Of a DNA stretch of 64,000 bases, positions 1 to 64,000 are shown in pieces. Position 1 is the stretch's first letter. Each line of letters begins with the position of its first letter. The notes beneath the pieces were generated by a model. The model was not told the DNA's origin. It made no database searches and worked only from the letters and a program-made list of their open reading frames with translations. The position numbers were made by a program, and so were the translations under genes. Origin of the DNA: Corallococcus coralloides DSM 2259 (lineage in GTDB: Bacteria; Myxococcota; Myxococcia; Myxococcales; Myxococcaceae); contig NC_017030.1 in the NCBI RefSeq assembly GCF_000255295.1, positions 8,964,328 through 9,028,327 on the forward strand, in the 5' to 3' direction.

Positions 1-212
1 CTGTCCGAGTCATCCGCCGCCCAGACGGAGAACATCGCAGTGCCCGTCCGGCCCGCGACGTCGAAGAGGGCCGCCGCCAAGGTTTCCGGCGTCTTCGGCG
101 AGGCCACGGCTCCGGACGGCGCCCGGCCCGCCTCCCCCAGCTTCTGGAGCAGGCTGGCGAACACGGCGTCCGGCGTGGCGGGGGCTTCGGACTTCGGGCT
201 CGGCGTCGTCAT
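1..212 (-). CDS. Hypothetical protein, truncated by the window edge
   Basis: The reading frame opens with ATG at 212 (minus strand) and runs off the left edge without a stop, giving about 70 residues. The visible part begins MTTPSPKSEAPATPDAVF and continues with an Ala/Pro-rich, mildly amphipathic stretch; no signal peptide or known motif is visible. It is divergent from the Imm11-type gene at 381, with about 170 bases between the two starts. I do not recognise the family. The competing frames here are Arg/Gly-rich shadows, so this frame is preferred on composition. Confidence 0.55.
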   Translation of the reverse strand, partial: MTTPSPKSEAPATPDAVFASLLQKLGEAGRAPSGAVASPKTPETLAAALFDVAGRTGTAMFSVWAADDSD

Positions 213-380
213 GGGCGCGGACCATGGCATGGCCCGTCGCAGCCCGGCCACGGGGGAAACGGCCCCCGGAAAGCCCCCTTCTCCTTGGAAACCGGTACGG
301 CTGCCGGCCTGCCTTGAGAACAGGCGAGGAAGCCCCACAGAGGGGCTCCCCTCCAGCAGGCGCTTGGGTAACATCGCTTG

Positions 381-1226
381 ATGTTCAGGCGTCTCACCAA
401 CGCGCTGCGACGGCTGTGGCTCCGCCCCTCCGAAAGCAGCCCCTCGGACCGGCAGCAGAGCCTGCCCGGCGGTACCGAACCCACCGTCGCTACGCCCCGG
501 CGCTCGCGCGCGTCGGTCGCGGAGGAGGCCTCGTCTCCGGCCCGCACCAGCCGCCCGCGCCGCCCGGCCGTCCGCATCGTCGCGCACGGGGCCGCCCCGC
601 ACGTCAGCAACCGCAAGACGTCCCGCCGCGCCAGCGCCACCACCCCGCGCTTCTACGACCTGCACGACGACTTCCGCGCCCCCAACCGCTGGGAACCCGG
701 CGACCCGCTGGACCTGAAGGACAAGGAGGTGGGCGACGTGTGGATGTTCACCGCCGGGCGCCCCGTGGATCCGCCCGGCCCCCTCCACATCCCCAACGAG
801 CTGAGGGCCGCCCCGCTGGACTTCAGCCTCGCTGGCGCCGGCCTCACCCCCGTGGTGCACCCGCGCGTCGCCGCCGTGTTCGCGCGCCTGGCGCCGGAGG
901 ACGTGCAGCTCATCCCCGTGGACATCGAGGGACAGCGGGAGCCGTACTTCCTCGTCGTCGCCACGCGCCTCATCCGCTGCGTGGACGAAGCCGCCTGCCT
1001 GGAGGTCCTCCGCTACGGCCCCGGCGATGGCGTTCCCGCGCGCGTGGGCCAGTACCGCTCCGTGCGGGGCCTGCGAATCGACCCCGCCCAGGTGGGCCGC
1101 GCCCGCGTGTTCCGCCCCTGGGGCTGGCCCGTCACCCTCGTCGTCTCCGAGGTCGTGAAGGAGGCCCTGGAGAAGGAAGGCGTCACGGGCGCGCGCTTCA
1201 CGCCCGTGACGGACACCCGGCACTGA
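381..1226 (+). CDS. Imm11 (MXAN_0049-type) immunity-family protein
   Basis: The C-terminal two thirds (from about residue 88) match my knowledge of the Imm11 / immunity MXAN_0049 domain: a WxPGDPLDL start, LDFSLAGAG, then DVQLIPVDIEGQ, LVVATRLIRCVDE, and a RVFRPWGW segment before the end. Members are thought to protect against toxins delivered between cells, and myxobacteria often carry many copies. The first 85 residues are Ser/Arg/Pro-rich, without a signal peptide, so the protein is probably cytoplasmic. ATG at 381 is used; an adjoining TTG at 378 is possible. No toxin gene lies beside it in the window, so it may be an orphan immunity gene. It converges on rapZ with a 19-base gap. Confidence 0.75.
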   Translation: MFRRLTNALRRLWLRPSESSPSDRQQSLPGGTEPTVATPRRSRASVAEEASSPARTSRPRRPAVRIVAHGAAPHVSNRKTSRRASATTPRFYDLHDDFRAPNRWEPGDPLDLKDKEVGDVWMFTAGRPVDPPGPLHIPNELRAAPLDFSLAGAGLTPVVHPRVAAVFARLAPEDVQLIPVDIEGQREPYFLVVATRLIRCVDEAACLEVLRYGPGDGVPARVGQYRSVRGLRIDPAQVGRARVFRPWGWPVTLVVSEVVKEALEKEGVTGARFTPVTDTRH

Positions 1227-1245
1227 CAAGCTCCGGAGCCTTGGG

Positions 1246-2109
1246 CTACTCCTTCTCGATGTCCCGGTCCCACAGCTGCACGCGGCCGTAGTCCGCGGAC
1301 AGCCGGCGCACCATCTCCGCCGCCAGCGCCACCGAGCGGTGCTTGCCGCCCGTGCACCCCAGCGCCACCGTGAGGTACGCCTTGCCCTCCTTCTGGTAGC
1401 GGGGGAACAGGAACCGGCAGAGGTCCACGACCTTCTCGAGGAACGCTTGCGTCTCCTCGCGCTCCAGCACGTACCCGGACACCTTCGGGTTCTTGCCCGT
1501 GAGCCCCTTGAGCTCCGGCACGAAGTACGGGTTCGGCAGGAAGCGCACGTCGAATACCAAATCCGCCTGCGGCGGCACGCCGTACCGGTAGCCGAAGGAC
1601 ATGATGGACAGGCTGGGCCCCGTCGTGGGCTCCGGGCTGAAGCGCCCCTGCACCATGCGCTTCAGGTCGTGCACGTTCAGCGCCGACGAGTCGATGACCT
1701 GATCCGCCAGCTCCCGCAGGTCCTTCAGCGCCTCGCGCTCCCGGTGGATGCCCTCCGCCACCGTGCCCTCGGGGGCCAGCGGGTGGCGGCGGCGCGTCTC
1801 GCTGAAGCGGCGCATGAGGCTGTCGTCGCTGGCGTCCAGGAAGAGCACGTCCACCTGGTGGCCCGCGCGGCGCACCTCCGCGAGCACGCGGGGCGCGTCC
1901 TTGAGGAAGACGCCCTCGCGCGCGTCGATGACCAGCGCCATGCGCTCGATGTTGCCGCCTCCCGCCAGCTCCGTGAGCTTGGGCAGGAGGAGCACCGGCA
2001 GGTTGTCGATGCAGAAGAAGCCGGCGTCCTCCAGCGCGCGGATGGCGGTGGACTTACCGGAACCTGACATGCCGGTGATGACGATGATCTGCTTCGCGGG
2101 GGCGGTCAC
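1246..2109 (-). CDS. rapZ: RapZ-family nucleotide-binding protein (RNase adapter protein)
   Basis: A 287-residue protein of normal family length. It has a P-loop GMSGSGKS at residues 13-20, a central segment with VLFLDASDDSLMRRF and ETRRRHPL, and the conserved C-terminal region with DVRFLPNPYF and GCTGGKHRSV. In enterobacteria RapZ binds small RNAs and glucosamine-6-phosphate and directs RNase E; in other bacteria the role is less clear. The start is a GTG that overlaps the hprK stop as GTGA, so translation is probably coupled. The hprK-rapZ order is the common proteobacterial arrangement tied to the nitrogen-related PTS. It converges with the Imm11 gene. Confidence 0.92.
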   Translation of the reverse strand: MTAPAKQIIVITGMSGSGKSTAIRALEDAGFFCIDNLPVLLLPKLTELAGGGNIERMALVIDAREGVFLKDAPRVLAEVRRAGHQVDVLFLDASDDSLMRRFSETRRRHPLAPEGTVAEGIHREREALKDLRELADQVIDSSALNVHDLKRMVQGRFSPEPTTGPSLSIMSFGYRYGVPPQADLVFDVRFLPNPYFVPELKGLTGKNPKVSGYVLEREETQAFLEKVVDLCRFLFPRYQKEGKAYLTVALGCTGGKHRSVALAAEMVRRLSADYGRVQLWDRDIEKE

Positions 2110-3071
2110 TCGACCTCTTCTCCCAAGGTGCGGCGCATCGCCCCCTGGGCGATGGCTCGATTGAGTCGCTCGGCGAACTCTCGCGCCGAATGGTGGCCCT
2201 GAAGCTTCAACAGTTGGTTGCGCGCGGCCACCTCCACGATGGTGGCCATGTTGCGTCCAGGACGCACGGGGACGACCGACAGGGGGATGTCCACGCCAAC
2301 AATCTGCAGGTGCTTGTCCTCCACGCCCAGTCGGTCGTACTCCTGGTGCGGATCCCATTCCTGCAGCTCGATCACAAGCTCAATCTTCTTCTGTTCCCGG
2401 ACGGCGGACACTCCGAAGAGGTCCTTGATGTTGATGATGCCCAGTCCGCGAATCTCCATGTGGTGCTTGATGACCGGATTGCCCGCGCCGTAGACGGCCC
2501 CCTTGCGCCGGGTGACGTCCACGATGTCGTCCGCCACCAGCCGGTGGCCGCGCATCACCAGGTCCAGGGCGATTTCACTCTTGCCGATGCCGCTCTTGCC
2601 CAGGAGCAGGATGCCCACGCCGAAGACGTCCATGAGGACGCCGTGCAGGCTGCTGGACTCCGTGAGCGCGTCCTCCAGGAAGTTCTGCACCCGCTGGATG
2701 AACTCGCTGGAGAGCAGCGGCGTCTTCATCAGCGAGAGGCCCGCCGCCTCGCAGGCGTCCACCAGCGCGCGCGGCACGTCCAGCGCCTTGGTGACCACCA
2801 CGCACGCCAGGTCCTCTTCGCTGAAGAGCTTGGCCAGCGACGCGCGCTGCGCGTCCTCCGGCAGGGTGGCCAGGTAGGAGATTTCGGTGTTGCCGAAGAC
2901 CTGGACGCGGTGCGGGTGGAGGTGCTCCGTGAAGCCCGCCAGCGCCAGGCCCGGCTTCTGGATGCGCGAGGAGTCCACCGTGCGCGCCAGCCCCTGGGTG
3001 CCCGCCATCAGGGTCAGCCGCAGGTCGTGGCCCTGGTCCTCGAGGAGCTGGGAGATGCGAATGGATTTCAT
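2106..3071 (-). CDS. hprK: HPr kinase/phosphorylase
   Basis: A 321-residue protein, the usual length. An N-terminal HprK domain covers about residues 1-130. The Walker A loop GKSGIGKS lies at 158-165, DD at 181-182 follows, and the HPr kinase signature HHMEIRGLGIINIKDLFG lies at 203-220. The enzyme phosphorylates HPr or NPr-type phosphocarriers on serine and reverses the reaction with phosphate. The start is ATG at 3071 (MKSIRISQLL). It is first in a two-gene unit with rapZ, with stop and start overlapping as GTGA. Its start faces the mannosyltransferase-like gene across only 48 bases, which must hold two divergent promoters. No HPr gene lies within the window. Confidence 0.95.
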   Translation of the reverse strand: MKSIRISQLLEDQGHDLRLTLMAGTQGLARTVDSSRIQKPGLALAGFTEHLHPHRVQVFGNTEISYLATLPEDAQRASLAKLFSEEDLACVVVTKALDVPRALVDACEAAGLSLMKTPLLSSEFIQRVQNFLEDALTESSSLHGVLMDVFGVGILLLGKSGIGKSEIALDLVMRGHRLVADDIVDVTRRKGAVYGAGNPVIKHHMEIRGLGIINIKDLFGVSAVREQKKIELVIELQEWDPHQEYDRLGVEDKHLQIVGVDIPLSVVPVRPGRNMATIVEVAARNQLLKLQGHHSAREFAERLNRAIAQGAMRRTLGEEVE

Positions 3072-3119
3072 CGTCGGGACCTGGATATCACCCACCGGCC
3101 TCCGGAGGTGAACCGCACC

Positions 3120-4673
3120 GTGTCCGCCGTCCCCCCCGCCTCCCCTACAGCCGCCGCCGAGCCCCGGTCCGGAGCGCTGGTCGGAGTTCCAACGGAAACG
3201 CCCACGGGGGCAGGCTCCGGAGCTCCTGGCGAAGCCCCCTTCGAGCGCCGGCTGGGCCTCTTCCTGCTGGGGGGCGTGCTCGTCCTGGGCGCGGCCTTCC
3301 GCCTGTACTGGGCGCTCCACGACGACGGCATCTACTGGCCGGACGAGGTCTACCAGAGCCTGGAGCCGGCCCACCGCCTGGTCTACGGCTACGGCCTGGT
3401 CGCCTGGGAGTTCGTCCAGGGGGCCCGGAACTGGGCCCTGCCGGCGCTGGTGGCGGGGGTGCTGGGGCTGGGGCGGCTGGTGGGGCTGACGGACCCGGCG
3501 GGCTACCTGGGGCTGGTGAAGGGCTTCTTCGCCCTGGTGGGCACGGCGACGGCGTGGGCCACGTGGCGGCTGGCCCGCGCGTCCGGGGCCTCCACCCTGG
3601 CGGCCTCTGGCGGAGCGGCCCTGTTCGCCCTGGGGTCGGTGCCGCTGTACTTCGCGCCCCGGGCCATGAGCGAGAACGCCTCCGTGCTGCCGGTGGTGCT
3701 GGGCCTGGCCCTGGCGCTGCCGAAGGCCGCGTCCCGGCGCTCGCTGGTCGTTGGGGCGTCCCTCTTGGGGCTGGCGGTGCTGCTGCGGCTTCAGAACGGC
3801 GTGTTCTGCGTGGGCCTGGTGGCGGTGCTCCTCTGCAGGCTCCAGTGGCGTCAGGCGGGCGTGGCGCTGGCGGTGCTGTCCGGGTGGGCGCTGGCCTTTG
3901 GCCTGCTGGACAAGCTCACCTGGGGGCGGTGGTTCCACTCCGCCATCGTCTACCTGGACTTCAACGTGGTGCAGGGCAAGGCGGCCCAGTGGGGCACGGA
4001 GCCCTTCGAGTACTACCCGCGCATCCTGCGCACGGCGATGCCGGTGCTGACCGTCTTCACGGCCGCGCTGGCCGTGCTGGCGGTGCCCCGGGCGTGGGGG
4101 CTGTCCTTCCTGGCCGCTGCCTTCTTCCTCCTGCACGCGAACCAGCCGCACAAGGAGCTGCGCTTCCTGGTGCCGGTGCTGCCCCTGTTCGCGGCGCTCG
4201 CGGGCGTGGGGCTGGACTCCGCCCTGCGGCTCTTGCGCGGCACGCCGGCGAGGGCCACCGCCACGGTGGCGGTGGTGGCGGGGGCACTTCTGTCCGGCTC
4301 GGGCGTGGGGGCGCTCACCTTCGGGGACGTGGGCCAGTACGAGCGCGTGCGCCCCAAGGACAGCGCCTGGGACGACCAGGGCCACGTCAACCGGCTGCTG
4401 GAGGCGGCGGGCCGGCGCGACGACGTGTGCGGCCTCAAGGTGGAGGCGGTGCACCTGGCGTGGACGGGGGGCTACAGCTACTTCCACCGGAAGGTGCCGC
4501 TGTATCCCCACACCGGCCCCGGGCGGGACTCCCGCCGCTTCAGCCACGTCATCACCCGGGCGGGCTTCGAGGGCGCGGGCACGCTGCTGGTCCAGGACGG
4601 CCCGCTGGCGCTGGTGAAGCTGCCCGTGGCGGACTGCACACCGGACCCCGGCTATTCGTGGCGACTGCCCTGA
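3120..4673 (+). CDS. Mannosyltransferase-like (GT-C fold, Alg9/PIG-B type) membrane protein
   Basis: A 517-residue polytopic protein with roughly ten hydrophobic segments. After a Pro/Ala-rich N-terminus of about 45 residues comes a first membrane segment and the loop HDDGIYWPDEVYQSLEPAHR. A DE-containing first outer loop of this type is the GT-C acidic motif, and the QPHKELRFLVPVLPL segment is characteristic of Alg9/PIG-M-like family 22 transferases (HKE.RF). It likely uses a polyprenyl-phosphate sugar at the membrane. The GTG at 3120 is chosen because a near-perfect Shine-Dalgarno GGAGGTGA sits 9 bases upstream; the GTG at 3108 lies inside that site. Confidence 0.75.
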   Translation: MSAVPPASPTAAAEPRSGALVGVPTETPTGAGSGAPGEAPFERRLGLFLLGGVLVLGAAFRLYWALHDDGIYWPDEVYQSLEPAHRLVYGYGLVAWEFVQGARNWALPALVAGVLGLGRLVGLTDPAGYLGLVKGFFALVGTATAWATWRLARASGASTLAASGGAALFALGSVPLYFAPRAMSENASVLPVVLGLALALPKAASRRSLVVGASLLGLAVLLRLQNGVFCVGLVAVLLCRLQWRQAGVALAVLSGWALAFGLLDKLTWGRWFHSAIVYLDFNVVQGKAAQWGTEPFEYYPRILRTAMPVLTVFTAALAVLAVPRAWGLSFLAAAFFLLHANQPHKELRFLVPVLPLFAALAGVGLDSALRLLRGTPARATATVAVVAGALLSGSGVGALTFGDVGQYERVRPKDSAWDDQGHVNRLLEAAGRRDDVCGLKVEAVHLAWTGGYSYFHRKVPLYPHTGPGRDSRRFSHVITRAGFEGAGTLLVQDGPLALVKLPVADCTPDPGYSWRLP

Positions 4674-4735
4674 GCGGGACAGTTGGGACGCGGAAGACCC
4701 TTTCGGCCCCCCCGTCAGGTTGGTAAGCCACGGCC

Positions 4736-5086
4736 ATGCCCGAATCCGACTGCCTCTTCTGCAAGATTCGCGATGGCCTCATCCCGGCGAAGGTCGTCTA
4801 CCAGGACGAAAACTGCCTGGCCTTCGAGGACATCAACCCGCAGGCCCCCACCCACGTGCTGTTCATCCCGCGCAAGCACATCGCCACGGTGAACGACATC
4901 ACGGCGGAGGACCGGGAGCTGGTGGGCAGCCTCTACATCGGCGCGGCGAAGCTGGCGCGCGAGCGGGGCCACGCGGACACGGGCTACCGCGTGGTGATGA
5001 ACACCCAGCGCGACGCGGGCCAGACGGTGTTCCACATCCACCTGCACCTGCTCGCGGGCCGCACCCTGCACTGGCCGCCGGGCTAG
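4736..5086 (+). CDS. HIT-family (histidine triad) nucleotide-binding protein
   Basis: A 116-residue protein, typical of the HINT branch. It starts CLFCKIRDG, has HVLFIPRKHIAT in the middle and the catalytic triad HIHLHLLAG near residue 98-106. The middle His of such a triad attacks the alpha phosphate of nucleoside phosphoramidates or adenylated substrates. The two N-terminal cysteines (CLFC) match the zinc-binding pair found in many HINT proteins. ATG at 4736 is the first sensible start. It lies 62 bases after the mannosyltransferase-like gene and 22 bases before the DUF1275 gene on the same strand, so the three may share transcription. Confidence 0.9.
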   Translation: MPESDCLFCKIRDGLIPAKVVYQDENCLAFEDINPQAPTHVLFIPRKHIATVNDITAEDRELVGSLYIGAAKLARERGHADTGYRVVMNTQRDAGQTVFHIHLHLLAGRTLHWPPG

Positions 5087-5108
5087 CCGTCGTCCTGGCC
5101 CGCCCGTC

Positions 5109-5879
5109 ATGTTCAGTGCCCGGTCGTCGCCCCAGTCCCGCCGCGCCTACTCCCTGCTCGCCGTGCTGCTGGCATCCGTGGCCGGCGCGGTCAACGCCAT
5201 GGGGTTCGTGGCGCTGGGCGCGCACGCGTCCCACATGTCCGGGAACATGGCCACGCTGGGCGAGTCCCTGGCCCAGGGCCGCTGGGAGACGGCGCGGCTG
5301 CCGGCGCAGCTGATGGGGCTGTTCGTCGCCGGGGCCTTCTGCGCCACGGCGCTGCTGGATGCCTCGCGGCACCGCACGCGGGGCCGTCACGTGGCCGCGC
5401 TGCTGGTGGAGCTGTTCGTGCTGGGCGCCGTGGGCGTGGGCCTTGCGTCCATGCCGGACACGCGCGCGCCGCTGCTGCTCTGGGGCTTCGCCTTCGCCAT
5501 GGGGCTGCAGAACGCGCTCGTCACGCGGGTGTCCGGCGCGGTGGTGCGCACCACGCACGTGACGGGGATGCTCACGGACATCGGCATCCAGCTGGTGCAG
5601 ATGCTGGCGTGGGTGCGCGACGGCCTCCACGGGAAAGGCGCGCCGGGGCTGTGGCACCGCGTGCTGCACCTGCCCTCCGCCGTGGAGTTCGAGCGCACGC
5701 GGCTGCACCTGGGCCTGGTGCTGGCGTTCCTCGCGGGCTGCACGCTGGGGCCGTATCTGTTCCTGCGCCACGGGGCCGTGACGCTGGTGCTGCCGTGCGC
5801 GGTGCTGGGCGTGCTGGCGGCGCTGGACGCGCGGCTGACCGTGAAGCCCGCACCGTCCCCCACCGCGCCGGGAAGCTAG
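5109..5879 (+). CDS. YoaK/DUF1275-family membrane protein
   Basis: A 256-residue integral membrane protein with six or so hydrophobic segments. The family features are an early VAGAVNAMGFVALG segment followed by HMSGNMATLGESLAQG, and later LQNALVTRVSGAVVRTTHVTGMLTDIG. DUF1275 proteins are found widely; their substrate is unknown to me. The stop codon TAG shares the tetranucleotide CTAG with the stop of the convergent MFS/spermidine-synthase-like gene, so the two coding regions overlap by four bases. Confidence 0.85.
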   Translation: MFSARSSPQSRRAYSLLAVLLASVAGAVNAMGFVALGAHASHMSGNMATLGESLAQGRWETARLPAQLMGLFVAGAFCATALLDASRHRTRGRHVAALLVELFVLGAVGVGLASMPDTRAPLLLWGFAFAMGLQNALVTRVSGAVVRTTHVTGMLTDIGIQLVQMLAWVRDGLHGKGAPGLWHRVLHLPSAVEFERTRLHLGLVLAFLAGCTLGPYLFLRHGAVTLVLPCAVLGVLAALDARLTVKPAPSPTAPGS

Positions 5880-8134
5880 GGCGACGCGGGCTGGACCACG
5901 GGCTGCGCGGGCTGGACAAGGGCCCGCGCGGGCACGTCCATGACGTTCGGATTCGCCCCGGCAGGGCCCTGGGCCCTGGGGCGCAGGGCCTGGAGCACGC
6001 TGCTGCGCTCGTCCGTCCAGACGTATTCCGGCTCGCCGCGCAGCACCAGCCGGCGCACGCGCGCGCGGCTCTTGCTGAAGGTGGAGCCCCAGAAGAACTC
6101 CGGGTCCCGGCTCAGCAGCATCCACGAGCTGGACACCGCGTCGCCGTCGCTGTCCCGCGCGACGAGCGCCGCGGCCAGGCCCGCGGCCCGCGCGTGCGCC
6201 AGGCTGATGGGCACCAGGTCCAGGTGCTGGTTGCTGATGTGCATCGCCAGCACGCCGTGCGGCGCCAGGTGCTGGAGGTAGAGCGCCACCGCCTCCTTCG
6301 TCAGCAGGTGCACCGGGATGGCGTCCGAGCTGAAGACGTCCAGCGCCAGCACGTCGAACTGGCGCGAGCCCTGCTCCAGCTCCTTCTCCAGGGAGATGCG
6401 CGCGTCGCCTTCAACGACCTCCACGTGCGCGGGCGTGTCCGTCAGCGTGCTGAAGAAGCCGCCCTGGCCCTTGGCGAGGTCGATGATGTCGGGGTTGATT
6501 TCATAGAAGCGCACGTCGTCCCCGGCGGCCATCAGCGTCGCGCTGTTGCCCACGCCCAGCCCCAGCATGCCCACGCGCAGGCCGGTGGGCAGCCCCTGCG
6601 CCTGACGCCACTGGCGCTGCGCCGCGAGCGCGAGCCCCAGGCCGGCGTCCGTCGTGTAATACGCCGTGGGGAGGTTGCGGCGCTCCGGGCGGATGTACTG
6701 CCAGCCGTGGGTGATGGCGCCGTGGCGCAGGACGTACTGGTGCTGCTGGGGATCGTTCTGGGACAGCTCCAGCACGCGCACCACGCCGAAGAAGTTGCGC
6801 GCGGCGAAGCGCACGCGCCCCAGGTCCGTGAGGACGAGCACCGGCAGGTGCACCGCCACGCCCACCAGCAGCGCCCCGCGAAAGAGGCGCTGCGTGCGTG
6901 CCACCGCCGTCTCCTCCTTCGGCTTGCGCATCAGCCCCGCGAAGGCCACCGCGCAGCACGCGGCCAGCGCCAGCGGGTGCTCCCAGTAGGTGGTGAAGAT
7001 GGCGGGCGCGACCAGGTTGACGAACACGCCGCCCACCACGCCGCCCACGGACACCCAGAGGTAGAAGGCGCTCAGGTAGCGCGGCGCTGGACGGCGCCGG
7101 TACAGCTCGCCGTGGCACACCATGGCGCCCGTGAAGAGCGCGGACGCGTGGAAGAGCACCTGCCACCCCAGGCCCAGCGCGGGGCCCTCCTTGTGCGCGT
7201 ACGTCACCAGCACCACGGAGGCGATGAGCCCCACCGAGTACGGCGTGCGCGCGTAGAAGGACTCGCGCGAGAAGGCCAGGATGAAGGTGACCAGGTACAC
7301 CGCCAGCGGCATCACCCACAGGAAGGGGCCCGCCGCCACGTCCTGGGACAGCTTGTTCGTCGTGGCCAGCAGCAGCACCGACGCGCACGTGCTCAGCGCC
7401 AGCCACGTCAGCGTGGGCCCCACGCCCGGACGCTGCGAGGCCGATGCCGCGGAGGCTTCGACCGAGGCTTCGGAGCGGGCTTCCACCCCCGGGCTCGCGG
7501 AGGTCTCGGGGGCGTTCGTCGCGGGGGCGCGGCGCAGCAGGTCCCGGGCGCAGGCGAGGACACAGAGGACGAAGAGCACGAAACCCGCGGCCCAGCCCCA
7601 CGCCTGCGCGCTCCGGCCCACCCAGGGCTCCACGAGGAACGGGTAGCCCAGGAGCGCCAGCAGCGAGCCCGCGTTGGAGAGCGCGTAGAGCACGTACGGC
7701 GAGCGCTCCGGCCGCGCGCGCGCGAACCACGACTGGATGAGCGGGCCGGTGGTGCTGAGCACGAAGAAGGGCAGGCCCAGCGTGGCGGCCAGCATCCGCA
7801 TCAACCGGAGCACGGGCAGGTGGTCGTCCACGGGACGCCAGCCGTCCCCCGGCGCCAGCGGCGAGCCCGTCCACGAGGCCCGCGCCGCGAGCGCCGCCAA
7901 CGCCACCACCAGCAGGCTCAGGTGCAGGGCGGCCTGCGCGCGCGGGCGCAGCCGGGAGGCCACCGCGTGTGCGTAGGCGTAGCCCGCGAGCAGCACCGCC
8001 TGGAAGAACAGCATGCACGCGGTCCACACCGCGGGCGTGCCGCCGTACCAGGGCAGCGCGTAGCGGCCCGCCAGAGGTTGGACACCGAAGAGCAGGAAGG
8101 CGCTGGTGAAGATGGCGAGCGCGTAGCGCACCAT
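5876..8134 (-). CDS. Fused MFS transporter / spermidine-synthase-like protein
   Basis: A 752-residue protein. The first 450 residues carry about a dozen membrane spans, beginning LAIFTSAFLLFGVQPLAGRYALPWYGG, a start typical of these fusions. The C-terminal third is a Rossmann-type aminopropyltransferase-like domain with GMLGLGVGNSATLM (dinucleotide-type loop), FYEINPDII (acidic strand end), VEGDARI and DVLALDVFSSDAIPVHLL. True spermidine synthases bind decarboxylated SAM in the same fold; the substrate of the membrane-fused forms is not established. Between the domains is an Ala/Ser/Glu-rich loop (about residues 215-235). ATG at 8134 gives the membrane start. It converges on DUF1275 through a shared CTAG. 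Confidence 0.85.
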   Translation of the reverse strand: MVRYALAIFTSAFLLFGVQPLAGRYALPWYGGTPAVWTACMLFFQAVLLAGYAYAHAVASRLRPRAQAALHLSLLVVALAALAARASWTGSPLAPGDGWRPVDDHLPVLRLMRMLAATLGLPFFVLSTTGPLIQSWFARARPERSPYVLYALSNAGSLLALLGYPFLVEPWVGRSAQAWGWAAGFVLFVLCVLACARDLLRRAPATNAPETSASPGVEARSEASVEASAASASQRPGVGPTLTWLALSTCASVLLLATTNKLSQDVAAGPFLWVMPLAVYLVTFILAFSRESFYARTPYSVGLIASVVLVTYAHKEGPALGLGWQVLFHASALFTGAMVCHGELYRRRPAPRYLSAFYLWVSVGGVVGGVFVNLVAPAIFTTYWEHPLALAACCAVAFAGLMRKPKEETAVARTQRLFRGALLVGVAVHLPVLVLTDLGRVRFAARNFFGVVRVLELSQNDPQQHQYVLRHGAITHGWQYIRPERRNLPTAYYTTDAGLGLALAAQRQWRQAQGLPTGLRVGMLGLGVGNSATLMAAGDDVRFYEINPDIIDLAKGQGGFFSTLTDTPAHVEVVEGDARISLEKELEQGSRQFDVLALDVFSSDAIPVHLLTKEAVALYLQHLAPHGVLAMHISNQHLDLVPISLAHARAAGLAAALVARDSDGDAVSSSWMLLSRDPEFFWGSTFSKSRARVRRLVLRGEPEYVWTDERSSVLQALRPRAQGPAGANPNVMDVPARALVQPAQPVVQPASP

Positions 8135-8349
8135 GCGGCCTCGGGGGCGGGGGGAAGACGCACGGCGTAGGGGTCCCGCGCTCCGAGTGTTTCCCGCCAG
8201 GGCGACAGTCTTGTCAACACGGGCACGTCCCGGAGCCCGGCGAGCGGCCAGGCGGGCATCCGTCGGGGTGGGTGGGTGGCCCCATGGGACAGCGTCCCTA
8301 ACTTCCCGGACGGACAGGCGCGGACTTCCTCGCGCCCGAGGGGGAAATC

Positions 8350-8829
8350 ATGACGGGCTTCAAGCGCGCGGTGGGGTTGGGACTGCTGGTGGGCGGCGCC
8401 CTGGGAGGCTGGGGCTGCGGCAAGGAGACGCCCCCGGAGGAGACGCGAGGGTTCCAGGACCCCGTCCAGCTCCAGCACCGCTCCCGCGCGGAGCCGGCCG
8501 GCGAAAGGGCGGGCAGCCCGCTGCGCGACACCTCCAGCGAGGAGGGCGGCGGCAAGCCCTACAACAGCGACAGCCGGAGCGCGCTGGGTGGCGGCACCTC
8601 GGCCCCCAATCAGGTGGAGGGAAACACCGGGCTGGGCCGACAGACGGGCGGCAGCGGGGAGCTGGGCACGGGGCTCGCGGAGAGCTACCGGGGCACGGCG
8701 CCCTCGGAGGGCACCGGTGGCTCCGGGGCCGACGCGGGCACGGGAGGCTCTGGAGGCATGGACGCGGGCACGGGAGGCTCTGGAGGCATGGACGCGGGCA
8801 CCCAGCCGGACGCGGGCCGCAAGCTCTAG
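8350..8829 (+). CDS. Low-complexity lipoprotein
   Basis: A 159-residue protein with a lipoprotein signal: Lys/Arg near the start, a Gly/Leu-rich core and the lipobox-like GGWGC with Cys at 23. The mature part is Gly/Ser/Thr-rich without recognisable domains. The last 40 residues hold two perfect copies of the 10-residue unit DAGTGGSGGM, encoded by a 30-base tandem repeat at about 8741-8800. A strong purine-rich ribosome site (AGGGGGAAA) precedes ATG 8350. It converges with the kinase gene with 15 bases between. Function unknown; outer-membrane or inner-membrane anchoring is likely from the signal alone. Confidence 0.7.
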   Translation: MTGFKRAVGLGLLVGGALGGWGCGKETPPEETRGFQDPVQLQHRSRAEPAGERAGSPLRDTSSEEGGGKPYNSDSRSALGGGTSAPNQVEGNTGLGRQTGGSGELGTGLAESYRGTAPSEGTGGSGADAGTGGSGGMDAGTGGSGGMDAGTQPDAGRKL

Positions 8830-8844
8830 GCGACTCCGGGACGG

Positions 8845-11800
8845 CTACTCCTGACGGCGCTGCACGTCCTTGAGCTGTCCGTGCAGGCTCTTCACCGCCT
8901 TGAGGGTCGGCGTCCTACTGCCGCCCTCCGCGAAGTCGTCCGAGAGCTTCTCGTAGAGGTTGCACTGCATGCCCATGGCCGTGCAGCTGTGCTTGTTCTC
9001 GAGCTTCTCGAAGAGCTCCTTCGTCTGCGCCCATTCCCTCGCCAGTTCGGGAGGGAGGTTGCTCTGCTTGGGGGCAGCACGCGTCGCGGCGGCGCGCTTG
9101 CCGGGGCGTGCCGGCGCCGCCTTCTTCGAAGCGGGAGCGGCAGCGCCCTCCGCCGGCGCATCATTGCCGAGCATGGCATCCAGCTCCTCGGCGTCCGCGG
9201 AATCCGGCCCGGTGGGGGCCTGCGCGGACTCGGCGGCTGGTGGCGTGGGCTCAGCCGGCACGGAGGTGGGCGCCGCGGCCACGTTCTGGGCAGGAGGCGT
9301 GTCCTGCGTGGCGGCCGGCGTGTCCTGGCCCGCAGAAGGCGGACGCCCCTGGGGGGGCGCGGGCCGCGTGGGAATCTGCTGCACCGGGGTGGGCGGAGGC
9401 GGCGTCGACGTCCGCGACCGCTCCAGCCCCACGGCCACGCGCAGCTCGGGGACGAAGTAGAGCCCCGCGCCCACGATGGACAGCGCGACGACCATCAGCA
9501 GGATGAACACCAGCGCGGAGCGCAGCCCGCCGCCCTTCTTCACCGGCGTGGGCTCGCGCCGCGAGGCACGCGGCGGCTCCGAAGGCTCTGGCCGCACCGG
9601 CATGGCCTTGCGCCGGGTCGCGTCGTCGCGCGTCGCGCGCGCGGTGGACGACTCGTCCGGATCCGCGGCGGGCGCGGGGGCGCGGGTAACGGCGCGCATG
9701 CTCGACGCGGTGCTGGAGCGCGGGGGCGGCGTGCTCGGCGACGAACCGCGCACGGCGCGCCGGGACCCCGTCTTGCCCCGGGCCGGAGCGGTGGGGCCGG
9801 TGTCGGCCTCACGCTTGCCGGTGGAAGAGGACGCCTCGCGCAGCAGCGCCTCGTCCAGCATCACGCGGGCCTGGGGCTCCTCGCGGCGCGAGGCCCGGGG
9901 CATGGAGATGCGCGGGTGCGTGTCCGCGTTGCCCTCGCGCGCGGCCGAGGCGTCGTCCGGATCCGCGGAGATGTACGGCACGCTGGAGTCCGCCTCCAGG
10001 GCGCGGGCATCCACCGAGACCAGGTCCTCCGACGGCCGCGTGTCCTGCATCGTGGGCCGGGGAGCCGGCCCCGAATCGAGCGGCTCGGAGTCCCGCGAGT
10101 CCTCTTCGGCTTCGAAGGAGCGCGAGGACTGGATGGAGGGCACCTGGATGGTGGGCGCCGCGTACGCCGGCAGCGGCACCGGCGCAGGCGCAGGCCGGTT
10201 GCCATTCGACGGCGTCGTCACGCCGGGGCGCGAGGACGCCAGGGACGGCATCGCGGCCGTGGGGCGCTGGCCTTCCGGGATGCGGGCCTCCACGGCACGC
10301 GCGGGCTCGGCGGCGCGGGGCGCATCGAAGCCGCGGGACGGCTCAGCGGCGCGGAGCGAATCGAAACCGCGAGATGCATCCGAGGCCCGGGGCGCATCGA
10401 AGCCACGCGACGACTCCGGCGCGCGCACCGGCTCGTAGCTCGGCAGGGGCTCCGGGGCGCGAGCCGCGTCGAACGCGGGGCGGCTGCCGTTCGACGGCGT
10501 CGTGACTCCAGGCCGCGCCGACGCCAGGGACGGCATCGCGGCGGTGGGGCGCTGTCCCTCCGGGATGCGTGCTTCCGCGGCGCGAAGCTCGGCTCCCGCG
10601 GAGCGGCCTCCTTCCGGGATGGGCTCCGGCCACGGATAGGGGCTCTCGGGAAGCTCCTCGTCATCGGCGAACGGGCCGTCCGGCGGAGGCGGCGGCTCCA
10701 TGAACGGCAGCGACTCACCCGCTGATTCGAACCGCCCCGCCCCGGCGTCGAAGGAAGGCATCGGCGGAGGCGCCACCGGCCGCGACGCATCCACCGGCAC
10801 GAAGGGCACGGGCCCATCCGCGGGCCGCACGGCGGGAATCGACGCCATCGGCGGAGGCGGAGGCGGAGGCGGCACACCCCGCGGGCCCACCGAATCGGAG
10901 AAGGGCAGCGAAGCCCCCCGCCCCACCGGCACGTCCGGCACCGGAGGCGCGTCGCGCGACGGCAGCCCTGGATCCGCGGACGGCAGCGACGTGGCGCGAG
11001 GCGCGGTGGGCTCGTGCGCCTCGGAGGCCGGCAGCGCGTCCGCCCGGGGCGCGGTGGGCTCTCCCAGCAGCGGGGCGGAAGCCTCCGCCTCCACGGCGCG
11101 GTCGGAAGGCAACCGGATGGCCGGCAGGCCCTCGAGGATGGTGGGCCGGTCCATCGCGTCCTGGCGGACCTCCACCGTGGGCGACGGCTCCGACGACGCG
11201 GGGCTGGGCCGCATCTTCGCGCGGGCCGCTTCCTCCAGCGCCTCCACCGGGAACGCGGGACGCGTGGACTCGTCCACCACCACGCCAGGGCGCGTCTCAC
11301 CGTCGTCGCGCGCGCCGCCGCCGTCCTCGCGGCTCCGGGGCGTGGGGTGGAAGGACAGGGGCTCCACCGGACCATCCAGGCGGATGGTCTTGGCCGGCAG
11401 CGAGGGCGCCTGCATCGTCGGGCGCGGCGCGGGGGCCAGCGATTCGTACGTGCCGCTGGCGCGCACGTCGCGAGACACCTCGCGCAGGGACGTCAGCAGG
11501 CGGCGCTCGGACTGGTAGTCCGCGGAGAACAGGTCGCGCATGAACTTGCTGACGCTCTCCGGGCCCGCGCTGGTGTCGATCTCCATCAGGCACGCCTGCA
11601 GGCGCCCCCGGAAGTCCTCCGCGTTCTGGAAGCGCTGGGAGGGATCCACCGCCAGCGCCTTCGCCACCAGCTGCGACACCGCCGGCGGCGTCAGCGGCTC
11701 CACCTCACTGAGCGGCGCCACCTTCGGGTTCGCCACCGCGGACATCAGTTCGCCCGGCGGAAGCGCGTCGAAGGGGTTCTTGCCGGAGATGAGCTCGTAG

Positions 11801-12474
11801 AGGCACAGGCCCACCGCGTACAGGTCGCTGCGGCGGTCCACCGGCTGGTGCCGGGCCTGCTCGGGCGACATGTAGAGGAACTTGCCCAGGATGATGCTGG
11901 GGTTCGTCTTCGCCGCCGACAGCCGGCTCTTGGCCAGGCCGAAGTCGATGACCTTCACCTCCCCCTCGTAGGAGATGAGGATGTTCTGCGGAGAGATGTC
12001 CCGGTGGACGAGCTTCAGCTCCTTCTCTTCCTCGTCCCGCTTGCGGTGCGCGTACGCCAGCGCGTCCAGCACCCGGCCCATCACGTACAGCACGAAGGTG
12101 AGCGGCAGCGGCGTCTGCCGGTCCCGCACGCGCGCGGCCACCTTGCGCAGGTCCTTGCCGTCCACGTACTCGAGGGCCATGTAGGCCTCGCCCTCGTGCA
12201 CGCCCATGTCCAGCACCTGCGCGATGGAGCCGTGCCCCAGCCGCACCAGCGTGCGCGCCTCACCCACGAAGCGGTCGACGAAGTCCTGGTCCTCCGCGAA
12301 CTGCGGGAGGATCTTCTTGATGACGCACAGCTTCTCGAAGCCCTGCGCGCCCTCCAGGCGGGCGAGGTAGATCTCCCCCATGCCGCCGGTGGCCAGATGC
12401 GACAGGAGCGTATACCGGCCGAAGGGCTGCGGCCGGAAGGGACGCAATCGGGCGGGCTGGGTCGAAGAGTTCAT
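8845..12474 (-). CDS. Giant Ser/Thr protein kinase with long disordered linker and one membrane span
   Basis: A 1209-residue protein. The kinase domain is at about residues 18-300: Gly-rich loop ATGGMGEIY, Lys in CVIKKIL, catalytic loop HRDISPQN (about 155-162), DFGLAKS (about 175), and the P+1 region SPEQARHQPVDRRSDLYAVG. All catalytic residues are present. A linker of about 650 residues rich in Pro, Ala, Arg and Ser follows; it contains two copies of ARIPEGQRPTAAMPSLAS. A single membrane span lies near residues 980-1003, so the kinase faces the cytoplasm. The roughly 200 periplasmic residues end in a short helical, Cys-containing region. It is 85 bases downstream of the FHA-GAF gene on the same strand, which suggests a signalling pair: FHA domains read phosphothreonine. 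Confidence 0.9.
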   Translation of the reverse strand: MNSSTQPARLRPFRPQPFGRYTLLSHLATGGMGEIYLARLEGAQGFEKLCVIKKILPQFAEDQDFVDRFVGEARTLVRLGHGSIAQVLDMGVHEGEAYMALEYVDGKDLRKVAARVRDRQTPLPLTFVLYVMGRVLDALAYAHRKRDEEEKELKLVHRDISPQNILISYEGEVKVIDFGLAKSRLSAAKTNPSIILGKFLYMSPEQARHQPVDRRSDLYAVGLCLYELISGKNPFDALPPGELMSAVANPKVAPLSEVEPLTPPAVSQLVAKALAVDPSQRFQNAEDFRGRLQACLMEIDTSAGPESVSKFMRDLFSADYQSERRLLTSLREVSRDVRASGTYESLAPAPRPTMQAPSLPAKTIRLDGPVEPLSFHPTPRSREDGGGARDDGETRPGVVVDESTRPAFPVEALEEAARAKMRPSPASSEPSPTVEVRQDAMDRPTILEGLPAIRLPSDRAVEAEASAPLLGEPTAPRADALPASEAHEPTAPRATSLPSADPGLPSRDAPPVPDVPVGRGASLPFSDSVGPRGVPPPPPPPPMASIPAVRPADGPVPFVPVDASRPVAPPPMPSFDAGAGRFESAGESLPFMEPPPPPDGPFADDEELPESPYPWPEPIPEGGRSAGAELRAAEARIPEGQRPTAAMPSLASARPGVTTPSNGSRPAFDAARAPEPLPSYEPVRAPESSRGFDAPRASDASRGFDSLRAAEPSRGFDAPRAAEPARAVEARIPEGQRPTAAMPSLASSRPGVTTPSNGNRPAPAPVPLPAYAAPTIQVPSIQSSRSFEAEEDSRDSEPLDSGPAPRPTMQDTRPSEDLVSVDARALEADSSVPYISADPDDASAAREGNADTHPRISMPRASRREEPQARVMLDEALLREASSSTGKREADTGPTAPARGKTGSRRAVRGSSPSTPPPRSSTASSMRAVTRAPAPAADPDESSTARATRDDATRRKAMPVRPEPSEPPRASRREPTPVKKGGGLRSALVFILLMVVALSIVGAGLYFVPELRVAVGLERSRTSTPPPPTPVQQIPTRPAPPQGRPPSAGQDTPAATQDTPPAQNVAAAPTSVPAEPTPPAAESAQAPTGPDSADAEELDAMLGNDAPAEGAAAPASKKAAPARPGKRAAATRAAPKQSNLPPELAREWAQTKELFEKLENKHSCTAMGMQCNLYEKLSDDFAEGGSRTPTLKAVKSLHGQLKDVQRRQE

Positions 12475-12559
12475 GCGGTGCGGGGGTCCACCACGGGTAG
12501 CGCATTGAACCCCGGGCAGGGGGCCCGCTTCAACCCGTCAACCGGCCGCGCCGGCCGCC

Positions 12560-14254
12560 TCACCGGATACCGGGGTTGGTCAGCATGCCCATGTCCTCTT
12601 CAATCACCTCGAAAACCGCGACCTTGTCCCGGGGAGGCCTCACCACCCGCTCGCCCAGGGGCATCACGTCGAAGCGGGCCCCGGTGGCCGCCAGCAGCTT
12701 GCCGGTCATCAGCACCTGGCCGGGCGCCGCGGTGGAGGCCAACCAGCCTGCCACCCCCATGCCCTCCCCCACGGCGCTGTACTCCGTGCGGGCCTCGGTG
12801 CCGATCATCCCCACCAGCGCCTTGGTGGAGTGCAGGGCGATCCGCAGGTCGCACCGCTCGTCCTGGGGCCTGCGGGCCATGCCCCGCTCCCAGTCCGCGC
12901 GCAGGGCCAGCGCCGCGCGCACCGCGCGGACCGCGTCATCGCCCTTGGCGTAGGGCACGCCGAAGAGGGCGCGCATGGACTCGCCCATGAAGCCTTCGAC
13001 GGTGGCCTCGAAGCTGAAGACGATGCCGCTCATGCGCGCGTGGAAGTCGTTGAGCAGCTGCGTGGCTCGCGCCGCGCCCAGCCGGCCAATGACGGCGCCG
13101 AAGTCCGCCAGCTCCGCGTGCAGCACGGTGAGGTTCTTCTCCTCCAGGCCCGGCAGCTTGCCGCCCGTGCGCTGGGCCTCGGCGGAGCGGCGCTCGGCCA
13201 CCTCCGGCGAGTGGAAGCGCTCCAGGTTGCGCCGCATCCGGTCCGTGCTGGAGCCGTCGCGCACGGCGAAGCGCTGCACGCCGCTGGCCACCAGGTGGGC
13301 CACCGCGGTGCACGCGTCCAGCATCAGCTCCAGGCTGGTGTCGCCCCCGCCGGGCACGTTGACGTAGAGCACACCCGTGAAGGGCGGCTCCGTGCCGATG
13401 GGGATGCACAGCACCCGGTCCACGCCGTACATGATGACGCTCTCGCGTCCGGCGAAGCGGCGGTCGTCCTTCACGTCGCCCACCGCGATCGCGCGGCCCT
13501 GGCGGATGGCCTCGTCCACGATGGCGTCCGACACGGGCACTTCGCCCTTGGCCAGCCGTCCCCGGTGGCGCACCGCCGCGGGCACCAGCGGCCCGGTGGC
13601 GTGCTTGAGCAGCACCACCGCCGTCGTCGCGTCGGTGCGCTCCAGGAGCCGGTCCATCGCGGACTCCAGGAACGCGGTCAGCGTGCGCGCGGTGGCCAGC
13701 GCCTCCGCGGCGTGCACCAGCAGCACCAGCGTCTCGTACGACACGCGCGGGCTGGCGATGGCGGAGCCCGCGGGCACGGGCGAGGGACCGGAGAACGCGT
13801 CGTCGAACGGCAGCGGCCCCACGTTGTCCAAGAGGCGCAGCACGTCCGCGTCCTTGACGTTCTTGGCCAGCAGCACGGACGGGCCCACGTCCGTGCCGTG
13901 CCCGAAGCGCACGACGCCGCCCGCGCCCAGGTCCATCATCTCCGTGGCGGCGTTCTCCACCGTGTGCGGCTGGCGCACCGCCAGGGTGTTCTCCCCCAGC
14001 GTCACGGTGTCGCCCGCGTTCAGGTGCTTGCTGCCCTGGAGCGGAGAGCCATTCACCCGGCTGCCGTTCCGGCTGCCCAGGTCCTCGATGCGCAGCACGT
14101 CACCTTCGACGTAGAGCCGCGCGTGCCGGCGCGACACCAGGTCGCCGCCCAGCACGATGTCGTTCTCGTCCGCACGGCCGAGGCTGGTGACGCCCTCCGG
14201 CAGGTCGTACGACGTGTCGAAGTAGCCGGGCCCGTTGATGATGATCTGCCACAT
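12560..14254 (-). CDS. FHA-GAF protein with degenerate class III cyclase domain
   Basis: A 564-residue protein. The FHA domain (about residues 15-90) is intact: LGRADENDIVL, SRRHARL and GSRNGSRVNG supply the phosphothreonine-binding Arg, Ser and Asn. A GAF-like domain follows at about 155-310. The C-terminal region (about 375-545) has the class III nucleotide cyclase fold pattern, but metal positions that are usually Asp read Glu (LHAEL, and FMGESMRALFG instead of a GD motif). The helix that normally carries the transition-state Asn and Arg reads AVGEGMGVAGWLAS. It is therefore probably a non-catalytic or altered cyclase module. ATG at 14254 is preferred over TTG 14263. It lies upstream of the giant kinase on the same strand. 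Confidence 0.85.
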   Translation of the reverse strand: MWQIIINGPGYFDTSYDLPEGVTSLGRADENDIVLGGDLVSRRHARLYVEGDVLRIEDLGSRNGSRVNGSPLQGSKHLNAGDTVTLGENTLAVRQPHTVENAATEMMDLGAGGVVRFGHGTDVGPSVLLAKNVKDADVLRLLDNVGPLPFDDAFSGPSPVPAGSAIASPRVSYETLVLLVHAAEALATARTLTAFLESAMDRLLERTDATTAVVLLKHATGPLVPAAVRHRGRLAKGEVPVSDAIVDEAIRQGRAIAVGDVKDDRRFAGRESVIMYGVDRVLCIPIGTEPPFTGVLYVNVPGGGDTSLELMLDACTAVAHLVASGVQRFAVRDGSSTDRMRRNLERFHSPEVAERRSAEAQRTGGKLPGLEEKNLTVLHAELADFGAVIGRLGAARATQLLNDFHARMSGIVFSFEATVEGFMGESMRALFGVPYAKGDDAVRAVRAALALRADWERGMARRPQDERCDLRIALHSTKALVGMIGTEARTEYSAVGEGMGVAGWLASTAAPGQVLMTGKLLAATGARFDVMPLGERVVRPPRDKVAVFEVIEEDMGMLTNPGIR

Positions 14255-14397
14255 CGGGCGCAAGACATTACACGACCTCCCAATCTTCCGAGAGTCCGAG
14301 ACGCTTTCCCGTGGAAGACGGGCATCCGGCCGAGGCCCCGGCCGCCCTCCCGCGTCGCGTCATACCCGGGGCGCCCGCCCGATGCTGGGGTCGGAGT

Positions 14398-14928
14398 TCA
14401 CCTGGGGCGGTGGATGAAGAGGGAATCACCCACGCGCAGCGTGCGGAATGCCGTCAGCGGGCGGGACGCGGGGCCCTGGAGCACGCTGCCGTCCAGACCG
14501 AAGCGCGAACCGTGACAGGGGCACTCCACCGCCCCGAGCGCGCCGTCCCAGGCCACCGCGCAGTCGCCATGGGTGCAGGTGCGCCACACGGCCCGGTAGC
14601 AGCCGTCCCCCGCGTGCACCACCACCACGTCCAGGAGCGCCTCCGGGACGCGGACGGCGGCGTGGCCTCCGGGCTCGCGCAGGGCGGGGTGCAGGGAGAG
14701 CGGGACCTCCACCCAGCCGTCCTCGGGCGTGCCGGGGACGCCGGTGTCGCCGCACTCCGCCGGGGCCGGGTCCGGAGCGGGCAGCACCACGGCCTCGCGC
14801 CAGTCGCCGCCGCAGCCCAGCGCGGCCAGGGCGCAGGTGCCGCGCAGGAGCGTGCACAGCACCTGGCGGCGCTCCACCCCACCCGCCTCCGCGTCTTCGG
14901 AAGGCAGGTGGGGCGCGCGCGTGCTCAC
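14398..14928 (-). CDS. Rieske [2Fe-2S] lipoprotein
   Basis: A 176-residue protein. The Rieske cluster motifs are complete: CTHGDC near residue 118 and CPCHGSRF about 16 residues later, supplying two Cys and two His, plus the outer Cys pair. The N-terminus has RR, a hydrophobic stretch and a lipobox-like LAALGC with Cys at 39, so it is probably an exported lipoprotein; the twin Arg could allow Tat export of a folded cluster protein. GTG 14928 overlaps the stop of the upstream surface lipoprotein as GTGA. It is the third gene of a unit headed by cobalamin riboswitch I. I know of no Rieske protein assigned to corrinoid uptake, so the partner is unknown; an electron-transfer role is inferred only from the cluster. 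Confidence 0.85.
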   Translation of the reverse strand: MSTRAPHLPSEDAEAGGVERRQVLCTLLRGTCALAALGCGGDWREAVVLPAPDPAPAECGDTGVPGTPEDGWVEVPLSLHPALREPGGHAAVRVPEALLDVVVVHAGDGCYRAVWRTCTHGDCAVAWDGALGAVECPCHGSRFGLDGSVLQGPASRPLTAFRTLRVGDSLFIHRPR

Positions 14929-15698
14929 GGCACGCCGCCGTCGGGGAGCTGGCCGTTCACCACCGACAGCGCATCCAGGTCGAAGCCGCCGGACGTGCCG
15001 CCGTAGCTGTTGAGCCCCGTGTCGGTGAGGCGCACGAAGCGCGCACGGGAGAGTCCCACGTCCGCCAGGTCGAAGCCGTCCCCGCCCGCCACGGCCGGGT
15101 CGGTGGGGGACACGCCGTTGTCCGGGGCAGAGAGCACCGGGTGCGTGCCGGCACAGCCCGGGTAGCCGCCGTCCTTGTCGGTGGCGGCGCACGGGAAGTC
15201 GAACCAGGTGACGCCGTCGTCGCTGACGGACACGCGGGCCGTCTCCGCGAAGATGTCGCCGCCGTACTTCTGGAAGGCGTTCTCGAAGACGAGCAGGTCC
15301 ACGCCCGGGCCGTCCACCGCGAACAGGTCGGTGAACTCCAGGGTGATGGAGCCGCCCCGCCCCAGCGACAGCACGTCGAGCGAGCCCGTGTTCTGTCCCG
15401 CCCCCACGGGCGGCCCGAGCACGATGTCCGGGAAGCGGTCCTGCCCGAAGCCGGCCGAGTCGCCGAACTGATACGCCGTCACGCGGTCCGCGAACGGATC
15501 CACCGGCCGCGAGCCCGCGTCGACACCGGCATCGACATCCGTGCCAGCGTCGACCTCCGAGCCTGCATCGGGGACACCGGCATCCGCGTGGGTGCCGGCA
15601 TCCACGAGGTCCTCACCCGGAAGCGGACCGGGCTCCGGGTCGCCCGTGCACGCGCCCAGGGTCAGCAGCGCGCCGAGCGCGAGCAGCGGGCGCTTCAT
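14925..15698 (-). CDS. Surface lipoprotein with jelly-roll-like VFENAF domain (cobalamin-regulated)
   Basis: A 257-residue protein with a lipoprotein signal (lipobox LTLGAC, Cys 17), then an Asp/Ala/Gly-rich linker with several DAG units. A roughly 200-residue domain follows, reading DPFADRV, SAGFGQDRFPDIVLGPP, GSLDVLSLGRGGSITLEF, GPGVDLLVFENAFQ, VSVSDDGVTWFDFPC, YPGCAGTHPV, and ending DLADVGLSRARFVRL and GGFDLDALSVVNG. This resembles cell-surface proteins that I associate with B12-regulated loci; a link to the Bacteroides BtuH idea is only a guess. ATG 15698 overlaps the preceding stop as TGATG. A close paralogue lies at 19463-20140. It is the second gene under riboswitch I. Confidence 0.75.
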   Translation of the reverse strand: MKRPLLALGALLTLGACTGDPEPGPLPGEDLVDAGTHADAGVPDAGSEVDAGTDVDAGVDAGSRPVDPFADRVTAYQFGDSAGFGQDRFPDIVLGPPVGAGQNTGSLDVLSLGRGGSITLEFTDLFAVDGPGVDLLVFENAFQKYGGDIFAETARVSVSDDGVTWFDFPCAATDKDGGYPGCAGTHPVLSAPDNGVSPTDPAVAGGDGFDLADVGLSRARFVRLTDTGLNSYGGTSGGFDLDALSVVNGQLPDGGVP

Positions 15699-17005
15699 CA
15701 CTGGCCCTGCCGGATGCGCACGAGGCGGCGGCCGTTGACGTCCTTCACGCCCACGAGCAGGTCCGCGCCCAGCGACGACAGCAGGTCCACGGTCGTGCAC
15801 GCATCCGCGGCGTTGAGCACCGCCTCGCGCGAGCCCACGCTGACGGGCTGGCCGCCTCCCAGTCCGGGCGTGAGCGAGAAGCGCGACACGTCGGTGACGC
15901 CGAAGCCCGTGGCGCCGTAGCCACCGCGCACCACCGCCACGCCGTTGCCGAAGCCCGCGGCGGCGTTGAAGTCAGAGCCCACGTCCACCTTCGGCTCGTT
16001 CGTGAGCACCACCGGCGTGCGCGAGGCCAGCGCTGCGTCCAGCTTGGTGCTGGACACGGCGTGGGCCACGTTCACGTACGTGTCCGCCTCCGAGTAGCCG
16101 AACACCGCGATGCCGTTGCCCGCGACGGCGGTGAAGCCGCTGGCGCCCACCTGCGCCGGGAAGTCCACCACCTTCGCGGCGGAGTAGGGCTTGGAGGAGG
16201 TCACCAGCGCGTAGATGCCCAGGTCGCCCGTCACCGTGTCCAGGCCGCCGCCGTTGATGAAGAACGTGTCCGTGGTGCCCGCGGCGGTGTAGTTGGCCGG
16301 AGCGTCGAGGTAGGTCGCCGCGTCGCGCGTGGATGGATCCAACAGCGCCACGGTGCCCGGGAAGCCCGCGCCGGACTTCGTGTAGCCCGCGAGCAGGCGC
16401 GTGCCGTCATAGGCCAGGAAGTAGGACGGGAAGGTGTCGGCCGCGTTGGCGCGGTCCGCGGGCGCGAGCACCGTTTCGAGCGCCGCGTCCCCCAGCTTCA
16501 CGTCCGGCCAGGTCCCCAGCGCGAAGAAGTCGCGGCCCGTGGCCGTCGTGCGCAAGCCGAAGAGCGAATACGTGGGGCCGGGCGTGGACACCACCGCCAC
16601 TACTTCCGAAGACAGGTCCGCGGACTCCGCGACGCTGAAGCCCGCCTGGAGCTGGAGCGTGCCCAGCACCTGCTCGCGAGGCAGCGGGGCGCAAGCGACC
16701 GTGCCGCCGTCCGTGCCCGCATCCGTGCCGGTGCCGCCGTCGGTCTCCGTGCCCGCGTCGGTCTCCGTCCCCGCGTCGGTGTTGGTGCCCGCGTCGTCCT
16801 CTTCGATGTCGACGATGACCTGGGTGCACAGCTCCTCGACGCAGGCCCAGGCCTGGCCCGCCGGGGCCGCGCCCTTGTCGCGGCAGTCGAAGGAGTCCAC
16901 GCACTCCTCGCCGCAGCCCGTGCCGCCCAGCACCACCGCCAGCAGGGCGCCCATCAGCGCCGCGCGCTGGCCCTTCGTACCCATCCGCTTCATGTCGGTC
17001 CGCAT
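15698..17005 (-). CDS. Propeller-like surface lipoprotein, paralogue 1 (cobalamin riboswitch-controlled)
   Basis: A 435-residue lipoprotein (lipobox GGTGC, Cys 31). A short Cys-rich module (CGEECVDSFDCRDKG and CVEELC) is followed by a six-residue Thr-Asp-Ala-Gly repeat linker with about five units. A roughly 340-residue beta-rich domain then ends LLVGVKDVNGRRLVRIRQ. Repeating blocks of the type GTWPDVKLGDAALETVLAPADR suggest a propeller or similar repeat fold, as in BtuG/YncE-like proteins, but I cannot count blades with certainty. Paralogues are at 17418-18839 and 20149-21600. The ATG at 17005 is kept because the same GGAGCGAGGAC leader precedes both this start and that of paralogue 2; MKRMG at 16993 is an alternative. 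The first gene after riboswitch I. Confidence 0.75.
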   Translation of the reverse strand: MRTDMKRMGTKGQRAALMGALLAVVLGGTGCGEECVDSFDCRDKGAAPAGQAWACVEELCTQVIVDIEEDDAGTNTDAGTETDAGTETDGGTGTDAGTDGGTVACAPLPREQVLGTLQLQAGFSVAESADLSSEVVAVVSTPGPTYSLFGLRTTATGRDFFALGTWPDVKLGDAALETVLAPADRANAADTFPSYFLAYDGTRLLAGYTKSGAGFPGTVALLDPSTRDAATYLDAPANYTAAGTTDTFFINGGGLDTVTGDLGIYALVTSSKPYSAAKVVDFPAQVGASGFTAVAGNGIAVFGYSEADTYVNVAHAVSSTKLDAALASRTPVVLTNEPKVDVGSDFNAAAGFGNGVAVVRGGYGATGFGVTDVSRFSLTPGLGGGQPVSVGSREAVLNAADACTTVDLLSSLGADLLVGVKDVNGRRLVRIRQGQ

Positions 17006-17187
17006 CGAGTCCTCGCTCCTGGCCTTCCCGCACGAAAGGCGGAAAAAAGGCATTGCCCTGGCGGGAGGCTGCGCGGACGGAAGGCACCGGACCGCCAGAC
17101 GCGCATCGCACCCGGGTGGTCTGCCTTCGCCGTCAGCTCCCCGCGGAGATTCCGGTCTGTCGCCGGGCCCTCCGTGGGGAGGACGCC

Positions 17188-17325
17188 GGGTCGTCGCCAG
17201 GTCTTCGGACTCGCGGGGACGGCGTTCGTGTGAACGCCGTTCCTGCTCACCGCTGCGGGGCAGTCCCGGACTCGCACCGGGTTCCCTGGAAGCCCTCCCG
17301 CCCCATGGCGGGAAGGCATCGATGA
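17188..17325 (-). promoter_or_regulatory. Cobalamin riboswitch I
   Basis: Read on the minus strand, the conserved B12-aptamer blocks occur in order. They are a GGGAACCCGGTGCGAGTC-type core, CCGGGACTGCCCCGCAGCGGTGA (B12 box region, 17245-17274), a variable hairpin with GAACGGCG/CGCCGTTC arms, and the closing block AGTCCGAAGACCTGG (17197-17211). About 180 bases of leader lie between the aptamer and the ATG at 17005. In the leader a run of six T (17043-17048) follows a possible stem (17058-17064 with 17092-17098), which would suit transcription attenuation. It controls the propeller-like, jelly-roll-like and Rieske lipoprotein genes. Confidence 0.93.
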
Positions 17326-17332
17326 CGGGGCG

Positions 17333-17361
17333 GGACTATGGCGACCCCGGGGCAAAGTCAA
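17333..17361 (-). promoter_or_regulatory. Promoter of riboswitch I unit
   Basis: On the minus strand, TTGACT (17356-17361), a 17-base spacer and TAGTCC (17333-17338) precede the aptamer. The layout matches the promoters of riboswitches II and III (TTGACA and TTGACG, each with a 17-base spacer), which supports all three. Confidence 0.7.
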
Positions 17362-17417
17362 TGCGCCGCGGGTTCAGCGCGGCGATCGACAGGGCGAACG
17401 CGTGGGAATGAGGACGC

Positions 17418-18839
17418 TTACTGCGCGTCACGGATGCGGACGAGCCGCGTACCGTTCTTGTCCTGCAGCTTGACGAGCAGGTCCGAACCCATGGGGATCA
17501 TCGTCGAAACCAGGGTGCACTGGTTCGGGAAGGTGAGGACAGGCTCGGGGGCTCCCACCGTGACGGTCGCGCCCGCATCCGTCACCGTGAAGGCGAAGCG
17601 GGAGACATCCGTGAAGACGAAGTTGAAGTCGGGCGGGGCGATGTCGCCGCGCAGCACCACGACGCCTTCGCCCATCGCGGAGACGGGGCCCAGGAAGCTG
17701 TCCACCTCGGGAGCATCCGCCACGGCGAACGGCGTCCCCGTGTCGAGCGCCTGTGCCATCACGGCCGGTGCCACCGCGTGGCCGTGGTAGCGATTGTCCG
17801 ACGGGGAGAGGTAGCTGAGCATCGCGACGCCGTTGCTGGAGACGCTGATGGCGCCACCGCCGTTGTTGTTTTCGGGGAACGTGCCGACCTTGTGGGCGGT
17901 GAACGGAGAGGCGTCTGTCTTGAGCGCGTAGACGCTCCGCCCCTCGGCCACGGTGTCCAGGCTATCGCTGACGGTGAGGAACAGGCCGGGGGCGGCGCCC
18001 GCGTAGAGGATGCTGGGCGCAGGGAGATAGGTGGAGGAGGCCGACGTGGCGAGGTCGTGGACCCCCACGGCCCCGGCTGCAGGTGCAATCCCTCCGCTGG
18101 GACGCATGTAGCCGGTGAGGAGGCGCTGGCCATCCGTCACGAGCGCGCTGGCGACCCAGCCTGGGGTCGTGCCGCGATCCGCGGGAGCGAGCACGTCGAA
18201 CAGCGGCGTCGCCCCCAGCTCCACCTGAGGCCAGGTCCCCAGCGAGTACACCCCAGGCTCGTCGGTGGACGGCCAACCCCCAATCACCGTGTAGAGCGAA
18301 TACGTGGGGCCGGGCGTGACGACGATCTGGCCAGCGTTGGCCAGGCCAGGCACCGCTGCGGATTCGCCAGCCACGTAGCCCGTCTGAAGCTGGAGTGTGC
18401 CCAGCTTCGGGTCATACGTGGCGCTCGCGCACGGGTCGGGGTCCGGCGTCGGCTCCGGCTCGGTCCCCGCGTCCGGATCCGGCTCGGTCCCCGCGTCGGT
18501 CTCCGTCCCCGCGTCCGTCTGCGTGCCCGCGTCCGTTTCTGTCCCCGCGTCCGTCTGCGTGCCCGCGTCGGTGTTGGAGCCCGCGTCGGTCTCCGTGCCC
18601 GCGTCGGTGTTGGTGCCCGCGTCGTCCTCTTCGATGTCGACGACGACCTGGGTGCACTTCTCCTCGACACAGGCCCAGGCCTGGCCCGCCGGTGCCGCGC
18701 CCTGGTCGCGGCAGTCGAAGGTGTCCACACACTCCTCGCCGCAGCCCGTGCTCCCCAGCACCAGCATCACCGCCAGCAGGGTGCCCATCAGTGCCGCGTG
18801 CTTCCCCTTCTTGCCCATCCACATCGTGTTGCTTCGCAT
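17418..18839 (-). CDS. Propeller-like surface lipoprotein, paralogue 2 (has lost its riboswitch)
   Basis: A 473-residue lipoprotein (lipobox GSTGC, Cys 33) with the same Cys-rich module as its paralogues (CGEECVDTFDCRDQG, CVEEKC). A longer repeat linker (DAGTETDAGTQT type, about eight units plus an Asp/Pro/Glu tail) follows, then the beta-rich domain ending LLVKLQDKNGTRLVRIRDAQ. It is closest to paralogue 3 over the domain (TYDPKLGTLQLQ, SLGTWPQVELGATPLFDVLAPADRG). Unlike paralogues 1 and 3 it has no jelly-roll partner downstream and no working riboswitch; only remnants lie at 18910-18990. It may be expressed by read-through from the DUF4177-like gene or be poorly expressed. Confidence 0.72.
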   Translation of the reverse strand: MRSNTMWMGKKGKHAALMGTLLAVMLVLGSTGCGEECVDTFDCRDQGAAPAGQAWACVEEKCTQVVVDIEEDDAGTNTDAGTETDAGSNTDAGTQTDAGTETDAGTQTDAGTETDAGTEPDPDAGTEPEPTPDPDPCASATYDPKLGTLQLQTGYVAGESAAVPGLANAGQIVVTPGPTYSLYTVIGGWPSTDEPGVYSLGTWPQVELGATPLFDVLAPADRGTTPGWVASALVTDGQRLLTGYMRPSGGIAPAAGAVGVHDLATSASSTYLPAPSILYAGAAPGLFLTVSDSLDTVAEGRSVYALKTDASPFTAHKVGTFPENNNGGGAISVSSNGVAMLSYLSPSDNRYHGHAVAPAVMAQALDTGTPFAVADAPEVDSFLGPVSAMGEGVVVLRGDIAPPDFNFVFTDVSRFAFTVTDAGATVTVGAPEPVLTFPNQCTLVSTMIPMGSDLLVKLQDKNGTRLVRIRDAQ

Positions 18840-18913
18840 CCGCGTCCTCGCTCCTTGCCCGTGAGCCTTGATGGCGAACGGGTATCGGTGGCGAGGAGGA
18901 CGGTACGCGGAGT

Positions 18914-18986
18914 CACTGACGCGGGCAGCGACTCAACTCGCGGAAGCGGGAAGGCATCGCTGATGGGCGGGACGATGGCGCCCAGT
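18914..18986 (-). promoter_or_regulatory. Decayed promoter and cobalamin riboswitch remnant
   Basis: On the minus strand this leader aligns by eye with the riboswitch I leader. GCCATCGTCCCGCCC, then CGATGCCTTCCCGC, match GCCATAGTCCCGCCC, then CGATGCCTTCCCGC. A GCGAGT, AGTCGCTGCCCGC and GTGA series (18914-18945) stands where the B12 core should be. The GGGAACCCGGTG arm, the variable hairpin and the closing AGTCCGAAGACCTG block are missing. The -10-like TAGTCC has become TCGTCC. It therefore looks like a formerly functional B12-controlled promoter that has lost both signals. Confidence 0.65.
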
Positions 18987-19319
18987 TCAAGGTTCACGCG
19001 GCGTGGGTCCGGCGCGGCGGTCGCGCATCAGCACGTAGCGCCGCGTGCTGCCGTCCACGACGACGGTGGACACCACGCGCCAGCCCTCCGCCCCCAGGCG
19101 CTGGAGCTCCGCGAGGTCCTCGTCCGGGCCCTCGCGCTTGACGAAGGTGTACTCGTACGCCGGTGCAGGCGGAGGCGAGGGCGGCGGAGGTGCTTCCTTC
19201 GGTGGCGCGGCCCGCGGGCGGGACGTCTGGGCCCAGACCGCCGAGGGCACGAGGAACGGAGCAGCCGCGCCGAGCAGGACGCCCAGCAGCACGACGAGTG
19301 AGGCAAGACGACGATTCAT
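18987..19319 (-). CDS. Exported protein with DUF4177-like domain
   Basis: A 110-residue protein: a signal peptide of about 30 residues (SLVVLLGVLLGAAAPFLVPSAVWAQ), a Pro/Ala-rich linker, and a C-terminal stretch YEYTFVKREG, LAELQRLGAEGWRVVSTVV, RRYVLMRDR. The WRVVS after a GAEG turn is the hallmark of small DUF4177-type domains. Function is unknown; the domain is periplasmic if the signal is cleaved. Its stop codon lies inside the decayed promoter of paralogue 2, so this gene now sits where the lost -35 element would be. It sits between the two surface-lipoprotein units on the same strand. Confidence 0.7.
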   Translation of the reverse strand: MNRRLASLVVLLGVLLGAAAPFLVPSAVWAQTSRPRAAPPKEAPPPPSPPPAPAYEYTFVKREGPDEDLAELQRLGAEGWRVVSTVVVDGSTRRYVLMRDRRAGPTPREP

Positions 19320-19462
19320 GAAGGCACACCCGGGGGAGGGACAGCGGGCATGTAATGCCGCCACCCCCACCCCGGAAGCCTCGCGCGGCCCGGACGCGCG
19401 GTATGGGCCCGCGAGAACGCCGGGACCGTCCGCTGGAGAACGGCCCCGGCGCTCGCGTGCGA

Positions 19463-20140
19463 CTACGGCAGCTGCACGCCGTTCACCACGGCGACGGCAT
19501 CCAGGTCGAAGCCGCCGCTGGTGCCCGCGTAGCCGTTGGCGCCCGAATCGCGGATGCGCACGAAGCGGGCACGGGTGAGGCCCACGTCCGCCAGGTCGAA
19601 GCCGTCCCCGCCCGCCACGGCCGGGTCGGTGGCGGGGATGCCGTTGGAGGGGTGCGAGTACACGGGCGTGACGCCCGCGCAGCCCGGGTAGTCGTTCGCC
19701 ACGTCGGAGGACGCGCACGGGAACTCGTGCCACGTGACGCCGTCATCGCTGACGGCCACCACGCCCGTCTCCGCGAACGGCTTGCCGCTGGGCTTGATGA
19801 ACGCGTTCTCGAAGACGAGCAGGTCCACGCCCGGCCCGTCCGTGACGGCGATGTCCGTGAACTCCAGGACGATGACGCCGTTGCGCCCGAGCGACAGCAC
19901 GTCCAGCGAGCCCGACGACGCGCCATCCCCTTGCGGTGCGCCCAGCACGATGCCCGGCAGCTGGCTCTGACCGAACCCGGCACCGGTGCCTGGAGAGAAG
20001 GACACGATGCGGTCCGCGAACGGGTCACCCACCAGCGGCTGTCCCTGCACGGAGTCCTGCGAATCCTCGCCGCCGCACGCCACGGCGAGCAGCGCGGTGA
20101 AGCCCAGCGCGAACGACTTCGGAAGAAGGGTCTTCTTCAT
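19463..20140 (-). CDS. Surface lipoprotein with jelly-roll-like VFENAF domain, second copy
   Basis: A 225-residue lipoprotein (start MKKTLLPKSF, lipobox LAVAC, Cys 22). The domain repeats the landmarks of 14925-15698 nearly block for block: DPFADRIVSF, GAGFGQSQLPGIVLGAP, GSLDVLSLGRNGVIVLEFTD, GPGVDLLVFENAFIK, VSDDGVTWHEFPC, YPGCAGVTPVY, DLADVGLTRARFVRIRD and GGFDLDAVAVVNG. It lacks the Asp-Ala-Gly linker of its paralogue. ATG 20140 is preferred because GGTGA lies 8 bases upstream; a GTG at 20152, overlapping the previous stop as GTGA, is the alternative. It is the second gene under riboswitch II. Confidence 0.75.
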   Translation of the reverse strand: MKKTLLPKSFALGFTALLAVACGGEDSQDSVQGQPLVGDPFADRIVSFSPGTGAGFGQSQLPGIVLGAPQGDGASSGSLDVLSLGRNGVIVLEFTDIAVTDGPGVDLLVFENAFIKPSGKPFAETGVVAVSDDGVTWHEFPCASSDVANDYPGCAGVTPVYSHPSNGIPATDPAVAGGDGFDLADVGLTRARFVRIRDSGANGYAGTSGGFDLDAVAVVNGVQLP

Positions 20141-20148
20141 GGGCGTGC

Positions 20149-21600
20149 TCACCGGAACTGCGGGGCCTGCTGGATGCGGACCAGGCGCGCGCCGTTCTTG
20201 TCATCCACGCCGACGAGCAGGTCCGAACCGATGGCGGTCATGCCGGTCACGCTCGTGCACTGATCCGCGTAGACGAGGACCGGCTGGCGGGCGCCAACGG
20301 TCACGGTCGCGCCGGCATCCGTCACGGTGAAGGCGAAGCGCGAGACGTCCGTGCCGGCGAAGTTGTAGTCGGGCGGGACGTAGTCACCGCGGAGCACGGA
20401 CACGCCCTCGCCGTGGCCCGAGGCCGCGACGAAGTTGGAGCCCACGTCGAGCGCGGGCGCATCCGCCACGGCGAACGGCGTGCCGGACCTGAGCGCCTCG
20501 GTGATGGCCGCCGGGGCCACCGCGCGGCCCTCGTTGAGGAAGGTGTCGTCGGAGAAGTAGCCGATCATCGCGACGCCGTTGGTGGACACGGCGGTGAAGC
20601 CGCTGCCGCCCGTCTCAGGCGGGAGCGTGCCCACCTTCAGCGAGGTGAACGGCGAGCTGTCCGTCTTCAGCGCGTAGACGGCCAGACCGGCCGACACGGT
20701 GTCGAGCCCACCGCCATTGATGAGGAACGCGCCCGGCACGACGCCCGCGGAGAAGTTGCTCGGCGCGGAGACGTAGGTGGAGCTGGCGGGCGTGGAGACG
20801 TCATACACACCCACGGAGCCCGGGAAGCCCGCGCCGGACTTCGTGTAGCCGGTGAGGACGCGCTGGCCATCCGTCTCCACGAAGGGGCTGAGGAAGAGCG
20901 AGGCGGAGGGGCCCCGGTCGGCGGGAGCGGCCACGTCGAACAGCGGCGCCGCGCCCAGTGACACCTGCGGCCACGTGCCCAGCGAATACAGCGCATGCGG
21001 GCCGGAGTAGCCGTCCGACACCACCGTGTAGAGCGAGTACGTGGGACCGGGCGTCACGCCCACCGGGCCCGCGGCCGCGGGAAGCGACGCGGCCTCACCG
21101 GCCACGAAGCCCGACTGGAGCTGGAGCGTGCCCAGCTTCGGGTCGTAGGTCGCGACCTCGCACGGATCCGAGCCCGCGTCGGTCTCCGTGCCCGCATCCG
21201 TCTCCGTGCCCGCATCGGTGGTCGTACCGGCGTCGGTCTCCGTGCCGGCATCCGTGGTCGTGCCTGCGTCCGTGGTCGTACCGGCGTCGGTGCCCGTGCC
21301 TGCATCGGTGCCCGTGCCTGCATCCGTGGTCGTACCGGCGTCGGCGCCCGTGCCTGCGTCCGTGGTCGTGCCGGCATCGGTCTCCGTGCCGGCATCCGGC
21401 ACGGGGACGGACGTCAGCTCGCACTTGTTCTCGGCGCAGATGTAGCTCTGTCCCGCGGGGGCGGCGCCTTTGTCGCGGCAGTCGAAGTCATCGACGCACT
21501 CATCGCCGCAACCCGTGCTGGTCAGCGCCATCGCAAGGGTCGTCAGCGCCCACGCGAAGCCCTTGAGTCCCCGCCCCGTCATCATCCGCTCTGTCTTCAT
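20149..21600 (-). CDS. Propeller-like surface lipoprotein, paralogue 3 (cobalamin riboswitch-controlled)
   Basis: A 483-residue lipoprotein (lipobox TSTGC, Cys 31). It has the Cys-rich module CGDECVDDFDCRDKG with CAENKC, then the longest linker of the three paralogues, about 13 units of six residues (TETDAG, TTTDAG, TGTDAG), encoded by an 18-base minisatellite at about 21175-21400. The beta-rich domain ends LLVGVDDKNGARLVRIQQ. ATG 21600 is chosen for the signal peptide it gives and the GGGAGC ribosome site; the longer open frame upstream crosses the riboswitch and is not coding. The first gene after riboswitch II, with a jelly-roll-like gene downstream. Confidence 0.75.
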   Translation of the reverse strand: MKTERMMTGRGLKGFAWALTTLAMALTSTGCGDECVDDFDCRDKGAAPAGQSYICAENKCELTSVPVPDAGTETDAGTTTDAGTGADAGTTTDAGTGTDAGTGTDAGTTTDAGTTTDAGTETDAGTTTDAGTETDAGTETDAGSDPCEVATYDPKLGTLQLQSGFVAGEAASLPAAAGPVGVTPGPTYSLYTVVSDGYSGPHALYSLGTWPQVSLGAAPLFDVAAPADRGPSASLFLSPFVETDGQRVLTGYTKSGAGFPGSVGVYDVSTPASSTYVSAPSNFSAGVVPGAFLINGGGLDTVSAGLAVYALKTDSSPFTSLKVGTLPPETGGSGFTAVSTNGVAMIGYFSDDTFLNEGRAVAPAAITEALRSGTPFAVADAPALDVGSNFVAASGHGEGVSVLRGDYVPPDYNFAGTDVSRFAFTVTDAGATVTVGARQPVLVYADQCTSVTGMTAIGSDLLVGVDDKNGARLVRIQQAPQFR

Positions 21601-21767
21601 CCGCGACTGCTCCCTTGCATCGCCCCCACGGGCGAGGTGAATCCAAGGGGCATGGACGGAGAGCGGACCGCGCACGAGGGACACGTCAGGACACGACACG
21701 CCGCGCGAGCGGAAGACCTCCGTCACCTCCCCTCGGAGGCTCCGGTCTGGCCATGCCCGGAGGCATG

Positions 21768-21960
21768 GGTCGTGGCAGGTCTTCGGACTCACAGGCGCGG
21801 GAGGCCCCCATCGGGTCACCCACCTACTGGCCGTCGCTTCCCAGCCCATTCAAGAGCCAGTGCTTGCGAGGACGGCGTTCGTTCCTGATCACCGCTGCGG
21901 GGCAGTCCCGGATTCACACCGGGTTCCCTTTAAACGCCGCACCGTGCGGATGCGGCGTAC
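21768..21960 (-). promoter_or_regulatory. Cobalamin riboswitch II
   Basis: On the minus strand, a 5' hairpin with CGCATCCGCAC/GTGCGGCG arms (21939-21958) is followed by GGGAACCCGGTG (21917-21928), AATCCGGGACTGCCCCGC, AGCGGTGA (21891-21898), a long variable region of about 90 bases, and the closing block AGTCCGAAGACCTGCC (21776-21790). Core blocks are nearly the same as in riboswitch I, but the variable arm is much longer. A small hairpin, CCATGCC/GGCATGG, lies just downstream (21751-21768). About 170 bases of leader separate the aptamer from ATG 21600. Confidence 0.93.
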
Positions 21961-21974
21961 CAACGACGGGCGCT

Positions 21975-22003
21975 GGAGTATGGCGGACGACAGGGCTTGT
22001 CAA
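21975..22003 (-). promoter_or_regulatory. Promoter of riboswitch II unit
   Basis: On the minus strand, TTGACA (21998-22003), a 17-base spacer and TACTCC (21975-21980). It lies in the short gap after the BtuG-like gene stop (22023) and immediately before the aptamer, so the unit has its own start of transcription. The -35 is a perfect sigma-70 consensus. Confidence 0.72.
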
Positions 22004-22022
22004 TACAAGCAGGGCCAATGCC

Positions 22023-23630
22023 TCACGGCACCGCGACGATGTCGATGGCATTGGAGATGCCGCGACGAGGGTCCACCGGGCACGCATCCAGCGCAGGGCC
22101 CATCGCTTGCGGCGTGGAGTTGCCGCGCCGCTCGACGAACTGGCCATCGCGCACCTCCACCACGAACACGCGGCCCGCGTTCACGTCCGTGACGTACACG
22201 GCATTGCCTACCACCGCGAGCCGTCCGCCCACGGCGAGGTCGCAGCCGTTCTCCGGCCCTCCCGTGCAGCCCGGCGACAGCGCATACGACGCCACGGGCT
22301 TGTCATCCTTCACCAGCACCAGCCCCGTGGCCCGCACCGCCTTGGCCTGGTAGCCGCTCGCCGTGTCGAACACTGCCTCCCCCAGACAGCTCACCACCAA
22401 CTGGTTACCCACCGCCTGCACGTCGCCCGCGTTGAGGCAGTCCTTCGCGCCCAGGTCGATGGCATGCACCCCACCATCCGCCGGGTCGATGCGCGCGAGC
22501 ATCCCGGGCCCGTTGGGCAGATAGTCATTCGCGGGATTCAGGTTGGTGAGCGCGACGTAGACGCCCGCGTCCACGGACACCGCCGCGTAGGGAAGCGCCA
22601 TCGTCGTCCCGCCGTCGAAGGACTTCAGGTCCAGGCCGGTGAGCGGAACGGTGTCCACGAGCCGGGGCTTCTCCGGGTCGCTCACGTTGACGCGAGCCAC
22701 GGCGTTGCCCTGCTTGAAGTCGGAGCCGGCCGTGCCGAACAACGGGATGTAGAACGTGTCGCCGCGCTTCGCGATGACCTGCGGGCTGGTGTTCGCGCCC
22801 AGGTTCACCTGCCCCACCGTGCGCAGTCCCAGTCCCCCGCCCTGTGCGGCCCCTTCCCGCTTGAGCACCTGGAGCGTGTTGTTCACCGAGTCGAGGACAT
22901 ACACATACGGAGGATCCACGAGGATGTCATTGGGCGAAGCCGCCACCGCGCCCAGCGAGTCCTCCTCCGCCACCGTCCCCAGCGCACCCGCACGAGCCTG
23001 CGACAGCACCGAGCGCGCCGCGTCCGCCGCCAGCACCACGCCATCCCAGGCCGCCAGCGCCTGCACACCCGAGCCGAACTGCCGCCGGGGCCCCATCCGG
23101 TCCGTCCCCGCCTGGATGCCCACCAACTGCCCGTTGGTGTAGCAGGCCGTCACCACGTCATACATGCACCGGCCCGAGTGGCAGGACTGCACGTCCGGGC
23201 ACACCGCGCCGCAAGCGCCACAGTTGAGCGGATCATTCGCGAGCACGACGCAGCTGTCCCCGCACCGCTCGGCACCGGCGGAGCATCCCTCGCGGCAGGT
23301 GCCGGATTCGCAGACCTGGCCGGACGGACACGCGGCGCCGCAAGCGCCACAGTTCAGCGGGTCGCTCGCGAGCGCGACGCACGCGTCACCACACGTCTCC
23401 GTGCCCGGCTGGCAGCCGCACACGCCCGCCTGACATGTCTCCCCTGCCCCGCACGCGGTGCCACACGCGCCACAGTTCGACGGGTCGCCCTGGAGGTCCA
23501 CGCATTCGGCGCCGCAGACGCTCAGGCCGGACGTGCACAGGACCTTCTCCTCCGGGCAGCCGGTGAGGAGCGCCACCGCCAGGACCGACAGCAACAGCGC
23601 GAGCCGAGCATCAGGGAGGGGACGCGACAT
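22023..23630 (-). CDS. Cys-rich BtuG-like beta-propeller lipoprotein
   Basis: A 535-residue lipoprotein (lipobox ALLTGC, Cys 25). Three or so Cys-rich repeats of about 33-40 residues follow (pattern CGxxCVxLxxDPxNCGACGxxC, to about residue 160). The remaining 370 residues are beta-rich with propeller-like blocks: LAAWDGVVLAADAARSVLSQ, ASPNDILVDPPYVYVLDSVNNTLQVL, NVSDPEKPRLVDTVPL, and VVGNAVYVTDVNAGRVFVVEV. The order after a BtuB-type receptor in a B12-regulated unit matches the Bacteroides BtuB-BtuG arrangement, where BtuG is a surface propeller that captures B12. The Cys-rich N-terminal module is an addition not known to me in BtuG. Its start overlaps the end of the receptor gene by 20 bases. 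Confidence 0.78.
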   Translation of the reverse strand: MSRPLPDARLALLLSVLAVALLTGCPEEKVLCTSGLSVCGAECVDLQGDPSNCGACGTACGAGETCQAGVCGCQPGTETCGDACVALASDPLNCGACGAACPSGQVCESGTCREGCSAGAERCGDSCVVLANDPLNCGACGAVCPDVQSCHSGRCMYDVVTACYTNGQLVGIQAGTDRMGPRRQFGSGVQALAAWDGVVLAADAARSVLSQARAGALGTVAEEDSLGAVAASPNDILVDPPYVYVLDSVNNTLQVLKREGAAQGGGLGLRTVGQVNLGANTSPQVIAKRGDTFYIPLFGTAGSDFKQGNAVARVNVSDPEKPRLVDTVPLTGLDLKSFDGGTTMALPYAAVSVDAGVYVALTNLNPANDYLPNGPGMLARIDPADGGVHAIDLGAKDCLNAGDVQAVGNQLVVSCLGEAVFDTASGYQAKAVRATGLVLVKDDKPVASYALSPGCTGGPENGCDLAVGGRLAVVGNAVYVTDVNAGRVFVVEVRDGQFVERRGNSTPQAMGPALDACPVDPRRGISNAIDIVAVP

Positions 23631-25605
23631 GGGAGTCCTCGGAGGTTGAAGGGTCGAGCGCCACGGAGAGCGTCACGTAGGCAGCGCGGCCGGGCAGCGG
23701 CATGCCGGTGTAGTCGGCGGTCCGCACATCGAGCAGGTTCTTCACGTCGAACGACACGGTGAGGTCCGGCCGGTGCAGGAAGGTGCTGGAGGCCCCCACG
23801 CTCACCCAGGTGCGTGAAGGCAGGGACAGCCGCGCTTCGCCCACGCGGTTGATCAACTGCGCGGACTGGACAAGCACCTCCGTGCGGCCGTTGAGCCAGT
23901 CCGGCCCCACGCGCAGCCGGCCCACCCACTTATGGCGAGGCCGATACGGCAACTCCTTGCCGAAGTAGCGAGGGTCGCCATAGCGATTCTGCGTACGGGT
24001 CCACGCATAGCTGCTGGTGGCGGTGAACCACGCGCGAGGCCGGGCCTCCAGCTCCACCTCCGCGCCCCACACGCGAGCGGCGGCGAAGTTGTAGGGCCTG
24101 GCCAGGTTCGGCGGGTACAGCTCGTAGGCGATGAGGTTCTCGTACACCGCCGCGAAGCCGCCCGCGGTGACGCTCCAGATGTCGTCGTGCCACAGGGCCG
24201 CGGCGTCCACGGAGAGGGCGCGCTCGGGCTTGAGCTCCGGGTTGGGCAGCAGCAGGCCCTGACGGATGTAGAGCTCCAGGAACGACGGCGCGCGGTGGGA
24301 CTGGCCCGCGTTGGCGCGCACGCCGAAGCCGTGGCCCAGGTCCACGCTCGCGCCCAGCTTGGGCGACAGGAGCGAGTAGTGCCCCACGCGCTCCACGCGC
24401 ACGGAAGGCACCAGCTTCAAGCGCTCGGAGAACAGGGACAGCTCGTCCATGGCCATGACGCTCGCGCGCCACCACGACGCGGCCTGTCCGCCCACGGCCT
24501 GCGTGACGGACTCCGATGATCCGGCGAGCGTAACGGCGAGCGCATTGCGACCCAGCACCGCACGGCCTTCCAGCTCCACACCGCCCACGGTGTAGCGCTG
24601 CGCGCCGGAGTCCACGCCGGTGGTGCCCCCGGTGACATCCAGCCAGTCGCGACGGAAGAAGCCGCGAGCACTGCCCTCGCCCGTGTCGCCAAAGGGCCGT
24701 GCCCAGCGAGCGCCCAGCGACAGTCGCGTCTGGTCCTGGCGACGGGACACGGTGGGGTTCTGCACGGTGCCCGCGAGCGCGCGGTCCTCCAGCGACACCT
24801 CCGCGAGCACATCCACGCGACCGCCGCCGTCCAGGCCACGCCGGTACTTCAGGAGCGCGCCGCCGCCGCGAGCGTCGTTGCGCGTGCGCACCTCCTGCGT
24901 GAGCGGGTTGTCGTCCAGCGCGGGCAGTTCGTCCACGCGGTAGCTGAAGTCGCCCTGGGAACGGCCGCCATGCAGCAGCACCAGCGCCTGACCACCGAGC
25001 AGCGCGCCCGACGCGGCGACGTGGGCCATCACGGTGTCGAAGCTGCCGTAGGTGACCTCGCCGCTGGAGAGCAGCCGTGACGAAGGCGCGCGGGTGACGA
25101 GGTTGACCGCGCCGCCCAGTCCACCCGCGCCGTAGCGGGCACCGGCCGCGCCGCGGAGGATCTCCATGCGCTCCAGCAACGCGACGGGGATCAGCGACAG
25201 GTCCGCGACGCCGCCCGCGCCGTTGAGCGGAATGCCATCCAGGAACACGAGCACGCCATTGGACGACGCGCCGCGAACCACCAGGCTCTTGCTCTGCCCG
25301 TAGCCGCCGGAGTCCTGCACGACGAGGCTCGCGGATCCACCGAGCAGTTCCGCTGTGTCGCGCGCTTCGCCCGCGCGCTCGCGGGCATCGATGACGGTGA
25401 TGGCGCCGGTGGGGTCGCGGCGTCGAGCGGAGTCGACGGGGGCTTCGGGGACCTCCTTGCCGATGACCTCCACGGTGGGGAGGACGAACTCAGGAAGCGG
25501 CGGCTCGCTGGCCTCGGGCGCAGGCGTCTCCTGCCCGGCCCGGGCCAGTCCCTGGAAGCTGAGCACCAGACCGACGACGGTCCGGGCGAGAAGCGAGCGC
25601 CGCAT
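23611..25605 (-). CDS. btuB: TonB-dependent receptor, BtuB-like (corrinoid uptake)
   Basis: A 664-residue outer-membrane receptor. It has a signal peptide (MRRSLLARTVVG to about ARAG), a possible TonB box around PTVEVIGKEV, and a plug domain (about 60-170) with ITVIDARERAGEARDTAELL, LVVRGASSNGVLVFLDGIPLNGAGG, IPVALLERMEILRG and GAGGLGGAVNLVTR. A beta barrel with repeated aromatic strands follows, ending in FDVKNLLDVRTADYTGMPLPGRAAYVTLSVAL. A 12-residue polar tail extends past the usual aromatic end. Its length is close to E. coli BtuB (about 600). Riboswitch III 60-odd bases upstream and the BtuG-like gene downstream support cobalamin or another corrinoid as the ligand, passed inward with TonB energy. 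The inner-membrane BtuCDF transporter is not in the window. Confidence 0.88.
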   Translation of the reverse strand: MRRSLLARTVVGLVLSFQGLARAGQETPAPEASEPPLPEFVLPTVEVIGKEVPEAPVDSARRRDPTGAITVIDARERAGEARDTAELLGGSASLVVQDSGGYGQSKSLVVRGASSNGVLVFLDGIPLNGAGGVADLSLIPVALLERMEILRGAAGARYGAGGLGGAVNLVTRAPSSRLLSSGEVTYGSFDTVMAHVAASGALLGGQALVLLHGGRSQGDFSYRVDELPALDDNPLTQEVRTRNDARGGGALLKYRRGLDGGGRVDVLAEVSLEDRALAGTVQNPTVSRRQDQTRLSLGARWARPFGDTGEGSARGFFRRDWLDVTGGTTGVDSGAQRYTVGGVELEGRAVLGRNALAVTLAGSSESVTQAVGGQAASWWRASVMAMDELSLFSERLKLVPSVRVERVGHYSLLSPKLGASVDLGHGFGVRANAGQSHRAPSFLELYIRQGLLLPNPELKPERALSVDAAALWHDDIWSVTAGGFAAVYENLIAYELYPPNLARPYNFAAARVWGAEVELEARPRAWFTATSSYAWTRTQNRYGDPRYFGKELPYRPRHKWVGRLRVGPDWLNGRTEVLVQSAQLINRVGEARLSLPSRTWVSVGASSTFLHRPDLTVSFDVKNLLDVRTADYTGMPLPGRAAYVTLSVALDPSTSEDSHVASPP

Positions 25606-25667
25606 GCTCCGCCTTCCGCTCCCTCCGTCGAAGAGAGAAGGCCTCGCGACAGCACCGCTGCCGCACC

Positions 25668-25885
25668 CCTGGGCAGGTCTCCTGGCTGACGGGCTCCAGA
25701 CGTGGGCGCACGCTGCGCCCTTCTGGAAGGAAGCCTCCACCTTCCCTTCGCATCCGCTGACGCGAAAGTGGTGACAGCCGAGGCTTCCGGCCCTGGACCT
25801 CAGGGCAACCCGTTCACAGTGGCGGGACCGCGCCGGACTCGCACCGGCTTCCCTCTTGAAGGCCCGGCATGGGCACCCAAGGGCC
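25668..25885 (-). promoter_or_regulatory. Cobalamin riboswitch III (btuB leader)
   Basis: On the minus strand: GGGAAGCCGGTGCGAGTCC (25839-25857), GGCGCGGTCCCGCCACTGTGA, a long variable region with a TTCCGG/CCGGAA-type arm, and the closing block GTCAGCCAGGAGACCTGCCC (25671-25690). This is the more canonical form (GCCACTGTGA, GGAGACC) than riboswitches I and II. The leader is short: a stem of GAAGGC (25637-25642) with GCCTTC (25611-25616) would cover the GGAAGG ribosome site just before ATG 25605, so control is probably at translation initiation. Confidence 0.93.
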
Positions 25886-25890
25886 CGGCA

Positions 25891-25919
25891 CTTCTAGGAG
25901 GTCACCCCCAGCCCGTCAA
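25891..25919 (-). promoter_or_regulatory. Promoter of btuB unit, overlapping the tetR stop
   Basis: On the minus strand, TTGACG (25914-25919), a 17-base spacer and TAGAAG (25891-25896) lie directly upstream of riboswitch III. The -35 hexamer contains the TGA stop of the tetR gene, so the two features share bases. Confidence 0.65.
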
Positions 25920-26488
25920 GGCGCGGGCGCCGACGCGCCGTAGCGCAGTCCGTCGATGAGCAGGTCGACCATCCTCCGGGTGAAACCGGGGCCGACCTCC
26001 GCGACGGGAACGCAGAGGTTCGCCACGCCGCGCAGGAGCTCGTACGCGTCGACGTCCTTGCGCACCTGCCCTGCCGACGCGGCAGCCGTGAGCAGCGACT
26101 GGAGCACCGGTTCAAGGTGCTCACGGAAATACGCGGGCAGCGCCTGGTACGCCGGATCCTGGGCATTGAGCGACGCGGCAAGGCCTCGCTTGGTGGCGAT
26201 GAGGCTGGTGAACCGGTGAAGCCACCGCGTCAGCGCCTCGAACGCATCATGCTGACGCGCCAGCGCCGGGGCTTCGGCCGCGCACGCGTCGATTTCGCGC
26301 CGGTATACGGCGGCGATCAGATCGGCCCGCTGTGGAAAGTGCCGATACACCGTCGCGATACCGACGCCAGCACGGCTCGCGATCTCGCGCACGGGCGCGT
26401 CGACTCCGGATTCAGCGAACACAGCCTTCGCCGCCTCAAGCAGCGAGTCGAGGTTGCGCTGGGCATCCACTCTCTGGGTTTTCTTCAT
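25916..26488 (-). CDS. TetR-family repressor
   Basis: A 190-residue regulator of the usual length. The DNA-binding helix-turn-helix is at about residues 33-51 (VREIASRAGVGIATVYRHF), preceded by the first TetR helix LLEAAKAVFAESG. The C-terminal ligand and dimer domain has no signature that reveals its ligand. It is divergent from the aldo-keto reductase gene. Two copies of the palindrome CGGAAC-N3-GTTCCG sit in the shared 89-base gap, which makes it a probable repressor of both genes. ATG 26488 is chosen; longer frames would start inside the operators. Confidence 0.9.
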   Translation of the reverse strand: MKKTQRVDAQRNLDSLLEAAKAVFAESGVDAPVREIASRAGVGIATVYRHFPQRADLIAAVYRREIDACAAEAPALARQHDAFEALTRWLHRFTSLIATKRGLAASLNAQDPAYQALPAYFREHLEPVLQSLLTAAASAGQVRKDVDAYELLRGVANLCVPVAEVGPGFTRRMVDLLIDGLRYGASAPAP

Positions 26489-26492
26489 CGCC

Positions 26493-26547
26493 TTGACAAA
26501 CGGAACATCGTTCCGCATATGTGCGGCCGTACCGGAACAACGTTCCG
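26493..26547. promoter_or_regulatory. Divergent promoter with two TetR operators
   Basis: Operator 1 is CGGAACATCGTTCCG (26501-26515) and operator 2 is CGGAACAACGTTCCG (26533-26547); both have perfect 6-base arms and centres 32 bases apart, about three helical turns. A plus-strand -35 TTGACA lies at 26493-26498, with CATATG 17 bases later, so operator 1 fills the spacer of the reductase promoter. Binding there would block RNA polymerase directly. Confidence 0.8.
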
Positions 26548-26577
26548 TATAGCCCAACCGCAGGAGGAGAGGAAGCC

Positions 26578-27561
26578 ATGACCCCGACCCACCGCACGAC
26601 GCAACTCGGCACGACAGGACCGCGGGTGTTTCCCATCGCGCTCGGCTGCATGAGCATGTCTGGAGCGTACGGGCCGTCCGACGAGACGGAGAGCATCGCG
26701 ACCCTCCGCGAGGCGATCGAGCGAGGGGTGACGCTGCTGGACACGGCCGACTTCTACGCCAGCGGTCACAACGAGCTGCTCATCCGCCGCGCCATCGAAG
26801 GTCAGCGCGACAAGGTGCGGCTCTCGGTGAAGTTCGGGGCGATGCGTGGGCCAGACGGGGCTCCCGGGGGCTTCGATGCCCGCCCCGCGGCGGTGAAGAA
26901 CTTCATCACGTACAGCCTGCAGCGGCTGGGTGTGGACCACATCGACGTCTATCGCCCCGCCCGGCTGGACCCGACCGTGCCGATTGAAGACACGGTGGGA
27001 GCCATCGCCGACCTGGTGAAGGGCGGCTACGTGCGAAGCATCGGTCTCTCCGAAGTGGGCGCCGAGACGATCCGCCGAGCGGCGAAGGTGCACCCGTTGA
27101 GCGACCTTCAGATTGAGTACTCGCTCATCACCCGCAAGCCGGAGAAGACCCTCTTCCCTACACTCACCGAGCTGGGCATGAGCGCGACGCTGTACGGTGT
27201 GCTCTCCCGAGGACTGTTGACGGGCGCGAAGGTGGAGGGTGCCCGCGTGCACTACCCGCGCTTCGCGGGCGAGGCGGGCCAACGCAACGCAGCGGCCGTC
27301 GCGCGCTTCCACGCATACGCCGCGGAGCGCGGGATGACGCCGGCTCAGCTCTCCGTGGCGTGGGTGCTCGCGAAGCAACCGGCATTCGTGCCCGTGGTCG
27401 GCGCACGCACGCGCAAGCAACTGCTCGACGTGCTCGGAGCACTGGAAAAGCCCCTGTCGTCCGACGACGTGGCCGCCGTCGAAGCAATCCTTCCGAAGGA
27501 GGCGATCGCCGGCACGCGCTACCCCGAGCAGCAGATGAAGATGCTCGACAGCGAGCGCTGA
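26578..27561 (+). CDS. Aldo/keto reductase (AKR13-like), catalytic His absent
   Basis: A 327-residue TIM-barrel oxidoreductase. Catalytic Asp 55 (LLDTADFY), Tyr 60 and Lys 85 (LSVKFG) are in place, and the C-terminal NADPH segment reads VPVVGARTRKQLLDVLGALE. The usual catalytic His-Arg pair in strand 4 is replaced: the sequence reads VYRPARLDPTVPIEDT at about residues 124-139. I have seen this PAR variant in a subgroup of the family, so it is a lineage feature rather than damage. A strong AGGAGGAGAGG site precedes ATG 26578. Likely induced by a small molecule through the divergent TetR. Substrate unknown. Confidence 0.88.
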   Translation: MTPTHRTTQLGTTGPRVFPIALGCMSMSGAYGPSDETESIATLREAIERGVTLLDTADFYASGHNELLIRRAIEGQRDKVRLSVKFGAMRGPDGAPGGFDARPAAVKNFITYSLQRLGVDHIDVYRPARLDPTVPIEDTVGAIADLVKGGYVRSIGLSEVGAETIRRAAKVHPLSDLQIEYSLITRKPEKTLFPTLTELGMSATLYGVLSRGLLTGAKVEGARVHYPRFAGEAGQRNAAAVARFHAYAAERGMTPAQLSVAWVLAKQPAFVPVVGARTRKQLLDVLGALEKPLSSDDVAAVEAILPKEAIAGTRYPEQQMKMLDSER

Positions 27562-27657
27562 GACTCCCTCCGTTCAATGGCTGGCGGCGGAGCCCATCGT
27601 GGGCGCACGCACGCGCAACGATGTCCCAATCCCATGGACGCAGGTGTCCAAGGGGAC

Positions 27658-28707
27658 ATGAACGAAGGCGCCTGGAAATGGAGCGCGGTGGGGATGTTCC
27701 TCCTGGGACTGGGCATGCTCGCTCCCACGCCGGCGCGCGCATGCATCGCGACCGACTGCTCCCGGCAGGGAGTGCGCTTCCCTCTCCCCGAGGACGGCGG
27801 AGTGGTGCCCGCGAACGTCCCCGGGCTGGTGGCGATACCGCCGCTTGACGAGAGCGTGGATCCGTCCACCGTCCGGCTGCTGCTGCCGGATGGAGCGCCG
27901 GTGTCCGCGACCGTCACGGCGGGCGCGCACGAGACACAGGTCCTGGTCCCGGACGCGCCGCTGGAGCCGGGCACCCGGTACCGTATCGAGGCCAAGGAGT
28001 CCTGCGGGCGCCAGCCGCCCGGGGCCCGGTCCGTGACCTTCACCGCCGGTCCAGCCCTGCCCCTGCCCACGACCCTCGGCACCCTGACGGCCGACACACC
28101 GCTCCGGGGTTCCTTCAATATCTACGGGGACTGGATCTGCAGCGAAGGAATGGAGCAGGGGGAATCAACCACGCTGCGCTTCACACCGTCACCGGAGCTG
28201 GTGCCGTTCCTTCCGTGGGTGCATTGGACGGTGGAGGTGGATGGCAAGCCCTGGAGGTACGCGACGCACGGCGTGCTGTCCTCCACGGGTGAGGACAACG
28301 TCGAGTGGCATCGCTCCGACAACGTCTGGAAACTGCTCTTCCTCTACACGGTGTGCGTCTCCAGGAGCTGCTCGGGGCAGCCCCCGGACGACAGCCTCCT
28401 GCCGGGCGTGCACCGGGCCACGCTCACGGCGACGCTGGAGCACGCGAACCTCACGCTTCCCCCCGTGAGCGTGGACTTCGAGCTGAGCTGCCCGACGAGG
28501 GGCGCGCTCGCGGAAGGCCACCCGCGGGCCCAATGCGCGGATGGGGGATCCTGGAATGGCGGAGGGTCCGTGGACGAGGACCCGCGCTCCGTGCCAGGCG
28601 ACTCCAAGAAGGGCTGCACCCAGGCCGGAGGAGGATTGACGGTGCTGGGCCTGCTCGCCACGCTCCGGCTCTGGAACGGCCGGAGCTCACGCCGCGCGAA
28701 GCCCTGA
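27658..28707 (+). CDS. Exported protein with Ig-like domain and MYXO-CTERM-like anchor
   Basis: A 349-residue protein. It has a signal peptide (MNEGAWKWSAVGMFLLGLG to about ARA) and an Ig-like block at about residues 60-115 (VDPSTVRLLLPDGAPVSATVT, LEPGTRYRIEAKESCG), similar to bacterial Ig-like domain 5. A second beta-rich region has several Cys. The end reads KKGCTQAGGGLTVLGLLATLRLW followed by an Arg/Lys cluster, which fits the myxobacterial C-terminal sorting signal (conserved Cys, hydrophobic span, basic tail). It would therefore be displayed at the cell surface. ATG 27658 is preferred for the signal; an ATG at 27634 is in frame. Confidence 0.7.
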   Translation: MNEGAWKWSAVGMFLLGLGMLAPTPARACIATDCSRQGVRFPLPEDGGVVPANVPGLVAIPPLDESVDPSTVRLLLPDGAPVSATVTAGAHETQVLVPDAPLEPGTRYRIEAKESCGRQPPGARSVTFTAGPALPLPTTLGTLTADTPLRGSFNIYGDWICSEGMEQGESTTLRFTPSPELVPFLPWVHWTVEVDGKPWRYATHGVLSSTGEDNVEWHRSDNVWKLLFLYTVCVSRSCSGQPPDDSLLPGVHRATLTATLEHANLTLPPVSVDFELSCPTRGALAEGHPRAQCADGGSWNGGGSVDEDPRSVPGDSKKGCTQAGGGLTVLGLLATLRLWNGRSSRRAKP

Positions 28708-29073
28708 GTTCAGAAGCAGGGCTTGAACCTGCGTCCTGACCTCCCGCGACCAGTCGACGTGCCAAAGGAAGCGATCGCCGGCCGCCAATTGTCTCCGCAC
28801 TGCGGAGACAATTCGGCCGCCATCCCTGCCCCTCGGTAACTGCGGTGCGGACGCCATGTCCCGACTCTCACCGCGCAAGACACGCACTGGAGCATCCGCG
28901 CCCATCCCCGCGCGTGGACGCCGCGTGCACCGCCGCACGGTGCACTGACTCCGCTACAGAGGAGCACGCCGCTGGCACGCGGGCTGCTCAAGCCCGGACG
29001 CGACCTCAGGCGGTCGAGCCAGCGAGGTGCCCGGGCCGTGGTGGCGCGGGATTCTGAAGGGGGAAGCGTGTCG
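28708..29073. other. Gene-poor gap holding a perfect palindrome
   Basis: No convincing gene is seen here. The notable feature is a perfect inverted repeat at 28787-28813 with 13-base arms AATTGTCTCCGCA around one central C. No T run follows, so it looks more like a binding site for a dimeric regulator than a terminator. A minus-strand frame (28687-28938) spans it, but its composition is not convincing. Confidence 0.5.
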
Positions 29074-29319
29074 ATGCTGATGGCGGGGAAGCGGCTGGCG
29101 GTGTTCTCCATCCGCGAGGGCAAGGGCGGGAGCATCTGGGTGCGCGCGGGCAGCGCGTTCGTCAACAAGGACGGTTCGCTCAACGTGCTGCTGGACGTGC
29201 TGCCCCTGGACGGAAAGCTGCACGTGCGCGAGGCGGCGGAGAAGCGCGACACGGCGGCCGGCAGCCGCTTCGGTGGCGGCGAGTCTTCGCTGGAGACGGG
29301 CGTGGGGGGCCACTCGTGA
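29074..29319 (+). CDS. Small hypothetical protein
   Basis: An 81-residue protein read MLMAGKRLAVFSIREGKGGSIWVRAGSAFVNKDGSLNVLLDVLPLDGKLHVRE and a polar tail. The alternating pattern suggests a small beta-sheet domain; no signal or membrane span. The start at 29074 is 10 bases after an AAGGGGG site; a GTG at 29068 is possible. Its TGA overlaps the GTG of comEA (GTGA), so the two are translated together. I do not recognise a function; the coupling suggests a link to the ComEA-like protein. Confidence 0.6.
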   Translation: MLMAGKRLAVFSIREGKGGSIWVRAGSAFVNKDGSLNVLLDVLPLDGKLHVREAAEKRDTAAGSRFGGGESSLETGVGGHS

Positions 29320-29669
29320 AGTGGGCCTGGGCGTGGGTGTTGGGCTGCGTGCTGATGGGACCGGGGCGTGCGGATGCCGCCAGTCCACGCATGCAATACG
29401 TGGGGGTGGTCAACCTGAACGAAGCCACGGCGGCGGAGCTGGACCTGCTGCCGGGCGTGGGTGAGAAGGCGGCGCAGCGCATCCTCGAGCACCGCAAGAA
29501 GCGGCCCTTCGGTCGCGTCGAGGAGCTGGTCCGGGTCAAGGGCTTCGGCAAGAAGAAGTTCCTCAAGCTGAGGGCCCACCTGGCCCTCACCGGCCCCACG
29601 ACCCTCAAGAAGGAGCAGGTCCCCGCCGGGCTGGCGCCGGGAAGGGAGGCAAGCGCCACGAACCCATGA
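29316..29669 (+). CDS. comEA: ComEA-like helix-hairpin-helix DNA-binding protein
   Basis: A 117-residue protein starting GTG, coupled to the previous gene by a GTGA overlap. A short signal peptide (VKWAWAWVLGCVLMGPGRADA) is followed by a double helix-hairpin-helix: VNLNEATAAELDLLPGVGEKAAQRILEHR and FGRVEELVRVKGFGKKKFLKLRAHL. Such proteins bind double-stranded DNA in the periplasm, often during natural transformation; small free-standing versions are common, and their role is less certain. A strong hairpin terminator lies 35 bases after its stop. Confidence 0.82.
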   Translation: MKWAWAWVLGCVLMGPGRADAASPRMQYVGVVNLNEATAAELDLLPGVGEKAAQRILEHRKKRPFGRVEELVRVKGFGKKKFLKLRAHLALTGPTTLKKEQVPAGLAPGREASATNP

Positions 29670-29704
29670 CAAGTACAACCATCGGTTGAGTCAGGCTCAT
29701 GAAG

Positions 29705-29747
29705 GCCGCCATTCCCGGGCTCCGGCATGCCCGGGGATGGCGGCTTT
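29705..29747 (+). terminator. Intrinsic terminator after comEA
   Basis: A 16-base-pair stem (arm GCCGCCATTCCCGGGC at 29705-29720 with 29729-29744, one G-T pair) and an 8-base loop, followed by TTT. It ends the small protein/comEA unit. Confidence 0.75.
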
Positions 29748-29903
29748 CCGCCGCCTTCCAAGGCCTCCAGACGGGCGGCCCCGTCCGCCTGAGAGCACCC
29801 CTTCCGGATTTTGCTGGAACGCCCAGGCCGACGCGCTAGGACACGCCCACCTTTGGAACACAACCGAAAGACAGGGAGGCCGGAGGTGAGGGAGGATGCG
29901 CCC

Positions 29904-30464
29904 ATGAAGGACACACAAGCCCCGGAGTCGATACCAGGCCCGGACGGCAGCAGGTCCCGGGGTTCGCAACAGCAGCAGCAGTTGGGCGAGGTGCTGGAGT
30001 TCATGCGCCTCCTGTGGGCCGTGGATCATGGCCTGCAGTCCACGTCCAAGCGGATGGAGTCCACGCTGGGACTCACCGGCCCGCAGCGGCTGGTCATCCG
30101 GCTCGTGGGCCGCTTCCCGGGCATCACCGCCGGCACGCTCGCCAACATCCTCCACGTGCACCCCAGCACGCTCACCGGCGTGCTCAAGCGCCTGGAGAAG
30201 CGCGGCCTGCTGGAGCGCAAGTCGGATCCGCTCGACGGCCGCAAGGCGCTCTTCGCGCTGACCGACTCCGGCCGCGCGCTGGACATCCCGTCCGAGGGCA
30301 CCGTCGAGTCCGCCGTGCAGCGCGTGCTCGCCCGCCTGGCGCGCGACCGCATCGTCTTCACCCAGGAAGTGCTCAAGGCGCTCGCCGAGGAGCTGGGCGG
30401 CCTCTCCGCGCCCCTGGAGGACACTCCGGCGTCCTCCCGCCCCATCCCTCCCGCCGAAGGCTGA
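29904..30464 (+). CDS. MarR-family transcriptional regulator
   Basis: A 186-residue winged-helix regulator. The recognition part reads LTGPQRLVIRLVGRFPGITAGTLANILHVHPSTLTGVLKRLEKRGLLERKSDPLDGRKALFALTDSGRAL, the usual MarR winged helix with a DxRxxx wing (DPLDGRK). The first 30 residues are polar with a run of five Gln; the C-terminal helices would form the dimer. ATG 29904 is used. It is followed by 235 bases without a gene and then the large DUF4175-like gene on the same strand. Its targets cannot be told from the sequence. Confidence 0.88.
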   Translation: MKDTQAPESIPGPDGSRSRGSQQQQQLGEVLEFMRLLWAVDHGLQSTSKRMESTLGLTGPQRLVIRLVGRFPGITAGTLANILHVHPSTLTGVLKRLEKRGLLERKSDPLDGRKALFALTDSGRALDIPSEGTVESAVQRVLARLARDRIVFTQEVLKALAEELGGLSAPLEDTPASSRPIPPAEG

Positions 30465-30699
30465 GCGCGCCCCCCTGCCCTCCCACCGTCCTCACCGGAC
30501 GGGGAGGGCCCGGGTCCCCCTTCCGCGTTGTCCCCAGAACCCTGCCGTCCGCTCCTCCTTCGTGCGGCGGACACAGGCTCCTCCCTTTCTGTCCTCCGCC
30601 CCGGCGATGCACGCGCGAAGACGGCGGGAGTGCGCCACAATTGGGAAATAGGCCGCCCCGCCCGGGGTTGGCTCGCGACCGACGAGCGGACAAGCCAGC

Positions 30700-33600
30700 G
30701 TGAACCTCGAGACACCGCAGAGCCCAGCCCCCGAGCTGCCGCCCCCGCCGCCTCCTCCGGCCCCGCCTCCCCCGGCCCGGCGCGAAGCGCGCTCCGGAGG
30801 CGTGGCGGAGCTGCTCGCCCAGGTGCGCGCCCGCCAGCGCCGCCAGCTCTGGGCCCAGGGCCTGCTGCTGGGCGCCGTCGCGGCCCTCGTGCTCCTGTTC
30901 GCCACGGGCCTTCTGGGCCGCGCGGTGCCGGGGCTCGCCCGGAGCCTCCTGTGGCTCGCCCTGCCCGTGGGCGCGGCGGTGGCGTACGTCTTCGGCGTCG
31001 TGCTCGCGCACCGGCAGGTGGGCGACGACGCTCGCACCGCCCGGCTCGTGGGCCAGCGCCGCCCGGAGCTGTCGCTGGACGTGCTCGCCGCGGTGGAGCT
31101 GTCGCGCGAGCGCCGTGAAGAAGCCGGCTGGTCCCCCCAACTCGCCGACGCGTTCCTCCGGCAGATGGACGATCGCGCCCGCACGGTGGACCCCGGGCTC
31201 GTGGTGGACCGCCAGCCGCTGCGCCGCGTGGCCATGGCGTGCGGCGGAGCGGTGCTGGCGCTCGCGGTGCTGATGTTCTTCGTGGGTGGCCGCTGGGCCG
31301 CGGGCTGGAAGCACCTGCGCGAGCAGGCCGCGCGCCCGGAGACCGCCGCGCAGGCGGAGCCCATTACCGGCGACATCGAGCTGACCTACCGCTACCCCGC
31401 GTACACCGGTCTCGCGCCGCGCACCGTGCCCGGCACCAACGGCGAGGTCAGCGCGCCCGCCGGCACCGAGGTCGTGCTGAAGACGCGCTCGGACCGCCCC
31501 ATCGAGCGCGCGGAGGTGGTGGTCAACGACCAGACGCTGCCCCTCACCGTCACCGGCGGCCGAGAGCTCACCGGCAGCTTCGTGGCGAAGCAGGCCGGCC
31601 ACTACCACTTCGTCTTCTACGGCGCGCGCGCGAAGCCGCTCGCGGTGGGCCCGGACATCCCGCTCACCGTGGAGGCGGACAAGGCGCCCCAGGTGACGCT
31701 GCTCACGCCGTCCACGGAGATTGAGGTCGACCCCGGCCAGACGGTGACGCTCAAGTACGAGGCCACCGACGACTACGGCCTGTCCGGGCTGTCGCTGGTG
31801 TACCGCATGCCCGGCGCGAAGCAGGAGACGCGCGTGAACCTGCCGCGCGAGGACAGCCGCCGCAGCCGGGGCACCTTCAACTGGGACCTGGGCCCGCTCA
31901 AGCCCGCCCCCGGCGACCGCATCACCTACTACGTGGAGGCGAAGGACAACGACGCGGTGGAGGGCCCCAAGAAGGGCGTCAGCCGCACGCAGACCCTGCG
32001 CGTCTACAGCGCCGCCGAGCACCGCCGCGCCGCCCTGGAGAAGGCCGAGGTCCTGTGGGGCCGCCTCGTGGACCACCTGGCGGACCGCCTGGAGGGGCCC
32101 GACCGCGCGAAGCAGAAGGACGCGACCGCGGTGGAGACCGCGAAGTCCGTGGACTCGAGCGGCCAGCAGCTGGCGGACGACTTCCGCGCGCAAGGCTCCG
32201 AACTGTCCCGGGAGAAGGACGTGCCCAAGGAGATCGTCTCCGCGCTGCTGAACATCGGCGGGGAGCTCAAGCGCAGCGTGGGCACCACCGCCGACTTCCG
32301 CCGCCTGTACCTGCGCACCCAGCGCGCGCGCGGCGAGGACTGGGGCACCGGCACCCGGCTCACCGCCGTGGTGGAGGACGAAATCGAGGGCCTGGAGCGC
32401 GACATCCTCTACCTGGAGTCCCTTTTGGACCGGCAGAAGCTGGAGGCGCTCCAGGAGCTGACGAAGCAGCTGGCCAACGAGCGCCGCGACCTGTCGCGCC
32501 TCATCGAGCAGTTCAAGGCCAACCCGGACGAGGCCGCGCGCGAGCAGGTGATGCAGCAGATCCAACAGCTCAAGTCGCGCATCCAGGAGCTGATGCAGCG
32601 CATGGCGGAGCTGCGCAAGGGCATCCGCGACGAGCACCTCAATGCCGAGGCGCTGTCGGAGATGATGCAGCAGGAGGACATGCAGGGCGCCATGGATGAG
32701 GTCGAGCGCCTGATGCAGGAGGGCAAGGCGGACGAGGCCCTGGCGAAGCTCCAGGAGCTGGGCATGCAGATGGACGAGATGCTCGAGTCCATGGACAAGT
32801 CCCAGGAGGACTTCGGCGCGGAGCAGTACCCGGAGCTGGCGGAGAAGTTCGGCAAGTTCATGGATGACCTGCAGGGCACCATGGACGAGCAGCAGAAGGT
32901 CGCCGAGCAGACGCGCGCCCTGCGCGACCAGGCCCGCGGGCAGAACCGCGAGCGGCTCAAGGAGAAGGGCCAGGCCCTCAAGGACGAGCTCAACCGCAAG
33001 CTGAAGCAGGTGCAGGAGGACTACCAGAAGCTGGACCCGGGCCGACTCAACAGCCGCGCGGCCCGCCCGCTGGAGGAGGCCCAGTCCGAGCTGCGCAACG
33101 TGGAGAACGCGCTCAAGGTGGACGACTTCGACCTGGCCGCGGAGTCCGCCGCGCGCGCCGAGGACGCCGCGCGCCAGCTGTCCAGCATGGGCGAGCAGCA
33201 GCGCCAGCTGGATGAGATGTTCGGCAATCCGCCGGAGGTGCGCCAGCAGTCCGCGAAGATGGCGGAGCAGCTCAAGAAGGACGCGCGCGACGTGGCGGAC
33301 GTGAGCCAGCAGCTGCAGAACCTCTTCCCGCCACCGGGCTCGCAGCTGTCGCAGCAGGAGAAGCAGCAGCTCCAGCAGCTGGGCCAGCGCCAGCAGCAGC
33401 TGGAGCAGCGCGCGCAGGGCCTGCGCCAGCAGATGGAGGACATGGAGCAGACGGCGCCGCTGTTCGGAGAAGAGGCCGGCCAGCAGATGGATGAGATTGG
33501 CCAGCGCATGGGCGAGGCGTCCCAGCGCATGCAGGGCAAGGACCCGGGCCGCGGTTACGGTGAACAGCAGGCCGCCATGGAAGGCCTCAAGCGCTTCCAG

Positions 33601-33843
33601 CAGCAGATGCAGCAGAGCCAGCAGGGCCGCAAGGGCGGCCGCGGGCTGCCCATGCCCATGGGCTCCGGCCGCCGCCAGGAGGGCAACGGCCGCAACCCGC
33701 AGGACAAGGTGGAGCTGCCGGACGAGGACGCGTTCCAGGCGCCTCGCGAGTTCCGCAAGGACCTGCTGGACGCGATGAAGCAGGGCGCGCCGGAGAAATA
33801 CCGCGAGCAGGTGAAGCGCTACTACGAGGAGCTGGTGAAGTGA
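30700..33843 (+). CDS. Large DUF4175-like membrane protein with coiled coils
   Basis: A 1047-residue protein starting GTG. It opens with a Pro-rich stretch (ten or so Pro), two membrane spans at about residues 50-97 (LLLGAVAALVLLFATGLL and LLWLALPVGAAVAYVFGVVL) and a third at about 180-200. Then come two beta-rich Ig-like blocks (ITGDIELTYRYPAYTGL; VDPGQTVTLKYEATDDYGLSGLSLVYR). The second half is almost wholly helical and Gln/Glu/Met-rich (for example QQIQQLKSRIQELMQRMAELRKG and LQQLGQRQQQLEQRAQGLRQQMEDME). This architecture matches DUF4175-type proteins, which often occur near MoxR/BatA-type genes; here that group is 20 kb away. It overlaps the next gene as GTGA. Confidence 0.78.
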   Translation: MNLETPQSPAPELPPPPPPPAPPPPARREARSGGVAELLAQVRARQRRQLWAQGLLLGAVAALVLLFATGLLGRAVPGLARSLLWLALPVGAAVAYVFGVVLAHRQVGDDARTARLVGQRRPELSLDVLAAVELSRERREEAGWSPQLADAFLRQMDDRARTVDPGLVVDRQPLRRVAMACGGAVLALAVLMFFVGGRWAAGWKHLREQAARPETAAQAEPITGDIELTYRYPAYTGLAPRTVPGTNGEVSAPAGTEVVLKTRSDRPIERAEVVVNDQTLPLTVTGGRELTGSFVAKQAGHYHFVFYGARAKPLAVGPDIPLTVEADKAPQVTLLTPSTEIEVDPGQTVTLKYEATDDYGLSGLSLVYRMPGAKQETRVNLPREDSRRSRGTFNWDLGPLKPAPGDRITYYVEAKDNDAVEGPKKGVSRTQTLRVYSAAEHRRAALEKAEVLWGRLVDHLADRLEGPDRAKQKDATAVETAKSVDSSGQQLADDFRAQGSELSREKDVPKEIVSALLNIGGELKRSVGTTADFRRLYLRTQRARGEDWGTGTRLTAVVEDEIEGLERDILYLESLLDRQKLEALQELTKQLANERRDLSRLIEQFKANPDEAAREQVMQQIQQLKSRIQELMQRMAELRKGIRDEHLNAEALSEMMQQEDMQGAMDEVERLMQEGKADEALAKLQELGMQMDEMLESMDKSQEDFGAEQYPELAEKFGKFMDDLQGTMDEQQKVAEQTRALRDQARGQNRERLKEKGQALKDELNRKLKQVQEDYQKLDPGRLNSRAARPLEEAQSELRNVENALKVDDFDLAAESAARAEDAARQLSSMGEQQRQLDEMFGNPPEVRQQSAKMAEQLKKDARDVADVSQQLQNLFPPPGSQLSQQEKQQLQQLGQRQQQLEQRAQGLRQQMEDMEQTAPLFGEEAGQQMDEIGQRMGEASQRMQGKDPGRGYGEQQAAMEGLKRFQQQMQQSQQGRKGGRGLPMPMGSGRRQEGNGRNPQDKVELPDEDAFQAPREFRKDLLDAMKQGAPEKYREQVKRYYEELVK

Positions 33844-35618
33844 GCCGCCGCACGCACGCGACCATTCCTTGCCTGGGCGTCCTGTGCGCCCTCGTCCTCG
33901 CCGTCCCCACGGCCTTCGCGCAGCCGCCCGACGCGGCCCTCAAGGAAGAGGTGAAGCAGCGGCTGGGCAAGGTGGAGCAGTCGCTGGACGACTGGGACGT
34001 GGGAAGCGCCCGCCGCGAGCTCGCCGAGGTCGAGAAGCGCGTGCCCTCCGAGCTGGAGCCCCTGAAGTACTTCCAGGGGCGCGTGGCCTTCGAGGAGGGC
34101 CAGTACGACGACGCGGTGACGCTGCTGGAAGGCGCCAACATCGAGGACAAGCCGGGCAGCTACCTGCGGCTCGCGAAGGACACGCGCGCCATCGTCAAGG
34201 ACCACCAGCGCGCGGAGAGCGAGCACTTCATCTTCTTCTACCCGAAGGGCAAGGAGGAGATCCTGGTGCCCTACGCGCTGGAGACGCTGGAGGCCATCCA
34301 CCGCGCGCTCGCGGAGGACCTGGGCTGGACGCCGCCGGGCAAGGTGCGCGTGGAGGTGGTGAACAACGCGCGCGAGCTGTCCCGCGTCAGCACGCTGACG
34401 GAGAAGCAGATCCGCACCACGGGCACCATCGCCATCTGCAAGTTCAACAAGCTGATGGTCACGAGCCCCAAGGCCGTGGCGCAGGGCTACGACTGGCAGG
34501 ACACGCTGGCGCACGAGTACGTGCACCTGGTCGTCAGCCAGCTGTCCCACAACACCGTGCCCATCTGGCTGCACGAAGGCCTGGCCAAGTTCCTGGAGTC
34601 GCGCTGGCGCGGCAAGGGCGGCCTGGCCATGACGCCGTCCACGCAGGCGCTGCTGGGCAAGCGCGTGAAGGAGGACAAGCTCATCCCCTTCGAGAAGATG
34701 CACCCCTCCATCGCCATGCTGCCCACGGCGGAGGACGCGGCCACCGCGTTCGCGGAGGTGTTCTACGCCATCGACTACATCCACGGCACCCAGGGCACCG
34801 CGGGCCTGCGCACCCTCTTGCAGGAGCTGAAGGCGGGCCAGCCGGACAAGAAGGCGGTGGAGGCGGCGACGGGCATGCCCTTCCCCCTCTTCGAGAAGAC
34901 CTGGCTGTCCTACGTGAAGAAGCAGCCCTTCCCGCAGGAGCTGGTGCCGCGCGACGACCGCGTGGTGCTCAAGGAGGACGCCAAGGGCGCTCAGAAGGAC
35001 AGCGAGAAGAAGGGGCGTGAAATCTCCTTCGGCGGCTTCTCCGAGGTGACCGAGGTCCCCGCGCGCAAGTTCGCGCACCTGGGGGAGGTGCTGCGCGAGC
35101 GCAACCGCGTGAAGGCCGCGGCGGAGGAGTACGCGCGGGCGCACAAGCTGGTGGGCGACAAGTACGAGTCGGTGTCCAACAAGTTCGCGCTCGCGCTCCT
35201 GGAGCTGCGCCGGCTGGATGAAGCGGAGTCCGTGCTGCGCGGCTCGCTGCGCATGCACCCGGGCTCGCCCTCCACCAACGTGCACCTGGGCCGCATCCTG
35301 CTGTTCCGAAAGGACTACCCGAAGGCGAAGACGGCATACCTGGAGGCGCTGGCCTCGGATCCGTTCGACCCCGAAATCCACGTGGCCCTCACGCGCATCC
35401 ACGGCGCGCTGGGAGAGACGGCGCTCGCGTCGCGCACGCGCACGGCCGCCGCCAACCTCACGGGCCTCAAGCCCGACGACGTGGACCGCGCCGCCCAGGC
35501 CTTCCTGCGCGCCGAGGACGAGCTGTCGGAGACGAAGAACGTCCCCGCCGGCACGCCCGACGCCCCGAAGCCGGCGCCGGCTCCTGAGCAGAAGGCCGCT
35601 CCGAAGCCCGCGAAGTAG
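33840..35618 (+). CDS. Exported peptidase-MA-like protease with TPR repeats
   Basis: A 592-residue protein starting GTG, coupled to the upstream gene (GTGA). It has a signal peptide (to about TAFAQ), an N-terminal helical TPR-like region, then a metalloprotease-like core with HEYVH at about residues 225-229 and WLHEGLAKFLE about 20 residues on. This gives the HExxH zinc site and downstream Glu of the peptidase MA (gluzincin-like) group. A second TPR stretch lies at about 410-530. The tail is Pro/Lys/Ala-rich. Coupling to the coiled-coil membrane protein suggests that they act on the same envelope process. Confidence 0.82.
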   Translation: MSRRTHATIPCLGVLCALVLAVPTAFAQPPDAALKEEVKQRLGKVEQSLDDWDVGSARRELAEVEKRVPSELEPLKYFQGRVAFEEGQYDDAVTLLEGANIEDKPGSYLRLAKDTRAIVKDHQRAESEHFIFFYPKGKEEILVPYALETLEAIHRALAEDLGWTPPGKVRVEVVNNARELSRVSTLTEKQIRTTGTIAICKFNKLMVTSPKAVAQGYDWQDTLAHEYVHLVVSQLSHNTVPIWLHEGLAKFLESRWRGKGGLAMTPSTQALLGKRVKEDKLIPFEKMHPSIAMLPTAEDAATAFAEVFYAIDYIHGTQGTAGLRTLLQELKAGQPDKKAVEAATGMPFPLFEKTWLSYVKKQPFPQELVPRDDRVVLKEDAKGAQKDSEKKGREISFGGFSEVTEVPARKFAHLGEVLRERNRVKAAAEEYARAHKLVGDKYESVSNKFALALLELRRLDEAESVLRGSLRMHPGSPSTNVHLGRILLFRKDYPKAKTAYLEALASDPFDPEIHVALTRIHGALGETALASRTRTAAANLTGLKPDDVDRAAQAFLRAEDELSETKNVPAGTPDAPKPAPAPEQKAAPKPAK

Positions 35619-35712
35619 CCCTCCTCCCCGGCGGGCAGCCAGCCAGGGCCCTGCCTCTGTTCCCTTCCCTCCCTCCCGGGATGCCTAGCTTTCCGGGCAC
35701 GAGGAGGACGGG

Positions 35713-35811
35713 ATGGCGTTCCCAGACAGTCGTGCGGTGCTGAACGTCCGCGCCCGGTCCCGGGGTCAGTGGTGCTGTCCACTGGCGCACCGGTCCTTGG
35801 GCGCAACGTGA
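35713..35811 (+). CDS. Candidate small ORF in the 331-base gap before the DUF4142 gene
   Basis: A 32-codon frame starts ATG 35713, five bases after a good AGGAGG site, and reads MAFPDSRAVLNVRARSRGQW followed by CCPLAHRSLGAT. It has no recognisable feature, and its only support is the ribosome site. The rest of the gap (35619-35949) shows nothing else that I can identify. Confidence 0.25.
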   Translation: MAFPDSRAVLNVRARSRGQWCCPLAHRSLGAT

Positions 35812-35949
35812 ATTGGCACACGTCCTCCTTCCCACCCGCTGGGTCCAGCGTCGCGCCCTGCTCCAACGTGCGCCGCGCGGACCCGGGTGTGTCCGGTCCA
35901 CCGACTTGTCCCGCCTCACTTCCGAGGCCCTGAAAAGGAGCAGCACCCC

Positions 35950-36702
35950 ATGAAGCGCACCCTGCACGGAGTCACCCTCGCCGCGGTCCTCTTTACCGGC
36001 GGTGTCTCACTGGCCCAGACGGCCGCGCCCGCGACGAAGCCCGCTCCCGCCGCCAAGGGCATGGCCGAGTTCAAGGGCTTCATGGCCCCCACGGACCCGA
36101 AGGCCTTCCTGGAGCGCCTGCACTACATCAACCAGTCGGAGATCAAGCAGGCCGAGCTCGCGCAGAAGAGCTCGGAGAACCCGGACGTGAAGAGCTACGC
36201 GAAGATGATGATCGACTCGCACACGGCCGCGGACAAGCAGGTCATGGACCTGGCGAAGACGCAGAACCTGAAGCTGGCGGAGATGCCCAAGCCCGCCAAC
36301 GACATGGAGAAGAAGGCCATGGCCGCCGACAAGGCGCACATGGAGAAGCTCCAGACCCTCAAGGGCATGCCGTTCGACTCGTGTTACATGGCCAACCAGG
36401 TCGGCGCCCATGACGAGGCCATTGGCAAGGTGATGGCCGCGAAGCAGGGCATGACCTCCGCTCCCGCGGAGATGACCACCCTGCTGACCCAGCTCTCCCA
36501 GGAGCTGCCCAAGCACCGCGACATGGCCTACCAGACGCTGGGCAAGCTGGACGACGCCATGGGCGTGGGCGTGGGCGGCGCCGGCATGCAGGGCAGCACC
36601 ATGGACCACGGCTCCATGAACCACGGCGCCACCACGCCGAGCACCACGCCCCCGAGCGGCTCCATGGGCGGCGCCCCCGGCGGTGCGACGAAGACGAAGT
36701 AA
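35950..36702 (+). CDS. DUF4142-type exported protein with His/Met/Gly-rich tail
   Basis: A 250-residue protein. Signal peptide to about SLAQ; a Lys/Pro/Ala linker; then a ferritin-like helical domain (about residues 50-200) with LHYINQSEIKQAELAQKSSENPDVKSYAKMMIDSHTAADKQVMDLAK, the pattern of DUF4142 proteins. The last 60 residues are rich in Met, His, Gly and Ser (for example STMDHGSMNHG), which could bind metal. ATG 35950 follows an AAAAGGAG site. Role unknown; the family is periplasmic and often stress-related. Confidence 0.8.
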   Translation: MKRTLHGVTLAAVLFTGGVSLAQTAAPATKPAPAAKGMAEFKGFMAPTDPKAFLERLHYINQSEIKQAELAQKSSENPDVKSYAKMMIDSHTAADKQVMDLAKTQNLKLAEMPKPANDMEKKAMAADKAHMEKLQTLKGMPFDSCYMANQVGAHDEAIGKVMAAKQGMTSAPAEMTTLLTQLSQELPKHRDMAYQTLGKLDDAMGVGVGGAGMQGSTMDHGSMNHGATTPSTTPPSGSMGGAPGGATKTK

Positions 36703-36719
36703 TGCAGCGACGGTGAAGT

Positions 36720-36765
36720 GCGGAGCGCCTCCTTTGGAAGTGCATTCACGGGAGGCGCCCTCCGC
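36720..36765 (+). terminator. Possible terminator after the DUF4142 gene
   Basis: Arms GCGGA/GCGCCTCC (36720-36732) and GGAGGCGC/TCCGC (36751-36765) pair with a small bulge around a 17-base loop. No T run follows, so the call is tentative. Confidence 0.4.
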
Positions 36766-36782
36766 GTGCATAGTGCCGGGCC

Positions 36783-37061
36783 ATGTCCCGACTGATTGCC
36801 CTGGCCTCCTGCGTCTCCGTGCTGCTGCTCACCGGCTGCTCCAACAACGCGGACGCCATCTGCGACTACCGCAAGGAGTGCTTCGACTCCGACCTGGATA
36901 CCGGCAAGTGCGCCGACAAGATTGGCGCCTGGGAGGATGAGAAGGAGAGCGAGCAGGACGACCGCCGCGAGCGCACCGCGGAGTGCTCGGAGTGCCTCGC
37001 TGACCGCACCTGCGCGGAGGTCATCGCCAGCTGCATCGACGACTGCTTCGGCATTCCCTGA
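36783..37061 (+). CDS. Small Cys-rich lipoprotein
   Basis: A 92-residue protein with a clear lipoprotein signal (MSRLIALASCVSVLLLTGC; Cys 19). The mature part has eight further Cys in pairs (CDYRKEC, CADKI, CSECLADRTC, CIDDC), probably disulphide-bonded, and a highly acidic middle (WEDEKESEQDDRRER). No family recognised; small Cys-rich lipoproteins are frequent in myxobacteria. A bidirectional terminator follows. Confidence 0.75.
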   Translation: MSRLIALASCVSVLLLTGCSNNADAICDYRKECFDSDLDTGKCADKIGAWEDEKESEQDDRRERTAECSECLADRTCAEVIASCIDDCFGIP

Positions 37062-37074
37062 AGCCTGCGTGAAA

Positions 37075-37097
37075 CCCTGGGGCCCGAGGCCCCAGGG
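37075..37097. terminator. Bidirectional terminator hairpin
   Basis: A perfect 10-base-pair stem (CCCTGGGGCC with GGCCCCAGGG) and a CGA loop between the convergent lipoprotein and S9 peptidase genes, with AAA before it and TTT a few bases after, so it can act in both directions. Confidence 0.7.
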
Positions 37098-37116
37098 CTC
37101 ACTTTCTCCCGCCGGG

Positions 37117-39147
<2,031 letters not shown>

Positions 39148-39273
39148 GGGGAGGTTCCTCCGGAGAGATGGAACCCGGACCGTGCCTTCGGGAGGGCGGA
39201 CTGTCCACCGATGGATGCGGGCCCCGGTGGAAGGGGTGGAAGGCACTGACGCACGGTGCTAGAGATTCAGCCC

Positions 39274-39897
39274 ATGAGCGCACCCATCGTCGTCCACATC
39301 TGGTCCGACTTCGTTTGACCCTGGTGTTACGTCGGCCTCGGTGAGGTCGAGAAGCTGAAGAAGGAATACGACGTCCAGGTGGAGTGGCACCCCTACTTCC
39401 TGCGCCCGGAGACGCCTCCGGAAGGGCTGCCGTTGCCCGAGTACGTGCGCCAGGGGATGAAGGACCCCAACAATCCGCTGAAGCTCCGCGCCGCGAAGGC
39501 CGGGCTGACGATGGTGCAGCGGGACATCATCCCGTCCACGCGCCGTGCGCATGAGGCGGCGGAGTACGCGCACGCCCAGGGCAGGCTGGAGCCCTTCCAG
39601 GCCGCCATCCTGCGGCGCTACTGGAGTGAAGGTCAGGACCTCTGGCAGTGGGACACGCTGCGGGCCGCGGGCGTGGAGGCCGGATTGGATCCGGACGAGC
39701 TCCAGCGCGCGGTGGAGGAAGGGCGCTACCGGCAGGTGGTGGAGGAGTCCGTGCGCGAGGCCCAGGAGATGGGCATCCGCGCGGTGCCCACCTTCATCCT
39801 GGGTGACCGGCTGGCCATCCAGGGCGCGCACGAGTACCCGTCATTCCAGCGGGCCATGCAGCAGCTGGGCGCGAAGCCGAAGAATCAGCAGGGCTGA
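39274..39897 (+). CDS. FrnE/DsbA-like oxidoreductase, probable selenoprotein (TGA = Sec at codon 15)
   Basis: A 207-residue thioredoxin-fold protein, full length for FrnE-like DsbA proteins, if codon 15 (TGA, 39316-39318) is read through. The start is MSAPIVVHIWSDFV, then TGA, then PWCYVGLGEVEKL. FrnE homologues have CPWC at exactly this place, so TGA replaces the first active-site Cys, as in UxxC selenoproteins. Downstream are YFLRPETPPEG, the helical insert, and the cis-Pro segment GIRAVPTFILGDRLAIQGAH. A SECIS-like hairpin starts 14 bases after TGA. Without read-through a gene finder would start late (GTG 39379) and lose the active site. The alternative is a recent nonsense mutation of a Cys codon or an assembly error. 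No sel genes are in the window. Confidence 0.8.
39332..39350 (+). promoter_or_regulatory. Bacterial SECIS-like hairpin
   Basis: An 8-base-pair stem, TCGGCCTC (39332-39339) with GAGGTCGA (39343-39350), one G-U pair, caps a GGU triloop. The loop begins 22 bases after the TGA. This fits the bacterial SECIS model: apical loop 16-37 bases from UGA, with G in its first two positions. A lower stem, CCTGG (39320-39324) with CCAGG (39375-39379), is also possible. Confidence 0.7.
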
Positions 39898-39903
39898 CGG
39901 GAG

Positions 39904-41157
39904 CTACAGGCCCTTCACCAGGATGAGCAGCCGCGCGAAGGTCTCCGGACCTTCGCCGGCCAGCCCCCTGGCGAAGTCCAGGAACGTGGGCGCCTGCTCC
40001 ACGTGCTTGGCGACGATCTGGAACGCCTCCACGGCGGCGGCGTCCAGCGCGGCCACGGGCGCTCCGGGAGCCTCCAGCAGCGCCACCACGGCCGGATGCC
40101 CGAGCAGCACCCAGCGCACCACGGAGGCGCGCAGCACGAGCAGGAACACGGCGTTCAGGAGGCTCTCTGCCTCGGTGAACGGGTGGCGCAGGACGTGGTT
40201 GAGCGCGTGGTGCAGGAAGTACTGGTGCACGCGCTCGCCGTGCAGGGACTCCAGGGTGGAGCGCCGGGCTGCGTGGAGTTCCCACGCCTGGTCTGGAGGC
40301 GTGTCCACGCCGCCGTAGGACGCGCGCACGGCGTTCATGAGCGACAGGAAGCGCGGGCTGCTCACGGCGGCTTCGCGTGAACGGAGCACGGCGCCGCAGA
40401 TGCCGGCCCACGGGCCTCCGGGCAGCTCCAGCGCTTCGAGCTGCGCGCTCAAGGACGCGAGGGTGTCCGGCGAATCGTACTCGCGCAGGATGCGCGCGAG
40501 CCGATCTGCATCCGCTGAAGCGAACGCCGTCGTCCCCGGGAAGTAGAAGTCGCCCAGGTCCAGCGCCATGCGGCCCAGCGCGTACAGCCTCGCGGCGAAC
40601 GGGGCTTCGCGGCGATTCAAGAGCCGCAGCATCGCTTCGCGCACGGTGTCCGCGTGGGCCGTCCACGCGTCGTCTCCCGCCGCCACCTGCCGCGCGACCT
40701 GGGGACGCAGGGCGTGTTCCTCGGGCACGTGCTCGCGCACCAGCGCGTCCTCCGCCAGCAGGCACAGGCGCGCCGTCTCCGGACACGCGAGCGACCCGGC
40801 CATCTCCACCTGCGTGCCCCAGCGCGTGAGCACTCGCGGGAAGACGGAGCAGCCGTCCGGCAGCACCGCTTCGCCGTAGAGGCGCTGGAGCGAGCACAGC
40901 TTCGCTTCATCCAGGAAGGCGCAGTGCCCATCCGCGCGCTTGCCCAGGATGCCCGCCTGCTGGCCCGTGGCGCCGTCCGGGTTCGGCGAAATCAGCGCCG
41001 CGACGCGCGCCTCGTCCGGTGTGCCCGCCACCTTCTGGCGCAGCAGGCTCCAGCGCGACTCGCTGATGGGCACCGTCAGCCCCGCGCAGCAGGTGTCCTC
41101 GCACGCCTCCGCGATGCAACGGAAGCGCGCCATGTAGCGGGGGGCGGAGGCCGTCAT
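39904..41157 (-). CDS. FliB-like (lysine N-methylase family) Cys-cluster protein
   Basis: A 417-residue protein. The N-terminus has the Cys cluster typical of the FliB/YkgJ group: FRCIAEACEDTCCAGLTVPIS, then GHCAFLDEAKLCSLQRLYGEAVLPDGCSVFPR and SLACPETARLCL. This matches my memory of flagellin lysine N-methylase FliB and its many homologues. The rest is helical. Myxobacteria of this type glide and have no flagella, so the target is unlikely to be flagellin. ATG 41157 gives MTASAPRYMARFRC, the usual start. It converges with the selenoprotein candidate (6-base gap) and lies 9 bases after the PilZ-Hsp70 stop's far side on the same strand. Confidence 0.75.
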   Translation of the reverse strand: MTASAPRYMARFRCIAEACEDTCCAGLTVPISESRWSLLRQKVAGTPDEARVAALISPNPDGATGQQAGILGKRADGHCAFLDEAKLCSLQRLYGEAVLPDGCSVFPRVLTRWGTQVEMAGSLACPETARLCLLAEDALVREHVPEEHALRPQVARQVAAGDDAWTAHADTVREAMLRLLNRREAPFAARLYALGRMALDLGDFYFPGTTAFASADADRLARILREYDSPDTLASLSAQLEALELPGGPWAGICGAVLRSREAAVSSPRFLSLMNAVRASYGGVDTPPDQAWELHAARRSTLESLHGERVHQYFLHHALNHVLRHPFTEAESLLNAVFLLVLRASVVRWVLLGHPAVVALLEAPGAPVAALDAAAVEAFQIVAKHVEQAPTFLDFARGLAGEGPETFARLLILVKGL

Positions 41158-41166
41158 CGCGCCAGT

Positions 41167-44100
41167 CTACTTGCGGCCCAGCGCCTTCTTCACGAACCCC
41201 CAGAAGCGGCCCGCGCGATCCTTGAGGTCCGCGCCCCGGCGCTCCTCGGCGGCGCTCACCGCCTCCTTGCTCACCTGGAGCTGCTTCTGGAGCTCCTCCG
41301 GCGAGTAGCGCGTGGCGAGCGTCGCCTTCACTTCCTTGCGCGTCGAGTACTCACGCGCCTCCACGTGCAGCACGCATTCGGAGTCCAGCTTGAGCGTCAC
41401 CGCCACGCGCACGGAGCCCTTGGGGCCGCGTGGCAGACCTTCCATGCGCACGGTGCCCAGGTACTCGTTGGCGGAGATGTGGTTGTCCTCGCCCTGGAAG
41501 ACGGACAGCTCCATCCGCTCCTCGTTGTCCTGGGACGTGCTGATGGCGAACGAGCGCTGCGTGGGCAGCGGGCTGTTGCGCTCGATGACGCGCTTGAAGC
41601 CGCCGCCGGGCATGGCCACGCCAATGGTCATGGGCAGCACGTCGATGAGCACCACGCTGCTCACCTTGTCCACCGAGCCCGAGTACAGCGCCGCGCCCAG
41701 CGCCACGGCCTCGTCCGCGTTGACGCTCGCCTGCGCGTTCTTGCCGAACAGGCCCTTGAGCTTGTCGCGCACCAGCGGCATGCGGCTCATGCCGCCCACC
41801 AGGATGATGTCGTCCACCTCCGAGGCCTTCAGCTTGGAGTCCAGGAGCACGTCGCGCACCACGTCGACGGTGCGGTTGAGCAGCGGGTCGCAGATCTTCT
41901 CCAGGTCCTGGCGCGACATCGTCACGCGCAGGTCCCGGGGACGGCCCGCGTCGTCCATCATCAACATGGGGATGTGGACTTCGAACGTGCTTCGCTCGGA
42001 CAGCGCCATCTTCGCGCGCTCGGCGGCGTCGCCCACGCGCGACAGGGCGATGCCGTCCCCGTTGAACGCGATGCCTTCCTTCTCCTGGAAGCGCTCCAGC
42101 AGGAAGTCGACGATGAGGTTGTCGAAGTCGATACCGCCCAGGAAGATGTCGCCGCCGGTGCCCAGCACCTCGAAGACGTTCTTCTCGATGCGCAGGATGG
42201 TCGCGTCGAAGGTGCCGCCGCCCAGGTCGTAGACGAGCACCTTCTTGTTGAGCTCGCGGTTGAGGCCGTACGCGAGCGCCGCGGACGTGGGCTCGTTGAG
42301 GATGCGCTCCACCTTGAGGCCGGCCATCGCGCCCGACTTGCGGACCGCTTCACGCTGGGGCTCGGAGTAGTAGGCCGGCACCGTCACCACGGCGCGCTCC
42401 ACCTTCTGGTTGAGGTGGGCTTCGGCCATTTCCTTGCACTCGCGCAGGATGATGCCCTGCACCTCTTCCAGCGACAGCACGTCGTTGCCCAGGCGCACGG
42501 CGGCGCGGCCGGCGGCGTCGGGGGTGATTTCGTAGTGGAAGCGCTCGCGCACCTGCTTCACCACGGCGCTGTCGTAGGGACGGCCCACCAGGCGCTTCGC
42601 GCCGTAGATGGTGTGCGTGGGCCGCAGCACGAGCTGGTTCTTCGCGCGGTGGCTGACGAGCAGCTTGTTCTGCGCGCTCAGCGAGATGACGGACGGGATG
42701 GTGTTGTAGCCCTCGCGCGAGCGCAGCACGACGGGCCGGCCGTTGGACAGGAGCGCCACGCAGGAGTTGGTGGTGCCCAGGTCGATGCCGATGACCGGCC
42801 CCGTGCCGGCCAGCGTCTGCGGCGGCGTGAGGTAGATGGGGCGCACCTGGCCGTTGGCGTCCAGGGGAGGCGGCGCGGAGGCCACCGGCGCGGCGGCGGG
42901 CGCGAGCGTCGCGGGGGCGCTCGGCGCGGCGGGCGCGGGCGGGGCCTGGCGCACGGACGGAGGCAGCACGCTCGGCGGCGGAGGGGCCACGGGCCTCGCG
43001 GCGGGACGGCCCGCGGAGGACACGGGCTCGCGCGCGAGTTCCAGCGGCCCGTCGTCGTCGATGGACAGGTCCAGGTCGAACTCGGCGCTGCCGCCGGACG
43101 GGCGCTGCGGCGCGGGAGGCTGCTGGGGGACGGCGCGGCCCCAGGACGACGCAGGCTCCTGGGAGAGGTCGGGAGCGCGGCCCGCGGCGGAACCGGGCTC
43201 GCGGCCCAGGCCGGGCGCCGCGGGACGGTTGGCGAAGGAGCCGGGCTCCAACGGCAGCTCACCCGGAGCGCGCGCCGAGGGACGTCCCGCCACGGATCCA
43301 GGCTCGCGGCCCAGGCCGGGCGCGGCGGCACGGCCTGCCGCGGATCCAGGCTCCAACCCCAGACCCGGCACGGAGGGACGTCCGGCGGCGGATCCGGGCT
43401 CACGTCCCAGGCCCGGCGCGGCGGTACGCCCGCCAGAGGAGAGCGGCTCGAGTCCCAGGCCCGGCGCGGAGGGACGACCTCCCGACGAGCGAGGCTCCAG
43501 TCCCAGGCCCGGCGCCGCGGGACGACCTCCAGAAGAACGGGGCTCGAGTCCCAGGCCCGGCACTGCGGCACGGCCGGCGGCGGATCCAGGCTCCAGTCCC
43601 AGGCCCGGCGCCGCGGGGCGACCTCCAGAAGAGCGCGGTTCAAGCCCCAGGCCCGGCACTGAGGCACGGCCGGCGGCGGATCCAGGCTCACGCCCCAGCC
43701 CCGGGGCACGACCCGCCGCGGATCCGGGTTCACGTCCCAGACCCGGCGCGGCGGCGCGACCCGGCGAGGACGCGGGCTCACGCCCCAACGGCCGCTGACG
43801 GCCCGGCGAGGACGCGGGTTCGCGCGCCAGCTCCAGCGGGGCGTCATCGTCCAGGGACGACAGGTCGAAGTCGAACTCGGCGCTGCCTCCAGAAGGCTTG
43901 GCGGGAGCCACCGGCGGCACGACCGGCATCGCGGCGGGCGGAGGCGGAGGGGCCGCGCGCTGCACGGGCGCGGGAGGCACCGGCGCGGCGCGAGGCGGCG
44001 GCGCGGGGGCGACATCCGAGAAATCCAGCTCGAACCCACCCGCGTCGCCCGCGTCCGAAGCCGCGTCGTCCTCCACGGAGAGCCCCACTTCGATGGGCAC

Positions 44101-44985
44101 CTCCTCCAGCGGCTGGCCCATGGCGATGGGCTCATCCATGGCCGGAGCCTCGAACTCGAAGTCGAGCCCCGGCAGCGGCTCGTCGCCTCCCGACAGCACG
44201 CCCTGCACGGTGGGCGGAGGCGTTCCCGCGATGAGCTCGTCCAGCGGGATGTCCACGTCGTTCGAGGAGTCCGCCTGCGCCAGCCCCATGTCCTCGTCCG
44301 GAGCGCCCAACGAGAACGGCTCGTCCGCGCCGCCCGGCGAGAACGGCTCGTCCGTCGCGGGCGCGGGGGCGGACGGCGCATCCAGGTCGTCGAACAGTGA
44401 ATCGAGCGCGACGCCGCCCGCGGCCGGTTGCGCGGAACGCGCGGGCGCGGCGGGAGGTGCGACGGCGGTGGGACGCGCGGGGGCGGCGGCGGGCCGGGGC
44501 GCGGCCACGGGCGGACGCACCGGCGCGGTCAACGGCGCGATGCCCGGCGCGCTCAACGGTGCGATGCCTGGCGTGGCCAACGGCGCGATGCCCGGCGCCA
44601 CGACCGGAGCAATGGACGGCAGCGGCGCGGCGGCCGGCACGGCACCGCCACCCGGCTTGCGCTGGAGCATCAGGTCCACGAGCGCGCGGCTCGCGGTATC
44701 CAGCTCCTGGAACTGCAACCCCATGCCCGGAGGCCCCGCGGGGTCGTTCACATCGCGCACCCAGCGCACGGTGGCGGTGCCCTGGAGCACACGCACGCCG
44801 TTGGCGATCTGCACATCGAAGCGCACGGGCGTGCCCACCGGCTGCGGCGTGCGCGAGCGGATGAACATGCCCCCGGGGCTGATGTTGGTGGCGAACTCCT
44901 CGGTGAAGCTCCCCACAGTCTCATGCTTGAGCTTCACCAACAGACCGACCGACTTGCGGTCCGAGGTACGCCGACCTTGATCCAT
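41167..44985 (-). CDS. PilZ-Hsp70 (DnaK-like) fusion protein with long repeat linker
   Basis: A 1272-residue protein. PilZ domain at about residues 3-110 (RRTSDRKSVGLLVKLKH, FATNISPGGMFIRS, GTPVRFDVQIANG, GMGLQFQEL), possibly binding c-di-GMP, although the usual RxxxR lead reads RRTSDRK. A linker of about 620 residues is rich in Pro/Ala/Gly and contains about 15 copies of a roughly 16-residue unit. The DnaK-like part runs from about 729 to 1250: GIDLGTTNSCVALL, VPAYYSEPQREAVRKSG, VYDLGGGTFDATIL, LVGGMSRMP, then a substrate-binding beta domain (VLPMTIGVAMPGGGFKRVIERNSPLPT). The C-terminal lid is very short. Myxococcus SglK is a DnaK homologue needed for social motility; a link is conceivable but not shown. 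Confidence 0.88.
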   Translation of the reverse strand: MDQGRRTSDRKSVGLLVKLKHETVGSFTEEFATNISPGGMFIRSRTPQPVGTPVRFDVQIANGVRVLQGTATVRWVRDVNDPAGPPGMGLQFQELDTASRALVDLMLQRKPGGGAVPAAAPLPSIAPVVAPGIAPLATPGIAPLSAPGIAPLTAPVRPPVAAPRPAAAPARPTAVAPPAAPARSAQPAAGGVALDSLFDDLDAPSAPAPATDEPFSPGGADEPFSLGAPDEDMGLAQADSSNDVDIPLDELIAGTPPPTVQGVLSGGDEPLPGLDFEFEAPAMDEPIAMGQPLEEVPIEVGLSVEDDAASDAGDAGGFELDFSDVAPAPPPRAAPVPPAPVQRAAPPPPPAAMPVVPPVAPAKPSGGSAEFDFDLSSLDDDAPLELAREPASSPGRQRPLGREPASSPGRAAAPGLGREPGSAAGRAPGLGREPGSAAGRASVPGLGLEPRSSGGRPAAPGLGLEPGSAAGRAAVPGLGLEPRSSGGRPAAPGLGLEPRSSGGRPSAPGLGLEPLSSGGRTAAPGLGREPGSAAGRPSVPGLGLEPGSAAGRAAAPGLGREPGSVAGRPSARAPGELPLEPGSFANRPAAPGLGREPGSAAGRAPDLSQEPASSWGRAVPQQPPAPQRPSGGSAEFDLDLSIDDDGPLELAREPVSSAGRPAARPVAPPPPSVLPPSVRQAPPAPAAPSAPATLAPAAAPVASAPPPLDANGQVRPIYLTPPQTLAGTGPVIGIDLGTTNSCVALLSNGRPVVLRSREGYNTIPSVISLSAQNKLLVSHRAKNQLVLRPTHTIYGAKRLVGRPYDSAVVKQVRERFHYEITPDAAGRAAVRLGNDVLSLEEVQGIILRECKEMAEAHLNQKVERAVVTVPAYYSEPQREAVRKSGAMAGLKVERILNEPTSAALAYGLNRELNKKVLVYDLGGGTFDATILRIEKNVFEVLGTGGDIFLGGIDFDNLIVDFLLERFQEKEGIAFNGDGIALSRVGDAAERAKMALSERSTFEVHIPMLMMDDAGRPRDLRVTMSRQDLEKICDPLLNRTVDVVRDVLLDSKLKASEVDDIILVGGMSRMPLVRDKLKGLFGKNAQASVNADEAVALGAALYSGSVDKVSSVVLIDVLPMTIGVAMPGGGFKRVIERNSPLPTQRSFAISTSQDNEERMELSVFQGEDNHISANEYLGTVRMEGLPRGPKGSVRVAVTLKLDSECVLHVEAREYSTRKEVKATLATRYSPEELQKQLQVSKEAVSAAEERRGADLKDRAGRFWGFVKKALGRK
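43130..43830 (-). repeat. Degenerate 48-base tandem repeats inside the PilZ-Hsp70 gene
   Basis: About 15 imperfect copies of a unit encoding GLGLEPRSSGGRPAAP or variants (GLGREPGSAAGRASVP and so on), in frame throughout. The flanks also carry two copies of a larger block, SAEFD(F/L)DLS...DDD.PLELAREP, so the linker grew by duplication at two scales. Copy number is likely to vary between strains. Confidence 0.8.
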
Positions 44986-45163
44986 GGTTCAGCACTGTCG
45001 CGTCCGGGGGCCATTCCCTCAAGGGGGTTCTGGCCCCCTGCCCGTCCGGCCGGTGCCCGTTCGAGACCTCCAGGTGCGCATCTGACTTACCTGTATGTCC
45101 CCGCTATCCTGGGACTTCGTTTCCCTCAGGAAGAGATCCGGGTCCACCGGACGGGAGTCCCCG

Positions 45164-46309
45164 ATGAACGCGGTTCCCCATTTCGCCCCGGTTCCCCTGC
45201 ATGCGCGGTGGTTGGTGGACCGACGGCACGACCTGCTCTCCACGGTCGGGGGACTGGGCGCGAGCCTGGCGCTGATGGCGTTGCATGTGCTGGGCGGCGT
45301 GAGCGGGCCGCCGCTGTGGTGGGCGTGGGTGTTGCTGCTGGACGGGCCGCACCTGTTCGCGACGGTGTCGCGCACGTACCTGGACGCTCGGGAGCGGAAG
45401 GCGCGAGCCCGGCTGCTCTGGGGCAGCCTGGCGTGGTTCGCGGCGGGGCCGGCGGTGTTCGCGGCGTCGGTGCTGTCCGGGCAGCGTTGGCCGTTCGCGG
45501 TGTTCGTGACGCTGGCGGCGCTGTGGGCGTACTGGCACGTGGTGCGGCAGCACTACGGCATCATGGTGCTCTACCAGCGCAAGGCCGGAGAGCGGGACGC
45601 GTGGGACCGGCGGCTGGACAGCGTGACCCTGTACGTGGGGCTGCTCGCGCCGTTCGTGGCGTTCGCGCTGACACATCCGGGGGCGCGGCGCCGGTTGGGG
45701 CTGATGGCGGAGCCGACCTGGGAGGTCGGGGTGGCGCACGCGTGCTTCGCGGTGGTGCTCGCGGTGGTGGGGGGGCTGGCGGCGAGGCAGGTGTGGCGGT
45801 GGCGCCGGGGGCTGGGGGTGAACGGGCCCAAGTTGTTGATGCTGGGCGCGGCGCTGGGGCTGACGTCGCTGGTGTTCTGGCCGCCGGTGTCGCGGCGGAT
45901 GGACTTCCTGATGTTCACCGTGGCGGTGACGGCGTTCCACAACGTGCAGTACCACGGCATCGTCTGGTTCTTTCACCGCAACCGCTACCACGCGCAAGGC
46001 GTGGACCGGACGGCGTTCGGTTGGGCGCCGAAGGTGAGCCAGCGCTTCATCATCTACGCGCTCTGCGGACTCGCGTTCACGCTGGTGTACCGGACGCTGG
46101 GCTGCGGAATGGGCGTGCACCCGGGCTGCGGCGCATTCGACGCGAAGGTGGCGATGGGAGGCAGCGGGCTCACGCTCAGGGAGCTGATGGAAGGCTTCAT
46201 CTGGGGCTTCGCGCTGCACCACTACTTCCTGGACCAGTACATCTGGCGCGTGCGCAAGGACGCAGGGCTGAACCAGGATCTCAAGCTGAACACCGCTGCG
46301 GCGGTCTGA
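45164..46309 (+). CDS. Polytopic membrane protein with conserved-looking His clusters
   Basis: A 381-residue protein with about eight hydrophobic segments. His-containing motifs sit at or near membrane boundaries: LLDGPHLFATVSRTYLD, YWHVVRQHYGIMVLYQRK, FHNVQYHGIVWFFHRNRYH and FALHHYFLDQYIWRVRK. The arrangement recalls membrane-bound metal oxygenases or hydroxylases, but I cannot match it to one. ATG 45164 follows a GGGAG site; the longer open frame upstream adds a non-membrane leader and is less likely. It is divergent from the PilZ-Hsp70 gene, 178 bases between starts, and is followed by the toxin-antitoxin pair. Confidence 0.65.
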   Translation: MNAVPHFAPVPLHARWLVDRRHDLLSTVGGLGASLALMALHVLGGVSGPPLWWAWVLLLDGPHLFATVSRTYLDARERKARARLLWGSLAWFAAGPAVFAASVLSGQRWPFAVFVTLAALWAYWHVVRQHYGIMVLYQRKAGERDAWDRRLDSVTLYVGLLAPFVAFALTHPGARRRLGLMAEPTWEVGVAHACFAVVLAVVGGLAARQVWRWRRGLGVNGPKLLMLGAALGLTSLVFWPPVSRRMDFLMFTVAVTAFHNVQYHGIVWFFHRNRYHAQGVDRTAFGWAPKVSQRFIIYALCGLAFTLVYRTLGCGMGVHPGCGAFDAKVAMGGSGLTLRELMEGFIWGFALHHYFLDQYIWRVRKDAGLNQDLKLNTAAAV

Positions 46310-46445
46310 CGCCCGGACCCAAGGGCGTGTCGGACCTGTGCCTATCATCCGCACACCATGGCCAGCAAACATCGACGGCGGACACCTCCTCGTCCCGCGA
46401 CCGCGCGTCGCGCCGCCGTATCACCGCCCACGTGGCCCCTTCCCA

Positions 46446-46747
46446 TGCAGCGCATCCCGCTCAGCGAAGCGCGCAGCCATCTCAGCGCGCTCGTGCAGCA
46501 GGCGGCCACCCAGCGGCATGTCACCGCCATCACGGTGCATGATGAGCTGAAGGCGTTCCTCATCGCACCCTCGCGATTGGAGGCCCTGCTGGAAGCGGAG
46601 CGCAAGGTGCGTCCCGCCCGGAAGCGGAAGTCGAAGCTTCGCGGCTCCCTGCGCATTGTCGGTGACCTGGAGGCTCCCGATGAGAGCCCCAGTCAGCGGC
46701 TCCAGCGCTCGGCCCTGACCTCCGCGGAGGTGCTGGAGCGTGAGTGA
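46446..46747 (+). CDS. Phd/YefM-type antitoxin
   Basis: A 100-residue protein starting MQRIPLSEARSHLSALVQQAA, the typical N-terminal DNA-binding part of Phd/YefM antitoxins, followed by VTAITVHDELKAFLIAPSRLEALLE and a basic, then acidic tail that would bind the toxin. The start is uncertain: ATG 46446 fits the family, but an in-frame ATG at 46358 adds 29 Arg/Pro-rich residues. Neither has a clear ribosome site. A TATCAT at 46342-46347 could be a -10 box giving a near-leaderless message from 46358. Its stop overlaps the toxin start. Confidence 0.8.
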
Positions 46748-47156
46748 AGGCTACGTGCTCGACACGAATGCCCTTCTCTTCTACGCGGGTGACCAGTTCC
46801 AGAAGCTCGGGCCCACGGCGAAGCGCGCGTTCTCCGCCTTCGAGCACCGGCGCGGCTATCTGGTGGTCCCCGCGCCCGTCGTGCTGGAGGCGTGGTTGCT
46901 TGCCCAGGGCGGGAAGCTGCGTTTCCCCACGACACTGGACGCCTGGTGGGCGGACATCGACTGTCCGGAGCTGGTCCACGACCCCATGAGCGAAGCGGAT
47001 GTCCGAGAGGCCGCCCGGCTCGACTGGGAACATCGGGACCACTTCGACCGGCTCATCGTGGCGGCGGCCCGCAGACTCGGACTGCCGCTCCTCACCCGCG
47101 ACCGCGCCATCTCCGACTGGGCGCAGGACACCGGAGGCATCGAGGTCGCGTGGTAA
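46740..47156 (+). CDS. VapC-type PIN-domain toxin
   Basis: A 138-residue PIN nuclease. The acidic active-site set is complete: Asp 8 (YVLDTNALLF), Glu 50 (VVLEAWLL), Asp 103 (HFDRLIVAAA) and Asp 121 (LLTRDRAI). Such toxins cut RNA, commonly tRNA or rRNA, when the antitoxin is lost. GTG 46740 lies in GTGAGTGA, overlapping the antitoxin stop, the usual coupling of such pairs. It converges with the hydrolase gene, 6 bases apart. Confidence 0.87.
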   Translation: MSEGYVLDTNALLFYAGDQFQKLGPTAKRAFSAFEHRRGYLVVPAPVVLEAWLLAQGGKLRFPTTLDAWWADIDCPELVHDPMSEADVREAARLDWEHRDHFDRLIVAAARRLGLPLLTRDRAISDWAQDTGGIEVAW

Positions 47157-47162
47157 CAGGGT

Positions 47163-48134
47163 TCACGACGCCAGCTCGGGCGGCGCACGGAGCGCCCGGG
47201 TGAGCGCTTCGTTCAGCTCGCGCTTGAAGCTCGTGGTCATCCAGGCGTTCGGGATGGCATCGAAGCCGTGGATGGCCCCGGGGTAGACATGCAGCTCCAC
47301 CGGGACTCCCGCTCGGGAGAGGCGGCGGGCGTAGTCCATGGACTCGTCGAAGAAGACGTCGAGCGAGCCCACGGCGATGAACGCGGGAGGCAGGCGCGAG
47401 ACGTCCTGCCCGAGCGAGGCCGAGAAGTGCCCGGCGCGGGAGTCAGTCGGAAGGTAGTCCCCGCGCAGGGACTCCCAGCCGAAGCGGGTGTGCGAGCGCG
47501 TCCACGAGAACTCGCCCGTCGTCGGGTTGGGGTCCACTTCCATGTCCGTCCCCGTGCGGGCATCGAGCATGGGGTAGATGAGAATCTGCGCCGCGGGCCG
47601 TGGCCCGTTGTCATCGCGGGTGAGCTGCGCCAGCGAGGCGGCCAGCCCGCCACCCGCGCTCTGCCCCATGAGGACGATTCGCGACGGGTCGACGCCGAGT
47701 GACGCGGCATTCGCGTGGACCCAGCGCAGCGCCGCGTAGACGTCGTCGATGGGACCCGGGAACGGCACCTCCGGCGCGAGGCGGTAATCGACCGAGACGA
47801 CGACGGCGTCGTGCGCGAGGGCGAGCTCAGCGTCGAAGCCCTCGCCCATGGAGGCGCTGCCCATCACCATGCCGCCGCCGTGAATGAACAGCACGGCAGG
47901 CCGTGTCGTGTCCTGGCCCGGCGGAGTCTGGATGATGAGCCGGACGTCGGGCGCTCCGTTCCGCCCGGGGATGCGCACCTCGCTGCGGAGCGCGGTGCTT
48001 CGCGGGGCGATGGACGAAATCATCTGGTCCATGAACACGCGGCCGTCCGCGAGGTTCTCGCGGGAGAGCCCCGGGAGGAACGCGTGGGCGATGAGTGGGA
48101 GGAGGGACGGATCGACGAGATGACGCGTGGACAT
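47163..48134 (-). CDS. Alpha/beta hydrolase, hormone-sensitive-lipase (family IV) type
   Basis: A 323-residue esterase. It has the oxyanion motif HGGG (FIHGGGMVMGS), nucleophile motif GQSAGGG, Asp in VGSLDVFFDES and His in GAIHGFD: a complete triad in the order of family IV carboxylesterases. No signal peptide, so cytoplasmic. It lies 46 bases downstream of the quinone-oxidoreductase gene on the same strand, so the two may form a unit responding to the divergent LysR regulator. Substrate unknown; short acyl esters are usual. Confidence 0.9.
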   Translation of the reverse strand: MSTRHLVDPSLLPLIAHAFLPGLSRENLADGRVFMDQMISSIAPRSTALRSEVRIPGRNGAPDVRLIIQTPPGQDTTRPAVLFIHGGGMVMGSASMGEGFDAELALAHDAVVVSVDYRLAPEVPFPGPIDDVYAALRWVHANAASLGVDPSRIVLMGQSAGGGLAASLAQLTRDDNGPRPAAQILIYPMLDARTGTDMEVDPNPTTGEFSWTRSHTRFGWESLRGDYLPTDSRAGHFSASLGQDVSRLPPAFIAVGSLDVFFDESMDYARRLSRAGVPVELHVYPGAIHGFDAIPNAWMTTSFKRELNEALTRALRAPPELAS

Positions 48135-48185
48135 GGGTGACTCCTGGAATGCGGCGGGGTGTGAGGTTGGAAGGGGACGTGGACT

Positions 48186-49139
48186 TCAGGGCGAGGGGAC
48201 CGCGCGGATGACAACCTTGCCGATGACGCCCCCGCACTCGGACCGCTCGAACGCGGCTTGAGCGTCGGACAGCTCGAACACCTCCGTGGGCGGAGGGAGG
48301 AACTCCCCGGCCTGGAGCTTCCCCACGAGCTCCGCGAGGTCCTTCGCGGAAGGCTTGGTGACGAGCACCAGCTGCTTCTGGCGACGGAACGGATTGAGCA
48401 GGGCGGAGGCCAGGAGCGACGCGGGGGACGGCTCGAACCCCACGTGCCTGCCGCGCGGCGTGAGGAGGCCACGCGCCTCGGCGAAGGACAGCTTCGTGCT
48501 CAGGTCGAAGACCACGTCGAAGCGCTCGCCGAGCATCGAGAGCGGCCGGGCGCGATAGTCGTGCACCACTTCGGCGCCGTACTGCCGTGCCGTGTCCAGA
48601 CCGGCGGCGGAGGTGACGGCGGTGACGTGCGCGCCACGCGACCGGGCCAACTGGATCAACATGAGCCCCACACCGCCCGTCGCGCCGTTGACGAGCACGC
48701 GCTCGCCGGAAGCGACGCGCGCGACATCACGCACTGCCTGCAACGCCGCGAGCCCCACCATCGAAGCCGCCGCGGCCCCGACGTCATCGAGCCCTGGCGG
48801 AATCCTGGCAACGGACGTCGCCGCGACCGTGATGAGCTCGGCGAGCGTTCCCTCTCGCATGCTTCCGGGGAAGCCAAACACGCGGTCTCCGACCGAGAAA
48901 CCGTCGACGCCCGCACCCACCGCCTCGACGACACCGGCGAAGTCCGAGCCAGGCGACTTCGGGAAGCGAGCACCGCTGAGCAACTTCAGCTCGCCACGCC
49001 GGATCTTCCCATCGATGGGATTCACCGAGACGGCGCGGACGCGGATGAGGAGGTGGTGGTCGCGGACGCGGGGCGCCGGCTGCTGGGTGTGCTGCAGGAG
49101 TTCGGGACCGCCGAAGCGGCTGTAGGTGAGTGCGTTCAT
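48186..49139 (-). CDS. Zinc-independent MDR oxidoreductase (quinone reductase type)
   Basis: A 317-residue medium-chain dehydrogenase/reductase. It reads MNALTYSRFGGPELLQ, VNPIDGKIRRGEL, PGSDFAGVVEAVGAGVDGFSVGDRVFGF, and the NADPH loop NGATGGVGLMLIQLARSRGAHVTAV. The structural and catalytic zinc ligands of alcohol dehydrogenases are absent, as expected for quinone reductases. ATG 49139 is chosen. Its start faces the LysR gene 67 bases away, the classic layout of a LysR regulator and its target. Likely role: NADPH-dependent reduction of quinones or enones. Confidence 0.88.
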   Translation of the reverse strand: MNALTYSRFGGPELLQHTQQPAPRVRDHHLLIRVRAVSVNPIDGKIRRGELKLLSGARFPKSPGSDFAGVVEAVGAGVDGFSVGDRVFGFPGSMREGTLAELITVAATSVARIPPGLDDVGAAAASMVGLAALQAVRDVARVASGERVLVNGATGGVGLMLIQLARSRGAHVTAVTSAAGLDTARQYGAEVVHDYRARPLSMLGERFDVVFDLSTKLSFAEARGLLTPRGRHVGFEPSPASLLASALLNPFRRQKQLVLVTKPSAKDLAELVGKLQAGEFLPPPTEVFELSDAQAAFERSECGGVIGKVVIRAVPSP

Positions 49140-49206
49140 GGCCCTCAAGCTACGGGGCGGCATGATTTCGCGGAACTTGATGGTGGGAAGGCCTATTGTT
49201 CATGTC

Positions 49207-50124
49207 GTGAAACTCTCGGCCTTCGACCTGAACCACGTGCGCGCGCTCCATCACCTGCTGGAGGAAGCTCACGTCACGCGCGCGGCAAGGAAGCTGGGAA
49301 TCACGCCCGCGGCGGCGAGCAATGCGCTGCACCGGCTGCGCGTCGACTTCGACGACCCACTCCTGGTCCGCAATGGGAGGTCGCTCGTGCGAACGCAGCG
49401 GGCCGAGGCGCTTCGCGCGCCCGCCAGGGAGGTGATGCTGGCGGCCGGGCGGTTGTTCGACCAGGGGCGTCCCTTCGACCCGGCGACCGCGACCTGGGAC
49501 ATCTACGTGACGACATCGGACCGCGTCGCGGAGCTGCTCCTGCCGACGCTCGACCGTCTCCTCGCGGCGCGTGCTCCCGGAGCCCTGCTCACGCTGCGGA
49601 CCCAGACGCCGGACCTGGGGGCGTTCCTGCGTGAGCACGGCGGGATCGCCATCGTCCCGGACATCGCGAAGGAGCGGGACCTGCGCTCGCAGCGCCTGTT
49701 CGTCGACGACTTCGTCTGCGTCATGCGCGGGGCGCATCCCCTCGCCACCGGGCGCATGTCCCTGAAGCGGTTCACCGAGTGGGAGCACGTCCTGGTGGCC
49801 CCACTCGGGCAGTCGCGCCGCGGCGGCATCGACGTGCTCTTGGAGAAGGAGGGGTTCTCGCGTCGCGTGACACGCGTGGTGACCACGTTCTCCCTGGCAC
49901 TGCCGCTCGTTCTAGGCTCGGACCGGCTCGTCGTCCTTCCGCGCAGCTTCGCCACCGCGCACGCGAAGACACTCGGGCTCGCGCTTCGGCCTCTGCCTGT
50001 CCCGATGCTTCCCATTGAGATGCTCCTGGCCTGGCATCTTGGGAACGAAGGTGACCCGAAGCACGCCTGGGTCCGCGGACTCGTACAGGACGCAGTACGA
50101 GCCGCGGGCCTGGAGACTGCGTAG
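49207..50124 (+). CDS. LysR-family transcriptional regulator
   Basis: A 305-residue LysR protein. The N-terminal helix-turn-helix reads LNHVRALHHLLEEAHVTRAARKLGITPAAASNALHRLRVDFDDPLLVRNGRSLVRT, the standard LTTR pattern. The effector domain follows (WDIYVTTSDRVAELLLPTLDRLLAARAPGALLTL). GTG 49207 places the HTH at the usual distance from the start; longer frames from 49126 overlap the oxidoreductase start. Divergent from the quinone reductase and hydrolase genes, which are its likely targets. Confidence 0.9.
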   Translation: MKLSAFDLNHVRALHHLLEEAHVTRAARKLGITPAAASNALHRLRVDFDDPLLVRNGRSLVRTQRAEALRAPAREVMLAAGRLFDQGRPFDPATATWDIYVTTSDRVAELLLPTLDRLLAARAPGALLTLRTQTPDLGAFLREHGGIAIVPDIAKERDLRSQRLFVDDFVCVMRGAHPLATGRMSLKRFTEWEHVLVAPLGQSRRGGIDVLLEKEGFSRRVTRVVTTFSLALPLVLGSDRLVVLPRSFATAHAKTLGLALRPLPVPMLPIEMLLAWHLGNEGDPKHAWVRGLVQDAVRAAGLETA

Positions 50125-50132
50125 CCTCAGGT

Positions 50133-51527
50133 TCAGGGCGTCACGAGCCGCAGGAACGCATCCTGGTTCCAGGTGCTGCCCGCGCCGTCGCGCTGCCAGC
50201 CGGACACGACCAGCCCGGACTCCGGCGCCGCCACCAGCGTGGTCGTCGCCAGCGAGCACGTGCCGCTCTCGCACGCCTCGGGTGCCAGCGACTTCGTGCC
50301 CAGCAGCGCGCCGTCCGCCGCGTAGCGCGTGACGGTGTTGCCGCACGCCGTGGCCACAGGGCCCGAGGGCTCCACCGCCGCCACCGTGCCCACCGACGTC
50401 GCGCCGCACGTGGGCTGCTTCACCCAGCGCTCCTGCCCGTCCGCCGTCGCCGTCAGCACGAAAGGCCCACCCTCATCCAGCGCCACGCCGTTCCACACCA
50501 GCAGGCCCACCGCTTCGCCCGCCACCGCCACCGTGCCGTCCGCGCCCACCGACACGGAGCCCACGCGGCCGTTCACTCCCGGCACCTCGCGGCCCCACGC
50601 CAGCGCTCCGTCCGCGCCGAACGCCAGCACCACGAAGCCGCCCGTGCCCTGCGCGTCGAACGTGCGCCCGTCCACCGTCACCGGGCCCACCAGCCGTCCG
50701 GCCACCACCGACGTGCCCGTCCCCGACAGCGCCACCGCCGACAGCAGCGTGCCCTCCTTCGCGCCGTCGAACGTCTTCGTCCAGCTCGCCGTGCCGTCCG
50801 CCGCGTAGCGCACCAGTTGGGGCGTGTGGGCCTCCGTCGTCCACTCCTCACCCAGGGCCACGACTCCGCCCGCCGCGTCCGCCGCCACCGCGTAGACCTT
50901 CTGGCCCACGCGGCGCTGCCACTCGGGCTCGCCGGCCTGCGTGAACTTCACCAGGAAGCCGTCCTGCGCCTCGCCCAGCCCGAAGTCCGCCGAGTACAGG
51001 AACGCGTTGCCGGACAGGAACACCGCGCCGTCACTTCCCGTGGAGCCCGCCACGCGAAGGTCCGACAGGCGGTTGCGCTCGAACTCCTTCGCCCACTGCT
51101 TCGTCCCGTCCGCCGAATAGCGGGACAGCGTCAGCACCAGCCGCTCCCCGTCCACCTGCTCGCGGTCCTCATCCGAGCGCGGCGTGCCGGACGTCACCCA
51201 CAGCACATCTCCACCCCGCCCCACCGCCAGGCCGGCGCCCGTGTCGTCCTGCGGGCCGCCCTGCGTGAGCGACCAGGGGCTCACCGCCGGGGCCGCGGGC
51301 GCGGGCGTCTCCGCGGAGGGCGCCTGCGTGGGTGCCTGGGTCCCAGGCGAGGGAGCAGCCGTCTCCGGGGCCGGTGCGGGCACGCGCCCCTGGGCTTCCG
51401 TACCGCCAGTCACATCCCCAGCTTCGTCCGTCGGAGCACCACCACCACATGCAGTGCTTCCCAGCCCGAGGAGTCCCGCGCCCAGAAGTGCCCACCCGCC
51501 CCAGATGACTCGCCGTGCTGAACGCAT
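50133..51527 (-). CDS. Beta-propeller lipoprotein
   Basis: A 464-residue lipoprotein (lipobox GSTAC near residue 27). A Pro/Ala/Thr-rich linker of about 55 residues precedes repeated beta blocks: GLAVGRGGDVLWVT, LVLTLSRYSADGTKQWAKEF, GFLVKFTQAGEPEWQRRVG, YAADGTASWTKTFDG, FGADGALAWGREV. This is the SBBP-type propeller found in many myxobacterial surface proteins. No catalytic motif. It converges with the LysR gene (8-base gap). Probably a surface-displayed binding or structural protein. Confidence 0.75.
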   Translation of the reverse strand: MRSARRVIWGGWALLGAGLLGLGSTACGGGAPTDEAGDVTGGTEAQGRVPAPAPETAAPSPGTQAPTQAPSAETPAPAAPAVSPWSLTQGGPQDDTGAGLAVGRGGDVLWVTSGTPRSDEDREQVDGERLVLTLSRYSADGTKQWAKEFERNRLSDLRVAGSTGSDGAVFLSGNAFLYSADFGLGEAQDGFLVKFTQAGEPEWQRRVGQKVYAVAADAAGGVVALGEEWTTEAHTPQLVRYAADGTASWTKTFDGAKEGTLLSAVALSGTGTSVVAGRLVGPVTVDGRTFDAQGTGGFVVLAFGADGALAWGREVPGVNGRVGSVSVGADGTVAVAGEAVGLLVWNGVALDEGGPFVLTATADGQERWVKQPTCGATSVGTVAAVEPSGPVATACGNTVTRYAADGALLGTKSLAPEACESGTCSLATTTLVAAPESGLVVSGWQRDGAGSTWNQDAFLRLVTP

Positions 51528-51791
51528 GCCGTGCTCCCATGCCTGCCCTGCTCCATCGCAGGTGCCTTGGGAACGTAAGCAGTGTGTCCACGGTCCGGCA
51601 TTCCCCCCCGTCCAGGGGGTATCGAAACAGGCCGGGGGGCAGGCACGGGGTCAGGCGCGGGGCCGGGCGGACCCGTAGCCATTCCCAGAGGAATACCGGC
51701 CCCCTGGAACGGTTGGCACCCCACGCTCGGGGCCCCAGGGCGACGGAAACCGTTGGTCCGCCCCCGCCGCGCCGATTAAGAGAACCCTTCC

Positions 51792-52820
51792 ATGGAAAGC
51801 GCCGCCCCCGCCCCTCTTCCCCCGTCCGACGCCACCCCCGAGGACCTGCGCGCCGTCGAGGAGCTTGCCCAGGCCCGCAACGCCATCGTCGAGCAGATTG
51901 AAAAGCGCGTCGTCGGCCAGCGGGACGTGGTGGAGCACCTGCTGATTTCGCTCTTCAGCCGCGGCCACTGCCTCTTCGTGGGCGTGCCGGGCCTGGCGAA
52001 GACGCTGCTCATCTCCACGCTGGCGGACGTGCTCAACCTGTCCTTCAACCGCATCCAGTTCACGCCGGACCTGATGCCGTCGGACATCACCGGCACGGAC
52101 ATCCTGGAAGAGGACAAGACCACCGGCCGCCGCTCCTTCCGCTTCATGCAGGGCCCGCTGTTCGCGAACATCATCCTCGCGGACGAGGTGAACCGCACGC
52201 CGCCCAAGACGCAGGCCGCGCTCCTCCAGGCCATGCAGGAGTACCGCGTCACCGCCGGTGGCCGCACGTACCCGCTGGAGCTGCCCTTCCTCGTCTTCGC
52301 GACGCAGAACCCCATCGAGCAGGAGGGCACCTATCCCCTCCCCGAAGCGCAGCTGGACCGCTTCATGTTCCTGGTGGACGTGGGCTACCCCACCGCCGAG
52401 GAGGAGGTGCAGATCGTCAAGAGCACCACCGCCGGCGCGCCGCCGAAGCTGGAGAAGATCCTCTCCCCCGAGCGCATCCTCGCCCTCCAGGAGCTGGTGC
52501 GCCGCGTGCCGGTGCCGGACCACGTGGTGCGCTTCGCGGTGGATCTGGTGCGCCACACGCGTCCCAAGGAAGCGGGCGTGCCGGACTTCGTGGCGAAGAA
52601 CGTGTCCTGGGGCGCGGGTCCGCGTGCGAGCCAGTACCTGGTGCTCGCGGCCAAGGCGCGCGCCATCCTCAACGGCCGCTTCGTGGCCACGGTGGAGGAC
52701 GTGCGCGCGCTGGCGAGGCCCGTGCTGCGCCACCGCGTGCTGCCCAACTTCACCGCGGAGAGCGACGGCATCACGTCCGTGAAGCTCATCGACCAGCTCC
52801 TCACGGTGGTGAAGGGCTAG
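51792..52820 (+). CDS. MoxR-family AAA+ ATPase
   Basis: A 342-residue ATPase. Walker A GVPGLAKT (64-71), Walker B ILADEVNRTPPKTQAALLQAMQE, sensor ATQNPIEQEGTYPLPEAQLDRFM. MoxR ATPases act as chaperones that load cofactors or assemble complexes with von Willebrand factor A (VWA) partners. It opens a three-gene unit with the DUF58 and BatA-like genes (13-base gap to the next). The family match is very strong. Confidence 0.95.
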   Translation: MESAAPAPLPPSDATPEDLRAVEELAQARNAIVEQIEKRVVGQRDVVEHLLISLFSRGHCLFVGVPGLAKTLLISTLADVLNLSFNRIQFTPDLMPSDITGTDILEEDKTTGRRSFRFMQGPLFANIILADEVNRTPPKTQAALLQAMQEYRVTAGGRTYPLELPFLVFATQNPIEQEGTYPLPEAQLDRFMFLVDVGYPTAEEEVQIVKSTTAGAPPKLEKILSPERILALQELVRRVPVPDHVVRFAVDLVRHTRPKEAGVPDFVAKNVSWGAGPRASQYLVLAAKARAILNGRFVATVEDVRALARPVLRHRVLPNFTAESDGITSVKLIDQLLTVVKG

Positions 52821-52833
52821 GCGCATCCACCCC

Positions 52834-53715
52834 ATGGCGCTGCTCGACGCCCAGACGCTGTCCCGCCTCCAGGGCGTGAAGCTGCGCGCCCGCGCCGTGA
52901 TGGAGGGCGTGCTGTCCGGCCTCCACAAGAGCCCCCATCAGGGCCAGAGCGTGGAGTTCGCCGAGCACAAGGAGTACGCCCCCGGCGACGAGCTGCGCCA
53001 CCTGGACTGGAAGGCCTACGGCAAGTTCGACAAGTACTACGTCAAGCGCTTCGAGCATGAGACGAACCTGCGCTCGGTGATGGTCGTGGATGCGTCCGCG
53101 TCCATGGGCTACCAGAGCGGCGCGATGTCCAAGCTGGAGGTGGCCAAGACGCTCGCGGGCGCGCTCTGCTACCTGCTCGTACGCCAGCAGGACGCGGCGG
53201 GCCTGGCCGTCATGGTGGGCGGCGCGTTCAAGGACGTGCCGCCCCGCGCCTCCGCCGGACACCTCAACGTGCTGCTGGACACGCTGGAGCACACGAAAGC
53301 CCAAGGCCCCACGGACCTGGGCAGCGCGGCGGATCATCTGGCCGAGGTGCTGCCACGGCGCTCCACGGTCATCGTGCTGTCGGACCTGCTGGATGAACGG
53401 CAGGAGGCGCTCAAGCGCATCCTGGCCCTGCGGCAGCGCAAGAACGACGTAGCGGTGTTCCACCTGGTGGATCCGGCGGAGCTGACGTTCCCCTTCGACG
53501 ACCCCACGCTCTTCCTGGACATGGAGGGCGAGGGCCGCATCGAGGTGAACCCGCGCGAAATCAAGCAGAGCTACCTGGAGGAGTTCGGCGCGTTCCTCGC
53601 GGACGTGAAGGCGAAGTGCGCCGAAGCCGACGTGGACTACGAGTTGGTGCGGACGGACGAGCGGCTGGATGAGGTGCTGCTGCGCTTCCTGGGACGCCGA
53701 GGGAGGCGCCGGTGA
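52834..53715 (+). CDS. DUF58-family protein
   Basis: A 293-residue protein with the DUF58 core: GQSVEFAEHKEYAPGDELRHLDWKAYGKFDKYYVKRFEHETNLRSVMVVDASASM. The DASASM segment gives a VWA-like metal site (DxSxS). DUF58 proteins accompany MoxR in most genomes and are thought to be its partner. The stop overlaps the BatA-like start as GTGA. Confidence 0.93.
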   Translation: MALLDAQTLSRLQGVKLRARAVMEGVLSGLHKSPHQGQSVEFAEHKEYAPGDELRHLDWKAYGKFDKYYVKRFEHETNLRSVMVVDASASMGYQSGAMSKLEVAKTLAGALCYLLVRQQDAAGLAVMVGGAFKDVPPRASAGHLNVLLDTLEHTKAQGPTDLGSAADHLAEVLPRRSTVIVLSDLLDERQEALKRILALRQRKNDVAVFHLVDPAELTFPFDDPTLFLDMEGEGRIEVNPREIKQSYLEEFGAFLADVKAKCAEADVDYELVRTDERLDEVLLRFLGRRGRRR

Positions 53716-55811
53716 CGTTCGGCAATCCGTGGTTCCTCCTGGGCGCGCTGGGTGCGCTCATCCCCGTGCTGGTGCACCTGTTCGACCGGCGCCGGCCGAG
53801 GGCGCATCCGTTCGGACCGCTCGCGTTCGTGCTGCGCAGCCAGAAGCGCACGGCGAGCCGGCTCAAGCTGAAGCGGCTGCTGCTGTACGCGCTGCGCACG
53901 CTCATCCTGCTGGCGATTCCCATCGCGCTGGCGCGGCCGGAGTTCACCCGCGACGCGCAGGCGGCCACGGTGACGCGCGGCCCGGCGGCCACGGCGGTCA
54001 TCCTGGATGCGTCGCTGTCCATGCGCTGGTCGGACGGCACGTCCAACTTCGAGAAGGGCCGCGACGAGGCGCGCGACGCGCTCAAGGACCTGCTGCCGGA
54101 GGAGCCCGCGACGGTGATGGTGTGCACGGCGTCGCCGGAAGCGCCCCCGCCGCCGGGCTTCGACCGGGCACGGCTGCGCGCACTGGTGGACGAGGCGAAG
54201 CCCACCTACGGCACGGCGGACCTTTCGCGCTGCCTGGACATGGCCGCCCGGTCGCTGGAGGAGAACCCGATGCCGGGCAAGCGCCTGGTGGTGGTCTCCG
54301 ACATGACGGGCTCTGGCTTCCGGCTGGAAGCGCCGCCGCCCACGGTGAAGGGGCCCACGGGCGCCATGGTGAAGCCAGAGGTCGTGCTGCGCGACGTGGC
54401 GTCCGGACGCGAGGTGTTGGACAACCACGCGCTGGTGGACCTGCGGGTGGAGCCCGCGCTGCAGGCGGGACCGCGCGCGTACCAGTTCACGTTCACGGTG
54501 CGGAACTTTGGCGCGACGCCGGCCAAGGACCTGGAGGCCGCGGTGCGTGTGGGCGAGTCCACGCTGGCCAAGGGCTTCGTGGACGTGCCCGCGGGCGGCA
54601 CGACGCAGAAGACGCTGACGGTGCGCTTCCCGCAGGGCGGCACGGTGGTGGGACAGGTGACGCTCGCGCAGGACGCCCTGGCGGAGGATGACCGGCGGGC
54701 CTTCGTGCTGCCGGTGCCGCGCGGGCTGAAGGCGCTGGTGGTGAACGGCTCGCCGCACGCGACGCGCTACCGGGACGAGGCCTTCTTCGTGGACGCGGCG
54801 CTCACGTCGCCGGGCTCGCCGGTGGACGTGGCGGTGCGCGACGCGGAGGTGGGGCTGCGCGAGGACTTCAGCGCGTACGACCTGGTGCTGCTGCTCAACA
54901 CCCCGGCGCCGTCCGAGGAGGAAGCGCGGAAGCTGGCGGCCTTCGTGGAGAACGGCGGCGGCCTCTTCGTGAGCGTGGGCGACCACGTGAACCCGGAGGC
55001 GTACAACTCACGGCTGGGCACGCTCCTGCCGCGCCCCCTGCGCCTGGTGCGCACGAGCGCCGAGCGCGAGGACCCGGACGCGGAGACGAAGACGGCGAAG
55101 CTGGCGCAGGTGAAGGTGGACCATCCGCTGTTCGCGCCCTTCACGGGCCGCGCGGAGGAGGGGCTCATCGGGGCGCGCTTCTACAAGTACATGCTGCTGG
55201 AGGCGGACAGCCCGTCCGCGCCGGGCACCAGCCAGGTGCTGGCCACGTACGAGGACGGAGCGCCGGCGGTGGCGGTGGCTCGCCGGGGCAAGGGCCGCGT
55301 GGCGCTGTTCACCAGCACGGTGGACCGCGACTGGAGCGACTTCGCCATCCGCACGAGCTTCCTGCCGCTGATGCAGCGCTTCGCCGCGTACCTCACGGGC
55401 TCGCTGGAGGAGCGCGAGGAGGTGCGCGTGCGCGTGGGCGAGACGGTGACACTGCGCCCGGAGGGCACGCAGAAGGTGGCGGGCGTGCGCGCGCCGGACG
55501 GCACCGAGCTTCCGGTGAAGGCACAGCCGGACGGTTCGTTCGTGGCGGGCCCCACGGTGGAGCCGGGCGTGCACGCGGTGCTGGGCGCGGACGGAAAGCC
55601 CGTGGCCGCGCTGGACTTCGCCGCCACGCTGGACCCGGCGGAGAGCGACCTGACCCGCGTGCCGCCGGACACGCTGACGGCCTATTTCGGCGAGGACACG
55701 GTGAAGGCCTCCACGGGGGACGCGGACAAGCCCGCGGTGCCGCTGTGGACGTGGCTCATCCTGGCCGCGTGCCTGGCGTTCTTCTTCGAAGGCACCCTGC
55801 TCCGAAAGTAG
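53712..55811 (+). CDS. BatA-like VWA membrane protein
   Basis: A 699-residue protein starting GTG, coupled to the DUF58 gene. The N-terminus is the double-span BatA signature (FGNPWFLLGALGALIPVLVHLFDRRRP and LLLYALRTLILLAIPIALARPEF). A VWA domain with DASLSMRW follows (intact DxSxS), then beta-rich regions with a glutamine-amidotransferase-like segment (FSAYDLVLLLNTPAPSEEEARKLAAFVENGGGLFVSVGDHV). A C-terminal span (LWTWLILAACLAFFFEG) closes it. With MoxR and DUF58 it probably forms an envelope-linked complex. Four palindromic repeats follow its stop. Confidence 0.9.
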   Translation: MTFGNPWFLLGALGALIPVLVHLFDRRRPRAHPFGPLAFVLRSQKRTASRLKLKRLLLYALRTLILLAIPIALARPEFTRDAQAATVTRGPAATAVILDASLSMRWSDGTSNFEKGRDEARDALKDLLPEEPATVMVCTASPEAPPPPGFDRARLRALVDEAKPTYGTADLSRCLDMAARSLEENPMPGKRLVVVSDMTGSGFRLEAPPPTVKGPTGAMVKPEVVLRDVASGREVLDNHALVDLRVEPALQAGPRAYQFTFTVRNFGATPAKDLEAAVRVGESTLAKGFVDVPAGGTTQKTLTVRFPQGGTVVGQVTLAQDALAEDDRRAFVLPVPRGLKALVVNGSPHATRYRDEAFFVDAALTSPGSPVDVAVRDAEVGLREDFSAYDLVLLLNTPAPSEEEARKLAAFVENGGGLFVSVGDHVNPEAYNSRLGTLLPRPLRLVRTSAEREDPDAETKTAKLAQVKVDHPLFAPFTGRAEEGLIGARFYKYMLLEADSPSAPGTSQVLATYEDGAPAVAVARRGKGRVALFTSTVDRDWSDFAIRTSFLPLMQRFAAYLTGSLEEREEVRVRVGETVTLRPEGTQKVAGVRAPDGTELPVKAQPDGSFVAGPTVEPGVHAVLGADGKPVAALDFAATLDPAESDLTRVPPDTLTAYFGEDTVKASTGDADKPAVPLWTWLILAACLAFFFEGTLLRK

Positions 55812-55835
55812 CCCTGGCCGCTCCGCGCTTCTCCA

Positions 55836-56084
55836 AAACCTGTCCGACTGTCGGACAGGTTTCCGCCGCCCGGCTGCGGCGGGAGCCATCCCAGCCACGG
55901 TCCTCCAGAGCTGTCCGACTGTCCGACAGGTTTCCGCCACTCGGCTGGGCCCGAGCCCCTTCCCGGCCACGGTCCTCCAGAGCTGTCCGACTGTCCGACA
56001 GGTTTCCGCCGCCCGGCTGGGCCGGGGCCCCTGCCCCCTGCCGGCCTCGGTCGTCAGAACCTGTCCGACTGTCGGACAGGTTTG
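55836..56084. repeat. Four palindromic repeats at about 72-base spacing
   Basis: Copies 1 (55836-55862) and 4 (56058-56084) are near-perfect palindromes with arms AAACCTGTCCGAC around a central T. Copies 2 (about 55909-55933) and 3 (about 55981-56005) have left arms changed to GAGCTGTCCGAC and a C in the right arm (GTCCGACAGG). Centres are at 55849, 55920, 55992 and 56070. The linkers are themselves similar (TTTCCGCC, CGGCTG, CGGTCCTCCAGAG), so the unit has multiplied by tandem duplication. This fills the 407-base gap between the BatA-like and NagZ genes. Possible roles are terminators, regulator sites or a mobile repeat; no cas genes are near. Confidence 0.85.
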
Positions 56085-56218
56085 TACGGGGCTCCGCTGG
56101 CGGTGGGCCCAGCCCGGAAGCTTGAGGACCGGCCAGGTCCGTGCCCTGACAGGCAGCCGACGCTCGGCATGCGCGCGCAGTGCCCCATGGGCGGCGGGCT
56201 CTGCCACACTGCGCGGCC

Positions 56219-57328
56219 GTGAGCCCTGCTTCCGCCCTCTATCGCGACTGTGCCCGCCTCTTCATGGTGGGCTTCCCTGGCACCCGCATCGACGCCGACC
56301 TCGCGGCGCTGATGGACGACGGCATCTACGGCGCCATCCTCTTCAAGCGCAACGTGGGCACCGCGGCGGAGACCGCGGCGCTGTGCCGTGACATCAAGAC
56401 GCGCGCGGGCCGGCCCTTCATCCTCTCCGTGGACCAGGAGGGCGGCCGGGTGGCGCGCCTTCGCGGTGAGCCCTTCACCGCCCTGCCTCCCATGCGCGAG
56501 CTGGGACAGCGCGGCGACGAAGCCCTGGCCGAGCGCGTGGGCCGGCTGCTCGCGCACGAGCTGCGCGCCGTGGGCTTCGATTGGGACTTCGCGCCCGTGC
56601 TCGACGTGGACACCAACCCGGCCAACCCCGTGATTGGCGACCGCAGCTTCAGCCGCGACCCGGTGGAGGTGGGCCGGCTGGGCGTGGCGCTCGCGAAGGG
56701 ACTGGAGGCCGGCGGCGTGGCGTCCTGCGGAAAGCACTTCCCCGGTCACGGCGACACGACGACGGACAGCCACCTCACCCTGCCGAAGCTGCCGCACGAC
56801 CTGGAGCGCCTGCGCCGCGTGGAGCTGGTGCCGTTCCAGGCCTTCGCGAAGGCGGGGCTCGCGTCGCTGATGACCGCGCACGTGCTGTTCGACGCGCTGG
56901 AGCAGGGCGTCCCGGCCACCATGAGCCACCGCGCGCTGCACGACCTGCTGCGCAAGGAGCTGGGCTTCGACGGCGTGCTCGTCTCCGACGACCTGGAGAT
57001 GAAGGCCATCGCGGACCACTACTCCGTGGCGGAGGCCGCGGTGCAGGGCACGCTCGCGGGCGTGGACCTGTTCCTCGTGTGCCACAAGGCGGACGTGCAG
57101 CGCACCGCCATCGAAGCGCTGGTGAAGGCGGTGGAGTCCGGCCGCGTCCCGCGCGAGCGCATCACCGAAGCGCACCGGCGCCTGGACGCGCTCGCCGCCC
57201 GCTTCGCGCACCCCGCCGAGGACCGGCTCGCCACGCTGGGCGACGCGGAGCACCGCTCGCTGGCCGAGGGCCTTGCCAGTGCCTTCACCGGCAAGGACCC
57301 CACGGAGGTCATGCTCGCGTCGCGTTAG
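56219..57328 (+). CDS. nagZ: Beta-N-acetylhexosaminidase (GH3, NagZ-like)
   Basis: A 369-residue GH3 enzyme. It has LFMVGFPGT, ILSVDQEGGRVARLRG, FDWDFAPVLDVDTNPANPVIGDRSFS and the NagZ loop KHFPGHGDTTTDSHLTLP with the catalytic His-Asp pair, then VLVSDDLEMKAI where the Asp nucleophile sits. No signal peptide, so cytoplasmic recycling of peptidoglycan muropeptides is likely. GTG 56219 is used since earlier starts (56180) add residues unlike the family. Its stop TAG shares bases with the TAA of the convergent lipoprotein (TTAG). Confidence 0.9.
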   Translation: MSPASALYRDCARLFMVGFPGTRIDADLAALMDDGIYGAILFKRNVGTAAETAALCRDIKTRAGRPFILSVDQEGGRVARLRGEPFTALPPMRELGQRGDEALAERVGRLLAHELRAVGFDWDFAPVLDVDTNPANPVIGDRSFSRDPVEVGRLGVALAKGLEAGGVASCGKHFPGHGDTTTDSHLTLPKLPHDLERLRRVELVPFQAFAKAGLASLMTAHVLFDALEQGVPATMSHRALHDLLRKELGFDGVLVSDDLEMKAIADHYSVAEAAVQGTLAGVDLFLVCHKADVQRTAIEALVKAVESGRVPRERITEAHRRLDALAARFAHPAEDRLATLGDAEHRSLAEGLASAFTGKDPTEVMLASR

Positions 57329-57705
57329 TGGGTGGAGTGCCTGGAGCCCAGCTCGGAGCCCTGCCCCATGGGTCCCTGGAAGCGGTCCGCCCCGCCCCGG
57401 TCCCCGGGCACCGGCTCCTGGGGCGTGGTGAAGCCAGGCGCGCCAATCTGGTTCTGCTGCCCCTGGTGGGCTCCGCGCGCCTCCGCCTCCGGCTTCAGCG
57501 GTAACCCCTTCGCGTCGGTGAGCGTGGTCGCGCCCGAGCCCCCCGTTCCCGGCGGCGCGGGCTGCTGCGTGTTGGCGACGCCCTCGTAGGCGCCACCCGT
57601 GCGCGGCATCGTGGGCTTGTCGCGGTTGCAGCCGGGGCCCACCAGCGCGGCGGTCGCGGCGCACACCGCCACCAGCGTCCAGTGATGAAGTCTCTTTGAG
57701 TGCAT
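57325..57705 (-). CDS. Small Gly/Pro-rich lipoprotein
   Basis: A 126-residue lipoprotein (signal MHSKRLHHWTLVAVCAATAAL, lipobox LVGPGC). The mature part is low-complexity (GGAYEG, PAPPGTGGSGATTL, GAHQGQQNQIGAPG) without a domain. The end reads GSELGSRHSTH. It overlaps the NagZ stop by four bases. Similar in style to the lipoprotein at 57843; function unknown. Confidence 0.65.
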   Translation of the reverse strand: MHSKRLHHWTLVAVCAATAALVGPGCNRDKPTMPRTGGAYEGVANTQQPAPPGTGGSGATTLTDAKGLPLKPEAEARGAHQGQQNQIGAPGFTTPQEPVPGDRGGADRFQGPMGQGSELGSRHSTH

Positions 57706-57842
57706 GGCCTGCTCCCTCCAGAAGCCGTCATGGCCTCGACAGCAAGGAGTGGCCACCCCAGCGCCCGGCCGGGAGTGGCGGGGCCGGAGTCCGGACGCCC
57801 GCTGGCACGCTGGCCGGCGGGCATCCCTGGACCGCGGTCCGA

Positions 57843-58370
57843 CTACCGGTTCTGCAGGTAGACGGGCGGGCTGACGTAGGTGTACGGCTCCTCGAAGCCG
57901 CGCGTGCCCTCGTTCGCGGTGGAGACGTTCCAGCCGCCCAGCCCTTCGGCCGCGGGCGAATAGGTCGCCCCGCCGAGCAGGCCGTAGCGGTGCGCCATCA
58001 TGCCGCCCGCGTCGTCCCACTTGGAGTTGTTGGACTTGCCCGCCTTGGCCGGCGTGCGCGGGTCGATGCTGGAGCCGATCTTCTCGATGGTGGAGTTGTA
58101 GCCCCGGTCCACCGTCAGCACGTGGGGAGGCAGCTTCGCGGCCGCGTCACCGTGGTGCGCGTCAGCGGGGTTCTCATGCCCCTGCTGCTCGGCCACGTTG
58201 TAGACGGCCTCCGGCTGCGTCCCACGCTGCGCGAAGGCATTGCCCCGCGACTCGTCCGGCTGCCTGCCGCCCGTCTCAGGCAGCCCGCCACAGGCCGTGC
58301 CCAAGAGCACGCCCGCCGCCAGCGCCGCCGCCCCCATCCACCGCTGAATGCCTCGCTCGCGCATGTTCAT
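57843..58370 (-). CDS. Hypothetical lipoprotein
   Basis: A 175-residue lipoprotein (lipobox LLGTAC near residue 27). The mature protein has no clear domain; notable stretches are GHENPADAHHGDAAAKLPPHVLTVDRGYNSTIEKIGSS and EEPYTYVSPPVYLQNR at the end. ATG 58370 (MNMRERG) is chosen for the GGCGGAG site 5 bases before it; ATG 58382 is in frame. It lies upstream of the 57325 lipoprotein on the same strand, with 137 bases between. Confidence 0.65.
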   Translation of the reverse strand: MNMRERGIQRWMGAAALAAGVLLGTACGGLPETGGRQPDESRGNAFAQRGTQPEAVYNVAEQQGHENPADAHHGDAAAKLPPHVLTVDRGYNSTIEKIGSSIDPRTPAKAGKSNNSKWDDAGGMMAHRYGLLGGATYSPAAEGLGGWNVSTANEGTRGFEEPYTYVSPPVYLQNR

Positions 58371-58594
58371 CGTCTCCGCCATCCCCGAGGAATGGTCATG
58401 CCGTTCTCGCCCACCACCGGGCATCCACCCGAGGGCAGGCCCTGCCGGCCGCCCGCTGTCCGGCCCGAGGGCCGACAGGGCATCATCGTGAACGGCCAGC
58501 CCCGCCCGGGGAGAGAGGAGCCAGCCACGGGCGCAGGCATACACGGTCCCGGCCTCCCTGTCCCGCCAGGAGTGCACCAGCCGCCCGCCCCGCT

Positions 58595-59221
58595 TCAGGC
58601 GCGAGCGCCCTTCTTGGCCGCGCCCTTCGCCGCCGGAGCCTTCTTCGCCGCCGGTTTCTTGACAGCCGCCGGCTTCGCCTCCGCCGCGGAGGCCTTCTTC
58701 GCGGCCGGAGCCTTCGCCGGAACCTTCTTCGGGGCCGGAGCCGCTTCGGAGGACGCACCGCCCTGGAGCGTGGACAGGACCTCCGCGACGTGGCCGGCCA
58801 CCTTCACCTTGGGCCACACGCGGACGACCTTCGCGTCCGGGCCAATGAGGAAGGTCGCGCGGATGAGGCCCATGAACTTGCGGCCATAGAGGGACTTCTC
58901 TCCCCACACGCCGTACGCGTCCGCCAACGCGTGGTCCGGGTCTGCCAGGAGCGAGAACGGCAGCCCCTGTTTCGTGGCGAACTTCTGGTGGGACGCGACG
59001 CTGTCCGGCGACACGCCCAGCACCACCGCGCCGGCCTTCACCAGCGCGGAGTGCTCATCGCGAAAGTCGCACGCCTCCGTGGTGCAGCCGGGGGTCGCGT
59101 CCTTCGGATAGAAGTAGAGGACGACGTGCCGCCCCTTGAACTGCGAGAGGGAGACGGTGGCGCCGCTCTGGTCGGGGAGCGAGAAGCCGGGGGCCTTGTC
59201 ACCTGCTTGGGGCATGGGCAT
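58595..59221 (-). CDS. bcp: BCP-type peroxiredoxin with histone-H1-like tail
   Basis: A 208-residue protein. Residues 1-150 are a complete BCP/PrxQ thiol peroxidase: YPKDATPGCTTEACDFRDEH with peroxidatic Cys 46 and resolving Cys 51, and FLIGPDAKVVRVWPKVKVAGHVAEVL at the end of the fold. The last 55 residues are an Ala/Lys/Pro repeat (APKKVPAKAPAAKKASAAE, VKKPAAKKAPAAK) like histone H1 or bacterial AlgP/Hc1 tails. That tail is not part of the usual enzyme and would bind nucleic acid. The peroxidase reduces H2O2 and organic peroxides with thioredoxin. GGAG precedes ATG 59221 by 7 bases. Confidence 0.9.
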   Translation of the reverse strand: MPMPQAGDKAPGFSLPDQSGATVSLSQFKGRHVVLYFYPKDATPGCTTEACDFRDEHSALVKAGAVVLGVSPDSVASHQKFATKQGLPFSLLADPDHALADAYGVWGEKSLYGRKFMGLIRATFLIGPDAKVVRVWPKVKVAGHVAEVLSTLQGGASSEAAPAPKKVPAKAPAAKKASAAEAKPAAVKKPAAKKAPAAKGAAKKGARA

Positions 59222-59280
59222 GCGTCGGCTCCATACCCAGACCCCGGAGGCTTCTCAACTCCGCGCGTGCGCCAGGGACT

Positions 59281-59778
59281 TCAGCGCGCGCCCTCGCCCG
59301 GCGGATGGACCTCTTCGCCCGGCGGGTGGTCGTGGGCCTCCAGCTTGACCAGGTCCGCCTGGCAGCTCTCCAGCACCTTGCGCAGCATGTTGCGCGTCGC
59401 GTCCGTGTGAGCCTCGCCCATCTTCTTCGCGAGCGATTCACACGCGGCGCGCTTGGCCTCCACGTCGCTGGCCCCGCGCCCCGTCGCACCGGGCCGGGCC
59501 AGGGGACGCGGCGGGATCTTCTCCTGCGCGGCCTTCAGCGCGGTCAGTCGCTTGTCGGCCTCCGGGCGGACCTTGGAGTCCTTGGGGACGGCCTCGAACT
59601 GGGCGGCGACCTCCGCCCACGCCGGGTCCTGGGCGGGGAGCTTCTGGTTGATCAGCTCCTGGTAGCGCTCCTCGGCCTTCTTCAGCTGCTCCGGACCGGG
59701 GTCGGTGGAGCAGCCCGACAGTGCGAGCAGACCCGCGAGCAGCAACGCGGCGGAAGTTCGGGGATGGGCAATGCGCAT
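59281..59778 (-). CDS. Helical lipoprotein
   Basis: A 165-residue lipoprotein (signal MRIAHPRTSAALLLAGLLALSGC, lipobox LALSGC). The mature part is mainly helical and charged (LKKAEERYQELINQKLPAQDPAWAEVAAQFEAV; RAACESLAKKMGEAHTDATRNMLRKVLESCQADLVKLEAH). Its two Cys in the second helix region may pair. The tail has a duplicated HPPGEE/HPPGEG. Function unknown. Confidence 0.68.
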   Translation of the reverse strand: MRIAHPRTSAALLLAGLLALSGCSTDPGPEQLKKAEERYQELINQKLPAQDPAWAEVAAQFEAVPKDSKVRPEADKRLTALKAAQEKIPPRPLARPGATGRGASDVEAKRAACESLAKKMGEAHTDATRNMLRKVLESCQADLVKLEAHDHPPGEEVHPPGEGAR

Positions 59779-59835
59779 GGTGTGGGACGTCCTCCTGCTG
59801 GCCACAGGGTTAAACCACGGCTAGGGTGCGCCGTC

Positions 59836-60477
59836 GTGGCTCCCATCCTGCTCGCCTTCCTGCTCGGCCTGTCCCAAGGCCTGCTCCATGCCCTGGGGCC
59901 GGACCACTGCGCCGCCATGGCCACGCTCGGCACCCTGGGCGGCGGCCGTCGCCGCGTCGCCATCATGACGGCGCTGCGCTTCGCTTTGGGCCACGCGGCC
60001 ATGCTGGGCGGCATCGCCGCGGTGTGCCTCGTCGCCGGCGTGGGCCTGTCGGAGACCTTCGAGCGGTGGGCGGAGGTGTTCGGCGGCGCGGTGCTGGTGG
60101 CGCTGGCCGTCACCGCCCTGCTCTTCCCGCACAGCCTGGACCACGGCCACCCGCACCTGCCCGGTCACGACCGCGAGCCGCACGAGCACGTGCACACCGT
60201 GAGCACCGCCGCCGGCGCCTTCATGGCGGTGAGTGGCGTGCGGTCGCTGCTCATCGCGCTGCCCCCGCTGCTGGTGGGCGGCAGCATGAGCCTGTCCGCG
60301 TGGACGTACCTGCCCGGCTTCGCGCTGGGCATCCTCATCGGCATGGGCGCGGTGGGCCTGCTGTTCGCGGAAGGCCTGTCGCGCGCCAACGCGCGCCTCA
60401 ACCTGTGGATCCAGCGCGGCGTGGCGCTGGGCTCCGGCGCGCTGGGCCTGTTCTGGATCGGCTCGCGGCTCGTCTGA
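59836..60477 (+). CDS. NiCoT-like nickel/cobalt transporter family membrane protein
   Basis: A 213-residue protein with about six spans, starting GTG. The first span carries HALGPDHCAAM, which fits the HX4DH metal-transport signature of nickel/cobalt permeases (NiCoT/NicO/UreH group). A His-rich loop (HGHPHLPGHDREPHEHVH) follows span 3, as expected for metal handling. It is shorter than most members (about 300). Cobalt supply is relevant to the B12 genes 35 kb away, but there is no riboswitch here. It ends at a strong terminator. Confidence 0.7.
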   Translation: MAPILLAFLLGLSQGLLHALGPDHCAAMATLGTLGGGRRRVAIMTALRFALGHAAMLGGIAAVCLVAGVGLSETFERWAEVFGGAVLVALAVTALLFPHSLDHGHPHLPGHDREPHEHVHTVSTAAGAFMAVSGVRSLLIALPPLLVGGSMSLSAWTYLPGFALGILIGMGAVGLLFAEGLSRANARLNLWIQRGVALGSGALGLFWIGSRLV

Positions 60478-60486
60478 AGAAGCACC

Positions 60487-60514
60487 GCGGGCTTGGGAAG
60501 CACCCCAGGCCCGC
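60487..60514. terminator. Hairpin terminator between convergent genes
   Basis: Arm GCGGGCTTGGG (60487-60497) pairs with CCCAGGCCCGC (60504-60514) with one G-T pair and a six-base loop. It lies between the stops of the transporter and the response regulator. Confidence 0.65.
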
Positions 60515-60534
60515 TTCGAGGCACCGCCAGGCGC

Positions 60535-61857
60535 TTACGAGCGCTTGTCCAGGATGCCCAGCGCCATCATCGACACCAGGAAGCCGTAGACGACGTGCTC
60601 CGGGCGGTTGGCGAACGCGAGCAGCTCCGCCACCACGCGGTTGCCGTCGATCTTCGGCAAGAGCTCCGCCTCCCAGCGCTCCAGCTCCACCTCGTTGAGG
60701 CCGTAGGCGGGAGCGACGGCGGGGATGAGCCGGTCCTCGGGCTGGAGCAGGCGGCGCAGGCGCTCCGGCTTGTAGAGCTTCTTGATGCCCCGGACGATGA
60801 GATTCGCCGGGTGCACGTCCAGCTTGATGGACTCCGAGGAGGCCTTCTCCTTGAAGCTCATCACGTACGTGCCCTCCTCCCAGGAGAAGACCGAGTAGAT
60901 GATGGCCTTCACCTGCTGGCCCACGTAGTACAGCCGCTCGGTGTCCTTGAGCAGGCCGCGCTCCACCAGCACGTCACCGGTGCGCCGGTGGCTCTGCGCG
61001 GCGACGGCGGACGCGTCCTGGAGCTGCTCGGGTTTGATCTTCCCCACGCGCACCAGGAACTGCCCGAAGCGGTCCGCCAGCAGGTTGGAGAGCGCGAACA
61101 CCGGGGTGCCGTTCTCGAAGTAGACGACCTTCTTCACCTTGCCGCGCTGCACGCCCAGCTCGCCCGTCTCGCGCGACAGGTAGAAGGCGGTGAGCAGCGA
61201 GGGCAGGTTGTCCCTCAATTCGCCCCGGCGGCTGCCCGGAGCGCCCGCGCCCACCGGCAGCGGATCCGGCGGGCGGCCCGGCGTGGGGGGGCGCACCTGG
61301 GTGGTGGGCACCTTCTGCATGGGCGTGGCGGTGAGGTTGGCGCCGCGGATTTCGGCCGTGAGGTTGCCGCCGCCGGTGACCTTGATGCGGCCGGTCAGCT
61401 CCATGGCGTCCTGCGGGCCCTCCTCCTCCACGTCGATGTCCAGCTCCACCTCGAAGGCGTCGGCCATGGAGGCGGCGGGGACCTTCTTCTCCGCGGGCAG
61501 GACCTTGGCCACCGCTTCCAGCAGCTTCTGGGCCTCGAAGGGTTTCTCGAAGTAGCCGGCGGCCTGGTACTTCTGGCGCGCCTCGGTGGCGTGCTTGCCG
61601 CCCTTGAAGACGCCGGTGATGAAGAGCAGCGGCAGCTGGGGGTTGTCCTTCCGCAGCGTGTCCGCCAGGTGATAGCCCATCATGTCCGGCAGCAGGATGT
61701 CCAAGACAGCACAGCCGGGCGGCTGGGCGCGGGCGGCCTCGATGGCCTGCTTGCCACGGCTGGCGCCCACCACCTCATACCCGGCGTCCTCGAACAGCTG
61801 CGTGAGGAGGGAGAGGAGCTCCTGGTTGTCGTCCACGACGAGGATTCGAGGCGCCAT
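60535..61857 (-). CDS. Response regulator with C-terminal PATAN/DUF4388-like domain
   Basis: A 440-residue protein. The receiver domain (1-120) has DD at 9-10, phospho-acceptor Asp 53 (VLDILLPDMMG) and Lys in FEKPFEA. A linker rich in Pro follows. The second half reads LPSLLTAFYLSRETGELGVQRGKVKKVVYFENGTPVFALSNLLADRFGQFLVRVG, typical of the PATAN (DUF4388) domain, common in myxobacterial and cyanobacterial response regulators. Output is probably protein interaction and not DNA binding. It converges with the NiCoT-like gene. Confidence 0.85.
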   Translation of the reverse strand: MAPRILVVDDNQELLSLLTQLFEDAGYEVVGASRGKQAIEAARAQPPGCAVLDILLPDMMGYHLADTLRKDNPQLPLLFITGVFKGGKHATEARQKYQAAGYFEKPFEAQKLLEAVAKVLPAEKKVPAASMADAFEVELDIDVEEEGPQDAMELTGRIKVTGGGNLTAEIRGANLTATPMQKVPTTQVRPPTPGRPPDPLPVGAGAPGSRRGELRDNLPSLLTAFYLSRETGELGVQRGKVKKVVYFENGTPVFALSNLLADRFGQFLVRVGKIKPEQLQDASAVAAQSHRRTGDVLVERGLLKDTERLYYVGQQVKAIIYSVFSWEEGTYVMSFKEKASSESIKLDVHPANLIVRGIKKLYKPERLRRLLQPEDRLIPAVAPAYGLNEVELERWEAELLPKIDGNRVVAELLAFANRPEHVVYGFLVSMMALGILDKRS

Positions 61858-61982
61858 CGCGGGGGGACCGTAGCAGATTCGGACGCCGGGGCGGCCAGCG
61901 TTTCCAGGGAACCCCGGAAGGCCGCCCGCTTCAGACGGTGGATGCAAGCGCCCCGCTGGGGCGTTAGGGTGTCGCCCGCCTC

Positions 61983-62315
61983 ATGTCCTCCCTTCTCGCC
62001 CGCATCTCCCCGGCAGGGCTCCTGGCCGGGCTCCTCCTGTTCTCCCCCCTGACGGTCCTGGCCCAGGAGGGTCCGCAGCAGGACGCGGGCCAGCCGGACG
62101 ATCCGAACTCCCCGGAAGGGGATGACAACACCGGGCGCGTGCCCACGGACTGCCGCAGCACCAGCGACTGCGCGCCGCGCTTCAGCTGCAACGCGGGCAA
62201 GTGCAAGTACACCGGCATCCGCCAGGCGGAGACGCAGGGTTGCATGTTGGGCCCGCAGGCGGCGCTGATGGTGCTGGGCGTGGCCGCCGTGGCAGGCTCG
62301 CGGCGGCGCCGGTAG
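61983..62315 (+). CDS. Small exported Cys-rich protein with MYXO-CTERM-like end
   Basis: A 110-residue protein: signal peptide to about VLAQ, an acidic Asp/Gly/Pro linker, a Cys module (CRSTSDCAPRFSCNAGKCKY), and an end GCMLGPQAALMVLGVAAVAGSRRRR. The Cys, hydrophobic span and Arg cluster match the myxobacterial C-terminal sorting signal. I associate this with the MXAN_6627.5 family by memory only. Probably surface-displayed; function unknown. The methyltransferase gene starts 43 bases on. Confidence 0.75.
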   Translation: MSSLLARISPAGLLAGLLLFSPLTVLAQEGPQQDAGQPDDPNSPEGDDNTGRVPTDCRSTSDCAPRFSCNAGKCKYTGIRQAETQGCMLGPQAALMVLGVAAVAGSRRRR

Positions 62316-62358
62316 CCCCGGCAGGCCCCACTCCCCCCACTCCAAGGAGCGACGCGCG

Positions 62359-63399
62359 ATGCGGCTGGGCCTGAAGGCGGACAACCTCCTGGAGCGGGTA
62401 GCGGACTTCCTCAACCTGGCGCCGCAGCCCCTGGCGCACGTCTTCTTCGGGATGATGGCGTCGCGGACGCTGATGGCCGGGGCCAGGCTGGGCGTCTACG
62501 CGGCGCTGGCGGACGGCGCGGCGACGGCGGAGGCGCTGGCGGCGCGGCTCAAGACGAGCACGGAAGGCATGCGGGCGCTCCTCGAAGCGCTCATCGCCTG
62601 CGAGGTGGTGGAGCTGAGCCGGGGCCGTTTCCGGCTGGCGCCCCGGGCGCGGCGGTGGCTGGACCCGCGCTCGCCGCAGGCCATCACGGCGTTCCTGGAG
62701 TTCAACTACGCGCAGTGGGACTGGTGGGGGCAGCTGGAGACCGCGGTGAAGAGCGGTCAGTCGGTGGACATCCACCAGTTCGCGCCGGACGACCCGCGCT
62801 GGCGCGACTACATCCAGGCCATGTACCAGCTGGCGCGGCTGGCCTCGCCGGAGGTGGCGGCGGCCATTCCCCTGCCCCGGGGCGCCAGGCACCTGTTGGA
62901 CCTGGGCGGCGCGCATGGCTGGTACGCGGCGGAGCTGTGCCGGATGCACCGGGGGCTGAAGGCCACGGTGGTGGACCTGGAGGGCAGCGTGCGCGTGGGG
63001 CGGGACATCATCGCCCAGGCGGGGCTGTCGCACCGGGTGACGCACAAGGAAGGGGACGTGCTGAACGCGGAGCTGGGCGGGCCGTATGACGGCGTGCTGC
63101 TGTTCCAGGTGATGCACCACCTGACGCCCGCGCAGAACGTGGCGCTCCTCAGGCGCGTGCGCGGGGCCATGGTGTCGAGGGGCACGCTCGCGGTGCTGGA
63201 GTACCTGCGCGAGGAGCGGGACACGCAGAGCACGTCCGCGCCGCTCATCGGGTTGCACTACTTCCTCACGTCGGGAGCGGCGTCGTACACGCCCGCGGAG
63301 GTCGAGGGCTTCCTGGATGACGCGGGTTTCAAGGTGCAGAGCACGCGGCCCATCCGGCATCTGCCCTTGCAGACGTTGATCATCGCGCAGCCGGACTGA
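62359..63399 (+). CDS. SAM-dependent methyltransferase, O-methyltransferase family 2 type
   Basis: A 346-residue enzyme. An N-terminal winged-helix dimerisation domain (LMAGARLGVYAALADGAATAEALAARLKTSTEGMRALLEALIACEVVEL) is followed by a Rossmann core: LLDLGGAHGWYAAELCRMH (motif I), VVDLEG (acidic strand end), and DGVLLFQVMHHLT. Small hydroxylated molecules are the usual substrates; the product here is unknown. It stands alone between the small surface protein and the Uma2 gene. Confidence 0.85.
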   Translation: MRLGLKADNLLERVADFLNLAPQPLAHVFFGMMASRTLMAGARLGVYAALADGAATAEALAARLKTSTEGMRALLEALIACEVVELSRGRFRLAPRARRWLDPRSPQAITAFLEFNYAQWDWWGQLETAVKSGQSVDIHQFAPDDPRWRDYIQAMYQLARLASPEVAAAIPLPRGARHLLDLGGAHGWYAAELCRMHRGLKATVVDLEGSVRVGRDIIAQAGLSHRVTHKEGDVLNAELGGPYDGVLLFQVMHHLTPAQNVALLRRVRGAMVSRGTLAVLEYLREERDTQSTSAPLIGLHYFLTSGAASYTPAEVEGFLDDAGFKVQSTRPIRHLPLQTLIIAQPD

Positions 63400-63450
63400 C
63401 GGTCCCGGCGCCGGCTTGTCAGACGGTGGAGGTAACTCCACACTCCAGGC

Positions 63451-64000
63451 ATGGCCTATGGCGCGAAACCACTCGGGGGTCCGGCGACCCTCGCGGACAT
63501 CGAGGCCCTGCCCGAGGGCGTGGTGGGCGAGATCATCGATGGAACGTTGTATGCGCATGCGCGGCCCCGGGCCGGGCACATGGACCTGGTGGGTGCGCTG
63601 ATTGATGGGCTGCGAGGCCCCTTCCAGCGCGGCCAGAACGGTCCGGGCGGTTGGTGGGTGCTGGCGGAGCCGGGCATCCAGGTGGAGGGAGCGCCGGAGT
63701 TCAGTCCGGACCTCGCCGGGTGGCGGCGCGAGCGGATGCCCGTGCTGCCGGGCGGAAGGTGCAAGGTCGTCCCGGACTGGGCCTGCGAAATCCTGTCACC
63801 GACCACGCGGGCCTACGACACGCGCATCAAACGGCCGTTCTACGCGCGCATCGGCATCCAGCACCTGTGGTTCATCGACCTGGAGGCACGCACACTCACC
63901 GTGAGCGCGCTGCACGATGGGCGCTGGGCGGAGGTGGGCGTGTATGGCGACGACGATGTCATCCGCGCGGCGCCGTTCGACGCCATCGAGCTGCGGCTGG
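63451..64000 (+). CDS. Uma2-family PD-(D/E)XK nuclease-like protein, truncated by the window edge
   Basis: An open frame from ATG 63451 to the window end (183 codons, no stop). It reads ALPEGVVGEIIDGTLYAH, EFSPDLAGWRRERMPVLPGG and WACEILSPTTRAYDTRIKRPFYARIGIQHLWFIDLEARTLTV. The PDLAGW Asp, the CEILSP Glu and the later Lys form the PD-(D/E)XK-like site of Uma2 proteins. Members are very common in cyanobacteria and myxobacteria; the role is unknown. A GGAGG-like site precedes the start. Confidence 0.88.
   Translation, partial: MAYGAKPLGGPATLADIEALPEGVVGEIIDGTLYAHARPRAGHMDLVGALIDGLRGPFQRGQNGPGGWWVLAEPGIQVEGAPEFSPDLAGWRRERMPVLPGGRCKVVPDWACEILSPTTRAYDTRIKRPFYARIGIQHLWFIDLEARTLTVSALHDGRWAEVGVYGDDDVIRAAPFDAIELRL

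Follow-up and report, generated by a model that had tools for sequence, protein, structure and literature searches.

An in-frame UGA probably read as selenocysteine in the active site of a FrnE/DsbA-like oxidoreductase of Corallococcus coralloides and related myxobacteria

The window analysed here, a stretch of 64,000 nucleotides from the genome of Corallococcus coralloides DSM 2259 (one contig, 10,080,619 bases), carries at 39274-39897 of its forward strand a gene for a FrnE/DsbA-like thiol-disulfide oxidoreductase in which, judging from comparison with its relatives, an internal stop codon almost certainly specifies selenocysteine (Sec) in the thiol-redox active site. If the internal TGA is read as Sec, the frame is open for 207 residues and ends at a terminal TGA (MSAPIVVHIWSDFV-U-PWCY...); this internal TGA, at 39316-39318 (+), is codon 15 and aligns with the first Cys of the CPWC motif of the relatives. 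A first-pass annotation of the window had proposed a probable selenoprotein here, with the TGA replacing the first active-site Cys of an otherwise intact 207-codon gene; frame and alignment agree with this, and the proposal gains from the machinery genes present in the genome, the conservation of the TGA and the covariation of the hairpin among relatives.

Gene, reading frame and active site

The Pfam domain PF01323 (DSBA) spans residues 7-196 of the protein (E 1e-33; 117.2 bits against a gathering cut-off of 25.6). The best sequence match among solved structures is FrnE of Deinococcus radiodurans (5cnw, E 3.2e-27), and the AlphaFold model of the protein (pLDDT 95.2) finds its best PDB fold match in the same enzyme (5coh, TMq 0.85 for the predicted model), so that the earlier assignment to a FrnE/DsbA-like protein holds both by sequence and by predicted fold. 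Cys18 (TGT codon at 39325-39327, +), the putative resolving Cys of the UPWC site, is the sole Cys besides Sec15 and is invariant in an alignment of 40 protein sequences (L185 omitted), as is Pro172 (39787-39789, +), which lies in a VPTF stretch forming a putative cis-Pro loop opposite the active site, a role known for the thioredoxin fold. In an NCBIfam scan of the protein and four relatives, no model scored above its own cut-off; the top match of the window protein, NF041057, is the thioredoxin-like Rcas_1661 (seleno)lipoprotein family, and membership was rejected, the score being 44 bits where 190 are required and the match covering residues 90-197 only. The Rcas_1661 family is classed as DsbG-like in the available text of PMC13188914.

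A mechanical reading under translation table 11 gives, in the same frame, a shortened ORF of 172 aa that starts at GTG 39379 (39379-39897, +) and loses the active site, as had been anticipated for a standard gene finder, which would start late; such a reading shortens these proteins and removes their active site. A scan of the window gave 351 TGA codons preceded by no fewer than 8 open codons and followed by no fewer than 60, and five of these combined high GC3 with a partner Cys in a UxxC/CxxU arrangement, protein relatives being looked up, among these five, solely for 39316-39318. On the opposite strand, the adjoining 417-aa ORF (39904-41157, -) has several Cys near its N-terminus and no Pfam match at E 0.001, and a 1272-aa ORF (41167-44985, -) seems, by eye, to join a PilZ-like N-terminus, long Pro/Gly-rich repeats and a DnaK/Hsp70-type domain (GIDLGTTNSCVALLSNG).

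Conservation of the TGA codon

Within the genus, codon 15 is TGA in 12 of 16 genomes and Cys in the other four (G007, G009, G015 and G011, the last counted as Cys although its locus, L024, carries CPWC in a broken frame). Among 96 genomes of the family, 36 carry the UPWC-type gene with TGA and 29 carry it with Cys; in a sister type, with UPFC, the codon is TGA in 7 further genomes (G019, G021, G022, G039, G041, G043 and G044) and Cys in four (G035-G038), and the remaining 20 gave weaker matches only, one of which was fetched (G034) and has Cys. The search of the phylum comprised 195 genomes, these 96 included, and 102 of them matched at E 1e-22; outside the family 24 genomes matched, with TGA at the site of the fetched loci in 21, Cys in 2 (G149, G162) and a match from residue 21 on in G115. 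Named species carrying Sec include C. interemptor, C. exercitus, C. carmarthensis, C. sicarius, C. llansteffanensis, Archangium violaceum, A. lansinium, Pyxidicoccus fallax and P. caerfyrddinensis, and those carrying Cys include C. praedator, C. terminator, Citreicoccus inhibens and Myxococcus xanthus AM003; the search patterns behind the loci of the named species contain the active site in its Cys spelling, so this set is biased towards Cys forms.

The codon-15 column is covered in 192 of 196 homologous loci and holds TGA in 77, TGC in 77, TGT in 38 and no other codon, in a count made without requiring U or C at the site and in which 12 of the 77 TGA loci repeat, as named records, species that are also represented among the genomes. 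A single TGA anywhere inside the match of a relative was rejected as a sign of Sec, the site itself being Cys in G007, G015, G054, G070 and G037. The first-pass annotation had held that a TGA confined to this strain would point to a mutation or an error, and had suggested aligning the homologues: the TGA is common to many relatives, and across the UPWC Sec genes the hairpin is conserved as well.

Sec machinery and a second candidate selenoprotein

The genes whose presence the first-pass annotation had suggested verifying are all found in the window genome, namely tRNA-Sec (selC; 70.5 bits, anticodon TCA), SelB (328.8 bits), SelA (569.1 bits) and SelD (388.3 bits), each above its curated cut-off. 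The same genome has, at G000:C1:9999052-10002057, a formate dehydrogenase alpha subunit gene (L223, L224) with an in-frame TGA within its TIGR01553 match (UHASTVPGL), which is probably its second selenoprotein gene. Formate dehydrogenase is an experimentally verified selenoprotein family with the motif UHxP in the available text of PMC13188914, whereas the gene of the window genome reads UHAS, which counts against the Sec reading.

A tRNA-Sec match of 66 bits or more is present in each of the 43 family genomes with a Sec form (36 UPWC, 7 UPFC/UPYC), and in 42 of them SelB exceeds the cut-off, the exception being G093, which is 85% complete. No tRNA-Sec match above 60 bits was obtained in 9 of the 96 family genomes (G028, G035, G048, G050, G083-G086 and G088); a relative was fetched from three of these (G028, G035, G088) and is Cys in each, and the other six gave weaker matches alone, whose sequences are not included in the count. 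Since G048 and G088 have SelB above the cut-off despite the missing tRNA-Sec match, assembly gaps may contribute to such absences. SelB and tRNA-Sec are also retained in many Cys carriers, for example in those of the Myxococcus/Pyxidicoccus group (g19) and in the Cys clade of Corallococcus.

The SECIS-type hairpin

The candidate bacterial SECIS hairpin (39332-39350, +) has an 8-bp stem (39332-39339/39343-39350; columns 17-24 paired with 28-35, counted from the T of the TGA) closed by a 3-nt GGU loop (39340-39342), with an energy of -10.7 kcal/mol and a TGA-to-loop spacing of 21 nt, and it fits the published bacterial SECIS model by the criteria in the available text of PMC13188914. The first-pass annotation had described it as an 8-bp, GGU-loop hairpin starting 22 bases after the TGA and compatible with SECIS, and it is indeed present, fits the model and covaries among relatives. 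Taken singly, the window hairpin is weak evidence, since the 65-nt stretch folded alone is unremarkable for its composition (matched by 42 of 200 shuffles), and the strict hairpin test is also passed at 1705 of the 20002 start positions in the window. Single-sequence folding was rejected as evidence (z -0.74, not significant), and the case rests instead on conservation and covariation.

In 27 distinct UPWC Sec genes, 97.7% of the cells of the 8-bp stem are paired despite letter changes (GC to AU, CG to UA, CG to AU, and UA to CG or AU). In this set the covariation score is 0.269, against 0.112 +/- 0.016 in shuffled alignments and at most 0.081 in slid ones, and two-sided changes occupy 16 cells, a value equalled in 0 of 500 shuffles; this shuffle control ignores relatedness, and two of the five covariation measures are unstriking (4 two-sided pairs, found in 28 of 500 shuffles, and 6 further pair types, in 328 of 500). 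In the control set of 22 Cys genes (L222 omitted as too distant), these columns are 75.0% paired, with a covariation of 0.122 and slid values of up to 0.139.

A loose loop rule, accepting a G at either of the two leading loop positions, was rejected, as the Cys forms of Corallococcus pass it at -10.7; under it, 3 of 28 distinct Cys genes versus 44 of 46 Sec genes reach -7.5. The strict rule, a G[G/U] loop, is the pattern given for most elements in the available text of PMC13188914 and was adopted after the outcome of the loose rule was known. It is passed in the Myxococcota by 44 of 46 distinct Sec but 1 of 35 distinct Cys sequences (Fisher 2.8e-19, relatedness ignored; the 35 include CSWC/CAWC paralogues, which the 28 of the loose test exclude), and outside the Myxococcota by 1 of 57 Cys sequences. 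Its exceptions are two Sec genes that miss the energy threshold (L202, L206) and one Cys gene that passes (L186). The Corallococcus Cys forms (L021-L023) keep 8/8 stem pairs and the same energy, the loop alone being changed, to GCC, so part of the stem in this genus may be due to coding constraint.

The sister clade of apparent DsbA/FrnE-like selenoproteins, with UPFC or in one case UPYC (L163-L169, L196-L198, L200, L201, L203-L208, L210-L214), has a hairpin of its own, GCAGCCU-GGUC-AGGCUGC, located 32 nt past the TGA and unlike that of the UPWC type. It is 99.2% paired over 19 sequences and nearly invariant, and shows no covariation because the sequence hardly varies. In the Cys members of this type (L170, L186, L187, L199, L217), 4 or 5 of the 7 pairs are formed and the GGUC loop is absent; an alternative hairpin is possible in L186, and passes the strict test.

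Codon context at the site

The first-pass annotation had also regarded the codons around the site, GTT before the TGA and TGT for Cys18, as unusual for this genome and possibly due to RNA constraints. For GTT the observation stands in part: it is rare for Val (33/1514 in 40 heuristically picked window genes), and directly before the TGA (39313-39315 in the window gene) it occurs in 22 of 65 distinct Sec genes versus 0 of 34 Cys genes. Nevertheless, it is not required, since 12 of these 22 genes come from Corallococcus alone and 41 of the 65 Sec genes use GTC; a UGA context effect is possible, and confounded by relatedness. TGT at Cys18 is not Sec-specific, being used in 20/65 Sec and 13/34 Cys genes. 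An RNA constraint on GTT and TGT as a general rule was rejected, most Sec genes using GTC and TGC.

Alternative readings of the UGA

Decoding of the UGA as another residue, such as Trp or Cys, or by near-cognate readthrough without SelB, is most improbable: it would have to accommodate the strict alternation of UGA and Cys at the site and the covariation of the SECIS-type hairpin, in a genome that has tRNA-Sec, SelA, SelB and SelD together. Still less credible is a pseudogene or a sequencing error, in which the TGA, a stop under table 11, would be a nonsense mutation or a fault of one assembly; the identical TGA recurs in dozens of genomes of several genera, Cys is its sole alternative across the 192 loci, and the downstream frame is open, with near relatives leaning towards synonymous differences (L010, for instance, differs synonymously at 15 codons and nonsynonymously at 2), so that conservation has, in our view, already refuted this explanation. 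A start at GTG 39379, from which the ORF is indeed open, with the upstream part as a leader and a shortened protein devoid of the active site, has a practically negligible chance. Against it, full-length Cys homologues match residues 1-14 and U15-PWC with their own N-terminus, each of the 11 other Sec genes of the genus departs from the window gene at 0 to 3 of codons 1-14, and two elements of the predicted model, its first beta strand (residues 5-11) and the helix of the active site (16-31), lie upstream of codon 36.

Switching between Sec and Cys

On a tree of 109 proteins (65 Sec, 44 Cys) built with the trait column masked, 10 changes between Sec and Cys are needed, and at least 6 are forced by starred branches; the tree was obtained by a quick method that gave long-branch warnings. 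It omits the CSWC/CAWC paralogues (L027-L038), L026, the named duplicates (L068-L090), the distant Cys rows (L101-L147), identical proteins and the five loci to which an automatic rule demanding U or C assigned no site (L024, L025, L090, L195, L216). Sec appears in three places, the main UPWC clade, the UPFC clade and a distant UPWC group (L202, L209, L215). For the main clade (73 rows, 39 Sec), rooted with Cys sequences of Chloroflexi, one gain with five losses ties with four gains and two losses, on a quick tree with a simpler model, some branches of which disagree with the 109-protein tree.

Parsimony alone gives this tie; the shared stem and register would favour a single gain of Sec. There is about an even chance that the main UPWC clade began with a single gain of Sec, followed by some five losses to Cys that left vestigial SECIS stems, as in the Cys forms of Corallococcus. 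Close relatives that switched to Cys mostly keep SelB and tRNA-Sec. Detected Sec/Cys reversals are few and mostly restricted to formate dehydrogenase and selenophosphate synthetase, according to the available text of PMC1794560, and one gain followed by five losses, if true, would provide a natural series of Sec-to-Cys reversals beyond these two families. Pairs of close relatives that differ in having Sec or Cys occur inside one genus and in the Myxococcus/Pyxidicoccus group, and offer a ready system for studying the benefit of Sec in a cytoplasmic thiol oxidoreductase, as well as the gain or loss of a SECIS hairpin.

Proposed function and mechanism

The window protein is very likely a cytoplasmic oxidoreductase of the FrnE/DsbA family whose nucleophile would be the Sec of UPWC, inserted under the direction of SelB and the hairpin. 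Following the established SelD/SelA/SelB pathway, SelD would make selenophosphate, SelA would form Sec-tRNA-Sec, and this would be brought to the UGA at 39316-39318 by SelB attached to the hairpin (39332-39350). The selenolate of residue 15 would then attack substrate disulfides, and Cys18 would resolve the mixed selenenylsulfide. A cytoplasmic location is suggested by an N-terminus that, by eye, has no signal-peptide-like stretch.

According to the available text of PMC8945050, FrnE is predicted to be a cytoplasmic thiol oxidoreductase of the DsbA family with a CP(W/F)C motif, and its mutant in D. radiodurans is more sensitive to cadmium and diamide; by analogy with this enzyme, the window protein may reduce or isomerise oxidised proteins under oxidative stress. 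The same text proposes a C-terminal CXXXXC of D. radiodurans FrnE for its regeneration, and adds that many FrnE proteins have this motif but not all. The motif was sought in the window protein and is absent, which does not place it outside the FrnE subfamily, since FrnE proteins without it exist; given this absence, thioredoxin or glutathione might, as a guess, be its reductant.

Comparison with known systems

A literature search, with most subscription papers outside its scope, retrieved no paper combining selenoprotein and Corallococcus, none joining Myxococcales with selenocysteine, Myxococc with SECIS or Myxococcus xanthus with selB, and, judging by title, no selenoprotein paper on bacterial FrnE. 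DsbA-like selenoproteins as such have been described before. COG2761 is, as we take it, the FrnE group. Nine UXXC sequences from the Sargasso Sea were assigned to COG2761 in 2005 (PMC1088965, available text), DsbA 1 of the 2008 GOS survey (pfam01323, UxxC) comprised 63 sequences (PMC2398784, available text), and PF01323 with UxxC is given as a DsbA-like selenoprotein in that of PMC13188914. The window protein shares PF01323 and UxxC with form 1 of 2005 and DsbA 1 of 2008, whose members are marine metagenome sequences, a comparison made by description and not by alignment; the available text on these families makes no mention of Corallococcus. The available text of a 2006 survey reports a DsbA-like selenoprotein in Anaeromyxobacter dehalogenans (PMC1794560), myxobacterial like the window protein, and this may be the UPFC sister type of group g31 (L200, L201, L203-L205, L210), whose proteins are 33-40% identical to the window protein and have a different hairpin. 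In 2016, 45 DsbA-like proteins were counted in 41 organisms (PMC5029168, available text), and its lists may include some of the present genera.

In summary, the kind of protein is already known, and the sequence comparisons point to a clear, conserved case in predatory myxobacteria; new are the members from Corallococcus, Archangium and Pyxidicoccus, the covariation of their hairpin and the apparent repeated switching between Sec and Cys among close relatives. The closest counterpart of solved structure, by both sequence and fold, is FrnE of D. radiodurans (DR_0659; 5cnw, 5coh), a DsbA-family protein like the window protein, from which it differs in that the Deinococcus enzyme has Cys at the active site and a C-terminal CXXXXC, whereas the window protein would have Sec and dispenses with that motif.
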